From: Branchiostoma lanceolatum
Lineage: Eukaryota > Chordata > Leptocardii > Amphioxiformes > Branchiostomatidae
Direction: 5' to 3'
Length of the DNA stretch: 64,000 bases
Assembly (NCBI RefSeq): GCF_035083965.1
Contig: NC_089723.1
Coordinates: 35,204,193-35,268,192 of the forward strand
The notes below the pieces were generated by a model that was given only the letters and a program-made list of their open reading frames with translations, did not search any database and was not told the DNA's origin. The position numbers and the translations under genes were made by a program. Positions 1-64,000 of this stretch are shown here, one piece after another. Position 1 is the stretch's first letter. Every line of letters starts with the position of its first letter.

Positions 1-284
1 GAAAGACCTACCCCCGCCGTGACGGTGGTGTGTGGGCACAAAATACGTCTTTTCATCGAGCCTAAGTTCTCTTCTGGATATAAGGCAACAGCGAGTAAGT
101 TCTATGAATGACATCCGCGAGCGCATTGATTTTAGCCTATTTTCGGGGGGAAAAAAACATAAGAAATCTCGTTTGACATGACAAGAAAATACCGAAAATG
201 GAAAGATTGGTCGTGTGATATAGCCTTTAGTAGAAGTCATGTCACTAGCGTACAGTAGTTTGAGGTAGGTAGCCCCATCGCGGC

Positions 285-525
285 ATCGCCTTGAGATCTA
301 TGGCATGGGATTGGAAGATGGAGCCCAACCCTCTCCTTCCACCACCTTTTACAGCCTCGACCTAAATCAGGTACCCATTTTTACACTTAGGCGGAGTGAG
401 AAAAGTCGTGTTTAGTACCTTTCCCGGGGACGCAACATCTTGCCAGGAATGCCGGCCAGAGGGATCGAACCCGTGATCTTTCGATCTCTTGCTGTGGTCT
501 AAGTTATGTCCATCAGCTACTGTAC
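285..525 (-). repeat. tRNA-derived SINE, copy A
   Basis: Read on the minus strand this begins with a tRNA-like head whose B-box-like element is the complement of gatcgaacccgtgatc. It continues into a body with 'aaaggtac...cactttt', 'tgtaaaaatgggtacctgattt' and 'ggtggaaggagaggg' segments. The same body recurs at 12455-12715, 30550-30710, 63150-63420 and 63830-64000. The repetition across the window and the internal B box support a Pol III SINE family. Confidence 0.7.
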
Positions 526-942
526 AACTTTACTTTCCCCATGTGTCACCAACATCACGATCCACTGCCACAACAAAAGGTCATTAATAAATTGATAACG
601 ATGATGAAAGAATAACATGATAACGATGATGAAAGAATAAACCAACAAGAAGCTCAGCTTGATATTTCAAACGATTAAACTAACGTAAAAGAAAAGCTCA
701 CAGAACACCTAAAGGGCATTTACTCTTTCGATCGAGAAGTGTTTTTCAATGCCAGAAGTATGTTTGTGACAATATTGAGCAATCTCGAAACTCCTACGTA
801 GATTCTTAACACGTGAGAAAGCTGCCGCTTCAAAAGACCCAGATGAAAAAACAAGTAATGATTGCTCGTTAGGGAGATTTCCGTCAACACACCACCTGTG
901 GCTGACAGCTAGCTCCGAGTATGTCGTCATTTCCTGTAAAGA

Positions 943-952
943 GGTATAAATT
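943..952 (+). promoter_or_regulatory. TATA box of the prokineticin-like gene
   Basis: The sequence ggtataaatt lies about 125 bases before the ATG at 1074. That would place transcription start near 975 and leave a 5' leader of about 100 bases. It is a consensus TATA element at a sensible distance; no other core promoter element was identified. Confidence 0.5.
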
Positions 953-1073
953 GAAGAGACGGTGTACCTGCCCTTCACAACACTCACGCTAGTGCAGGAC
1001 GACGGGGATCACTTGGACGTCTGCGGGCAAGAGAAGACAGTCGAGAGTCGTCTCCGCGAAGGGATACTTAATC

Positions 1074-2167
1074 ATGGCCGTGCCGCCCTGTCTCCGATTT
1101 GCGCTAGTTGGTGCCCTTATCTGCTCGACACAGGTGTCTTCTCAAATCCCTACAGCAGCGGTAAGTGTTAACTTCTTCATTTCTCATTACCGACGTCGTG
1201 TGTTCGTTTTCATTCCTCGTTCTTTTACGATAACCCCCACCAGGCCTTCCCCCTGGGGTATGGATCGGCAAAAAAGGGGAATAATTTTCCAGTAGTCAGT
1301 CCACGGTAAAGTTGCGCCTGCGAATGCAACCCACCGGTGGCCAAACTTCCCTGGCAGATATTCTCTCCATAGCCGGCGTAATTAGTCTACGTTTACGGCG
1401 CGGTCACATTCGTCTTTGGTCGTCATACGATCTCGATGTCGTTGAATTTTCAAGTAGATTTTGACCGCAGAACCAACCGCAATCAAAGAGGATCTAAAAC
1501 ATTTTTACTGTAACAAGACAGCTGAAATTTGCAGGGCACATCCACGACTATCTCAAGAATGTTTTCAGCGATCGTACGCAGATCGCACGCCGTTTGTGAC
1601 CGGGCGCCTAGAGATTTTTGTCCACCCCGACAAGCAAATTTCAGTCCCGGGACGGAGGGACGGTACAGCCCTGAGTCATACCGTCGGGAGCTCCGAGGCA
1701 TCACTACAGTGCTGGGAGTGATTGAGAACACCGAGAGGTACCCTTTCGGTATCCGTATTTGTGTCTTCGGGGCCTGGTCGGGACTACACCCCCTACGGGC
1801 ACCGGGCGCAAATGTGACCGTAGCATTAGCCGCCGCTACGCCGGCCCGTCGAGAAGGGTTACCAAGCTAGCTAGGACATTGACGCTACATTGTGTTATTT
1901 TCCTTTCTATAGGGCCCGGTCTGCAACAACGATCTTCAGTGCATGCGAAGGATGGACGGGTACGGGGCGTGCTGCGTCTTCTCGTCGCTCCTGTCCAGAG
2001 CCGCCCCGCAGTGCAAAACGGCTGGGGGCTCCGGAGACCTGTGCCACGTCGGGAGCAACTTCGAGCCGTACCCTTTCTGGAGGCCCCACGGCTTCGGGAG
2101 CTGCCCGTGCGGAAGGGGCTTGACTTGCGTCCCGCTGGACAGATCCTTCATCGGCGTCTGCAAGTAG
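1074..2167 (+). CDS. Secreted prokineticin-like peptide (two exons)
   Basis: Exons are 1074-1160 and 1913-2167, joined in phase 0 by a gtaagt...tatag intron, giving 113 aa. Residues 1-23 are a hydrophobic signal peptide (core LRFALVGALICS) and cleavage near SSQ is likely. The mature part carries ten cysteines (33, 39, 49, 50, 63, 73, 93, 95, 101, 112) in the order C-x5-C-x9-CC-x12-C-x9-C-x19-C-x-C-x5-C-x10-C. Landmarks GDLCH and CPCGRGLTC match the prokineticin/colipase fold. The vertebrate N-terminal AVIT receptor-activation motif is absent; the equivalent stretch reads AAGPVC. By family it is a disulphide-rich extracellular ligand, with vertebrate prokineticins acting on PROKR GPCRs. Astakine-like cytokine or Dickkopf/colipase relatives are alternatives. 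The AATAAA at 2498 fits as its polyadenylation signal. Confidence 0.85.
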
Positions 2168-2497
2168 TAGTCAACGGGCAAGTATCGCGTGACAACCTGG
2201 TCTACATTTCGATACGTGTAATGCTAGCCACCAGGACATTATCATAACGGGGCAGTGTTTTTGCTGCTTTACTGGACATTGTAGCATAGATTTTTCAGGT
2301 TTTCCACCTGAATTTTGGCCAAGATGAGCAATGGTTTTGTCATGAATTACACAAATGATATCAAATTGAAGATATGCGGTCTTGTTCGTGAAATGTTAAC
2401 ATATAGAAAATTAAGATAATATTCAGTTTACAGGCTCTGCTCATCTTCAGAAATGACTGGCAACAACAACTGATGATATGACATATTGCCAAGTTGA

Positions 2498-2503
2498 AAT
2501 AAA
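2498..2503 (+). promoter_or_regulatory. Polyadenylation signal AATAAA
   Basis: AATAAA lies about 330 bases after the stop codon of the prokineticin-like gene. A second candidate (aataaag) follows about 30 bases on. It is the first canonical signal downstream of the gene. Confidence 0.5.
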
Positions 2504-2766
2504 GCTTTACACATGTCCGAGGTCTAATAAAGATTTGAGTTGGTGATTTCTAGTATCAATAAGTCCACCATGTTTCAAAGACATGCGAAATCAGAGAGAG
2601 CAGATTATGCACATCTGCAGAATAGAATTAGCCACAAGGACGTGGAGAAATAAAACATTGAATATTTGACGGAATATTATTTTGTGTTTCTATTTCTTTG
2701 ATCGTTTACCTTGCCCAGTGTGGACCAAACATTCCCGAATACGGAGGCGGCCTGGTGGGATTCTCT

Positions 2767-2980
2767 ACCTGTAATGCTAGGGTCACATTTCAAATCCGGG
2801 GCACGGCCGGGCAGTCTTTGGGAACGAAAAGTATAATATAAAAGACATCAAAAACACAAAACGTACCCAAAATTATTCAAGAGCATAGCTTGTGCAAATC
2901 TATTGACATACACTTTGATTTTTCGTTTCCGCAAACAGCCCGGTCGGGTCCCGGTTAGGAAATGTGACCCTAGCATTAAC
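2767..2980. mobile_element. MITE, family 'ctagggtcacattt' copy 1
   Basis: Terminal inverted repeats run from taatgctagggtcacattt to aaatgtgaccctagcatta, followed inward by GC-rich cccggtcggg-type arms. The AT-rich core contains 'ataaaagacatcaaaa'. The same ends and core recur at 45288-45558, 46958-47172 and 62290-62502, and a half copy lies near 1790-1830. There is no coding capacity, so this is a non-autonomous DNA transposon. Confidence 0.75.
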
Positions 2981-2984
2981 TGGA

Positions 2985-3300
2985 CTGCGCCTAATCGCGC
3001 CATCTTATTGCGGCACCGATATACCCCGATGTTGTGCCCTTGGGAAAGGCACTCAACACGACTTTCCTCACTTCACTCAGGTGTAAATGAGTACATAGCT
3101 TCGGTTACTAATTAGGGACGTCCCTCGTTTAGGACGTTAAATGGAGGTCCCGGGGTTGAGGAGAGCCACACCTCGAGCACGTTAAAGAACCCACCGCATA
3201 AACCTACAGTCCTACGGCCGCACATGGGTTCGCCCTCAGTAATAGCCTCTGGCTAGTTGAGCAACCCTGGCATGTAACGTTACATGCTGAACCAATAAAT
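2985..3300 (+). repeat. SINE with the common lancelet-type tail
   Basis: It contains the 'cccttgggaaaggcac...gactttcctcact' body shared with the tRNA-SINE at 3487. This is followed by a tail with ggacgttaaatggaggtccc and cctcgagcacgttaaagaac. The same tail follows the 5S-derived head at 52274, so several Pol III heads share one 3' end. Confidence 0.65.
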
Positions 3301-3486
3301 AGATAAATTAAACGTTGCTAATTTTCCCAAAAATACGGATCCAAATCAGATACAACAATCAAGATCGTCGACAATTATTTATCTATTTGTGTCCGCCATA
3401 CGGTTCATATCAACAAACACAGAAATACGAGTCAATAATCAAACCTAGTATCATAAACAAAATAAGTTAGTGTAATGCTGTCAGAA

Positions 3487-3700
3487 ATGTGGGGTCGTGT
3501 GGCGTAACGACAGGGTGTTCGACTCAGAACCAAGAGTTCCCGAGTACGAATCTCCCTGACGCCACCGATCTTGTGCCCTTGGGAAAGGCACTTTACACGA
3601 CTTTCCTCACTTTGCCCAGGTGTATATTGTTATCTGTACGTGGCGCTGTTGATATAAGTTATAAAAACTTGAGTGCAATGCCACGTCGTCCTTGTCTGTA
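3487..3700 (+). repeat. tRNA-derived SINE, truncated copy
   Basis: The head tggcgtaacgacagggtgtt resembles an A box region and gagtacgaatctccc a degenerate B box. The body 'cttgtgcccttgggaaaggc' continues into 'gactttcctcact...aggtgt'. It ends in an A-rich stretch near 3710. It is an inactive relic and not a tRNA gene. Confidence 0.6.
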
Positions 3701-4056
3701 AAAAGCCGAAGTAAAAAAAAAAGAATTATAAAAAAAATGCTGTCAAAAAATGTTATTACAGTAGGCATCGGAATAGACAAGTCAGATGATAAAAGGTGTG
3801 ATACCACACCTATATACAAATAAGTGGGCGACTTTGTGTCGTTTAGCATCACAAGTATCAATACCGTTACATGTTGGCAACGAGATAACTAGTACTGGTG
3901 TTGCTACTTACAGAGAATAGTTTGGAAATTACGCCCATACTGTGTTGTTGTTGTTGCCCTTGTAGTGGCCAACATAGAGAAAACGAGACAAAATAGAAAG
4001 CCCGACAAACACTATAAGGGACTACCACTGATCTGTCACGTACATACCCGAACATG

Positions 4057-4100
4057 GCTCCCGACTACCGGCCAACCAAGGTTGGTGGTAGGTCGGGAGC
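4057..4100. repeat. 44-base hairpin
   Basis: gctcccgacta...ggtcgggagc forms a near-perfect inverted repeat with an inner ccaacc/ggttgg stem. Related ccaacca and cccgac words follow for about 200 bases. It is probably the remnant of a small inverted-repeat element. Confidence 0.55.
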
Positions 4101-4488
4101 AGTCTGATCAGTTTTTGATTAAGAATCAAATGTGACTCTCAAACACACCCTGACCGCTACTGGCTTACTCCCAACCACCAGTCAACCCATCCCAGACCTC
4201 CCGTTCACAGCCGAATTTATTGAAAATGTCAAAACATTCGGCTGGCTTAGGCCAACACCATCAAATACCTGCCAAACACAGCCGACCTAGCTCCCGAAAC
4301 ACTCCCGAGCTATGTTAATGATATCCGTGCCATAGCGGTTTTACCAGGTTGGGGGAAGGTCCAGAGGCCAAGTTTGGCTATGTGTAACCGGGGCTTTACA
4401 CAAGTTCTAGCCAATCACGATTCAAAATAAGCAATCCCATCTAACGTAGGACAACAGTAATACTCACTACTTTTTCTGATTTTGAACA

Positions 4489-4805
4489 CCATGAAAATGT
4501 TTAACCTCCGATATGCACTAATTTCCTGGACACAACTGCGCTTCTTTCTATAATTCCTTTGATAGCAGAAGGTCGTGGGATCGTGCCAATTAGCTCCATG
4601 AAAATGTATAACCTCCGATATGCACTAATTTCCCGGACACAACTGCGCTTCTTTCTATAATTCCTTTGATAGCAGAAGGACGTGGGATGGTGCCAATTAG
4701 CTCCATGAAAATGTATAACCTCCGATATGCACTAATTCCCTGGACACAACTGCGCTTCTTTCTATAATTCCTTTGATAGCAGAAGGTCGTTGGATCGTGC
4801 CAACT
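4489..4805 (+). repeat. Three tandem copies of a ~107-bp unit
   Basis: Units start at about 4489, 4596 and 4702, each opening with ccatgaaaatgt and containing ctccgatatgcactaattt and gcgcttctttctataattcc. The copies differ at only a few positions, so the triplication looks recent. Confidence 0.85.
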
Positions 4806-4929
4806 TGCATCTGGTGCCTAAGGTTTGTAATAATTGAAAAAGGAAAGACGGTGTTTCGGAAAATTGTTATGAGTCAATTATTGTGAGTTAAGGCCACGCA
4901 AAAGGTTATTCGCGTTCATAGAGGTGATA

Positions 4930-5060
4930 ATCTCAAAGCAGATCTGTCGGTGGCAGTGACAGTATCCAAATGGCAGAAGCAGTATCATTGGCCAAAACAA
5001 CTACTTTTGACCTTTTAGATACTGTCATTACAACCGATAGATCTGCTTGGAGATTAACTT
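4930..5060. mobile_element. Short inverted-repeat element (MITE-like)
   Basis: ataatctcaaagcagatctgtcggt at the left faces accgatagatctgcttggagatta at the right. The ~80-base centre also shows an inverted 'acagtatc/gatactgt' pair. It has no coding capacity, and only one copy was noticed in the window. Confidence 0.6.
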
Positions 5061-5189
5061 AGTTCTACCTTCAAGCGCCAAGAATATCAATCTACAAAGA
5101 GATGGTGTTCTTTTTACATTTTGACCCTTTTTTAAAACTGGTACAACCGCTATGGTATGGACATGATTAATATAGGTATGTTTATTGTG

Positions 5190-5660
5190 TGTTCGTGGTG
5201 TTCAGCACCAAGGACAGGTATGTTTTCTCTGTGTGGATGGTGTTCAGCACCAGGGACAGGTATGTTTAACTATGTGTTTATGGTGTTCAGTAACAAGGAC
5301 AGGTAAGTCTAACTGTGTGTTGATGGTGTTCAGCACCAAGGACAGGTATGTTTAACGGACTGTGTGTTGATGGTGTTCAGCACCAAGGACAGGTATGTTA
5401 AACTATGTGTTTATGGTGTTAAGCCCCAAGGACATGTACGTTTTACTGTGTGTTTACGGTGTTCAGCACCAAGGACAGGTATGTTTAACGGACTGTGTGT
5501 TGATGGTGTTCAGCACCAAGGACAGGTATGTCTAACTGTGTGTTTATGGTGTTCAGCCCCAAGGACAGGTACGTTTAACTGTGTGTATGGTGTTCAGCAC
5601 CAAGGACAGGTATGTTTACCTGTGTGTGGATGGTATTCAGCATCAGGGACAGGTCAAACA
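5190..5660 (+). repeat. 43-bp minisatellite array 1
   Basis: About eleven imperfect units are built on gtgttcagcaccaaggacag followed by gtatgtttaactgtgtgt. The unit lacks stop codons in one frame, which produces a spurious open frame at 5364-5690. The same unit forms a second array at 8270-8690. Confidence 0.9.
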
Positions 5661-6356
5661 CAACAAGTCTGTTTTATATATCATCCCTAAGGTGTCAGAT
5701 CGAAAACATTTTTTCTGAGGCCTAGCACCGGTTCCTATGGTCACATCTGTGCATTTGTTATTTGTGCCCTCTGGTCGGAGATTAAACTTACGACGTTGTA
5801 AAACTGTAACGACCACATTTTACATACTTTTACTGTGCCGTCTAGCAGTGTCGAGATATGTATCCGACAGTAAAGTCTGTGCTTCTAGCGTGTAAGTTTT
5901 GCGTGTAGTACTGAAACTTCATTTATGTTCGCATAGATTTCATTTCGCGGTAGGAGTGGAAATGAGTTTTTCGCGATGCTTAAGTTCGCGGTAGAAGCAA
6001 CACAGTAGCAAAGAAACTCAATGACCCACCATGCTTATTGAAAAGAGTAGGGGTCCTTCCAGGTGTGAGTGGATCAAATAAATCTGTCAGCATATGGAGC
6101 TTGTACTCTTCACTTCAGTATAAACCCGGTGTGTTACGCCATGAGGCGGGCTACCGGATATGCAATACAAACAAATGGCGGTGTCATGATTTCGAAAAAA
6201 ATAACCCACAGCAAATGTTCCGAGATGTACAGCATTAGACTTTTGAGCGAACGTTGACCTTAGTCCATATAAATCCGCAGTAAAGCTCCATACTCTCTCT
6301 TGGGAAATTCTGAAGCATAAACTACTTACAGGTAATCAGCTCACAGACTATATACT

Positions 6357-6500
6357 TAGACTCTACCAGTCTCCACGGGTCCCTGGGAAAATAGTGGAAA
6401 TTGACCAAATAGAGTCAAATGTTTGAAGGGAGTCGGCTACGGAGATAAGGTCAAATATGCCACTATTTTCCCAGCGACCCGTGGAGACTGGTAGAGTCTA
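6357..6500. mobile_element. 144-bp MITE with 41-base terminal inverted repeats
   Basis: tagactctaccagtctccac at the left end is answered by gtggagactggtagagtcta at the right end. The arms continue inward to ctgggaaaatagtgg and ccactattttcccag with only about one mismatch. Such well-matched arms suggest recent insertion. Related but degraded words (ctctaccaga, ctactattttcccag) occur near 52070-52205. Confidence 0.8.
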
Positions 6501-8269
6501 CTATATACTTTGGTCATGAGATATAGAGCAAGTCTATAATTCTCTGTAAGACCTAGGAAAAACATGTTGTGTTTCTCGTTACCCGGCCGACCCTAGGAAA
6601 ATCCTGCCGGCCCTTGCCGTTTTTTTGTCTACCGCTAGTAAGGTTTTAACCTGATATCTGAGTGATGAAAATTCAAAACAGAATCCAAGAAGTCTGGCAT
6701 AATTTTTTGCAGACTTCCTGTATTTCATACTCTGTTAACAGATTCACGTAGATTGATGTAGGAATGTGTAATGAAGTTAACCTCCTTTGTGTCGTAAATA
6801 TTGTACTTCTTTTTTCAGTTTATGATATTCTGTATGTATACAACACGATGTTGAAAATACCAGAGTCCTGATGCATTCCAATTTTACAAAGTTAAACTTT
6901 ATTTGTTGGATCACTTCGACCGAAATCTAAGAATTAAGAAAGAAGGAAGGAGAGAATCCCTACCTACCGACCCGATTTTCTTTCAGTAAAGAAACAGGAA
7001 ACACAATTTTTTCTTAGGCCAAACAGTCAATATTCATGTTTCTGCTTTCATGCACCTGAAAATGGTTGAATGTCTCGGTGAAAGAACATCGGCAAGTGAG
7101 GGTTGATTCCGTTTAGAAGCACTTCAAAACGTGCAATTCCTTGATTGAACAGGCTCTGCAACAAAAAGAGTAACCTTCCGTAAACTTACAAGAAAAAAAA
7201 TCAGTCACGATGCTCCTTCAAAGAGAAAAGCGTTGGTAACGACGGATGACTATTTTGCCTCAGAGCATCAGATCGCTGGGGGAAAAGAACTGGGGGAAGA
7301 AAAACAAGCACCCTCCGACTGCGCCGGTGACGCATGTTTGGCCGGAGGTGATCTCTGTATAGTTCGGACCACTGCCGGTAACCTTCCTGCACAGAACCAC
7401 CGCCTGCTGGCAGCGATAACTGAACCTTCAGCGCTCAGTTACACAAAGAAATACATCTCTAGGTTTGTCACTATCTGAAGTAAGTTGGGGTTCTGACCTC
7501 CGTTGTACAGGAGAGAGAGCTGTTCATCCGTCTGATATAGCATTTAAACATAAACTAGTCAGAGCCACCTACAACAGATTCAACACTGCAGTCTTGATCT
7601 CCCATGTATCTGGGCCACATATTGTGGGTATAGCTCCTGCGTTACTTCAAGACAACACTAAGTTCTTGCTTAAACATAACATCTTATTTCATTGTATATC
7701 AATATCCGAATCATGCTTCACCACTTTATGTCCTGCTTTGTATATAAGTAGATATGATCGATTTTGTAATGTATTGTACTGTTATTTTTAGTGTGTGTGT
7801 GAGGGCAACTTGTAAGAGTGGGAATGCACTTGTAATACCCTCCCTTTCACTCGAATAAACCTTTTTTTTACGATGATAGGGATGAAATGGTTCTAATCGA
7901 ATAAATATACTTAGCGAGGGTACACCATATAGTCTGAAATATCTTACATAAGGCCTATATCACATTGAAGCCTTCATAAAAACGATCCATCTATGATCAC
8001 AAAAGCCTCTTGAACACCACATAAAGAGATGAAAAATGTTCCATCCTACAGTTGTTCCTGTGAATCTAGAGATATCGAGCACAAGGAATCGGAGGTCACA
8101 AATCTGGAGGACAAATGGCGTCATTTGCAGTGCAACTTTTCCCCAAATTCTCCGCAATTCTCCGCAATTCTCCACTATGTCGTGAAAGTTCTGACATGTT
8201 TTAGTTTCATACGTTGGCATGTTTTTAGTCCATACTACGGGAATTAATATACTTGGATGGCTGTGACAG

Positions 8270-8690
8270 GTATAATTTTATGTATGGATTGTGTTCAGTA
8301 TCTTTACTTGTGTGGATGGCTGTTCGGTACTGGGGGCGGGCATGTTTACCAGTATATGAATGGTGTTCAGTACCAAGGACAGGTATGTTTATCTTTGCGT
8401 GGATGGTGTTCAGCACCAAGGACAGGTTTATCTTTGCGTGGATGGTGTTCAGCACCAAGGACAGGTTTGTTTTTCTTTGTGTGGATAGTGTTCAGCACCA
8501 AGGACGGGTATGTTTATCTTTTTGTGGATGGTGTTCAGCACCAGGTCGAATTGTGTATGGATGGTGTTCAGCACCAGGGACAGGTGTATTCACATGTGCA
8601 TGGATGGTGTTCAGCACTAAGGACAGGTGTGATTGCCTGTGTGTGGATGGTGTTCAGCATCAGGGACAGGCCTGTTAACCTGTGTGTGGA
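8270..8690 (+). repeat. 43-bp minisatellite array 2
   Basis: About ten units carry tggatggtgttcagcaccaa followed by ggacaggt, the same core as the array at 5190-5660. Overlapping open frames (8253-8678 and 8257-8700) are repeat translations with repeated GVQHQGQV-like motifs. They have no start or splice context and are not annotated as genes. Confidence 0.9.
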
Positions 8691-9661
8691 GCACACATAA
8701 TTTGCATGTAGTCATTAAATGAAGTGGCTACTTTTTCACTGAAGTTGTAGCTGTTTCCTGACATTTCACCCCCCCTTCTCTGAAATCTTCAAAACTCTTC
8801 AAAAACTTTTCTTACAGCAATTTTCTTCAGCAGAAAAACCTAAATTAAGCGATATAACGTTACAACTAGTAGTAGTACACATGTTGGAAATGTATGAGCA
8901 GGAAATGTATTCAGGTACAGAATGACCTAGAGGCTTAAGCTACAAATTATAGCATAAATATTAGAGCCTCTTAAGTAAGAGAGCCGATGGCTAAGCCTAG
9001 TCTTCTTCCTGTGTTGTACTGTGGGAGCTAGTTATTGACGTCATTATGGGTGCATGTCCCCAGGATAGGAAAAACTGGTACTGTGAACGCATTTACTTTT
9101 GAGATGGTTTTATTTTGCAGCAGGACAGAGAAGGAGGTGTTTAAAATTTGGAGGTTGAAACATTTTTGTAGTACAGTAGTAATGCATTGGAAACGCATAT
9201 ACTTGGTGTCATAAATTCATGGCGGAGAGGTCACAGCAAAAACAGCAATAATAAAATCACTGTGAACATTCAAAATTTACAATACCACTTTCAGCAATGT
9301 TCAGTTTCCTGTGGAAGTACATTGAGTGTTATGACAACATTCAGTCTCACGTTACTGTTCAGAAGTCATTCTTTTTTTTTTCTTCACCCATTTGACCGGT
9401 GGCAGCAAACATTACATTAACATATAGCCAGTATACATGATGACAGCTAGTGCTGATCTCGTGTAGGTGAAATATGATGTATCACAAATACATGTTCCCG
9501 CACAGCTCCAATTTTACTTGCACTCATCTAACACATTATGCTGGCAGTATTTTGAGCCCTAGTAGAATGTTGAAGCTATCCAAGGTTTTCATTTTTCCCT
9601 CGGGCAATAAAATTACAGCGACAATTTAAAGATTCACAGTACATTATTGAGGCTCGGGATC

Positions 9662-12600
9662 TCAAGCTATCTTGAGGCTCTGTGCATTAAACCCGTCCCC
9701 TTTATGCTTCCCCACCAGATCCAGCATGGTGTGTTTTTTAGCCAGGGCCCGCGAGGACTCCAGCTCATACATGGTACAGAGGTTGAAGAGAAGGCCTTCT
9801 TGAACGAAGCGGTTGGGGTCTTCCTGAACCACACTTTCAAGCATCTTCAGGGCCTCCTTAAGGTTCCCCAAGTACAGCTGGCAGACGGCTGTGTTGTTGA
9901 TTGCCTATTGGTGGAAACAAAAATGTGTTTATGTTGAAATGCAGGGTTTGAAATACAATTAAGCAACTTGCAATTTTGCAAGTAACCCCAAAAAAGTAGT
10001 TTGAACCCTGAAATGTATTGTCCTGCAACAGCTTTACTCACTCAAGAAAGTTGTTCTACATACGCAAGGTGACAGTAACTCAAGCAACTGTGGATAAAAT
10101 TTGGAAATGGTCAGATGTTTCAGACCGCATCCACTGTCTTGGCACTGACTGGATGTCTAACTTTCATCAACATTGTTATACATATTATCTTGTATTTCTT
10201 GCTTTATTAAAAAAAAAAATAAAATACAACTAAAAGGATATGCTGAAGATGGCATAGGTGTAGGAGGCTAGTTTACTGGTAGTGGAGTGTGCTCAACTCC
10301 CATATACTTTCTCATGTAAGTGTAAAGAAAGCAGTATGTGACACGGATGGATGAACACACATGTACCATTTTTTAAAGTCTTTCCTTTGAACCTCCTGCC
10401 TTCCAAACGCAAGGCGAAAAATCTACCTTCTTGGCCATTGCACCAGTCTGCCTTTAACTGTGTTAGGATTTCTGTACATGCTTGCAAGATAGGGGCTAGT
10501 CCACTGTAGTGGGGTGTGTTTGACTCTTTGAAATCTTTGAAATCTTTACACTCTTTTTCATAAGTGCTGAGTGCACAGTAGAGAAAAGTTTTTGGTTTGA
10601 ACCCACATTACCTTCCAAATGCAAGGCACCCTACCTCCTAGGCCTTTGTATCCATTTGCTTTTAACTGTGATTAGCAGTACATGTTTGTAAAACAGACTT
10701 CACATATGCCCGAAATTTGTGTGATTACTTTGGTAGGAACACCTTTGTATCAGAAAGGGCCAAGAAGAGATACTGGAGGGCATTTCCTATTATGCACACA
10801 ATATCACACATCCTCTTTAAATCATTTGATGTGCCTGTTCTGTCGTAAAACACAGGAAGTAATCAAGCAAATGCACAGCCTCGTGTTCCGGTGGGCTTTG
10901 AAATCAACTTCAAGCGACATGGATGCTAAAGATCTAATCGTCTCTTCTCAGCTCTTGATACCTTTTTTCCCACCTTAAGCCAAATGCTAAGATGAAGGAA
11001 AGAAAGTGGTGATGTGGTAAGAAATCATTATGGAGTAGTGCTGTGTACTGGTACTGTACCGTAAAAATTGATTCAGTACAGGTCCAAAATACTGGATCAT
11101 GAAGTACCGGTACTGTACCGATATAAACTTAAACCAACATGTGCTTATTTTGTGACTGATCTCCTTACGTTTAGTTATGCAGCACTATTCTGGAGGCATG
11201 TTGTGAGTAACTTGCTGCAGCCATCAAGTATAAGTAATGAGAAATGGCAGCAGGCACAGCAATTATATTTTTCTACTTGGTTGCACTGATAAGAATACGT
11301 ATGTAGTGGCAGGCTTTTCTTCCATAAATGGCCAGGCAACATGAGAGGTACATGTACCTCGGAGTTGTACTTTCCAAGCAGATAAAAGGAGGGAAGATTA
11401 CAACACTTCCTGGCACCTTGTTTTTCTCATGTAAAAACCACAAAAGAGTTCCCCAACATCTGTTCAGAAATTGAATATCATAACACTTTCGTGGTGAAGA
11501 GATACATGTAGACAGACGGTTCACTGAACCTGATTCGGACCTTTATAACATCCAAGAACCGAGTCCAAAAACCTGAAAGCCTAAAAACCTGAGTAAAAAA
11601 AACCCTGAACAAAGTACAAATATATTTTTCTATATTGTTTGATAAAAAGTGTTTTGAGTCTCCCCTCTGACAAAAAAGGTATTTAAAATAAGCGCAACAT
11701 TCAAATATCAAGCACTGGTTTATGTTGAAAGTTTTCTCACCAAGAAACTTTCATAGTCGTGCGTGTCAGTATTAATTCTCTATGCTTAATATTGTTCTAA
11801 TAAAACAAAACATCAGCTGGACAGGATTAGGTCCAGGTTCAGGTCTGGACCTGAACCTAAATCTCTGAACCTAAACTTGGACTTGGACCTTATTAAGCCA
11901 AACCGGTATCCACCCCTAGTAATAGCACATATTTAGATACAAAATAAGTGGAAATGTTATTGAATGGAAGTCCATTCAGCTACAGCACCGGAACACTGAT
12001 GATCGAGTATTTTGGACCTGTATCTACATGGTTTTTGTGATATTGCACCAGAACTAGATACCAATAGGCAGCCCTAGTGAACACAACTACTTTTACACAA
12101 CTCACCACTCCATTGTCGGGTTGCAACTTGTAGACTTGTTCAAACAGTTGGCCGGACTCTGCAAATGACCCTTGGCCCAGGGCGAGGAATGCTCTGGAAG
12201 GGAAGACAATCACAACACGGAATTATTGTTGAAATTGATCATACTAAAAGTACCCATATTATCAATGAGAGGATACTTAAACACTGTAAATCATGGATTT
12301 GATGCAAGAAAAGGACTTAAAATATAACATTCCATTTTGCTTAACTGGCCTGAGGATCACTTGACAATTGATAAAGACAGTAACAATCGACAACAGTAAT
12401 GCACATGCATATGAAACATGGCTGACCTGGTTTATACATTTTTGTTGAGGTAGGTAGAGGAGGTAGGTAAAGGCAAAGATCTCATAGCCTTGGAGGCCGT
12501 AGGGGCAATGGGTTGTTATTCACTATGTCTAAGGGCACAGCATCAGAAGGCAGAGCCCCTCCCTCTCCTTCTATCCCCTTTACCTCCCCAGCCGAAGTAA

Positions 12601-15600
12601 GGTACCCATTTTACACATGGGTGGAGTGAGGAGAGTTGTGTCAAGTGCCTTTTCCAACGACGCAGTGTCTCGCCAGGACTGCAGGGAATTGAACCTGTGA
12701 CCTCACAACAGGGCTCTAGCCAGCCTGAAATTTAATTCGGTAAGCGCAAACTTTTTGTATGAACCTAATATATCGGCCCACAAACCACTGGCAACCACCG
12801 TGCCTCTGTTTGTCTGCAACCTTGGGGTTGTCACCTGTCGCCGGCGGAAGATAGAAATGGCCTGAATCGACTTCGCCTCAAACTTCCGCTTCTTTTCTGG
12901 AAAGCTTTGCAAAAGTTCAAGCCCTGTCTATATCTTTTCTCCCTTTTGTCCGTCAAGGTTTACGGATTGGTTTTGAATTTTTTCCGTAACACGCAGCAAA
13001 GTCCCGTAGATTTACGGCAAAACTGGCGCTGGCTAGAGCCCTGCCTCACAATCTCATGTAAAGTAGCCTTGCCACTTCGGCCATTCAATGATATGTTGAG
13101 GACTTGGGTTTTACGTCATTTACAGAAGTGGACTTGCTTAAAATTTCAATGGTGTTACTTACTACTTGTTACTTGTTACTTGCTTAGGTCTCTTCACTAA
13201 GTGAATCGCCTGCGTTAGGATGAGTAGTACGTCTAATGGTGTAAGACATTTTAATTTTCAACTCACTTGTTGGTAGTATTGACAGCCTCTCCATCTGCCT
13301 TATCTTCCAGCAGTGGCTCTGCCTTCTCGAAGCACTGCTGAGCCCCTTTCACATCCCCAAGCTGTAGTCAGAGAAATGTTTGATATGGTCAAGAATGAAT
13401 TTCATCCAAGAAAACAAGAATGGCAAATATTGTGATTATTAGTGTGTATGAAATAGTTGAATTCTTGCATCTTCACTTTAAAAAACGAGACATCAAAGCT
13501 GAAAGTTCCACTGCAGTATCATAGAGTGATAGAAATCCTCTAGGGGGCCCAAAACCTAAAGTATTTGTTTCTTCCTTTTGCCAACCCCTATGAACATCCC
13601 CAAGCTAAAGTCAGAGTATATACAGAGAAATGTTGGATAAAAAAAAATCATACTCAATAGTGCATCTCATGAAGTAAAACAAGAACAGCAAATAATCACA
13701 AATTTTCTGTCATTCTTTTAGACCCCTGTAGTGCCTTACTGTGGCTCATAGGGCAGCAAGTTTCCTGCCTTGTTGTTTCAGTAGCAGGGTTTCTACAGAA
13801 AGGGGCTGTTAGCTCTTTCCCTTTAACAATTGCTGCAGACACCTCCTAAAGCAAGGGACCCTCATTCTACATCCCTACTGAAAGTTGGGTGCAGCCCCAA
13901 CCGAGATGCCTTTCATTCTCACGACTGAACCGGGGTCTCCCGGTTGGCCCAAAAAACAACAACATCACATTTGCCTAGTATACACTTAAGTTGTCAGGAA
14001 GCATATCTACATGAAATGTACTTTATCAACTCCATATTGCAGAAATAAGTTTCAATAAACCATTGTGGAACTCATTTATCTAACCAACCAAATATAATAT
14101 TCAGGTAGGTTGTTTGTTCCCATAGCAGCCAAAAAAGGTCCTTCCAGTTCTTCTATTCCCAACGGTTCAATTTGTACAATGCACAACATTAAATGTGCTT
14201 CACTTCATCTTGACTTGTGTATGGAGCAATCCTCATTAATTTTGGTCGTTGTTTGGGGCATGAATGCCCAATGGGGACAGCAAAAAAGTGGTTGCTGGCC
14301 TGTGTAATGCTTAGGTCACAATGGGAAAAAGGGGCCCTGTCGGGCTGTTTCTTTAACATTACTTTTGGGCGTTACCCCTACATGGCTCCGTGGGGCACTC
14401 TGCCACAACCAGGCTATTTTTGGGGCACCGCTGGGGCCCTGGAACTTTTTAACACAGAGTTAAAATCAATGGGGACCAGGTAACAAATAGGTGCTGTGAG
14501 CTGCTCGTGAGAACACCAAGGGGTACCCTTCCGGTATCCGGCAGTCTACTGGGACAAATTTGTACAAATTTAAGGGGCCCGGCCGGAACTACAACTTGGT
14601 TGAACTGCACAAAATTGAATGGTACTGTTTTAAATGTGGCTTATGACTGGAGGAGAACTCAATCAGAGAACTGTCTATTATAGAAATACGTTTTGTATTG
14701 AAATTTGTATTGAATTTCGTATCTTGTTCAGTTACTTTGTAATAGCCTTCCGCTAGTTGGGTAGCCCTGGCTGTACTTTTTTCTACAGCCAAATAAATAA
14801 ATAAATCAAATTAAGTACATCTTGTACATATAGACTCAGCATGTGGGCCTCCTAATGGCTGTTTTCATACGTTGATAACTGGCCCCAGCGGATCAGGCCA
14901 GCAGTGTCTAATGACCAATTATCAGTGCCCCAACCCTCAGCAGTGACACCTTCTGTAATCTTGTTACTCGCCATTTTGAAAGTTCACACTTCAGCCTTGA
15001 ACAATTTCATCAGGTTGGTGAATGACTGAATAGTTCTTATATTCACAACCAAGTATTTTACAAGAGCTGATGTTTCGATGACTGTCTGTCATCTTCATCA
15101 GGGCAATACTGACTGGTTCACAGTGCACTGAAGCTAGGTGTTACTGCTAACAATGCAGTAGCTAGGTGAAGAAGCTAGGTGTTACTGCTAACAGTTCAGG
15201 TCTTCTACATCAGAGTTACCACATCAACCTAGGCTTTCTTCAACTTCTAGTCTGAGTAGGAACTGATTACAGTGGCCACAACCATATGATTATATAACTC
15301 TGACTACAAACTTTGAGTTCCTATTAGATGAAACCAACGACTTCAATAACTACACTATGTCTTAATGTATTAATGCAATTGAGCCTAACAATATTTTATA
15401 GCTTCATATGAGTTTTGTTGTTACTTGTCTCTTAGTAATACATTTCAAAGTGCCACTTGCTAATAAGGTTGCGTTACGGCAACTGCAAAAAATGAGTTTT
15501 TCCTTGTCAAGGTGTATATGTTGAATGCAATCATCATCTTCAGCATATCATTTTCAAAGGGGTATTGGTGGTATACATATACGGGTATGGAGTCATTTCT

Positions 15601-18600
15601 ACAAAGGGTAACTGTTAGTACAAAATTGTATAGGTATTAGGTCATCTCTACAGGGACACTGGTTGCACATGTACAAGACTTAGTATGGTGTCATATCTAC
15701 AGAGGTACTGGTGGCACATGTACAGGCATGGTGTCATTTCTACAGCGGTACTGGTAGTACATGGACAAGTATCTCTACAGGGGTACTGGTGTATGGTGTC
15801 ATTTCTACGTACAGGGGTACTGGCGGTACATGTAAAGGTATGGAGTTTCTTTCAAGTTTCCATTAATTTTGGAGATATGATACAGGATTTCCACTTCGTG
15901 ATGAAATAAGCTATCTGGATAATTGCCTCCCCGTGGAATTCATTTTTCATCAAACGGTTCCATCATTGCAATGACTATTGTAGTGTGTTAATACAAAAGA
16001 ACACAATGATCTAACATCATATATTTGCGTGTCATCATTATATGGGTGCAGTCGAGTAAGAGTAACTCATAAAGGGACCATAAAGTAGATTTAGTTCTTC
16101 AAAATTGTTTGATATTAGCAATTGTTCACCTGTTACGTACACGTATGTTCAAGTTGCCATACATTGTACCTGTTACACTTGTCACACACTAAAGTTCTTC
16201 TTCTTCTATATCTGTTACAAGATATGGTTCGGACTTACATCTAAGATCTGATGCATTCTAAAGGTTATGAAAAGGGATTACACACTTTCTTAAAGCTGAC
16301 TTCAAACCTTTCTTCTACCCTTGTGCTGTCACTATATTGTAAATGCATCTATCCTAAGGCCTATAAGAAAACTCAAGCAGCCTTTGAAAGTATGGACCTG
16401 TTTTTGTGTCAACAAACAATTAACACGCATTTTGGACATCAAACACGCAATGTGACACGATTTAGCAGCCAATCAGAATGGACATCTTGTAAAGCTAATA
16501 GGAATACACCCACGCCGTAATTACTGTACATTCATTTACTTTTGCGATGGTTTTATTTTGCGGTTTGAGGGAAAAGGAGGTTTTCACTGTGTTTTAGATT
16601 CACGGTTGAAAACATTCTGTATGATAGTTAGTAAAATATTAGAAGCACATGCATGTCGTCATGAATTTGCGTTGGAAATTTCGAAGTGATAACCGCAAAA
16701 ATAAAACCTTGCAAAAGTTTCAAGGTTTACAGTACCTTAGGAAGGAAAAATTCCACTTATATCAAACACACTTAGTCTAAGTTAACTCTGTTTTAATACT
16801 TGACATGCACATGTAGATACACATTTTGTAAATTGTATGTGGGACATCTTACCTGTAGTTTAATTCTGCCCATTGCACTCAGAATCTGAGGGGTATCTCC
16901 TACCTCTTGAGACAGTATGGTGTCCATTGTCTCATAAGCTAGGTTAAAATCCTGCAACCCAAGAAAACAATCTGTATCTGTACCTGTATCTGTATAGCCG
17001 GTATAACCGCCCTTCGGCGTAACACACCAGCTTCGCAGGCACGCGGCGCGGCAGCAGCTGGTTATATTACACTGTACGGCCTTTCACACCTAACTTTTGC
17101 ACATCTGACTGCAATCGTTCTTTGAAGCTATTTAGTGAAGGTGTTCCTACAGCATCTGATGACAACGAGTTCCATTCTACTATGGTTCTCGGGGAATACG
17201 AATTTTTGAACACATCAATCCTTGGTTTGTAACTCTGGTACTTAAAGGCATGACTATTTCTAGTCCTTTTCTGGGCTGGTATTAGATAATTATCAGTCGG
17301 TAAATCCACAAGTTTATTAGTCATTTGTACATCATGCAAAGCCTGGATATTTTTCTTCTGTCTTCAAGTGACTTCCACTGTAGATCTGTTTTCATTTTAG
17401 TGACACTAGCACCCCTGTCATAGTTGTTCGTGCAGAACCTGGCAGCTTGGTTTGCCAATAAGTTTGTTAATGATTATTCATTAATACTATGTACTGGTTA
17501 AGTCAAGTACTGGTGTATAGATAAAAAGGCATCTACATCATCATCATGTTCCACATTAATGAAAAAAAGAAAGTTGCAATTATCATGTGATATTTTTTTC
17601 TACACAAAGCCAGTTACAATGAACAAGTGAAGAGAGAAAACACCAAATATCATCACACTCTATCCAGTCTCCTTTGTTATGCTGACCAAAATATCCGTAA
17701 ACACAAAAACACAGACACATGCAAAACAATACCTTGATTTTTGAGGTAATGAAAGGATTCTACACACATTTCTATCTACATGATTGTACATTACCTTACC
17801 TTCAATACCACAGCACAGTTAGTGATAGAAAATTGCACCCGCACTTCCCGAGACTTCCACAGCTCCAATGATGCTAGGGGAGGAGAAACAGGTTTGAACA
17901 CAACTTTTAATAATATAAGTGTTATGAAAAGGAAGTCTAGAAATGACAACAAGTGTATCGTGAGATAAACTAGGGATATAGCATGTACATGCTTGTTCAA
18001 ATGAATTCAATGCGCTCAGTTCTGTCGATAGATTCAATTACATACTAGGAGGTGATAATCCCTACTGTGTGCAGATAGGTATACACATCAAAGAATGTTT
18101 GGACATTAGAACAAGCAATGTATAAGTATATGACATGTGATATTTCGATATGTTGCTCTATCCCATAAGATTGTGTGTAATCAATCTCATTTTTATGCAC
18201 TTATTCGTTTGTATGTATGTATGTATGTAGTAGACCTTACGAAAGTCACTGTGCTTTTGTTGTGTCAATAAAAATCTTCTCTGTATTTCTATATGATAAT
18301 TACCTGTTCTGTTCTCTGGTGACAAAACCAGCATGCTTCCATCCTCAGCTACACCCTTTTCCAGGTTGGTCACGATCTACAACATAAAAGTTTAGACCAT
18401 TGTAAAAATAAGATCGCATACAGGGCTGTTTCCAGGGCCTGTCTCTCCATCCCAGGATGGAAATTTTCTTGTTCGGACGTAAAAAAAGTTTACCCTGTCC
18501 GCTCAAAATCTTAACTTTATGACATGGAATTGATTGATTGGACTTATTGAAAATGTATCTTAAAGTTTGTAAGCTTAAAATTACGAATTCAACACTGAAA

Positions 18601-21600
18601 ACTCAAAACATCTACCAGGGTGCGAAATACCTGGTTGCATGTTGCACAGTGCAACAAGATTTCGGTTGGTGCAAGTTAATTCCAAACCCAGGTAGCGCAG
18701 TGTGCAACCTTATATTTTGAGCCAAAGATTTCAATCGGAGCCCTGGAAGCTCACAAAAACACAGTGTCACTCTCATAAAATTCGGTAAATCTTCAATTGA
18801 AATAAAGAAATCAACACTTTTTTGTTTTAAACCATCCAAAACCCTTCATAGATCGTGGAATTTGAGCTGAAAAAGACAAAAACACACTGCCCTCAGCTAA
18901 ACAAGATGTTGTTAGGTCAATGGGAACACAATACTATCTAATATATATTTCAAAATTGTTAGTAGTATTATACGCTACATACGAGCTTGATTTGAAGAAA
19001 TCGGTGCATGTTGCTGGAGCAACCTGAAATTTGGATGTGCCACCTAGCATTTGCCCTAGGTTGCAACATGGGCAACCTGGCTCAAAAAAGTACTTCGCAC
19101 CCTGTCTACTCCCAAACAATAAGTGCGATGGAAAAAAATTTAAAGCTGGAGACAGCCCTGATTGTATATAAGAAATGGTGAAAAAATAACATAAAGCTGA
19201 TTGATCAAGTAACAATCTCACAATCAATACCTGGTTACATGTGCCAAGCAACTGGTAGAGTCTGTCAAACCTGTACAAGTGACTATCTGTACATAAGGAC
19301 CACCTGGCCAATGTAGTCACTTTTTTGGGTGGTTCTTTAGATAACGTTTCCCATTGACACAAGCATTAAGAATCATGTCTATATAGTGACCAGAATTATC
19401 GGCCCCCTGATGAGTGGTCTTCTAGGGCAGTTTTGACTGCACTCAATTTGTCACAAGATCAACTTGAACATAAAACATCCCTGCATTGTACAAAATTTAA
19501 TGTAAATCTAGGACAGTACAAAAGAAAGGGTTCAAATATATTTAAAAATTCCAGAGGGCTGTTTGATTCAGTCACACTGATCCATACCTGGTTACATGTG
19601 CCGAGCAGCTGGTAGAGTCTGTCAAGCGCCTCATGTGGTTTTCCCAGGTACTGCGGCAGCTCTGCATGAAGAACCCTGAAGTGGAACGGGACCATGGTGC
19701 CTGGGAAAGTACAAGAAGAAAAGCAATATTGGTTTGTAATGAAATCATGCATGTACATTAATCTTAATAAAAAAAAAAACAATTTTTTTAGGATAATATG
19801 GATATCTTGTTGATGAATAGCAAGAGTAAATCAATGGTAACCAACTTCACTCAACACAAAAAGTTCTGAAACTTCAATTTGATCATTGACAATCATATCA
19901 CTATCATCACTTTATCAATTGTTTCATGTCATATATCATTAGAAAGCTTATCTATTACCTTACATTACAAAGTTATCATACTTGTTAATGTGATCCTATA
20001 TTCAAAGATGTGCATGACTTTTGTGAGTGCATCATAAAGTGCCAGAATATTCCTGCCAACAAAATGTTCATCCTTGGCAGGGGAACTTTTTTTGGTCAAC
20101 CCACTCACAAAATGATGGTGGTCATTGCACAAAAGCATGATGATAACAAAGGTTTCGTTTTAAGAAGAATATACAAGCATTCCACTGAAATAACAATTAG
20201 TGTTAATCATTAAAAACAATAGATATATGACCAAGGGGAATTTGGGCACTTGTTTTTTGTGACGAACTCTCATAGTCATAGTCAGCAGCTCTGGTGATCA
20301 TAACAAGATAATATTAACTGCACATTACCTCTTCTCCCCTTGTATGTGTCTGGGTAGAACTCGTAGTACAGATCAGGTTGGTCCAGTCCGCTGAATGCCT
20401 CCAGTTCAGCCTCCGCAGTAGAGAACATTCGCAGACGAACCAGCAACGCGATACGGGTGAACCACAGCTGGGAAGTACAATGATGATGATGAAAGGTTTA
20501 TCAAGAGAACAACATTGATGTAACACATATAGAAATAGAGTTGGACTATGTAGGGTCTATACTTATTTTACTAATTGTAGATATTGTCTTCACTTTATTT
20601 GCATATCAATTCATACTTTGTAATTAAAACCTGCTGATCAACAAATCTTGCTCAGTGTCACTGATGAAAAGTAGTGAATGCTACTTGAGACATTTCCAAA
20701 ATCTTACCCAGTTGCTTGAGTAACTGCTATTTGGTATAATCCTAGATACACAGAAACCATAGAAAGTTGGATGGCTCGATGGACTGATGGATGGATGGAT
20801 GAATGAATCAATAGAAAGTATTCTTTCCAAGTCAAAATGTCTTTACTTTTGTTGGCAATAAGTTTTTCTTGATCAATACCGCAGAGAACCCATGCTTTCA
20901 AAATGATCTCAAATCAAACATGGTGCCGACTTCAATGCCCACACAATGTTTATAATCTTTTTCCAGTGCTACACAGTACACTTTCATCTCTGTGGTTGGA
21001 CATCATGTTATTGCTAAAAAAATAAGGCAAAAAGTTATATACTTGACAGTGCAGGTACAGGTACAGTACCAGTACATTGATGTTACGGTATTTGTGGCCT
21101 GTACATGTACACCTACATGTAAATGATATCTGTGGTACTGTAACAGTACCGGTACACAGCACTAGTCAAACATTACTATAAAAAAAGTCATTAATGTTGA
21201 CACAAAAGTCCCTGTCCCTTTCATACCTGTAGACTTTGTGGAGTATGTCTGGAGAGCTGTCCTGCCATGCCCATCCCCTGTCCACACTGCGCCAGCAGTC
21301 GGCCTGTCATGTCTACTGCAGCCCGCAAGTTCCCCGTTACCTGAAATTGGGGAGACACATGTTATATACATGTATTATGATACATGTCTGTATACTATAA
21401 CAAGTATCAAAATCTTGAAAGTCAGCTTGTAAATACAAAGTCGGGTAAGTCATGCTTCCAACTCAAAAGATGTCACCCCAGGATAGGGGTGTTCAAATTT
21501 TTTTCCCTAGAAATATCAATATCGAGTGGAACTTGTAGTAGGGGGATCTTCACTAAGTAGCCTTAAACAATGCTTGCATCTAGATGTGCAAAGGTTAGGT

Positions 21601-24430
21601 GTGACAGGGTAATAACCAGCTGCTGCCATGTGGTGTGCCTGCAAAGCTGGTGTGTTACATCAAAGGGCAGTTTTGCAGGCTATACTTATAAGGTCCTTTT
21701 TCCGGTAGAGGGGCATTGTTGAGTGTTTATACTGGCTATACAGATACAGAAACATGAATGCAGTATATACAGTGCACAGTGTTGTATTCTCTACAAGAGC
21801 GCTCAGTAATTAAAACACTAAAGCACTGGCAAGATATTTTCTTACAATGAGGTGCTTGAGCCCCTGTTCGTTATGTGACACACTGTCCACTGACAGGCTC
21901 TGTCTCTTTGATGCCTCCTGTTCACCAAGACTTTTCTTCATCAGATCAAGGATGGGATCACCCTGTATAGGAAGGGAGAAAAAGATGACATTGAAAGATT
22001 TGAAATAAAAATAATAATCACCTATATCATCAGACATCCTTAAAAACGCTCCAAACAAAACCATGAAAGATCCTACCTAAACCATAGAACCTGAAGATAT
22101 ATAATTGCATTCAAATTTGAGTCAGGTTAGCCAAGGGCCACCACAGAGATTTTTTTCGGAGGTTTGAACCCAGAACCTTTAGATTCTTGGACAAACACTC
22201 CAAACATTATGCCACACAAGACCCCAAATGTAACTCCCGAACATACCTGTGACTGATCCACCATGATGCCCGGCATGGTCAGCTGGTCCTTCTCTAGCAT
22301 CACTGTACCCGGCGGAGAGGTTGCTATGGCAACCAGGGTCTTCCTGGTGCGCTCCGACGGGACCCAGGCATCGTGACGACGGTCCATCTCGCTCATGTTG
22401 ATGACCGCCGTGAACGGGTCCTCCTCTCCTGGAAACGTTCCCTCGGTCGAACCACCAAAGGGACCTACACAGTCATCAGCACATTTACAGAACATGTCAT
22501 GCTAACAAAAATACATAGAGACTATCGTCTGTATTGAAACCAAAAACCAATGCCACGAAAAAGACTTTCACATACAGGTCCATACCTATATGGAACAGTT
22601 TGCCTAACATAGCTTTCATCCTGCTAGTAAGTCTAATTTTCGGCAAGAGCTTCTCATGTATATAAATCAATTGATTTGATTAGATGTAGAATGTAAATGA
22701 TAGCTGTAATGACTTTTATGTAGTTTGTATATCTTATGTTTGTATGTTTTATGTCAAGGAAGATTAGCTGCTTACAAATCTTGTACGAATAGCTAATGGC
22801 CTTAATTATAAAGTATCCAAGTATCAAACCTTGGGGTGCACTCTGGAACAGTCCGTGAGTCGTGCCCACTGTTGCTTTCTGATTGGCTGCCCCTTCCGAT
22901 TCGAAGGCTTCTTGTGCAGTTTCCACCGAGAAGGCACGTGCCCTGTCTGGGACATTGCTCTCTTTGACCTCTTCTTTAACATCTTGCAAGTCAGACACAT
23001 TCTGAGAGGCTTCTGTTGAGCTTGTTAGTTGAACCTGGGCTACTGCAGCATCTTTGCCATTGTCTGATGGTGTCTTCGGCTTCGAGGCGGCGTTTCCTTC
23101 CTTATGAAGCTCTTGGTCTATCTCGTGCAGGAGTGCATCATGGGACAGCTGGCGGGGCGTCGTATGCAATGCTTGCTGGGATGCCTGCTCCTCCTTCTTG
23201 GTTTGTACGGAGACGCAGCTGCCGTCAGTCTGTTCCTGACCGGTCTTCTCCGCCGACTGTGCAGTCGACAAGGAGTCGAAGAAACTGGAACCTTCAGTGT
23301 CCTTTGCTGCCACCGGTGTGTCCTGGAAGAAGGAACTGACTGAAGGGGCCATTGCACTGTCCTTCTTAACGTCTCCTTGTTGTTCGTTAAAGACATGGAT
23401 GACGACCTGTGTCTCCTCCTGGGGGCTACCAACCTCCTGGAGGAGGAAACCTTCGTTATCGTAAGTTACCGGTGGAGTGGGGCCATCGCCCTTACCACCG
23501 TGACTGTGTTTACTGGGAATCTCGATGCCATCGTACGTGCTATCCTCCTCCTGACCCCTGACTTCTTGACCTCCGCCCTGTTCCTCTGAGAGAGCCTGCT
23601 GGATGTCAAACTTGGCCAGGTCCACACCTGACTGTACTGATTTAAACAGGGCCGGCTCTGTCGGCTTGACTGTAAGACCCATGTCAAATGGAGGCTGCTG
23701 TAAACCCAGCGGATCCGCTTTCTTCTGGTCAAAACTGGACATGACTTGATCAAACTGGTCTGACTTGCTTTCGGACACTCCAAGCTGGTTTGAACTGGTA
23801 AGGTCTACATCGCCGGCAATTTCCACCTCAGGGGTGGGGGCCATGCGGTTGTCAACGTCAGTGGGGGAGGGGAAGGTGTCCACGCTGGAGGACGGTTGGA
23901 GCTCGTCGAGTCCATCGCCTTCGGTGTCTGGCGGGGAGTCGAAATCGATGGCCACCTCTTCCAGGTTGCCGGGGATGTCGCTCATCTGACCCGTCGAGGC
24001 GACGTCTGTGTCTGACGTAACGCTCTTCCTCTCCAGACTGTCCTTGACAACTGTTGAATGACGCACAAAAATTTGATCAGTGTCGTAGATTGAAAATTCA
24101 TCTGTGTCAGAAATTCCTTTGGAGCAAAAAGGAACTGTACTTTTTAATACAAAAATTGGACTTAAGTTTCACAGTAGGAGGGGGAAGAAAAATAATTAAA
24201 GAACATGTAAAACCAGTTGTAAACATTTCAAGACCTTGCCCGATGCCATCTGCAGAGCTGGGCGTGTCTAGTTCAGGTGTTCCGAACTCGGAGGAGGGGG
24301 TGTGCAGCACACCTGTCTCCTCCTGCACAGGTGTGTCGGCATCAGGTGATCCGTTCCCCAGGTCTATGGACTCGTTAGGGTCCAGGCTGGCTGGGAGTTC
24401 CAGTGATGATGACGGTTTGTCCTGATCCAT
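9662..24430 (-). CDS. TRAPPC12: TRAPPC12, trafficking protein particle complex subunit 12
   Basis: Thirteen coding exons on the minus strand: 24430-24235, 24050-22830, 22464-22247, 21962-21846, 21340-21227, 20467-20329, 19700-19588, 18376-18304, 17873-17800, 16951-16853, 13361-13267, 12193-12106, 9904-9662. They sum to 2790 nt (929 aa) with compatible phases at every junction. The first ~510 residues are acidic, Ser/Pro/Gln-rich and apparently disordered. The C-terminal half is helical TPR-type; landmarks include [38 protein letters not shown] and [14 protein letters not shown] near the end. The human protein is 735 aa, so this N-terminal region is longer. TRAPPC12 belongs to TRAPP III, which works at ER-Golgi and autophagy membranes, and it has a reported kinetochore role. 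The exon 1 donor (aag|gtcttg) is weak; other donors are ordinary. A 5' noncoding exon is likely at about 24857-25000. Confidence 0.93.
12455..12715 (-). repeat. tRNA-derived SINE, copy B (TRAPPC12 intron)
   Basis: This shares with copy A the 'gtacccattttacaca', 'gtggagtgagga' and 'ctccttctatcccc' words in the same order. It ends in a tRNA-like B box, the complement of ggaattgaacctgtgacc. It sits in the intron before the TRAPPC12 exon at 12106-12193. Confidence 0.7.
13725..13940 (-). repeat. Second SINE-like family, copy 1 (TRAPPC12 intron)
   Basis: Shares with 32200-32415 the ordered blocks gcagcaagtttccttgc-like, 'ccctttaa...ctgga/caga', cacctcctaaa/caaa, 'ggaccctcattctacatccct' and 'gcagccccaaccgagatg', ending at 'ctgaaccggggtctcccgg'. 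Two copies in one window with colinear blocks support a repeat family of about 215 bp. Confidence 0.65.
15555..15850 (+). repeat. Degenerate ~44-bp minisatellite (TRAPPC12 intron)
   Basis: About six units are built on 'ctacaggggtactggtggta', 'catgtacaggtatgg' and 'tgtcattt'. The unit length is close to that of the arrays at 5.2 and 8.3 kb, but the sequence differs. Confidence 0.75.
16970..17480 (-). pseudogene. 3' end of a CR1/L2-type non-LTR retrotransposon
   Basis: On the minus strand an open frame (17339-17067) ends with the C-terminal signature of LINE reverse transcriptases: [19 protein letters not shown] followed by [14 protein letters not shown]. Upstream, in another frame, lie [12 protein letters not shown] and a WKSLEDRRK stretch, which normally directly precede it. 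A frameshift therefore separates them near 17340. The element ends in a (TCTGTA)-type microsatellite tail at about 16970-17000. It is a heavily 5'-truncated dead copy in a TRAPPC12 intron. Confidence 0.75.
19233..19282 (-). pseudogene. Duplicated fragment of a TRAPPC12 exon
   Basis: About 47 bases (tacctggttacatgtgccaa to gtagagtctgtcaaac) nearly repeat the 3' end of the TRAPPC12 exon at 19588-19700, including its donor site. The identity starts at the donor and stops inside the exon. The rest of the exon and a usable acceptor are missing, so this is a partial duplicate 350 bases downstream in the next intron. Confidence 0.75.
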
Positions 24431-24441
24431 GGTCGCCCCTC

Positions 24442-25068
24442 CTGTGAAAAAATAAACATGTTATTCAATACCTGAGGCTATTGACAGGATGATCGTGTCA
24501 ATAGTGGGAAAATTTGCACTATTGACAGGATGATAAACAGAATTGAAAGGATAATTCTGTCGATAGTGACTATTTCATCATCCTGTCAATTGAGCTAACA
24601 TGTCTGTTATTGACAGGATGATCCTGTTGTGTTGTTTACATAATTTGCACTGCAGGCTGCAGATAGGGGGAGGGGGCATAGCCCGGACCTAGTTTTAATA
24701 GCCTCCCACTATCCAATAATGGGTTATGAGAAATCAACAATCTGGTCTTTCAATCTCATGACGTTTCTCTAGGAGATGTTTAAGTTACTGTAGAAGAGGG
24801 TGTTCTCAAAACGTTATAATTTCGTAGTAAACATTGCAAGAAAATACGACCCTTACCTTCCGCAGTACCTCTTTGTGAAGAACGTCACAGTTTTATGCGT
24901 ACTGTCGTAAAAGCTGGCGGTTTACGACAATATTTTTGATTTTGCGGTAGATTTGTCTGATTTTACGACTGTTGTACCAACTTGCGATACACAACTTTCC
25001 TAGTTTTACGACATACTGACGATGTACGATAGTGATTGGCGTGCCGCAAACAGGTGTGATCTGACAAC
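24442..25068. promoter_or_regulatory. Head-to-head promoter region of TRAPPC12 and EIPR1
   Basis: The two start codons face away from each other with 638 bases between them. On the minus strand gaag|gtaagg at 24856-24852 is a good donor and ttcacag at 24442-24448 a good acceptor. TRAPPC12 therefore seems to have a noncoding first exon near 24857-25000. The transcription start sites must then lie within about 24.9-25.06 kb. The promoter is not GC-rich and no TATA box was seen. The intron 24442-24856 carries palindromic repeat array 1. Confidence 0.6.
24473..24655. repeat. Palindromic repeat array 1 (TRAPPC12 5' UTR intron)
   Basis: Imperfect palindromes centre on ggatgatc-type cores with arms ctattgaca/tgtcaatag, separated by 'gggaaaatttgca'-like spacers. 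They are related to the three larger arrays in EIPR1 intron 1 but use a different arm sequence. Confidence 0.75.
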
Positions 25069-28000
25069 ATGGAAGACGACGCTCCTGTGATCTACGGTCT
25101 AGAGTTCCAGGTTTGATCTAGATCTCTTACAGTCCAGATACGCTGTTAGGTACCGTTGCAGTTGCTAGAAGTTAACCCCAGGGTCATTTTAGATGCCGAG
25201 ATACGTAGAAACGTGGTACTTTGTAAATTGGTATGAACAGAACTGAAGAAAGTTTGGAGCAGACGACAAAATTATTTGCATGTCTCTCAAGTCTCATCAT
25301 ATATAATCTTTGCCTAAGGCTAATGGCAGGACGATCGTGCCAGCAGTGCAAAAATTTACACTGCTGGCAGGACGATCCTGCCAGCAGTACAAAAAATTGC
25401 ACTGCATATATAGGACGATCCTGACAGCAGTGCAAAAATTTGCACTGCATACCGGACGATCCTGCCAGCAGTACAAAAATTTGCACTGCATACAGGATCG
25501 TCCTGTATGCAGTGAAAATTTTTGTACTGCTGGCAGGATCGTCCGGTATGCAGTGCAAATTTTTGCACTGCTGTCAGGATCGTCCTTTTTTCAATGCATT
25601 TTCGCAACCAATCAGAAACTAGCATATGTAATTGCTACGGTAACAGCAGATATTATTTGTTTCAAGATGTCGGCCATCATCACAGCGTATCTAAGGACCT
25701 ACCAGGTGATATCAGCGCGATCCGATCGGATCCGGCGAACGCATGAGCTGGAAACCGGGCAATTTTAATTTCATAATTTCAGCTAGGCCCAACCTATTCA
25801 TGGGGCATATTTCGGATCGTGATTATAGTCATGTTTTATCTCAAATATCATCGATGCTAGGTGCCAAATTTCTGACATGCTCCTGGGTACTTGTACTCCC
25901 ATCCGAGCCCTCTATTAATTGAGCTGAACTACTAGTTACGTACAACGTACAAGTAACAGCCGTTTCGTTATCACAACTGACTCTTTTTTATGCTGAAATT
26001 TTTGAATCCGTCGAATCGACAGCTTGAGAAACGCACTTTTAATAGAACTTATTAGAAGGAATCCACCCCCCCGATACTGGATCCTAATGTCAATTGTTCA
26101 ATAAATCCCATGACTTCATCAGACAGGTGTGGTTGTGCTCTATTATTACGAGTCATGTCTAATGTTTACTGCTCGCCTCTTGGTACTCATTCAGTAACAG
26201 GGCGGCTGGGAAATCCGCCCAGTTGGAAAACTTATCTCCAGCCTTCATGGCTGCCGCCATGTTCCTCGCTGAGTCCTTTCGCGCGGGCAATCTTTTTGCG
26301 AGCTCTGATTGGCTGAAAATTTTTCCTGTCAGCAGTAGAAATTTTTGCACTGCATACAGGAAAAATCCTGTATGCAGTAGAAATTTTTGCACTGCATACA
26401 GGATGATCCTGTATGCAGTAGAAATTTTGCACTGCATACAGGATCATCCTGTATGCAGTAGAAATTTTTGCACTGCATACAGGATGATCCTGACAGCAGT
26501 GCAGATTTTTCTACTGCTGACAGGATCATCCTGTATGCAGTGCAAAAATTTCTACTGCATACAGGATCATCCTGACAGTAGCCACAACCATAATTTTTTG
26601 CTTTCGGCAAATATTTTACCCATTGCAGTTTGTACTACTGAAGTAAGACAAAAACACAGATCATATTGTGGTACTGCTTGAAGTGGATTCACCCCAAAAT
26701 AGAAGGAAGTGGATATTACAGGACGATCCTATCAGCAGTAGAAAAAAATCGCACTGCTGACAGGATCATCCTGTCAGCAGTAGAAACAGTTGCACTGCTG
26801 ACAGGATCATCCTGTCAGCAGTGGAAAAAGTTGCACTGCTGACAGGATCATCCTGTCAGCAGTAGAAACAGTTGCACTGCTGACAGGATGATCCTGTCAG
26901 CAGTAGAAAAAGTTGCACCGCTGACAGGATCATCCTGTCAGCAATCGAAAAAGTTGCACTGCTGACAGGATCATCCTGTCAGCAGTAAAAAAATGCTGTC
27001 AGGATCATCCTGTCAGCAGTAGAAACAGTTGCACTGCTGACAGGATCATCCTGTCAGCAGTAGAAAATTTGCACTGTTGACAGGATCGTCTTGTCAAAAG
27101 CCTCAGGCTTACTGAAACAGAACAAAAACCTTCTATCTTAGAACTGCTTGAAAGGTTATTCATGGTACAAATATAATCTACAAAATGATAATACGCAATG
27201 TTATTCAATTCAAGGATGATAATTTATTATCGTTTTCATCATGTTCCAGGCCCGTGCCCTGACACCTCAGGTAGCAGAGACAGACGCTATCCGCTTCCTG
27301 GTCGGCACTCAGTCCCTCAAGTTTGAAAATCAGGTAGGACAGATCTAGATGGCAATATGAATGTCCTGTCGAATGGTATTTTAAAGCAGGACAATAGAAC
27401 TGTTTTTGCCTGCTTTGAATGAATTTTATACCTATTTTATAAGGTACCTATGACAAACAGTGTTCCATAAGTTTTTACACAAACAAGTTAAAAATAGGAT
27501 GGACTGGCCATCTTTGCATTGAGAATATCTAGCTATTGTAATCCTTAAACATTACATGTCTCAGTGTTTACTGTATGCCCCTACCCCCATGTTGTCTCTA
27601 AGTGTATTCTGTATCTGTATCTATATAGCTGGTAGCTTAGTATTGTAGCACCATGTAGTATTAATAAGATATTCTATGTGTCAGTGTTTTCTTCATGTTT
27701 TTTTTTTTCAGATCCACCAGATTGACTTTGATGATGAGAATAACATCCTGAACAAGAATGTGTTCCTGCACCAGCCGGGAGAAGTCTGGCACGTCAGCGC
27801 CAGCCCTGCGGACAAGGCCGTGCTCACGACGGTGTACAATAAGAGTCAGTAATCATATAACATACGCTTTCACCTCAATCTTACATCATCTGTACCATTT
27901 ATGTGGGCACTGTGTTGCAATAGTTATTGATAAATGGCAAGGAAATGCTGATTATTAACTATGAAGATTTTCAGGAATAAGAGTTAATTGAGACAGCTCG

Positions 28001-31000
28001 GACATGTTGTAATGGATTGCATTCATAATTTTGGATGGTGACGTGAAGTTGATGGCTGTGTGTATGAGGGAGGTTTTAGGTTTTAGCCATTAGCGTAAGG
28101 TGTCAAACCTCTGCACTTTTAATTAACAAGAAAAGGGGTGACCCAGTGTCTTTATATAAATACTAGTACATGAGACATAGCAAAGCAACCTTGCATTGCT
28201 AGCTACTTGAAAAACATCATGCTTCACGTCAATTGATGATGCCAAAAGAAGGTGAAGAGACCCCTAAGCTTTCATATAGCTTATTCTATATAAATGGGTT
28301 CCTTGAATTTTTTGCCTTACTTTCCCCCAGCTTCAGAACAGAAAGCTGAGATGTGTGGTGCAGTGTGGAGAATCCCCTCAGAGTTTGATGCTTCAGCCAA
28401 TGACGCACAGGACGACGCCTCTGCCTCCGCACAGGCACTAGAGCTGCTCTGTCACCTTGACGATGGTAACCATAGTAACATGGTCAGGTAATTATTCAGT
28501 TGTTTACTTCAATCTGACTGTGTTTTCAATGATGGTCAGTCCATAGTTTTCATTTCAGGGCGCTGACTCTTTGCACTGGATCTTGTCAACATTGCTTGGG
28601 GGGAATGTAGGTCCTGGACTGTATGTTTTATATATAGAATATATGTATATCACTATATGTGACTGCGGGTGGTGTTCTTCAGTCATGAACCATGATGAGT
28701 GAGGATAAAATTCAGTAACATTTGGGTTCTTCACCTATACTAGCTGCAGTGTGAAGTAGAACCAGTCAGTATTGCCCCGAAGAAGGTGACAGATGGTCAC
28801 CGAAGTATCGTCTAGGTTGTAACTCTCTGGTTATGTACAAATATTAAACTTTATTATCCAGCTGTGTGGGTTTTGTACTGTTCGTACTGATAGCCAACAT
28901 CAATTAACTTTTAATGGGTCAGTAAGACAAAACCACCTGCAGTTTTATAATTGCAAACAGGTATTGACAGTAACATTTTTCTCTCTCTTACGTGACATTT
29001 GTTCTGTTCCCCAGCACGGTGTGGGAGCCCGCTGGTGATGGGAAGAAACTGATCTCACTCACAGAGAACAACATCCTCATGTGGGACCTGGATGTTAGCA
29101 GCTCTCAGGCTAAGGTACATAAAGATACAATTTTTGCAAAAACAAGCTGGGGTGAAGATAGGGGCTTACATACACAGAGAATAATAGAATTATTTCAGCT
29201 TGAAAACAAAAACAAAAATTCTACGGCAGACAACCAATTCAATGAAACTTTAATTGATAAATCACCAACTTGTGTTGTTTACATTCACTTTTCTTATATC
29301 AATTTTGTATCTATGTATGTATGTTGACATTGTGTTTTACTCTTGTTTTATATTTATTTTTTAAGTAGAAGGCTTTATTTGAGCAATCATGCGTTTTGCC
29401 TGATACTGAATGAAAAAAAAAAAACACCTCATGAAAGCTTCCTTTTTCTTGCTAGTTGTCCAGTTCGGCCACCCTGGAGGGCAAGGGTAACCCCAAGTTC
29501 ACTGCAGGCAGGTGGAACCCACACCACAACTGCACACAGATGGCCACTGCCAATGACACCACCATCAGGGGCTGGGACGTCAGGACCATGCAGTCAGTAC
29601 TCTCACTACATATAATTGCATAGAATACAACACGGTATATGCCCTTCTGGAACAGGTGTGAACTGTAATTTCCAACACAAAATTTGGACTTCACGTTATG
29701 CAGATAGAACACATGACTCGGTGATTCAGAATGACTTCAACCAACACAGATGAATTTTTAAGTGTAGAATACCAAACTGTGTATGCTGTATCACCCGAGG
29801 TGCCAGCCCAACCGCAGAAGGCCTGCCATTGAGGGTGATGTAGAATACACTGTGTTGTATCTTATGTCATACCCCCACCGGAAAAAACACACATGTCAAT
29901 GTAACTTGTGCCAGAAGTTTAGAAAATGTTTGTATCCTCAAACAAAAAATGTAACGACATCAGTTCCAATGTCCCAATCGGGTATTCAAAAGTTTCGACA
30001 GGGATGCACGCAAAGTGTGTTCAAATCATTGAATAGAAGCCTGTGCAGTACGACTTTGAAGCCTGGGCAATACGGTATAATATTTATGCAAATTAAGGCA
30101 AATTATGTATTGTAATGGCAAACATTTTATGACGTCTTTTTGCATGTCCAATGACCATATGCTTATTTCCTGTACTGGAAACACAGACAGGTGTATTGCA
30201 TTGACAATGCCCATGGTCAGCTGGTGAGAGAGCTGGACTTCAACCCCAACAAACAGTACTACCTGGTCAGCTGTGGGGACGACTGTAACGTCAAATTCTG
30301 GGACGTCAGAAATTCTACTGAACCCGTTCTGACTCTATCTGAACATTCACACTGGTAAGGATACCTTTTTGTCACGCTGTGCTGTCCAGTGTATTGTGAT
30401 CAATTCAATTTACAGTCTAGCAGCGATACTAATAAAATGAACACTAGTGGTACTAATCATGCTATTTTGAATTGCAATCCTAGTTTCTGTAGACATCTGT
30501 ATGCTTCAAAGTCAAACAGGAAAATTTAATCTTATATACATGTATACACCTCTCCTTCCACCAAGTTAATCTCCCCAACTCAAAGTCAGGTACACATTTT
30601 TAAACCTGGTTGAAGTGAAGAATGTCCTGTAAAGCACCTTTCCCAAGGACACAAGATCGTCGACATGATAGGGTTTGAACCCATGACCTCTGGGCCAAAC
30701 ACCTCTGGGGGGGGATTACCTTCTGGTGTTTGCATGATTAGCTCACGGCTTTGTTACAGGGCCCCGATTTGATTTCAAGTCCGGGTTAAAATGATTTGGG
30801 CCGGGCCCTAAAATAGCCTGACAGCCGCAGTGTATCCCACGGGGCCGCCTAGGGGTCACGCTCGAAAGTAAAAAAAAAACAGCCTGTCAACTACCCGGCA
30901 GGGCCACTTTTTTTGCCAATTGGGACCTAAGCATAACCATGATGTATTTCCAGGGTGTGGAGTGTCCGGTACAACCACTTCCATGACCAGTTGGTCCTGA

Positions 31001-32119
31001 CGTCCAGCAGTGACAGCAGGGTCATCCTGCACAACATGGTGTCCATCTCCTCCGAACCCTTCGGCCATCTGATCGATGAAGATGATGACAGCGAGGAGGA
31101 TGAAGAGAACAAGAAAGAAAAGTAAGGAAAGAAAGGCCAAATAGCAGTAACGTTACTCAAGCAACTGGATATGACTTTGGAAACGGTCAGATGTTTCAAG
31201 TAGCATCCACTACTTTCTTCAGTGACCCTGAGCAAGGGGCAAATCATCTACTGATTGACAAATCTTGCTCAGAGTCACTGAAGAAAAGTAGTCAATGCTA
31301 CAAGAAACGTTTCCAAAATCATATCCATTTGCTTGAGTAACTGCTGTTTGGCATAGCTTATTACCTGCATGTCTAACCTTCATAAAAGTATTATGGAAAG
31401 AAAGGTTGTAACAGAAGGGGTTGTAGTGGCTCTATAATGTATAAGATCAAAAATGGTGTAATGTTTTGAGGGCTGTTGATACTTGTCTATGTCAGAGTTT
31501 TGGTTGTTGTTTGTTTTGCATAACTGGTAAACTGCCTTTCGTTTCAGCGTAACATACAACTTTTCTACAGTAAGTACAAAGTGCATAAAACTGAATTCTA
31601 TGGTTTGATCCATTTACACCAGAAAGGTCCCCTACTCTCATCGATAAATGTGGTGGCATCTTTAACACCCGAGCATTAAGGTGTGTCTCTCCTCAAACAC
31701 TGGGCCTTTGGCTTTACGTCCCATCTGAGAGGACGTCCCTAACAGGAGCTAGGTACTCATTTTCACCTGAGTTGAGTGAAGAAATAGTTCTAAAGTGCCT
31801 TTCCAAAGGAAACACTGGGGCTTGCTAGGGATTTAAACAACAGTCAACAACCCAAACTACAATACTACTTTGCCACTGTTTCATGTTGATTCCCCTCTGT
31901 CATTGTGAAGATTATATCTTAACTCCATCACTTTACCTTTCCAGACCCAGAGAGCCAGAGAAGGATGGAGTGATTGGCACATACGAGGAGCATGAAGACA
32001 GTGTGTACGCTGCAGAGTGGTCCACAGCTGACCCTTGGCTGTTTGCTTCCCTTAGTTATGATGGTCGCCTGGTTATAAACAGAGTCCCAAAAGCTGTGAA
32101 GTACAAAATCCTCCTATAG
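25069..32119 (+). CDS. EIPR1: EIPR1 (TSSC1), EARP and GARP complex-interacting WD40 protein
   Basis: Nine exons: 25069-25110, 27250-27333, 27712-27844, 28331-28487, 29015-29114, 29456-29592, 30187-30354, 30954-31121, 31945-32119. The total is 1164 nt, 387 aa, the same length as human EIPR1, with all phases compatible. The start [14 protein letters not shown] is essentially invariant in animals. Landmarks are [65 protein letters not shown] and [20 protein letters not shown], which mark WD40 blades of one beta-propeller. An acidic loop ([16 protein letters not shown]) interrupts the C-terminal blades, as in human. EIPR1 binds the EARP/GARP tethering complexes and supports endosomal recycling and dense-core vesicle cargo sorting. 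Intron 1 holds three palindromic arrays. Confidence 0.97.
25318..25588. repeat. Palindromic repeat array 2 (EIPR1 intron 1)
   Basis: Consecutive palindromes of the form actgctggcaggacgatcct plus gccagcagt, or ctgcatacaggatcgtcctg plus tatgcagtg, are spaced by aaaaatttgc-like linkers. Arm types include GCCAGCAGT, GTCAGCAGT and GTATGCAGT. Some units have mixed arms. Confidence 0.9.
26322..26578. repeat. Palindromic repeat array 3 (EIPR1 intron 1)
   Basis: The dominant unit is gcactgcatacaggatcatc plus ctgtatgcagtagaaattttt, about 41 bp, with both arms of the TATGC type. Two units near the right end carry CAGCAG-type arms. Confidence 0.9.
26718..27105. repeat. Palindromic repeat array 4 (EIPR1 intron 1)
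   Basis: About nine units of 41 bp, caggatcatcctgtcagcag plus tagaaacagttgcactgctga. Both arms are CTGTCAGCAGT/ACTGCTGACAG. The copies are very similar to each other, so this is the youngest or most homogenised of the four arrays. Confidence 0.92.
28015..28270 (+). repeat. Interspersed repeat also found at 61690 (EIPR1 intron 3)
   Basis: Ordered blocks ggatggtgacgtgaag, 'gtgtcaaacctctgcac', 'aagaaaaggggtgacc' and 'catcatgcttca' also occur at 61690-61860. It probably belongs to the SINE-tail group. Confidence 0.55.
30550..30710 (-). repeat. tRNA-derived SINE, copy C (EIPR1 intron 7)
   Basis: Blocks ctctccttccaccaagttaa, gtcaggtacacatttttaaa, gcacctttcccaaggacaca and the B-box-like gggtttgaacccatgacc are in the same order as copy A. 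It is one more copy of the minus-strand family. Confidence 0.65.
31143..31360. mobile_element. MITE of the 'gttactcaagcaactgga' family (EIPR1 intron 8)
   Basis: The left arm gttactcaagcaactggata, with tttggaaacggtcagatgtt and agcatccactactttcttca, is mirrored by the right arm ending gcttgagtaactgctgtttgg. Single-end or damaged relatives occur near 10060, 20635-20745, 42763-42870, 50575-50625, 51796-51870 and 62825-62870. That makes this the most complete copy of the most frequent small repeat in the window. Confidence 0.7.
31640..31860 (-). repeat. SINE-like repeat (EIPR1 intron 8)
   Basis: Blocks gacgtccctaacaggagcta, ggtactcattttcacctgag and aaagtgcctttccaaaggaa match the minus-strand SINE body. 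The tail part lies to the left and a worn head to the right. This is the most diverged of the copies. Confidence 0.5.
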
Positions 32120-32199
32120 CTGTTACGTAAGGCATAAAATTAGTAAAGAAGGTATATAAATGGGAACTGCCCTCTTACAGTTCTAGGTCACATTCAGAC

Positions 32200-32415
32200 T
32201 CTTGCAGTGCCCAGTGGCACAAAGGGCAGCACGTTTCCTTGCTGCTTCAGAATCAGGGTATATATTTTACAGGAGGGATTGTTATCCCTTTAATGTGCTG
32301 GAGGCACCTCCTCAAACACAGGACCCCCATTTTACATCCCTTTCAAAAGACAGGTGCAGTCCCAACCAAGATGACCTTCCCAAGATTGAACCAGAGTCTC
32401 CCTGTATCCACAAAA
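32200..32415 (-). repeat. Second SINE-like family, copy 2 (downstream of EIPR1)
   Basis: Colinear with 13725-13940 over blocks gcagcacgtttccttgctgc, gaggcacctcctcaaacaca, ggacccccattttacatccc and cagtcccaaccaagatgacc. It overlaps the 3' UTR of EIPR1, whose AATAAA lies at 32494. Confidence 0.65.
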
Positions 32416-32493
32416 AGTCAGAAATTAAGGGTCTGGCAATGCTCTGTCACTTGATTGACAAGATACTTTGAAATCTATGTATATGTTGACTTC

Positions 32494-32499
32494 AATAAA
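32494..32499 (+). promoter_or_regulatory. EIPR1 polyadenylation signal
   Basis: AATAAA lies 375 bases after the EIPR1 stop codon. It is the first canonical signal on that strand after the gene. Confidence 0.55.
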
Positions 32500-33094
32500 A
32501 TTGCATAAGGGAAGAAGTGTTGAATTGTTTTTAATCATTGTTATTTAAGTTTCTCATCAAATAGAATTCAAAATGATCGGAGCAAATAACTGATCTCTTT
32601 ACCCTGTTGTGTTTATCCTTCTTGTTAGATCATAATATAATCTGGTAGTTAATTACTAGCTTCTAGAACCACCCCTTACTCTTAGATTTAAGGAAGTACA
32701 ATTGATTCTACATGCTTATGATGCATTGAGAGGACAAAAAGTCAAAGTATATATCATGTGCGTCTTTATTTTAGCAATACAAAATTGTCAGTTTAAAAGT
32801 TACATATTTGGTATGCGTATACAAATACTATTTTTCCCCCAGACCCTCTCACATTTTTTTCCTTCGTGATGCTAAGCCCCTTATTTTCAGGACTATTTGC
32901 AGACTATAGGAATACTTGTGGCACCTTTTATTTACTATATCAATATGTCACTCACTCACTCATGTATTTAAAAAAAAAAGGGTTTGACAGCTGTATATAT
33001 TATATACACGGCAATGTATATTACATGTATACAGTTCCTCAGTTATGTATGCTAGAGCAGAATCTAGTATTAAGTGTTGCTAAATTTACTAGTA

Positions 33095-33920
33095 TTACTT
33101 CTTGCTTGGACTATTGTTCACTCCCTGAGTAGCATTTTCTGGCGGCACCACCGGTTCCTTTCTGACCCTGGGGTCAACGTACGCTGCCCGTGACGTTGTC
33201 TGGAAGGAGTTGTACTCGTTCTTAAGCAGCGGCGGGTCCAGCTCGGGTTGACTGCCGGGAAAGCCGATGGGCTCCCGTTCGGCGAGGTGTTTTAAGGACT
33301 CCGGTACTCCCGCGGGCTTGGTGCTCAGTGTACTGCCGTAGGTGGTGTCGAAGTAGTGTTCATATTGAGAGGGGAGCCGCTTCGGGACTCTCTGATGCTC
33401 GACGTCGAAGTGATGCTCGTTCCAGTTGCCCACCAGCGTTTTGCTCCGGTAGCCCTCCTCCTGTGTGGTGGACCTGCAAATTGTCGCAAATTCCGCTTCT
33501 GGTTATTTTACATTTTAGTTGAGCCAATGTTTTGATTTCCTATTATCATGATGTGACATTATCTTTGTCTTTATATTCTATCTAATCGTAAATTCTGTTT
33601 TGATGAATGGTTATATTTTCTAGTCACTCTTTATTCCTGTATCATTTGTAATTTGTATTGTTGTGATTCATTGATATTGCAATGTAATTCTATTATTAGA
33701 GGTTGAACCCCCAGGAAATCTTTGAATAGTGCCACCAGGTGAAATGTATTCCTGGTTAGATCAAATTTCAACCTCCTTGGTTAGATAAATGAACTGAAAC
33801 TGACCTCCAGCCGAACTGGGTGAACTTGAGCTCGTCGTGCGTGTGTGTCCAGACCTCGCCCTGGCCCGACGCTCGCACCATGGAGCAGAACGGGGCGTCG
33901 CGTTCAGACATCAGATTCAT
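33095..33920 (-). CDS. CFAP68: CFAP68 (C11orf1 family), ciliary microtubule inner protein
   Basis: Coding exons are 33920-33805 and 33473-33095 on the minus strand. They join in phase 2 (tggag|gtcagt...ttgcag|gtcc) to give 164 aa. Landmarks shared with vertebrate C11orf1 are GQGEVWT, FTQFGWRSTTQEEGYRSKTL, VGNWNEHHFD, LPSQYEHYFDTTYGS and GFPGSQPELDPP. The family's usual length is about 150 aa. CFAP68 is a structural protein inside axonemal doublet microtubules and has no catalytic motif. The first ATG after the acceptor at 33933 was taken as the start. A noncoding first exon probably runs from about 34560 to 34432 (donor cag|gtaag). The sites at 34591-34615 fit a ciliary promoter. Confidence 0.92.
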
Positions 33921-34590
33921 GACTGGAGCTTCCTAAAGGTATCAGGAAGCATGGTTTATTAAAGAATGAATGAATGAAAGACGTTTATTGTACATTTATG
34001 CTCTTACCACAATGTAAGCTAAGTACTGGTCATGGCGATAAAGCAGAAGTACAATTACAGTGATATAAGAGTGTTTTCAACGAATGATTCAAGAAAAACA
34101 CGGAACAGCTCTTTATTCATAAAAAAGAACTTCATTGTTGTTATCCTTATCGCCGTGGTAACTTGACGTAACACGTTAACATTACTACCTAAAGTGTGCG
34201 GCCCCCTATGATGTCGACCCGAGATGTCTACATAGTATGTACTTTAACTTATAAGACATAAGTGGCAATCCTTCGTAGCTGTTTATGGTTGGCCCTAATC
34301 AATATAACTTTCTACGTTTTTCATTCCACACGATCTTGGCAACGTTCTTGCTTCCGCCCCTCCCCTTCCACCACGACAGACACGGCCGAAATAAATAAGT
34401 TAAAACTGTTACTTATACAAATCAAACTTACCTGACTTAAGACTTTAGAGAAGTGCAACACGAAGTAGTCTTGGCTATGCCTCTTTTACGTGAAAATGAC
34501 TTGAGTAAGGGTCGATATATATCGATCTCACAACACGGAGCTGAAGCACTAGTGCTCAAAACAGCTGTAAGGAAGTCTTCTGTGGACGCG

Positions 34591-34603
34591 GTTGCCTAGC
34601 AAT
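34591..34603 (-). promoter_or_regulatory. RFX X-box-like element upstream of CFAP68
   Basis: gttgcctagcaat has a perfect left half-site GTTGCC, a two-base spacer and a right half AGCAAT close to RGYAAC. RFX factors bind such sites to drive ciliary genes. It lies 30-160 bases upstream of the inferred first exon of CFAP68, the expected position. Confidence 0.5.
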
Positions 34604-34615
34604 TGACGTCACGTG
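34604..34615. promoter_or_regulatory. CRE palindrome overlapping an E-box
   Basis: TGACGTCA (34604-34611) is a perfect CREB/ATF site. It overlaps CACGTG (34610-34615). Both directly abut the X-box-like element, which supports a compact CFAP68 promoter. Confidence 0.45.
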
Positions 34616-35097
34616 ACGATCTCGTTTCCAGACACGCTCCCGTGCCCAGGGTACCGTGCCACCGCTGACATAGACCAGCCGGCGTTCAGGAGTTTCCGGT
34701 AACTTTTCAAAAACACGACATTTGCCTCCCCCCAGGCCTTCCTACTAGAGTACGGATCATAAAAATCGGCAAAAAGGGAATAATTGGCCAAGAGAGTCAG
34801 TCCGCTTGAAGTTTAAAACCAAACCTAAGTTATGGTAGCATGCAAATTATTCTCCCTATAACGTTAGCCATCGTAGGAATAGTCTGGAAAAGACTACATG
34901 TAGTTGCGAATGCTGACAAGGGGTGACGAATTTTTCAACATAGATTTTTTTTCTATCCGTTGACGAGAATCTCCTACGTGATAAGCATTTGTGGAGGTCT
35001 GGAGGATCTTGAAATACTTTACATAATGAGACCTTTCGAAGCCAAGGATATAATAAATCTTCCTGTGTCACTGTGTCATTATGCATCTACCAATGTA

Positions 35098-35333
35098 AAG
35101 CCCCTGTCACACTTGTGCATATACACAAGCCCGCATGAGCTGCGTATTAAAATGTTTTTGGTTTAGGTTAAGTTTGCAGCTGAATAAGTGATTTCTTAGG
35201 TTCGATCACTAGGCTGCGCAACGGTGGGTCCAAGTAGAAAACAACTTCCTCCCCGCAAAATTTACTTAAACCAAAAAATGTTAATGCGCAACTCACGCGC
35301 ACTTGAATATACGCACAAGTGTGACAGGGCCCT
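35098..35333. mobile_element. MITE with 'cctgtcacacttgtgc' ends
   Basis: Left end gcccctgtcacacttgtgca faces right end 'gcacaagtgtgacagggccc'. The subterminal 'gtttaggttaag' faces 'cttaaacc'. It is about 236 bp with no coding capacity. A related end (acaagtgtgaaccggccctt) occurs near 46940. Confidence 0.75.
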
Positions 35334-35569
35334 GAGTAGGCGTGATGACACTAAACGCGGTTTATTTTACATCTTCATAACGTCCTATACATGTAGAGCG
35401 TGATATTTGCTTATCATTATCAGAATTTTTAGTTAAAAGAATGTTATGTTCATCGTAACCTAATGACATCACGTATATATCTGTGCATGATGTGCGTGTA
35501 TCATCGTTATAATCTCTAGGCAGATGTAGGAGTCTGTAAAAAAGGTGCACCTCCAGAGAGACGTACCAA

Positions 35570-35790
35570 ACGCCTCCAGAAAAAACTACAAAACACCTAA
35601 AAAAACTACAAAACACCTCCAAAAATCATACCTGCATCATACCGCTATAAAATCCTCCAATCCTCCAAAACACCTTCCAAAAAGTACAAAATACCTTTAA
35701 AAAACAACTGCAAAACGCCTCCAGAAAAACCAACAAAACACCCTTAAAAGGAGTGCAAAAAACCTCCAGAAACACATATAAAACCGCCAA
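35570..35790 (+). repeat. Imperfect ~20-bp repeat of aaaactacaaaacacctcc
   Basis: At least seven imperfect units of acaaaacacctccagaaaaa type run in tandem. This is simple-sequence expansion. Confidence 0.75.
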
Positions 35791-36258
35791 ATACTGTGAA
35801 AATAACTTGCTACATCTGCTTGGATATTACATGTGTGACCCACTGAGCACGCCACTGACAGGTGCACATATGTAGTGGAACAGGCTGGGGCGTCTCACTG
35901 CACCGAACGAGGTCAGAAGGTTCCAAACAACAAATTACCTACACGGAACCCGATATTTTTCTGCTATTGTCTCGGAGATACAGCATGCCCCCCAACATGC
36001 CTGTGACCTCAACCGCAGCAAGCATGAGAAAAAAAGCCACGCCGGATAAAAACAGTTTGTAGGTCCAACTCAGAAACGCTATCACCAAGTCACTTAGCTG
36101 TTGTCCGACTGTTTCACCTTGAACGTGGGAAAATGCAGCGGAAAAGAATCTTGGGGCAACGTCAGCATTACTGATGCAAGGAATTTAGCCTTTTACATCT
36201 ATAACGTTACAGTGAGTGAAGTTGTCGTGAGTTCGTGCATTGGACTCTTTTTGTAAAG

Positions 36259-38894
36259 ATGGCTGCCACGCACAGAAAAGTCGTCTGCTGTATTCTATTG
36301 ACATTACTATTGGTTTTTATACTGAGTATGGTTCATCTCAACGGTGATGCTATGTCGGACGGCGAACTAGGTATGTGTCATGTTCATGCTTTTCGTTTGA
36401 GGGACAGAAATAATGAAGACCATGCCACTTAAGCTAGTAATAGCTAGTTAATTGCATGTTGCAGTACCTTTGTAATAAAATAAGGAAAATGTAGTTGGCG
36501 GTCGGAGGAAAATGATCCTACCCTCCAAATTGATGTTAGTATTTCCCAGGAGAAAGATAGGAAATCTATTGTGTACTTTGTTATGATTTAAATTGATTGT
36601 AGTAATACGTTCATTTGGGTGGACTTGAAAATCTTTGGTATAGTTTAAGGGAATGTAAGCAAAATCGTCACATCATAATAGTTAAACGTCACGTACAATG
36701 GTTTGTCATTTAGATTGTTTAAATTGTACGAGTGGGTATATACACACACTTTGACCGCGGTATTGGTGTCTGGTAATACTATAGCCTATAGTTACGGTTG
36801 TTCACCAAGACAGAAAAACAACACTCACTTTCAAAAGACTCTTTGTTCTGTAAATAGGCGTCCTTGCATGCCGCTGGGTATGGCCGGTCGCAACTTGGCA
36901 CAATCTTTAGCTGTATGTTGATAGAATTACTTCAGCTGTATGTAGTTTCCCTCGCGCCGTCTACTGCTAAGTATATATGTGCAGCGGGGAGAGTCCCATG
37001 TTCCGACACAGGGCTCTAAAGTGTATGTTTCGATGCCTCTATGTTCCTGTACCCCGGTGTTAGGGTTAAGGTTGTCGTTAGGATTAGTCGTATCTGAAGT
37101 CGGAACATAGGGGTGTCGGAACATCGGAGTGTAGTAATTGGCGCAGCTACTCTCGTGTGTGTATCTTGACTCTATTATAAAACCAAATGATCATGTCGTC
37201 ACACTACTATGCTGTAAACGCATCTAAATTCGCGTGGTTTTAATTTCGCGTTAAGACTAAAATTGAGTGTTCACGGTGGTTTTGAGTTCACAGCAGCGCT
37301 ACAGTCACATACTGCTACAGTATTTGACAAAAATACTTGCGGTGGTCTTAAGTTCGCGGTGAAACGGTCGCCGCGAAAACCGCGAACATAAAACCACCGC
37401 GAATATTTCTGCATTTACAGTATCTCGCGATCGTAGTTCCCAGACAATAGGCATAAACCATCTACACGCTACCAAGTAGACTAGTGATCATTGGGTGACC
37501 ACAAAGAGGGATAACGTAGTAACTTTTTTTACTCCTGAAGGGCTCTTTCTTCAGTTCAAGAAGTCAGGAACCAAAAAGAAAGCCCGAGACGACAGCGAAG
37601 AAGGTGGACAAGACAGGAGACACCTCGAAGCCCACGGAGACAGAAAACAAGAAGGGCGTACGACGACAGAGGTGTTACAAGGCAGAGCTGAAGGAGACGA
37701 GGAGGACTACGAAGGAGAAGGCATCGGGGAGGGGGGCGAAGCGGAGGAGAACAGTGATAGCAAGTTGTCCTTCAGCGTGGTGAACATGGACCGTCTTAAT
37801 GATGAATCTGCCAACGGTCCTGCATATTCAGGTATTGCGCGTCTTATACATTTTGCGAAGTTTCTGAAGGAAATGATAGTTAGATCCCTTCAGTAGTGCG
37901 CCATGTATGTGTAGGTTAGCGGGTTTTCAAGGACAGGTTTAATAGCAGGTTGTCTTAAGATGGGTAAATGGGTACTGCTTTTTGATCAAGATTTTATAGT
38001 ACTATGTTAACCCTGGTAGTTTTTTTTTGTACCGCAGGGTTATGAAACATTCATTGGAAGCCTCTTATCAGATCACCTCGTTGCGCCTTTCCTTGGTGGA
38101 GGTGTGCGATTTAAGCCCTCTAGCATCTCACGTTAGAACTACAGCTGTCTGTATGTAATGCACTTTCCGAACATTTTCTGTAAAATATAGTACTACAGTA
38201 CTATACTTGGAGTACGTTCGTTTGCTAAGAGAATCTAAGTTGAAAAAATCATTTTGAATAGTTATTAAGTGTACTATATGTACACAGAGATAGTAGATAA
38301 CTTCAGCTTCTGTATCTGGAAGAGAAAAAAGATGTGTCATGTGACAATCAGCCTCGTGACTTTAATTCGTTAGAGTTGAAGAACAGTTTATTTCTTCATG
38401 ATATATCTACCTGTGGTATGGAGTGAAATATAATAAAATTATGATTATAATAATAAACACTTTAAAATCGACTCTTTGTCTTTCAGGATACATGGTCGGA
38501 CTTTTCCTCACAGTTTCTGCTGTAGCGGTTCTGGGAGTTGCTGTCAAAGGCGCGGTGTTTCTATCAAGGTGAGAAGTTCTGAGTACACTACTGGTGCACT
38601 AGTGACTGTGATGATACCATTGCTGAATATCTAATACAATTTTTGGTGTGCACGGGAGATAGATGATGCCCCAGCACTTGTAAAATGCGCTCTTTTTTTA
38701 GTAGCAAAACTGCTGTTCGAATCACAATAATACGTAGAACGTCCCCAGAGGCCGGTTCATTTGTTAAGTTGGGAAGCGTCAAACGTGCATATAAATCACA
38801 TTTGTGACAAGTGAAATTGTTATCAATAAGTTGTTGTTCTGTGCTCTGTTTTACTTTGTATAGACGCGGGAGAAGACGATCAACAAAATCCTGA
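36259..38894 (+). CDS. Unrecognised small membrane protein, 171 aa
   Basis: Four exons are inferred: 36259-36370, 37541-37831, 38487-38568 and 38864-38894, total 516 nt, with phases 1, 1 and 2 matching. Residues 8-26 (VVCCILLTLLLVFILSMVH) are a signal peptide or signal anchor. Residues 38-133 are hydrophilic, first basic (KKSGTKKKARDD) then strongly acidic (EGDEEDYEGEGIGEGGEAEE). Residues 137-160 (core GLFLTVSAVAVLGVAVKGAV) are a transmembrane helix, followed by a basic cytosolic tail RRGRRRSTKS. A type I single-pass protein after signal cleavage is the simplest topology. No family was recognised. The least certain point is the exon 2 acceptor; tcctgaag|gg at 37540 keeps phase and follows a T-rich tract. 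Confidence 0.6.
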
Positions 38895-40063
38895 TGTGTG
38901 TTTGCATCATCACTGTCACCGTGGTAACCGGTGGATCACAAGACGAGCACGTACCATCAATCATACCGCAATACCTGCTGGGAAGGCCTGCCCACCCACC
39001 AATCATTCAACGTCATCAGGCTTAGGGATAGTACATAAACTCGTTTTCTTCAAAGTGAAAAGATTTTGAAGGAAGCACATATTTGACTTTTCTGCTTCCC
39101 TGTTTGCAATAATCTGCATTGTCAGCATTATCATCTAAGATAAATCTGTATAGTGAGAAACCTGTGAATTGAGGAGGGCCACTGAAATGAACGACATGCC
39201 AAACAATGACAGAAAAATCACTGTTTATTCGTGAAATTAGTTAGTAGTACCCATAGAAGGGAAACAGACAAAAACTTTAACACTCACTGAATGTAGATAT
39301 GAGCAACAAATCAAGCGGTGCCTTTGGGTAGATATTTTTTGACATATGTACACAAAGTATCAAACTTTATCTTCATCTCCAGAAAAGTAATACAAATCAC
39401 AAGTCAAATCATGAAGCAGAACATCTATAGAACTGTTCCTTTGACGACAAACAATCGCCAATGCTGTCAAGATTAAACCGTGAATTTTCAGAGACAAAGT
39501 ACATTTTTACATCTTTACACGGAGTTTCTAACTTTACATCTATATCACCGGAACTAAAGTAGTCAAGTCATGAATCAGTTCATATCTAGATCTATCCATT
39601 TGACGTCAAGCAATCGCCAATACTGACAAGATTAAACCCTGAGTTTTCAAAGATATATATATATTCCTTTTTTTACATCTTTACACGAAGTTCTAAACTT
39701 AACGTTTGTATCACCGGAAGTAAGTATACAAGCCATGAAGTAGTTCATATCTAGATCTGTCCATTTGACGTCAAACAATCGCCGATACTGACAAGATTAA
39801 ACCCTGAGTTTTCAACGATATTGTCCTTTTTTTACATCTTTATACGAAGTTCCAAACTTTATATTCATATCACCGGAAAAGTATGCAAGCCAGAAGCTGT
39901 ACACATCTAGATCTGTCCATTTGACGAAAAAAAATCACCCATACTGACAAGATTAAAAGAATATTCAAAAACATGGTCCATTTATACACATTTACACGAA
40001 GTTTCTAACTTAATATCTATACCATCACCGGAAAATGTATACAATTCCTGGAGCAGTACATTT
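38895..40063. other. Intergenic, 3' UTRs converging
   Basis: The interval lies between two convergent genes. The right two thirds (from about 39300) is the tandem array downstream of the FkbM gene. The left third shows no recognised feature and no canonical AATAAA close to the stop at 38894. Confidence 0.5.
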
Positions 40064-50942
<10,879 letters not shown>

Positions 50943-51086
50943 CTTGATTTTTTTGCCGTCCCTATTATGCTATGCCATGATAGGCTATGGTATACCTGCA
51001 GTCGGGTGTAATTTAAGTTATCAATAATTGATAAGCCGAGCTGCATCATTTATAAGGTACGTCAACGAGTGTCAGAGTTTTCATAT

Positions 51087-51481
51087 GGCCATGTTGATTT
51101 GATTATATGGATGACATCCTCTGGGAACCCCAAAACTGATGCGAGCGTGCGAATAAAAAAAGGTTTAAAAAAAGAGTTGCCTTCCTCATAAAATCTACGT
51201 GGTCAGGAAGGTTGAACAAATGACTATACACACAGAGAATAGTATACCAAATTCTGGATTCTTCATTTTTGGTCTTTCACGTCCTCTTCTTTGAGTTTGG
51301 CATTCTAGACATTAGTATCTGTTTTCGGAAATATCTCTTTGCAGTTTACGGAATGTATTTGCCCAATTTGTAGCAGCTTTACGCGATTTACAGTATGATA
51401 GAGAACTTTTTTTCTTTTAGAAATGAACGAAAATTGATGCGCGCGCGGATGTTATCCATATAATCAAATATCAACATGGCC
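51087..51481 (+). mobile_element. 395-bp MITE, copy 2
   Basis: Ends ggccatgttgatttgattat and ccatataatcaaatatcaac plus atggcc are inverted repeats with atggatgacat/gatgttatccat inside. The interior is colinear with the reverse complement of 47395-47790 over its whole length. Confidence 0.87.
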
Positions 51482-52273
51482 TGATAATATCAGAATACGA
51501 GTCCTATTTTCGAATCACACCTAATATACTGTGCCGGATCGTGAAAGAAGATAGTAAAGAATTGTATATTTCAATGGACTTAAACAGCATGACATGTGAC
51601 AACCCCTGCATGGTATACATAGACGATTGAAATTCCTCCAATGGTTGTAAAAACCCATTCTAAACCCATACTATACACTCCTGTATTAGGTAGATTAGCC
51701 CTTAGATATACATGCATATAGAACTGTAGTTATGTACCAGCCATACTTTATACCTTGTACAATTGTTGCGCAATAAAGTTATCTATATTACATGATGCAA
51801 AATAAATCAAGCAACTGGATAGACTCTCTAAAGAGTTAGACGTTTCAGATACCATTCACTATCCTCTATCTGAAGGTGTGTCTGTGTACTTAATTGAAGA
51901 TTTCAGAGAGAGAGCGAGTGTGTGCAGCCGAGCGGTAGTCATAGGTTAAAGGTCCACATCCTAGTGTTAGTGTGATGTTTATTTTCGTTTATTTCATCGC
52001 AAAATGGCTGGGTTGCCCATTTAACTTAATTGATTTGTAAAAGTTGATTTCCAAGAGGGCCCAACATTAGTCTCTACCAGACTACCTACGCCGGCTATAG
52101 GGAGAATAGCTGCCAGGGTTTCACTTGCAGGCTCCGTCCTATAATGGCATATTGGACCCTTAGCATACTATTCACTCCATTGGGCCAATTTCTACTATTT
52201 TCCCAGCCATCCGCGGGGCCGTAGAGGGTAGCCCAACATGTGCAAGACAAGACATGCTACATTCAGTCAGGAG

Positions 52274-52560
52274 ACAAGCTACGGCCGCGTGGCGCGTTGG
52301 GTACACCCGATCCCTCGATCTCGGAAGTTAAGCAACGCGCGGTCCGGACAGTGCTTGGATGGGGGACCAACCAAGGACGTCCGGATTGCTGTAGCCTCAC
52401 GAAGCTTTCCACGAAATCGTCTTCCGGGAGGGACGTAAAACGGGGGTCCCGTGCTCGAGGAGGTGCCTCGAACACGTTAAACAGCCTCATTACCCTACAC
52501 ATTGGGTACCTGCCTGTGGCACTGGCTGCAAATACACCTGATATTAGGAACAAATAAAAT
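52274..52560 (+). repeat. 5S rRNA-derived SINE
   Basis: The head (52274-52398) reads gctacggccgcg, tacacccgatc, cgatctcggaagttaagcaa, agtgcttggatgggggacc and attgctgtagcc. This is the order and spacing of a 5S rRNA gene including its internal control regions, with many substitutions. It is followed by a non-5S tail with gggacgtaaaacgggggtcc, cgaacacgttaaac and 'ggcactggctgcaaatac', as in the SINE at 2985-3300. It resembles SINE3-type elements and is not a functional 5S gene. Confidence 0.8.
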
Positions 52561-53362
52561 CCGATGCGTCAAAACAAAAAGGTTAGTAGCTACTCGCATC
52601 AACATACCGTAGCCCCGCATACCAACATTAAAACTTATACTGGTATATTGACGGACCTCCATCCACTGTCTTATCGATTGAACTGCTTGTTTTGATTGAC
52701 AGCGATGACGTGCAGGTAGCAATGTTTACGTAATACAGGTCATTGACCTTGAATTTAACGAATAATGTAGATGTACAATATTGGTCTTATAAGCTGGACA
52801 GCATGCAACGTTGCATTCATCAAAGTACTATGAAAAAAAGCGGAGCTCGGTAAAGTCATTTGCGATGCAATGATGTAAACTGAACCAGACTAGTATTACA
52901 CTCTTCTCTTAAAATAAGCAGCATATCTGTTTGTTTTCGGTAGGAGGCGTAGTTGAACAAGTAAAGATTTTGTTATACCTAATGTGGCATCCCCATGCTT
53001 ACAATCAGTCACAAGTTCACTCAAAATTTACGAGAAGACATTCAGCAATGGTATTATCACAAACAGTGCACCAGTAGTGTTCTCACCTTAATAGAAACAT
53101 CGCGCCTCTAACGTTATCACACTCTGGAGAACTTATTTGGGCAGAGATGATGATCATGATCAACTAATATGATTTATGCAAAGGATCGTATTTACATAAT
53201 CATCAGTCATAAGGGATAAAATCGTTTGGCGAGGGAATGAGGTCGTGGAACTCGAGTCAAGTTATCAAACGAGAATTTTAATGGTAGTCTCTTACAACTT
53301 ATATCTGTGTTGACAGCCACTCGAGGGAGTAGGGCGAATCTACATAGTGTCATTTCAGTTCA

Positions 53363-56300
53363 TCAGTTCTGTTGCAGCCGGGCTTTTCTAGCCCTCCTCT
53401 TGGCCTCAGCGGCTGCTATCCTCTCAGCTTCAAAAGTTGTGACGCTGTTGTAGCTCAGCTGACGCCAGGTGCTGCGATCGTTGCAGAGAGCTTCAAAGTT
53501 TGTGGGGTCAATGTGACCCTTCTTTAAGTAGTGTTTAAGGGTGTCTTTATATCTCTTTCTCTGTCCACCCCTAGGCCGTGTCCCTTGATCCAGTTGTCCA
53601 AACAGGGTCTGTTTGGGGAGCCGGTTTTCTGGCATCCGGACACAGTGACCAGTCCATCGTAGTTGGCTACGCATAATGAGTGCCTCTATACTACAGGAGC
53701 CAGCTTCAGCTAGCACACTAGTGTTGGTACGGTAGTCTGTCCAAGAGATGTTCAGAATACGACGTAGTGAGCGTTGGTGAAACTGTTCGAGAGTCTTGAG
53801 ATGTCGTCGATAGGTGACCCAAGCCTCGCATCCATAAAGAAGTGTTGGGAGCACTACGGCTTTATAAACTTGAAGCTTTGTTGTTGTCTTCAGGTTTTTG
53901 TTGTCGAAAACCCTTCCCCTTAAGTTTCCAAAGGCTGCGCAAGCGCTTCCTTGCCTGTGTGAAATGTCATCGTCAATGTTTCCTCTGTTATTAAGAGTGC
54001 TGCCAAGGTAGCAGAAGTGTTTGACGCATTCAAGGCGTACTCCATCCATGTAGAAACTTACTGCTGGTAGTTGTTGCCCAGGAGCTGGTTGGATCATGAC
54101 TTTAGTCTTTGACTTGTTTGTAGTCAGGCCAAGAAGTTTGTATGCAGAGTTGAACAAGTCAAGAGTGTCTTGTAGGTCTTGAGCCTGGTGGGCTGCGAGT
54201 TTACAATCATCAGCATACTGGAGGTCATTAACAGCAACCTTCTGGACTTTAGTGACAGCATTGAGACGTCTTAGGTTGAAAATACTGCCGTCATAACGGT
54301 ATCTGATTGTCACTCCAGGTGGAAGGTGGTCTTTGATAAGTAGCAGAACAGCAAACAGGTAAATGTCAAAGATTGTGGGTGCTAATATACACCCTTGTTT
54401 TACACCGGTCTTAATCGTAAATGGTTCAGTTTCTGAGCCATTGTAGAGTACCTTGGCAGTCATTCCATCGTGTAGCAGTCGAAGTATTGTTATGAATTTA
54501 TCCGGGCAACCAAACCGCTTCAGTATCTTCCAAAGTGCCTCACGATTCAGGGAATCGAAAGCCTTAGTCAGATCAATAAAGGCCATGAAGAGGGGCTGTC
54601 GTTGTTCTGTACATTTCTCTTGTATTTGTCTGGCAGTGAAAATCATGTCTACAGTACCTCTGGATGGCCTAAAACCACACTGAGTTTCAGGCAGTATTCC
54701 CTCGCTCAGGGGAAGGAGTCGATTCAGGAGTACTCTTGCCAAGATTTTACCAGCCGTTGACAGAAGGGCGATTCCCCGGTAATTCCCACAGTCTGATCTA
54801 TCACCTTTTTTGTAGATAATAGTTATTACTGCGTTCTTAAGGTCGTCTGGAAGAGTTTCATCCTCCCAGATTCGCAGAAGCAGACTGTGGACTCGAGCTG
54901 TGAGGTCGGGTCCGCCGAACTTGTAAACCTCAGCAGGGATACTGTCCGGCCCGCTTGCTTTGTTGTTTCTCAATTGCTGGACCGCCTTTTCAACTTCTTG
55001 GGGAAGGGGGGGTTCAGCAAGATCATTTTTTGGCGGATACATCGGTAGCTGTGAAATCGTTGTCTCACTGACAGTGGATTCTCGGTTGAGGAGTTTCTTA
55101 AAGTGTTCCTTCCACCTGGCTTGGATGCTGGCTTCATCTTTATACAGAATACTACCATCTTCAGATTTTAGGGGTGCCAAACCAGACTTGGTTGGACCAT
55201 AAAGCGCTTCGTGGCTTGGAAAAAGTTATGCATGTCATGTCAGTCTGCCAAGGCTTGAAGTTCTTGTGCTTTTGCTTCCCACCATGTGTTCTTCATATCA
55301 CGTATACGGGTTTGTACTTCAGCCTTAAGAAGTGAAAAGCGCTTGTGCTTTTCAGCATTGTGAAAGTCGTCTTGCCAGCATACAAATGCTTGGCGTTTCT
55401 TGTTAATCAGGTCTTGAATCTCACTATCGTGCTCATCAAACCAGTCTTCATTCACACGTTTGTGGAGACCAATGGTGTTCTTACAGGTTTGGAGCAGAAC
55501 GTTTTTAAGTGTATCCCATTGCTCTGCCACACTTCCGGAATGGGTAGGTCCAAGCTGAGTTAGGCGCTTGCGCAGATCAGTCTGAAACAGTTCCCTTTCG
55601 GACAGAGTTTGTAACTTATTAGTGTTGAAAGTTCGTCTTGTTACTTTGGGACCTTTTCGCACTTTCTTCTTCAATGAAATGTTCATTGTAGAACGAACTA
55701 GGCGATGATCAGTCCAGCATTCGTCAGCCCCCCGCATTGTGCGGGTGATCCTTACATCACGTTGATCTTTCGATCTTACAATAACATAATCCAAAAGATG
55801 CCAGTGCTTGGATCTAGGATGACACCAAGTAGTTTTGTATTTGTTTTTGAGTCTAAAGAGTGTGTTGGTGATCACTAGTTTGTATCGTGTGCAGAGTGAT
55901 AGGAGAAGTAGGCCATTAGAGTTGGCGTTTCCTACCCCGTTCTTGCCGATTGTGCCATTCCAGTGTGATCTTGTCAGTTGCTGGGATCGACTGAAGTATG
56001 TTTTCCAGATCCTCATAGAATTTCTCTTTGATGTTGTCTTCTGCGGTCAGAGTTGGGGCATAGCAGCTGATCACTGTTGCACTTTGTCGATTGTTGAGTT
56101 TGAGACGTAGAGTCATGAGTCTTTCATTCACTCCAATTGGAATTTCCTCTAGATCTTGCAGGAGAGAATTCCTTATAGCAAAGCCAACACCATGAATCCG
56201 TCTGTCCTCCTCTGGGAGACCTTTCCAGAAGAAAGTATATCCCCCAGCATCTTCTTGAAGTTGCCCTTCGTCTGCGAGTCGAGTTTCGCTAAGGGCAGCG

Positions 56301-56488
56301 ATGTCTATGTCAAATCGGGTAAGCTCCCTTGCAACGAAAGCAGTGCGACGTTCTGGACGATCGCTGTTCTCTCTGTCCAGTAGTGTCCTCACGTTCCATG
56401 TTGCAAAGTAGAGACGTCGTGAGTCTTTCTGTGTAGGACTCTTCTTACTACAGGGTGTGGTTCGACGCTGAGGAACTTCCGACACCAT
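53363..56488 (-). pseudogene. Broken non-LTR retrotransposon (endonuclease + reverse transcriptase)
   Basis: Reading on the minus strand, the frame at 56488-55916 is an EEP endonuclease N terminus with FATWNVRTLLD, DIAALSETRL, GVGFAIRNSLL and ISCYAPT. The frame at 56016-55240 continues it with NGLLLLSLCTRYKLVITNTL, KHWHLLDYVIVRSKDQRDV and ADECWTDHRLV. The frame at 55180-53363 (605 aa) is the reverse transcriptase: AFDSLNREALWKIL, TGVKQGCILAPTIFDIYLF and the catalytic LQYADDCKL, then the C-terminal VLPTLLYGCEAW block. The expected GDFNA block of the endonuclease is missing at the first frame junction. A TGA at 55240 and a frame change near 55200 separate endonuclease from reverse transcriptase. 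The clade is probably RTE- or Proto2-like; this is inferred from motif style only. Confidence 0.87.
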
Positions 56489-56594
56489 GTAGACAAGACT
56501 TATATCTGTATGTGGTACGTGAAAGTAGTCAAATACTTAAGTACCGCTACAGTACCGTAGGAAGCCGATAGGGGGCCCAAAATCTAATCGTTCC

Positions 56595-56827
56595 ACCCTC
56601 TCACTGGACCCGCGACGCGTTGGCGACCTCTCCGCGTCCTAGATTGAATTTGACTTAGCCTTAACTTTACAATGGGAATACCATGCAAAACGTACAAGTA
56701 TGACTAAAAAAAATCACACAAAGCGTAAAAAGATTCGTTTTTTATCAATGAAATTCGTTTAGCGCGGTGTCAAATCGCTCGGTCGCAGCGAGGTCGCCAA
56801 TGCGTCGCGGGTCCAGTGAGAGGGGGA
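56595..56827. mobile_element. MITE, family 'ctcactggacccgcg' copy 2
   Basis: Ends accctctcactggacccgcg and cgcgggtccagtgagagggg face each other, with gcgttggcgacctct mirrored by gaggtcgccaatgcgtc. It inserted about 80 bases from the 5' end of the broken LINE. Confidence 0.88.
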
Positions 56828-57862
56828 CCTCGGATGTGTGATGCTCTAGATCGTTAAAAATTACCTTTATGATTGATAATCACTTCTCGCCCTGTGTGTT
56901 AACTCAGTTGCTAGTGAGGTAACCTGTGAAAACAACGTATCACCTACGCTACCCATCTCCTAGGAGATTTATAGAGATAAACGTTTGTTCCTAAGGACCT
57001 AAGTTTCCACAATAGTCAGGGCTAGGAAAGCAATGTTATCTTTCTGTACTCTACAAGCAGAGGAGGGGTTCCGGCTGGTTTTTGACGTGTTTTTAGGTTT
57101 AAGATTTCAGAATTGGACTAAGATGCAGGATGTAAAGGTATGATGTAAAATATATAAAAGCACACAAACGTAAAAAAAAAAATTACGTTCTTTATCTATG
57201 AATTTCGTTGAGCAATCCTGTGACATTGTCAGCAGTTGCAGCCTCTAATGGAAAAGCGGTGAAACACCGAATTAGCTAAAGCTAAAGCGTCACATATCCC
57301 CTAGGAGATTAAGCGAGACTAACGATTCCCAGAGCAAAGATCCTTTGTTCCCAAGGATCTCTGGATCTAGTAGAGTTTTGTATCCGAGAGAACTTTAAAC
57401 CCGTATCCTAAACCGTACAAAGCGTTAATACGTTTGGCCATTACTCTTCGCTGTGTACCTTTAAGTCTCGTTCCCAAGCTAGCGTTACCATAGTTACAAA
57501 CGGGGCCGTCCTATAAGTGTGGTTCGTCGTTAGACAAGGTTGGGACCCCAAACATTTTGAACAGCGAAAATATATAATAACGACAACAAAATCTCGCGGG
57601 GGAGGAGTTCTGTCACAAGGTACAACGTTATAAATAGATCTTTAAACAAACACAATGTCAAAGTACCCTATATCGTTAGATATCGATTTGCTACACAAAC
57701 GGCACAATGAAACGTCCCCGAGTGCAAAGGGGTTTGTGGAACAATAGACGCGCGTACGTGAGGGCCAGGTGCTTAGGTTAAAGAGCTTACTTACAAGTGC
57801 TTGCTCATGACACGGGCACAGAGCGAAGCTAGTCACAACAACTGTTGTGGTAGAAATTAGGC

Positions 57863-60800
57863 ATGGGGCTTGTGTGCAGCACTGGGGGCGAGCTGACCAT
57901 CCCGGGGTCCGTGGTGGGGTGTCCCATATGTGACAATAGGCCGTCCGAACAATCGGCTTGGGCGGCGCAGTTTCAGGTGACAGAGGAGAGACTGCTTCAC
58001 CTTGTCAGGTGGAGCGAACAGGTAAGAAAGGAGTGATGAAACCCGCTAGAGCCGGTATACACATGTTTACTGCATGGAAATGTACGAATACATAATTCCT
58101 TCTACATGTATGTATACGTGAAGAAACAAAAACTCATTATATGTATATATATATATGTAAGACATGGGAAATGGTTGGAAGGAAAAGCGGCCGAGAACTG
58201 CCACAGGCTACATGAATAATTTAGCGAACCTAATCATGACGTCTGCGTGGAGAGGCAGTCCTTTCATCTCTCCTTCTCAACCCTTTGTGTTGTGAGGATG
58301 TGTTCCCTTGTGTATATAGAAAGTATTAGTACCTAGTTAGTGGTTGAATGCTTTTGTTCGTAAATAACAATTATGACTCAATTATAAAGGACGATTAGCA
58401 ATGCACTTTTAATCGAACTCCTTGTATCATTTTAAACAGAGCGACAAGAATTGTAACCGAGCGGTGTCTTGCAGCTTCGTAGACTAATGCCTGTACTAGA
58501 TTACTACTTCTTTGTTAACTGTTGTTTGCTCAAGTTCTACTAGTGAGTAATGGTTGCTCGCCGCGAGTGCCAAAGTTCTAGTACTGTACCCGGCTGTGGG
58601 GTTCTCGATGTCTACGCGTAGCTAACCAACATACCTGCGTTGTGACCTGTGCCCTAGCTCGATCGATTTTGAGCCTTGTTGAAATAAAACGTTCCCAGGC
58701 AACTCCACAACACTATTTTCTGGGGCAAGTATCATCACGAGCCAAGTGTTTCATAATGTGTCAGTCTTTAAGACAAAGTTGAAGCTCATACAAAGAATCG
58801 AAGGGAGGGTGGTAAGATTTCGAAATCAGCCCTTTGGTCGCACGAAGACAATGCATAATTCAGTGGTCGAAGTTTCCTTTATTTACAATGTAATAACCTG
58901 TAAAGGTATCCGTTTGGGCGATATCATTGCTTGCTTGGTTAATGGATATCATACACTACTATTTCATCAAATGTCTTCTAATAACGGTCTACTGGTGAAT
59001 ACAGGTGGGTCCTTTATTCACTAGGGCTAACAACAGCACTTTGTATAGAAAACCGTAGTAAGTGCGGCCAATGCGTCCTTTTGAGTGAAAAAACTACGAT
59101 TAAGGCTGATATGTGCATGTTTACTGATAGCTACATCGTCATGATTATTTATTTATGTGTGTGTGTATATGTCATCGCATTGCATTGCATTGGAAAAACC
59201 ACCTAATGCCTGGCGGCATTTATATTCTAAAGCTATGGACTATCATTATCACTATCCTAATCCATCTTACCTGCGGACTCTCTTTCGTTGTCTCTGACAA
59301 AGGATACCCACCGGTAATAATAGATGCCAGGCTACTTATCCAGGGCTTAGCATCAAGGATATAGAGCGTTTATAAGCGATTTAACCTACCCAACACATCT
59401 ATCTTTATGCTGAAAATGTTTAACTGTTCTTGTTTTGCTATTCCAGGCTCCCTTCTTCAGCACATTTGAAGGGTTAGTGGACTACCTGACGGGGCAGACC
59501 ACGAGCGATGTGGAGCGGTTCTGGGTTCTGTTCCACTGGGTTCAGCTGGAGTGTCGACGTCAGCAAACGCACAAGCCTCAGTCCGAGGACTCCCCACGGG
59601 GGTTCCTCAGGGCGGTGCAGAGCGGGACGAGGTCACACGCAGAGCTGTACAAGAAACTATGCAGGCAAGGATTCTTTTCATTCTTGATGAGGAATGTAAG
59701 ATGGGTGACCAAATTCACTCAACGTGGCGTGCGTAGTCCAGTGGTTAGCGGACCTGGAGCTTGGGAGTTCGTATCCCGGCTGTTGCCGCTCACCCGTCAT
59801 GCGCGTAACCCCCCCCCCCTCTCACTGGACCCGCGGCATGCTGGCGGCGTCGCTGTGGCAGATCGAATGGACAAAGCACTCAATGAATTTCATCGACAAA
59901 AACGCTTTGTGTGTTTTGTTGTCTTTTTGGTCGTTTTGCATGATATTGCCATTATAAAGTCAAGAGTAACACAAATCCAGTTTAGGACGCAGCGAGGCCG
60001 TCAACGTGCCGCGGGTCCAGTGAGAGGGGGGCTTTACTGGAAAGGGTCGCAGTCCTTAGGATGGGGCTTAAGCCACTGTTCATTGTACTTCTCGAAAAGA
60101 GCTAGGGAAACTCCCGTCTGTATTCTCTGTCACGACATCAGCAGAGATGAACCGGATCGAGATCACTTTCACTCCCCGCTAAAAACTGTTTTCTACTAGA
60201 CAACAGTACACATGAAGATTTTCGAGTATAAATCTTCATATACAACAACGACAACAACAACAACAACAATGATCTTTATTGACACAACAAAGGTACAGCA
60301 ACTTTTATAAGGTCTTTTACAACTATACATAGAAATATAGCATGCAACTCGTAGTCGCAACTTAAGAGAAACATTGACAAAACATTTCGACAATATTCAT
60401 AAAATGCTAGTGCTACTACTTGGTATGTCATTAATCTGTTCCACATTTCCGTCATACTCTAGGACTGCAGGCTTGAAGTGTAAAACTGTGACTGGTCTTT
60501 GTAAGTCTACTGAAGGACCATCTGCGACTGAGGGTGCACCCAAGTCATCGTGGAACGAGGTAACCCTAGACGGAAGACGCTCATTGGTGGACTGCAGACT
60601 CGAACTAGACTTCGAGCAGATTCGAATTCCGCCATTTTACTTTTTGACCCATCCGACGCATTTTGCCGCCGCTCACTTTCCTGACAACAAGTCACACCAG
60701 CTGCTAGAGGTCAACTTCACGTTGGAACAGTTTCAAGGTCACGTCGCTTGTTTCCCAGCCTTTTTTGACCTTGACAAGGATGCGATAGAGCACCATTCGG

Positions 60801-63643
60801 GCGATGTAAGAACAGTTGAAGGAGTAGCTCTTCTAAAGTTCGGAACTACTAAACCGATCAAATGCTGCCTCCAAACCCTTAATAGAATCGCAGTTCAAAG
60901 TAACATCGACCTCAGCAATCATGTAAAACAGCTCAGGACTTCTCTAGATAACCAGGCGGACATCATGGTCAGACCGCCATTTCCAGGGCGGTTCAGTTTA
61001 AAGGTCTGGGTACAGCATGAAAGCAGTGACACGTTCTTACCCGTCTGTACGTATACTATCGTATGCGGGAAGGTGGCCGAAGACTGTTCGCCCTTTAAAA
61101 ACGACACGGAGTCAACAAAGCAAAGGAAGAGGAAAAACCGCACCTCGACAAGTTCCCAAGAACCGACCAAGCCAAGCAGGCCATCTTCTATCACCTGGTC
61201 CGACGAGCCAATGACGTCGCCGTACAGACGTCGCTCTGTAAGAAAAAGACAACAGGATGACGAACATGTCGAACAGGCTTCGGAAGGTCCTCGCAATGAA
61301 ATCGTGCCGTCTGCACAGGTTCAGAGTAATGCTGACCACCCGAAAACATACAAGGCGTGGACGCGGGACTGTGTCCTGCACAGACCGAAAGCGAGGACAC
61401 TCTCCAAGGGCGCTTTGGTAAAATTCAAACTTGCAGTACCGCACGTTAGCCGCCTGGCGGTGCTACTGCCTTTCTCTAGCTCTGAGGATGGTTACAAAAA
61501 AGTTCCGCTGAAGTCGAGAGACGGAGGGACCACGTGGAAGGGAAAGGCGAGAGTTCCTGATCAGTACGACGCTGAAAGACGATATGTTTTTGTAGTGGGG
61601 ACGCCCAGTGGTGCAACTGAGGGACAATACCTACTGGAGTACGATATAGGTGGGTATAGTCTCATGACACGTTGTTAGGGATTTCATTCGTCATTTAGGA
61701 TGGTGACGTAAAGCCGAGGGCCCGTATATGCACGAACGTCAGGCGTCAAACCTCTGCATGTGAACGAACCTAACACCCTTATCGAAAAAAGTGGAGTGAC
61801 TCGGAAGCCGCATTATCTTACTAGCTAACGAAGAAGCGTCATGCTTCGTCCTCAGTCTGAGTTCGACTGCTTTACCTTTGCCTTACCTAGTCTCATGCAT
61901 GGTGACAACAGTTTCGACCGGTGCATTTTGTAGATCCAAAGAAAACGAAAGTCGTAATCAATAATGTTATGACTGTCGATACAAGTGTTTTATAGGCCGA
62001 GGAGGTTTAATGCCTCCTTGGTTGCCTTATAAACAAACTGCGGTATCATCTGCCATGTTGTTCTGCCGAGTAGAAATTGCTTAAATTTAACTTTTTGGAC
62101 ATTTGACATATTGAGCTCATGTGTGGGATGAGATCATGATACCGCAAATTTGCCTATATCTATACATTATCTTGAAAGCAGATTTTGATTGGTGCCCTGT
62201 GCCCTTTACAGGAGACAGGAACCCACCGGAGGGAGAGTCTATGGAGGATCACGACGTCGATCTGAGTTAGTACGCCTTTCATTACTGGGTTTTTGCTTCG
62301 GTCCCATTTCCAATCCGGGGCCCGGTCGGGCTGTTTTCGAAAACGAAAAAAAAAAAAAATGCATATCAAGCAAATACACAATATATGGTAAGGAGATTTT
62401 TTTCTACGTTTTGTGTATTTTGTTGTCTTTTATATCCTATTTTTCGTTCCCACAAGCTGCCCGACCGGGCCCCGGATTGGGAATGGGACCGTAACATTTA
62501 TCAGTGGCAGCTTTTTGTGAAAATATCGTCCCCATCGTAGCATCTACAAGCTGATATCAGGTTTATTGCAAAGACTTATTGCGAAAACGCGACAATGAAA
62601 CCACAGCGAATGTTTCCGTATTTACAGTATATATCAAGTAACGCCATTTTGTCACTGTACTAAAACAACAGTAGCTAATAGTATTGAACTATTAGCATCA
62701 AACCTTGTCTTGAATTAATCTTCTTTTGAAGACTACGTCAAGACATTCTAAATTGTCTTAACCTCATTAACATATTTATTCAGAGTTTTGGTATAAATCT
62801 GGTTTTCCAGTACTATCGTTAGTCAATGACTGTTTCAAAATTTTATCCAGTTGCTTGAGTCACTATTTTTGTCGTTTTAAGTAACGCCACTCTCCCGCCC
62901 CAAGGTCTTCGAAGCTTCACATACTGCAAGTACAGCACTCGACATGTAACGTTACGTCGAAAACACATCACTTAACATTAAGTCACCCCGACCGAGGCCA
63001 CTCTTATAGAAATTAACGAACGTCATATGTAATTATAACTCCCGATCGCGACGACCTTGCTTATGACCTGCTCGGTCATGGTCGTGACGTCGAACAATTT
63101 CTGCCACTTCACCTGGTAATGTTTTGAAATTATGATATAGTTTAATACTTAAGTCGTGGCGTCGAATGTCCGAGTAGGCTAGGCAAGCAGAGGTCGAGGG
63201 GTCTTGGGTTCAATCCCTGGTATTCTTGACTAGACGGTGTGCCTTAGGGAAAGGCGCCTTACATGACTTTCCTCATTCCACCAAGGTGTAAAAATGGGTA
63301 CATGATTTCGGTTGGAGAGGTACAAGGCGGTGGAAGGAGAGGGATGCCTTCCAATAACGTGCCCTAGACACAGTGGATAACAATCCACTGCCCATACGGA
63401 CTCAAAAAAGGCCACGGGACTTCCTTTTCCTTATACCTTAACAGTCAACTTATCTAGTCATAAGAACCATACTTAATACTAAAAAAAATATTTTTTTTCA
63501 CCCCAGAGCTACATGACCTGAGAGATTCCCGCCTCAAACCCCTTCCGGACGGTTTCACCTACCACATCATGATCAGCTATTCCTGGGCGCAACAGGACGT
63601 CATTATCAAGGTCAAGGAACACCTCAACAAGGTCGGATACAGG
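57863..63643 (+). CDS. KY pseudo-peptidase / TIR-domain protein, 5' five exons (continues past window)
   Basis: Exons are 57863-58021, 59447-59664, 60463-61649, 62212-62265 and 63507-63643; all phases match and give 585 codons so far. An in-frame TAG precedes the ATG. The N terminus MGLVCS fits N-myristoylation plus palmitoylation. Residues 54-290 are a KY/transglutaminase-like domain (FEGLVDYLTG, AELYKKLCRTAGLKC, SSWNEVTLDGRRSLVDC, FYFLTHPTHFAAAHFPD). The catalytic Cys is replaced near residues 111-114 and the His by Ser155, while Asp169 remains. A Lys/Arg/Ser-rich linker (~330-410) follows. Residues ~420-520 match the KY Ig-like domain (VKFKLAVPH, QYLLEYDI). Residues 558-585 begin a TIR domain (YHIMISYSWAQQDVIIKVKE). 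Intron 2 has a GC donor (cag|gcaagg). The role is unknown; membrane-associated innate immune signalling is an inference. Confidence 0.85.
59724..59800 (+). repeat. tRNA-like SINE head (KY-TIR intron 2)
   Basis: gtagtccagtggttagcgg resembles an A box and gggagttcgtatcccg a B box, at normal tRNA spacing. It sits directly before a MITE and has no acceptor stem, so it is a SINE fragment. Confidence 0.55.
59811..60031. mobile_element. MITE, family 'ctcactggacccgcg' copy 3 (KY-TIR intron 2)
   Basis: Left end cccctctcactggacccgcg and right end gccgcgggtccagtgagagg are near-identical inverted repeats. The core gctttgtgtgttttgttgtc equals that of copy 1. Confidence 0.88.
60241..60270 (+). repeat. (CAA)n microsatellite
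   Basis: About nine imperfect CAA/CGA units lie in KY-TIR intron 2, about 190 bases before the exon 3 acceptor. Confidence 0.8.
61690..61860 (+). repeat. Interspersed repeat shared with 28015-28270
   Basis: Blocks tcatttaggatggtgacgta, 'gcgtcaaacctctgcatgtg' and 'aagcgtcatgcttcgtc' are in the same order as at 28015. It starts about 40 bases into KY-TIR intron 3. Confidence 0.55.
62290..62502. mobile_element. MITE, family 'ctagggtcacattt' copy 4 (KY-TIR intron 4)
   Basis: cggtcccatttccaatccgg plus ggcccggtcgggc faces gcccgaccgggccccggatt plus gggaatgggacc. It starts about 25 bases after the small exon 62212-62265. Confidence 0.8.
63150..63420 (+). repeat. tRNA-derived SINE, most complete copy (KY-TIR intron 4)
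   Basis: The head has tggcgtcgaatgtccgagta (A box region) and a clean B box gggttcaatccc. It is followed by tagggaaaggcgccttacat, 'gtaaaaatgggtacatgatt', 'ggcggtggaaggagagg' and 'ccctagacacagtggata'. It is the reference copy for those at 285, 12455 and 30550. It ends about 90 bases before the TIR exon. Confidence 0.8.
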
Positions 63644-63829
63644 GTAAGTCAGCAGTATTTCAAAGGTTAGGCAGCGGACGTATTTTACGACGCATGCGTA
63701 GTGCCGTTCGTCGTTGGTCGTCATACGATTTCGATGTCGTTCAATTCTCAAACAGGCTGAGAAGGCAGCTTATCCCAGAAATTAGGTGGGGTGGGGTGTG
63801 GGGTTGGCGAGTAATACGTAAAGATTTAG

Positions 63830-64000
63830 CCTTTCCCAACATCTGCTTGGTGATTAATTATAGGTAGAAAACGGAGTCTTTCCTTCAGCAGTAAAAACGG
63901 GTACCTGACTTTGGTTGGGTGGGGGTGGAGGTAAAAGGCGGTGGAAACGAGGGTTAGGCTCATCCTTCCAATACCGTGCCCTAGACATATAGTGGGTAAC
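63830..64000 (+). repeat. tRNA-derived SINE body, cut by window end
   Basis: gtaaaaacgggtacctgact, ggcggtggaaacgaggg, 'ccttccaataccgtgcccta' and 'gacatatagtgggtaac' match the body at 63270-63380. The tRNA head is absent, so the copy is 5'-truncated. Confidence 0.7.

Follow-up and report, generated by a model that had tools for sequence, protein, structure and literature searches.

An amphioxus gene model that probably joins a catalytically inactive KY-type core and Ig-like domains to the start of a TIR domain

Vertebrate muscle kyphoscoliosis peptidase (KY) has a transglutaminase-like core followed by a KY Ig-like domain. It is described as having no demonstrated enzyme activity and as retaining the putative catalytic residues, and a role in protein binding has been suggested (PMC6078408). 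Amphioxus, for its part, is known for unusual TIR proteins: 20 of its 28 TIR domain combinations are reported as amphioxus-specific, the TIR being joined to partners unseen in vertebrates (PMC2575513), and TIR_2 is given as over-represented among dispensable lancelet genes (PMC12373286). According to a 2020 survey, SARM1 is the only known metazoan TIR that cleaves NAD+ (PMC7075850). A 2026 preprint describes several TIR clades as common across eukaryotes, non-model animals included, and calls them uncharacterised (PMC13142454).

We analysed a stretch of 64,000 nucleotides from Branchiostoma lanceolatum (the window), and all positions below refer to it. Its forward strand holds, at 57863–63643, a gene model with the same order of core and Ig-like domain as vertebrate KY. 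The encoded protein differs from vertebrate KY, as far as the latter can be compared by description, in being without the catalytic Cys and His, and also in that a TIR domain is probably attached. In our main reading the model is a single animal gene, whose product starts as a KY pseudo-transglutaminase with an acylatable N terminus, continues with a KY Ig-like domain, a disordered linker of basic character and a further Ig-like domain, and finishes in a C-terminal TIR. It would act as a cytoplasmic sensor or adaptor; we put the probability of this whole reading at about 0.5. The individual parts are known, while the combination of KY, Ig and TIR looks new. No description of a KY and TIR fusion was found among the papers listed in the literature searches, subscription papers and supplements lying outside its reach, and this agrees with the view of an earlier note on this DNA that no function has been described for the two in one chain. 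Yet amphioxus often joins TIR domains to unusual partners, so TIR shuffling is already known as a kind, and it is the KY partner that looks new. The main text of PMC2575513 does not contain the words transglut, kyphoscol or peptidase; its list of partners sits in Additional data file 4.

The gene model itself is coherent. Rejoined, its five exons give 585 codons with zero stops and compatible phases, as had been proposed, and their donors score 8, 7, 7, 5 and 8 out of 9 against a simple consensus. Exon 1 (57863–58021, codons 1–53) starts at the first in-frame ATG, which has G at both –3 and +4 and is preceded by an in-frame TAG at 57851–57853, and it ends at the donor CAG/GTAAGA. Exon 2 (59447–59664) encodes the first half of the transglutaminase-like core and ends at a non-canonical GC donor, CAG/GCAAGG. 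The join to exon 3 (60463–61649) is supported nevertheless, because the peptide spanning the junction, LYKKLCRTAGLKC, aligns ungapped with prokaryotic KY proteins. Exon 3 carries the remainder of the core, the KY Ig-like domain, a basic linker and a second beta-sandwich. Exon 4 (62212–62265) is a 54-nt acidic linker with an in-frame ATG at 62241 and a weak donor; since it is flanked by phases 1-1, its inclusion is optional for the reading frame. Exon 5 (63507–63643) follows a polypyrimidine acceptor, would encode the first strand and first helix of a TIR and ends at the donor AGG/GTAAGT.

Assignment of the upstream part to the KY family rests on matches above the Pfam curated cut-offs. Residues 63–164 match Transglut_core (E 9.3e-8, 32.8 bits versus a cut-off of 23), and residues 213–338 (60722–61099) match the KY Ig-like family PF23265 (E 2.3e-19, 70.3 bits versus 27), so that the tandem proposed before is borne out. 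For comparison, a prokaryotic genome collection was scanned with a DNA pattern encoding HFP[DE]xxxWQLL, which returned at least 118 stretches (loci L002–L119). At least 109 motif-bearing open frames were recovered; at least 79 of them match the amphioxus protein with E-values below 1e-4, of which 73 had sufficient length for alignment. A profile built from these 73 homologues alone matches the spliced protein at 2.6e-26 (a search against one target). The alignment set has 80 members, namely 79 prokaryotic frames and the exon 3 studied here; a Transglut_core match is present in 73 of them and an Ig-like_KY match in 45. As a control, PF23265 is matched in all five genomes tested behind the KY loci and in none of 14 well-known control genomes. 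The aligned KY-type proteins with intact triads (73 of 73 among the matches listed) come from Bacteroidota, Cyanobacteria, Methanothrix and others, and a solved protein, 9crn_A, matches the prokaryotic KY profile at 1.4e-23.

The active site, in contrast to that of these prokaryotic relatives, is lost. The catalytic Cys, His and Asp columns are kept in all 73 aligned homologues among the matches listed. In the alignment the amphioxus protein has Thr114 (59627–59629, exon 2) in place of the nucleophilic Cys and Ser154 (60545–60547, exon 3) in place of His; Asp169 (60590–60592, exon 3) is retained, and the Cys-His-Asp triad of an active enzyme is thus absent. The triad columns lie outside the search pattern, therefore their invariance is independent of it, which does not hold for HFP and WQL. 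Since catalytic Cys and His are replaced within a domain that Pfam and profile matches place in the KY family, the core is a genuine KY core and very probably catalytically dead. It had been called degenerate and protease-like from the letters, a description which the alignment upholds for two of the three catalytic residues.

Losses at the core go further than the triad. Arg91, Leu172 and His204 replace Tyr, Trp and Trp that are invariant in the 73 aligned relatives (among the matches listed), although the Trp column at 204 belonged to the search pattern and is invariant by construction. Such losses might be taken as a sign of relaxed constraint in a decaying pseudogene. This seems to us very improbable: 585 codons are free of stops, the conserved residues G137, W156, N157 and D169 are retained (as are H197–P199, which the pattern required), and exons 4 and 5 carry the codon signal considered below.

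Downstream of the KY Ig-like domain, the structure model of exon 3 (mean pLDDT 75.8) contains two beta-sandwiches separated by a linker. The linker (61142–61327, residues 227–288 of the exon-3 model) has very low model confidence and is read as disordered; three basic clusters, KQRKRK (protein residue 345), RRR (381) and RKR (386), lie just before or inside it. The second sandwich (61331–61649) is a well-predicted Ig-like domain in this model, its last strand ending approximately at the exon-3 donor. The best solved fold match of exon 3 is FAP246 of the Chlamydomonas ciliary C1 central pair (7n6g chain 6E; also 7sqc), with 18% identity over aligned residues and a TM-score by query length of 0.36–0.38, values that cover the end of the core, the Ig-like domain and the second sandwich only. 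With this ciliary match and at least 79 prokaryotic open frames below 1e-4, the statement in the earlier note that KY proteins are mainly muscle and cytoskeletal proteins proves too narrow.

The TIR part is seen only at its beginning. The piece at 63566–63643 (residues 560–585) matches positions 1–26 of the 122 of TIR_2, and the domain is cut by the window end. The match has an E-value of 0.024 for the exon-5 piece (46 aa), 0.046 for exons 4 and 5 together (64 aa) and 0.0086 for a trimmed core (31 aa); scores of 14.6–17 bits stay below the curated cut-off of 28, and when all 585 residues are scanned with Pfam, no TIR family appears, even at E 10. Thus a TIR opening in exon 5, as claimed previously, is weakly borne out: the first 26 positions are matched, but below the cut-off and not in the whole-protein scan. 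A second TIR profile was built from 37 of 40 prokaryotic TIR stretches. Among the 1719 six-frame stretches of at least 25 residues in the window, the exon-5 frame takes first rank with it, at an E-value of 0.46. Open frames surrounding 20 prokaryotic TIR hits were compared pairwise, none of them reaching an E-value better than 0.38.

One could therefore ask if exon 5 has nothing to do with TIR, being either part of some other domain or an open frame that arose by chance. Besides being sub-threshold, the match spans just 26 residues, the prokaryote-derived profile reaches only E 0.46 in the window and its exon-5 score is equalled or exceeded by 7 of 20000 shuffles; for the trimmed 31-residue core there is also a TRAPP match (E 0.11). 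However, the TIR_2 match starts exactly at position 1 of the model, the frame holds the first of 1719 ranks, none of five shuffled controls matched any Pfam family, and the piece is flanked by a polypyrimidine acceptor and an 8/9 donor. We consider a non-TIR exon 5 improbable, and judging from the letters exon 5 is probably the start of a TIR domain.

It is more difficult to decide whether the KY and TIR parts belong to the same gene. Splicing of the KY exons to the TIR exon appears likely from the sequence, the exon phases being compatible both with and without exon 4. In codon usage, exons 4 and 5 resemble exons 1–3: none of 1702 and none of 460 stop-free intronic windows of equal length, respectively, score as high, these windows being overlapping ones that double as background. 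The G+C content of the two exons is not distinctive, since it is reached by 7.9% of intronic windows in each case. The alternative is a pair of neighbours, that is, a stand-alone KY protein ending in GGYSLMTRC at 61678 and a TIR gene that starts somewhere within 61679–63506. Indeed, the KY domains are complete upstream of the exon-3 donor and unspliced read-through (61650–61678) stops after nine further codons (stop at 61676–61678), although the tail is poorly modelled, with pLDDT under 50 at residues 399–404. Separate genes would also accord with the Pfam families of the 80 KY members, no TIR being found within the 25 of 26 families listed.

Where such a TIR gene could begin was examined through its possible coding first exons. 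Twenty-six run from an ATG to a phase-1 donor, and two of them, with ATGs at 62136 and 62241, end in frame at the donor of exon 4 itself, so the TIR gene could begin there. The exon 4 donor (5/9) is beaten by seven of the 26 alternative donors, each scoring 6. Against a separate gene, 25 of the 26 are listed at no more than 43 residues and with donors of at most 6/9, coding first exons only being considered. Nor does AATAAA or ATTAAA occur between the two parts (61676–63506; 2.09 expected at window density) or up to 64000 (2.65 expected). The argument from missing polyadenylation signals is weak, because the Poisson chance of zero is ~0.12 and ~0.07 for the two intervals and these two hexamers alone were scored. 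Taken together, two neighbouring genes seem rather unlikely to us, and one gene carrying a TIR is the arrangement that we would expect.

For a single gene of this kind, a mode of action can be suggested. The dead KY core and the Ig-like domains might bind a partner, a reading of the KY part that fits because vertebrate KY is likewise without demonstrated activity and suggested for protein binding. The N terminus, together with the basic linker, might anchor the protein at a membrane. The N-myristoylation motif has Gly2 and a small residue at position 6 (MGxxxS). Exon 1 begins with MGLVCST (Gly2, Cys5, Ser6), which fits this motif, so the acylatable N terminus suggested before holds as a motif match. 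Clustering of the protein would then gather the TIR domains, and a signal might arise by scaffolding or by NAD+ cleavage.

Which of the two outputs applies depends on the TIR class. NAD+ cleavage by TIR domains involves a catalytic Glu (PMC7075850). The place of this residue, between strands C and D, falls beyond the window end here. In the same fused gene the TIR might serve as a scaffold only, with no cleavage of NAD+, the protein being then a Toll-pathway adaptor like TIRAP with N-terminal membrane targeting. The myristoylation-like N terminus would suit such an adaptor; the catalytic Glu lies outside the visible sequence, and this residue is described as rare in MyD88 and TIRAP (PMC7075850). 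On the other hand, the sole TIR model listed is TIR_2 and not PF01582, though 26 residues cannot settle the class. We regard the scaffold-only adaptor as a tentative but substantial alternative to the sensor or adaptor of the main reading. Group 18 TIRs are reported in the same survey as the sole eukaryotic group with diverse architectures, lancelets included (PMC7075850), and the amphioxus piece that can be set beside them is only 26 residues long. A more specific version of the fused gene, an 'integrated decoy', would have the dead KY pseudo-protease mimic a host cytoskeletal or protease target while held at the membrane, so that microbe contact triggers NAD+ cleavage by the TIR or nucleation of a signal; we think it improbable.

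Should transcripts confirm the main reading, an enzyme family of muscle, cilia and prokaryotes would gain a part in innate immunity, serving there as a catalytically dead module for recognition, and the protein would become a candidate immune sensor. It would also become testable whether binding of a cytoskeletal, KY-type kind triggers a TIR, and whether animal TIRs other than SARM1 cleave NAD+.

Several other elements are found in and around the gene model. A remnant of a non-LTR retrotransposon with broken frames lies upstream on the opposite strand (53363–56536; reverse transcriptase 6.1e-35, endonuclease 2.3e-7). An inverted-repeat element of ~220 bp is present in two copies, at 56596–56824 and 59814–60031, the second of them in intron 2, while a different inverted-repeat element (62294–62496, arms of 57 nt with 84% complementarity) occupies intron 4. 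The stretches 63155–63450 and 63870–64000 appear similar by eye, and the first contains a GGTTCAATCCC box like that of a tRNA-derived SINE; the repeat finder reported neither stretch and no tRNA was called. Further away, open frames of short repeated peptides, noticed by eye at 5313–5687, 8229–8697 and 25187–26678, are probably minisatellites, and an open frame on the reverse strand (33098–33502) matches the ciliary protein CFAP68 (Pfam, 7.5e-22).
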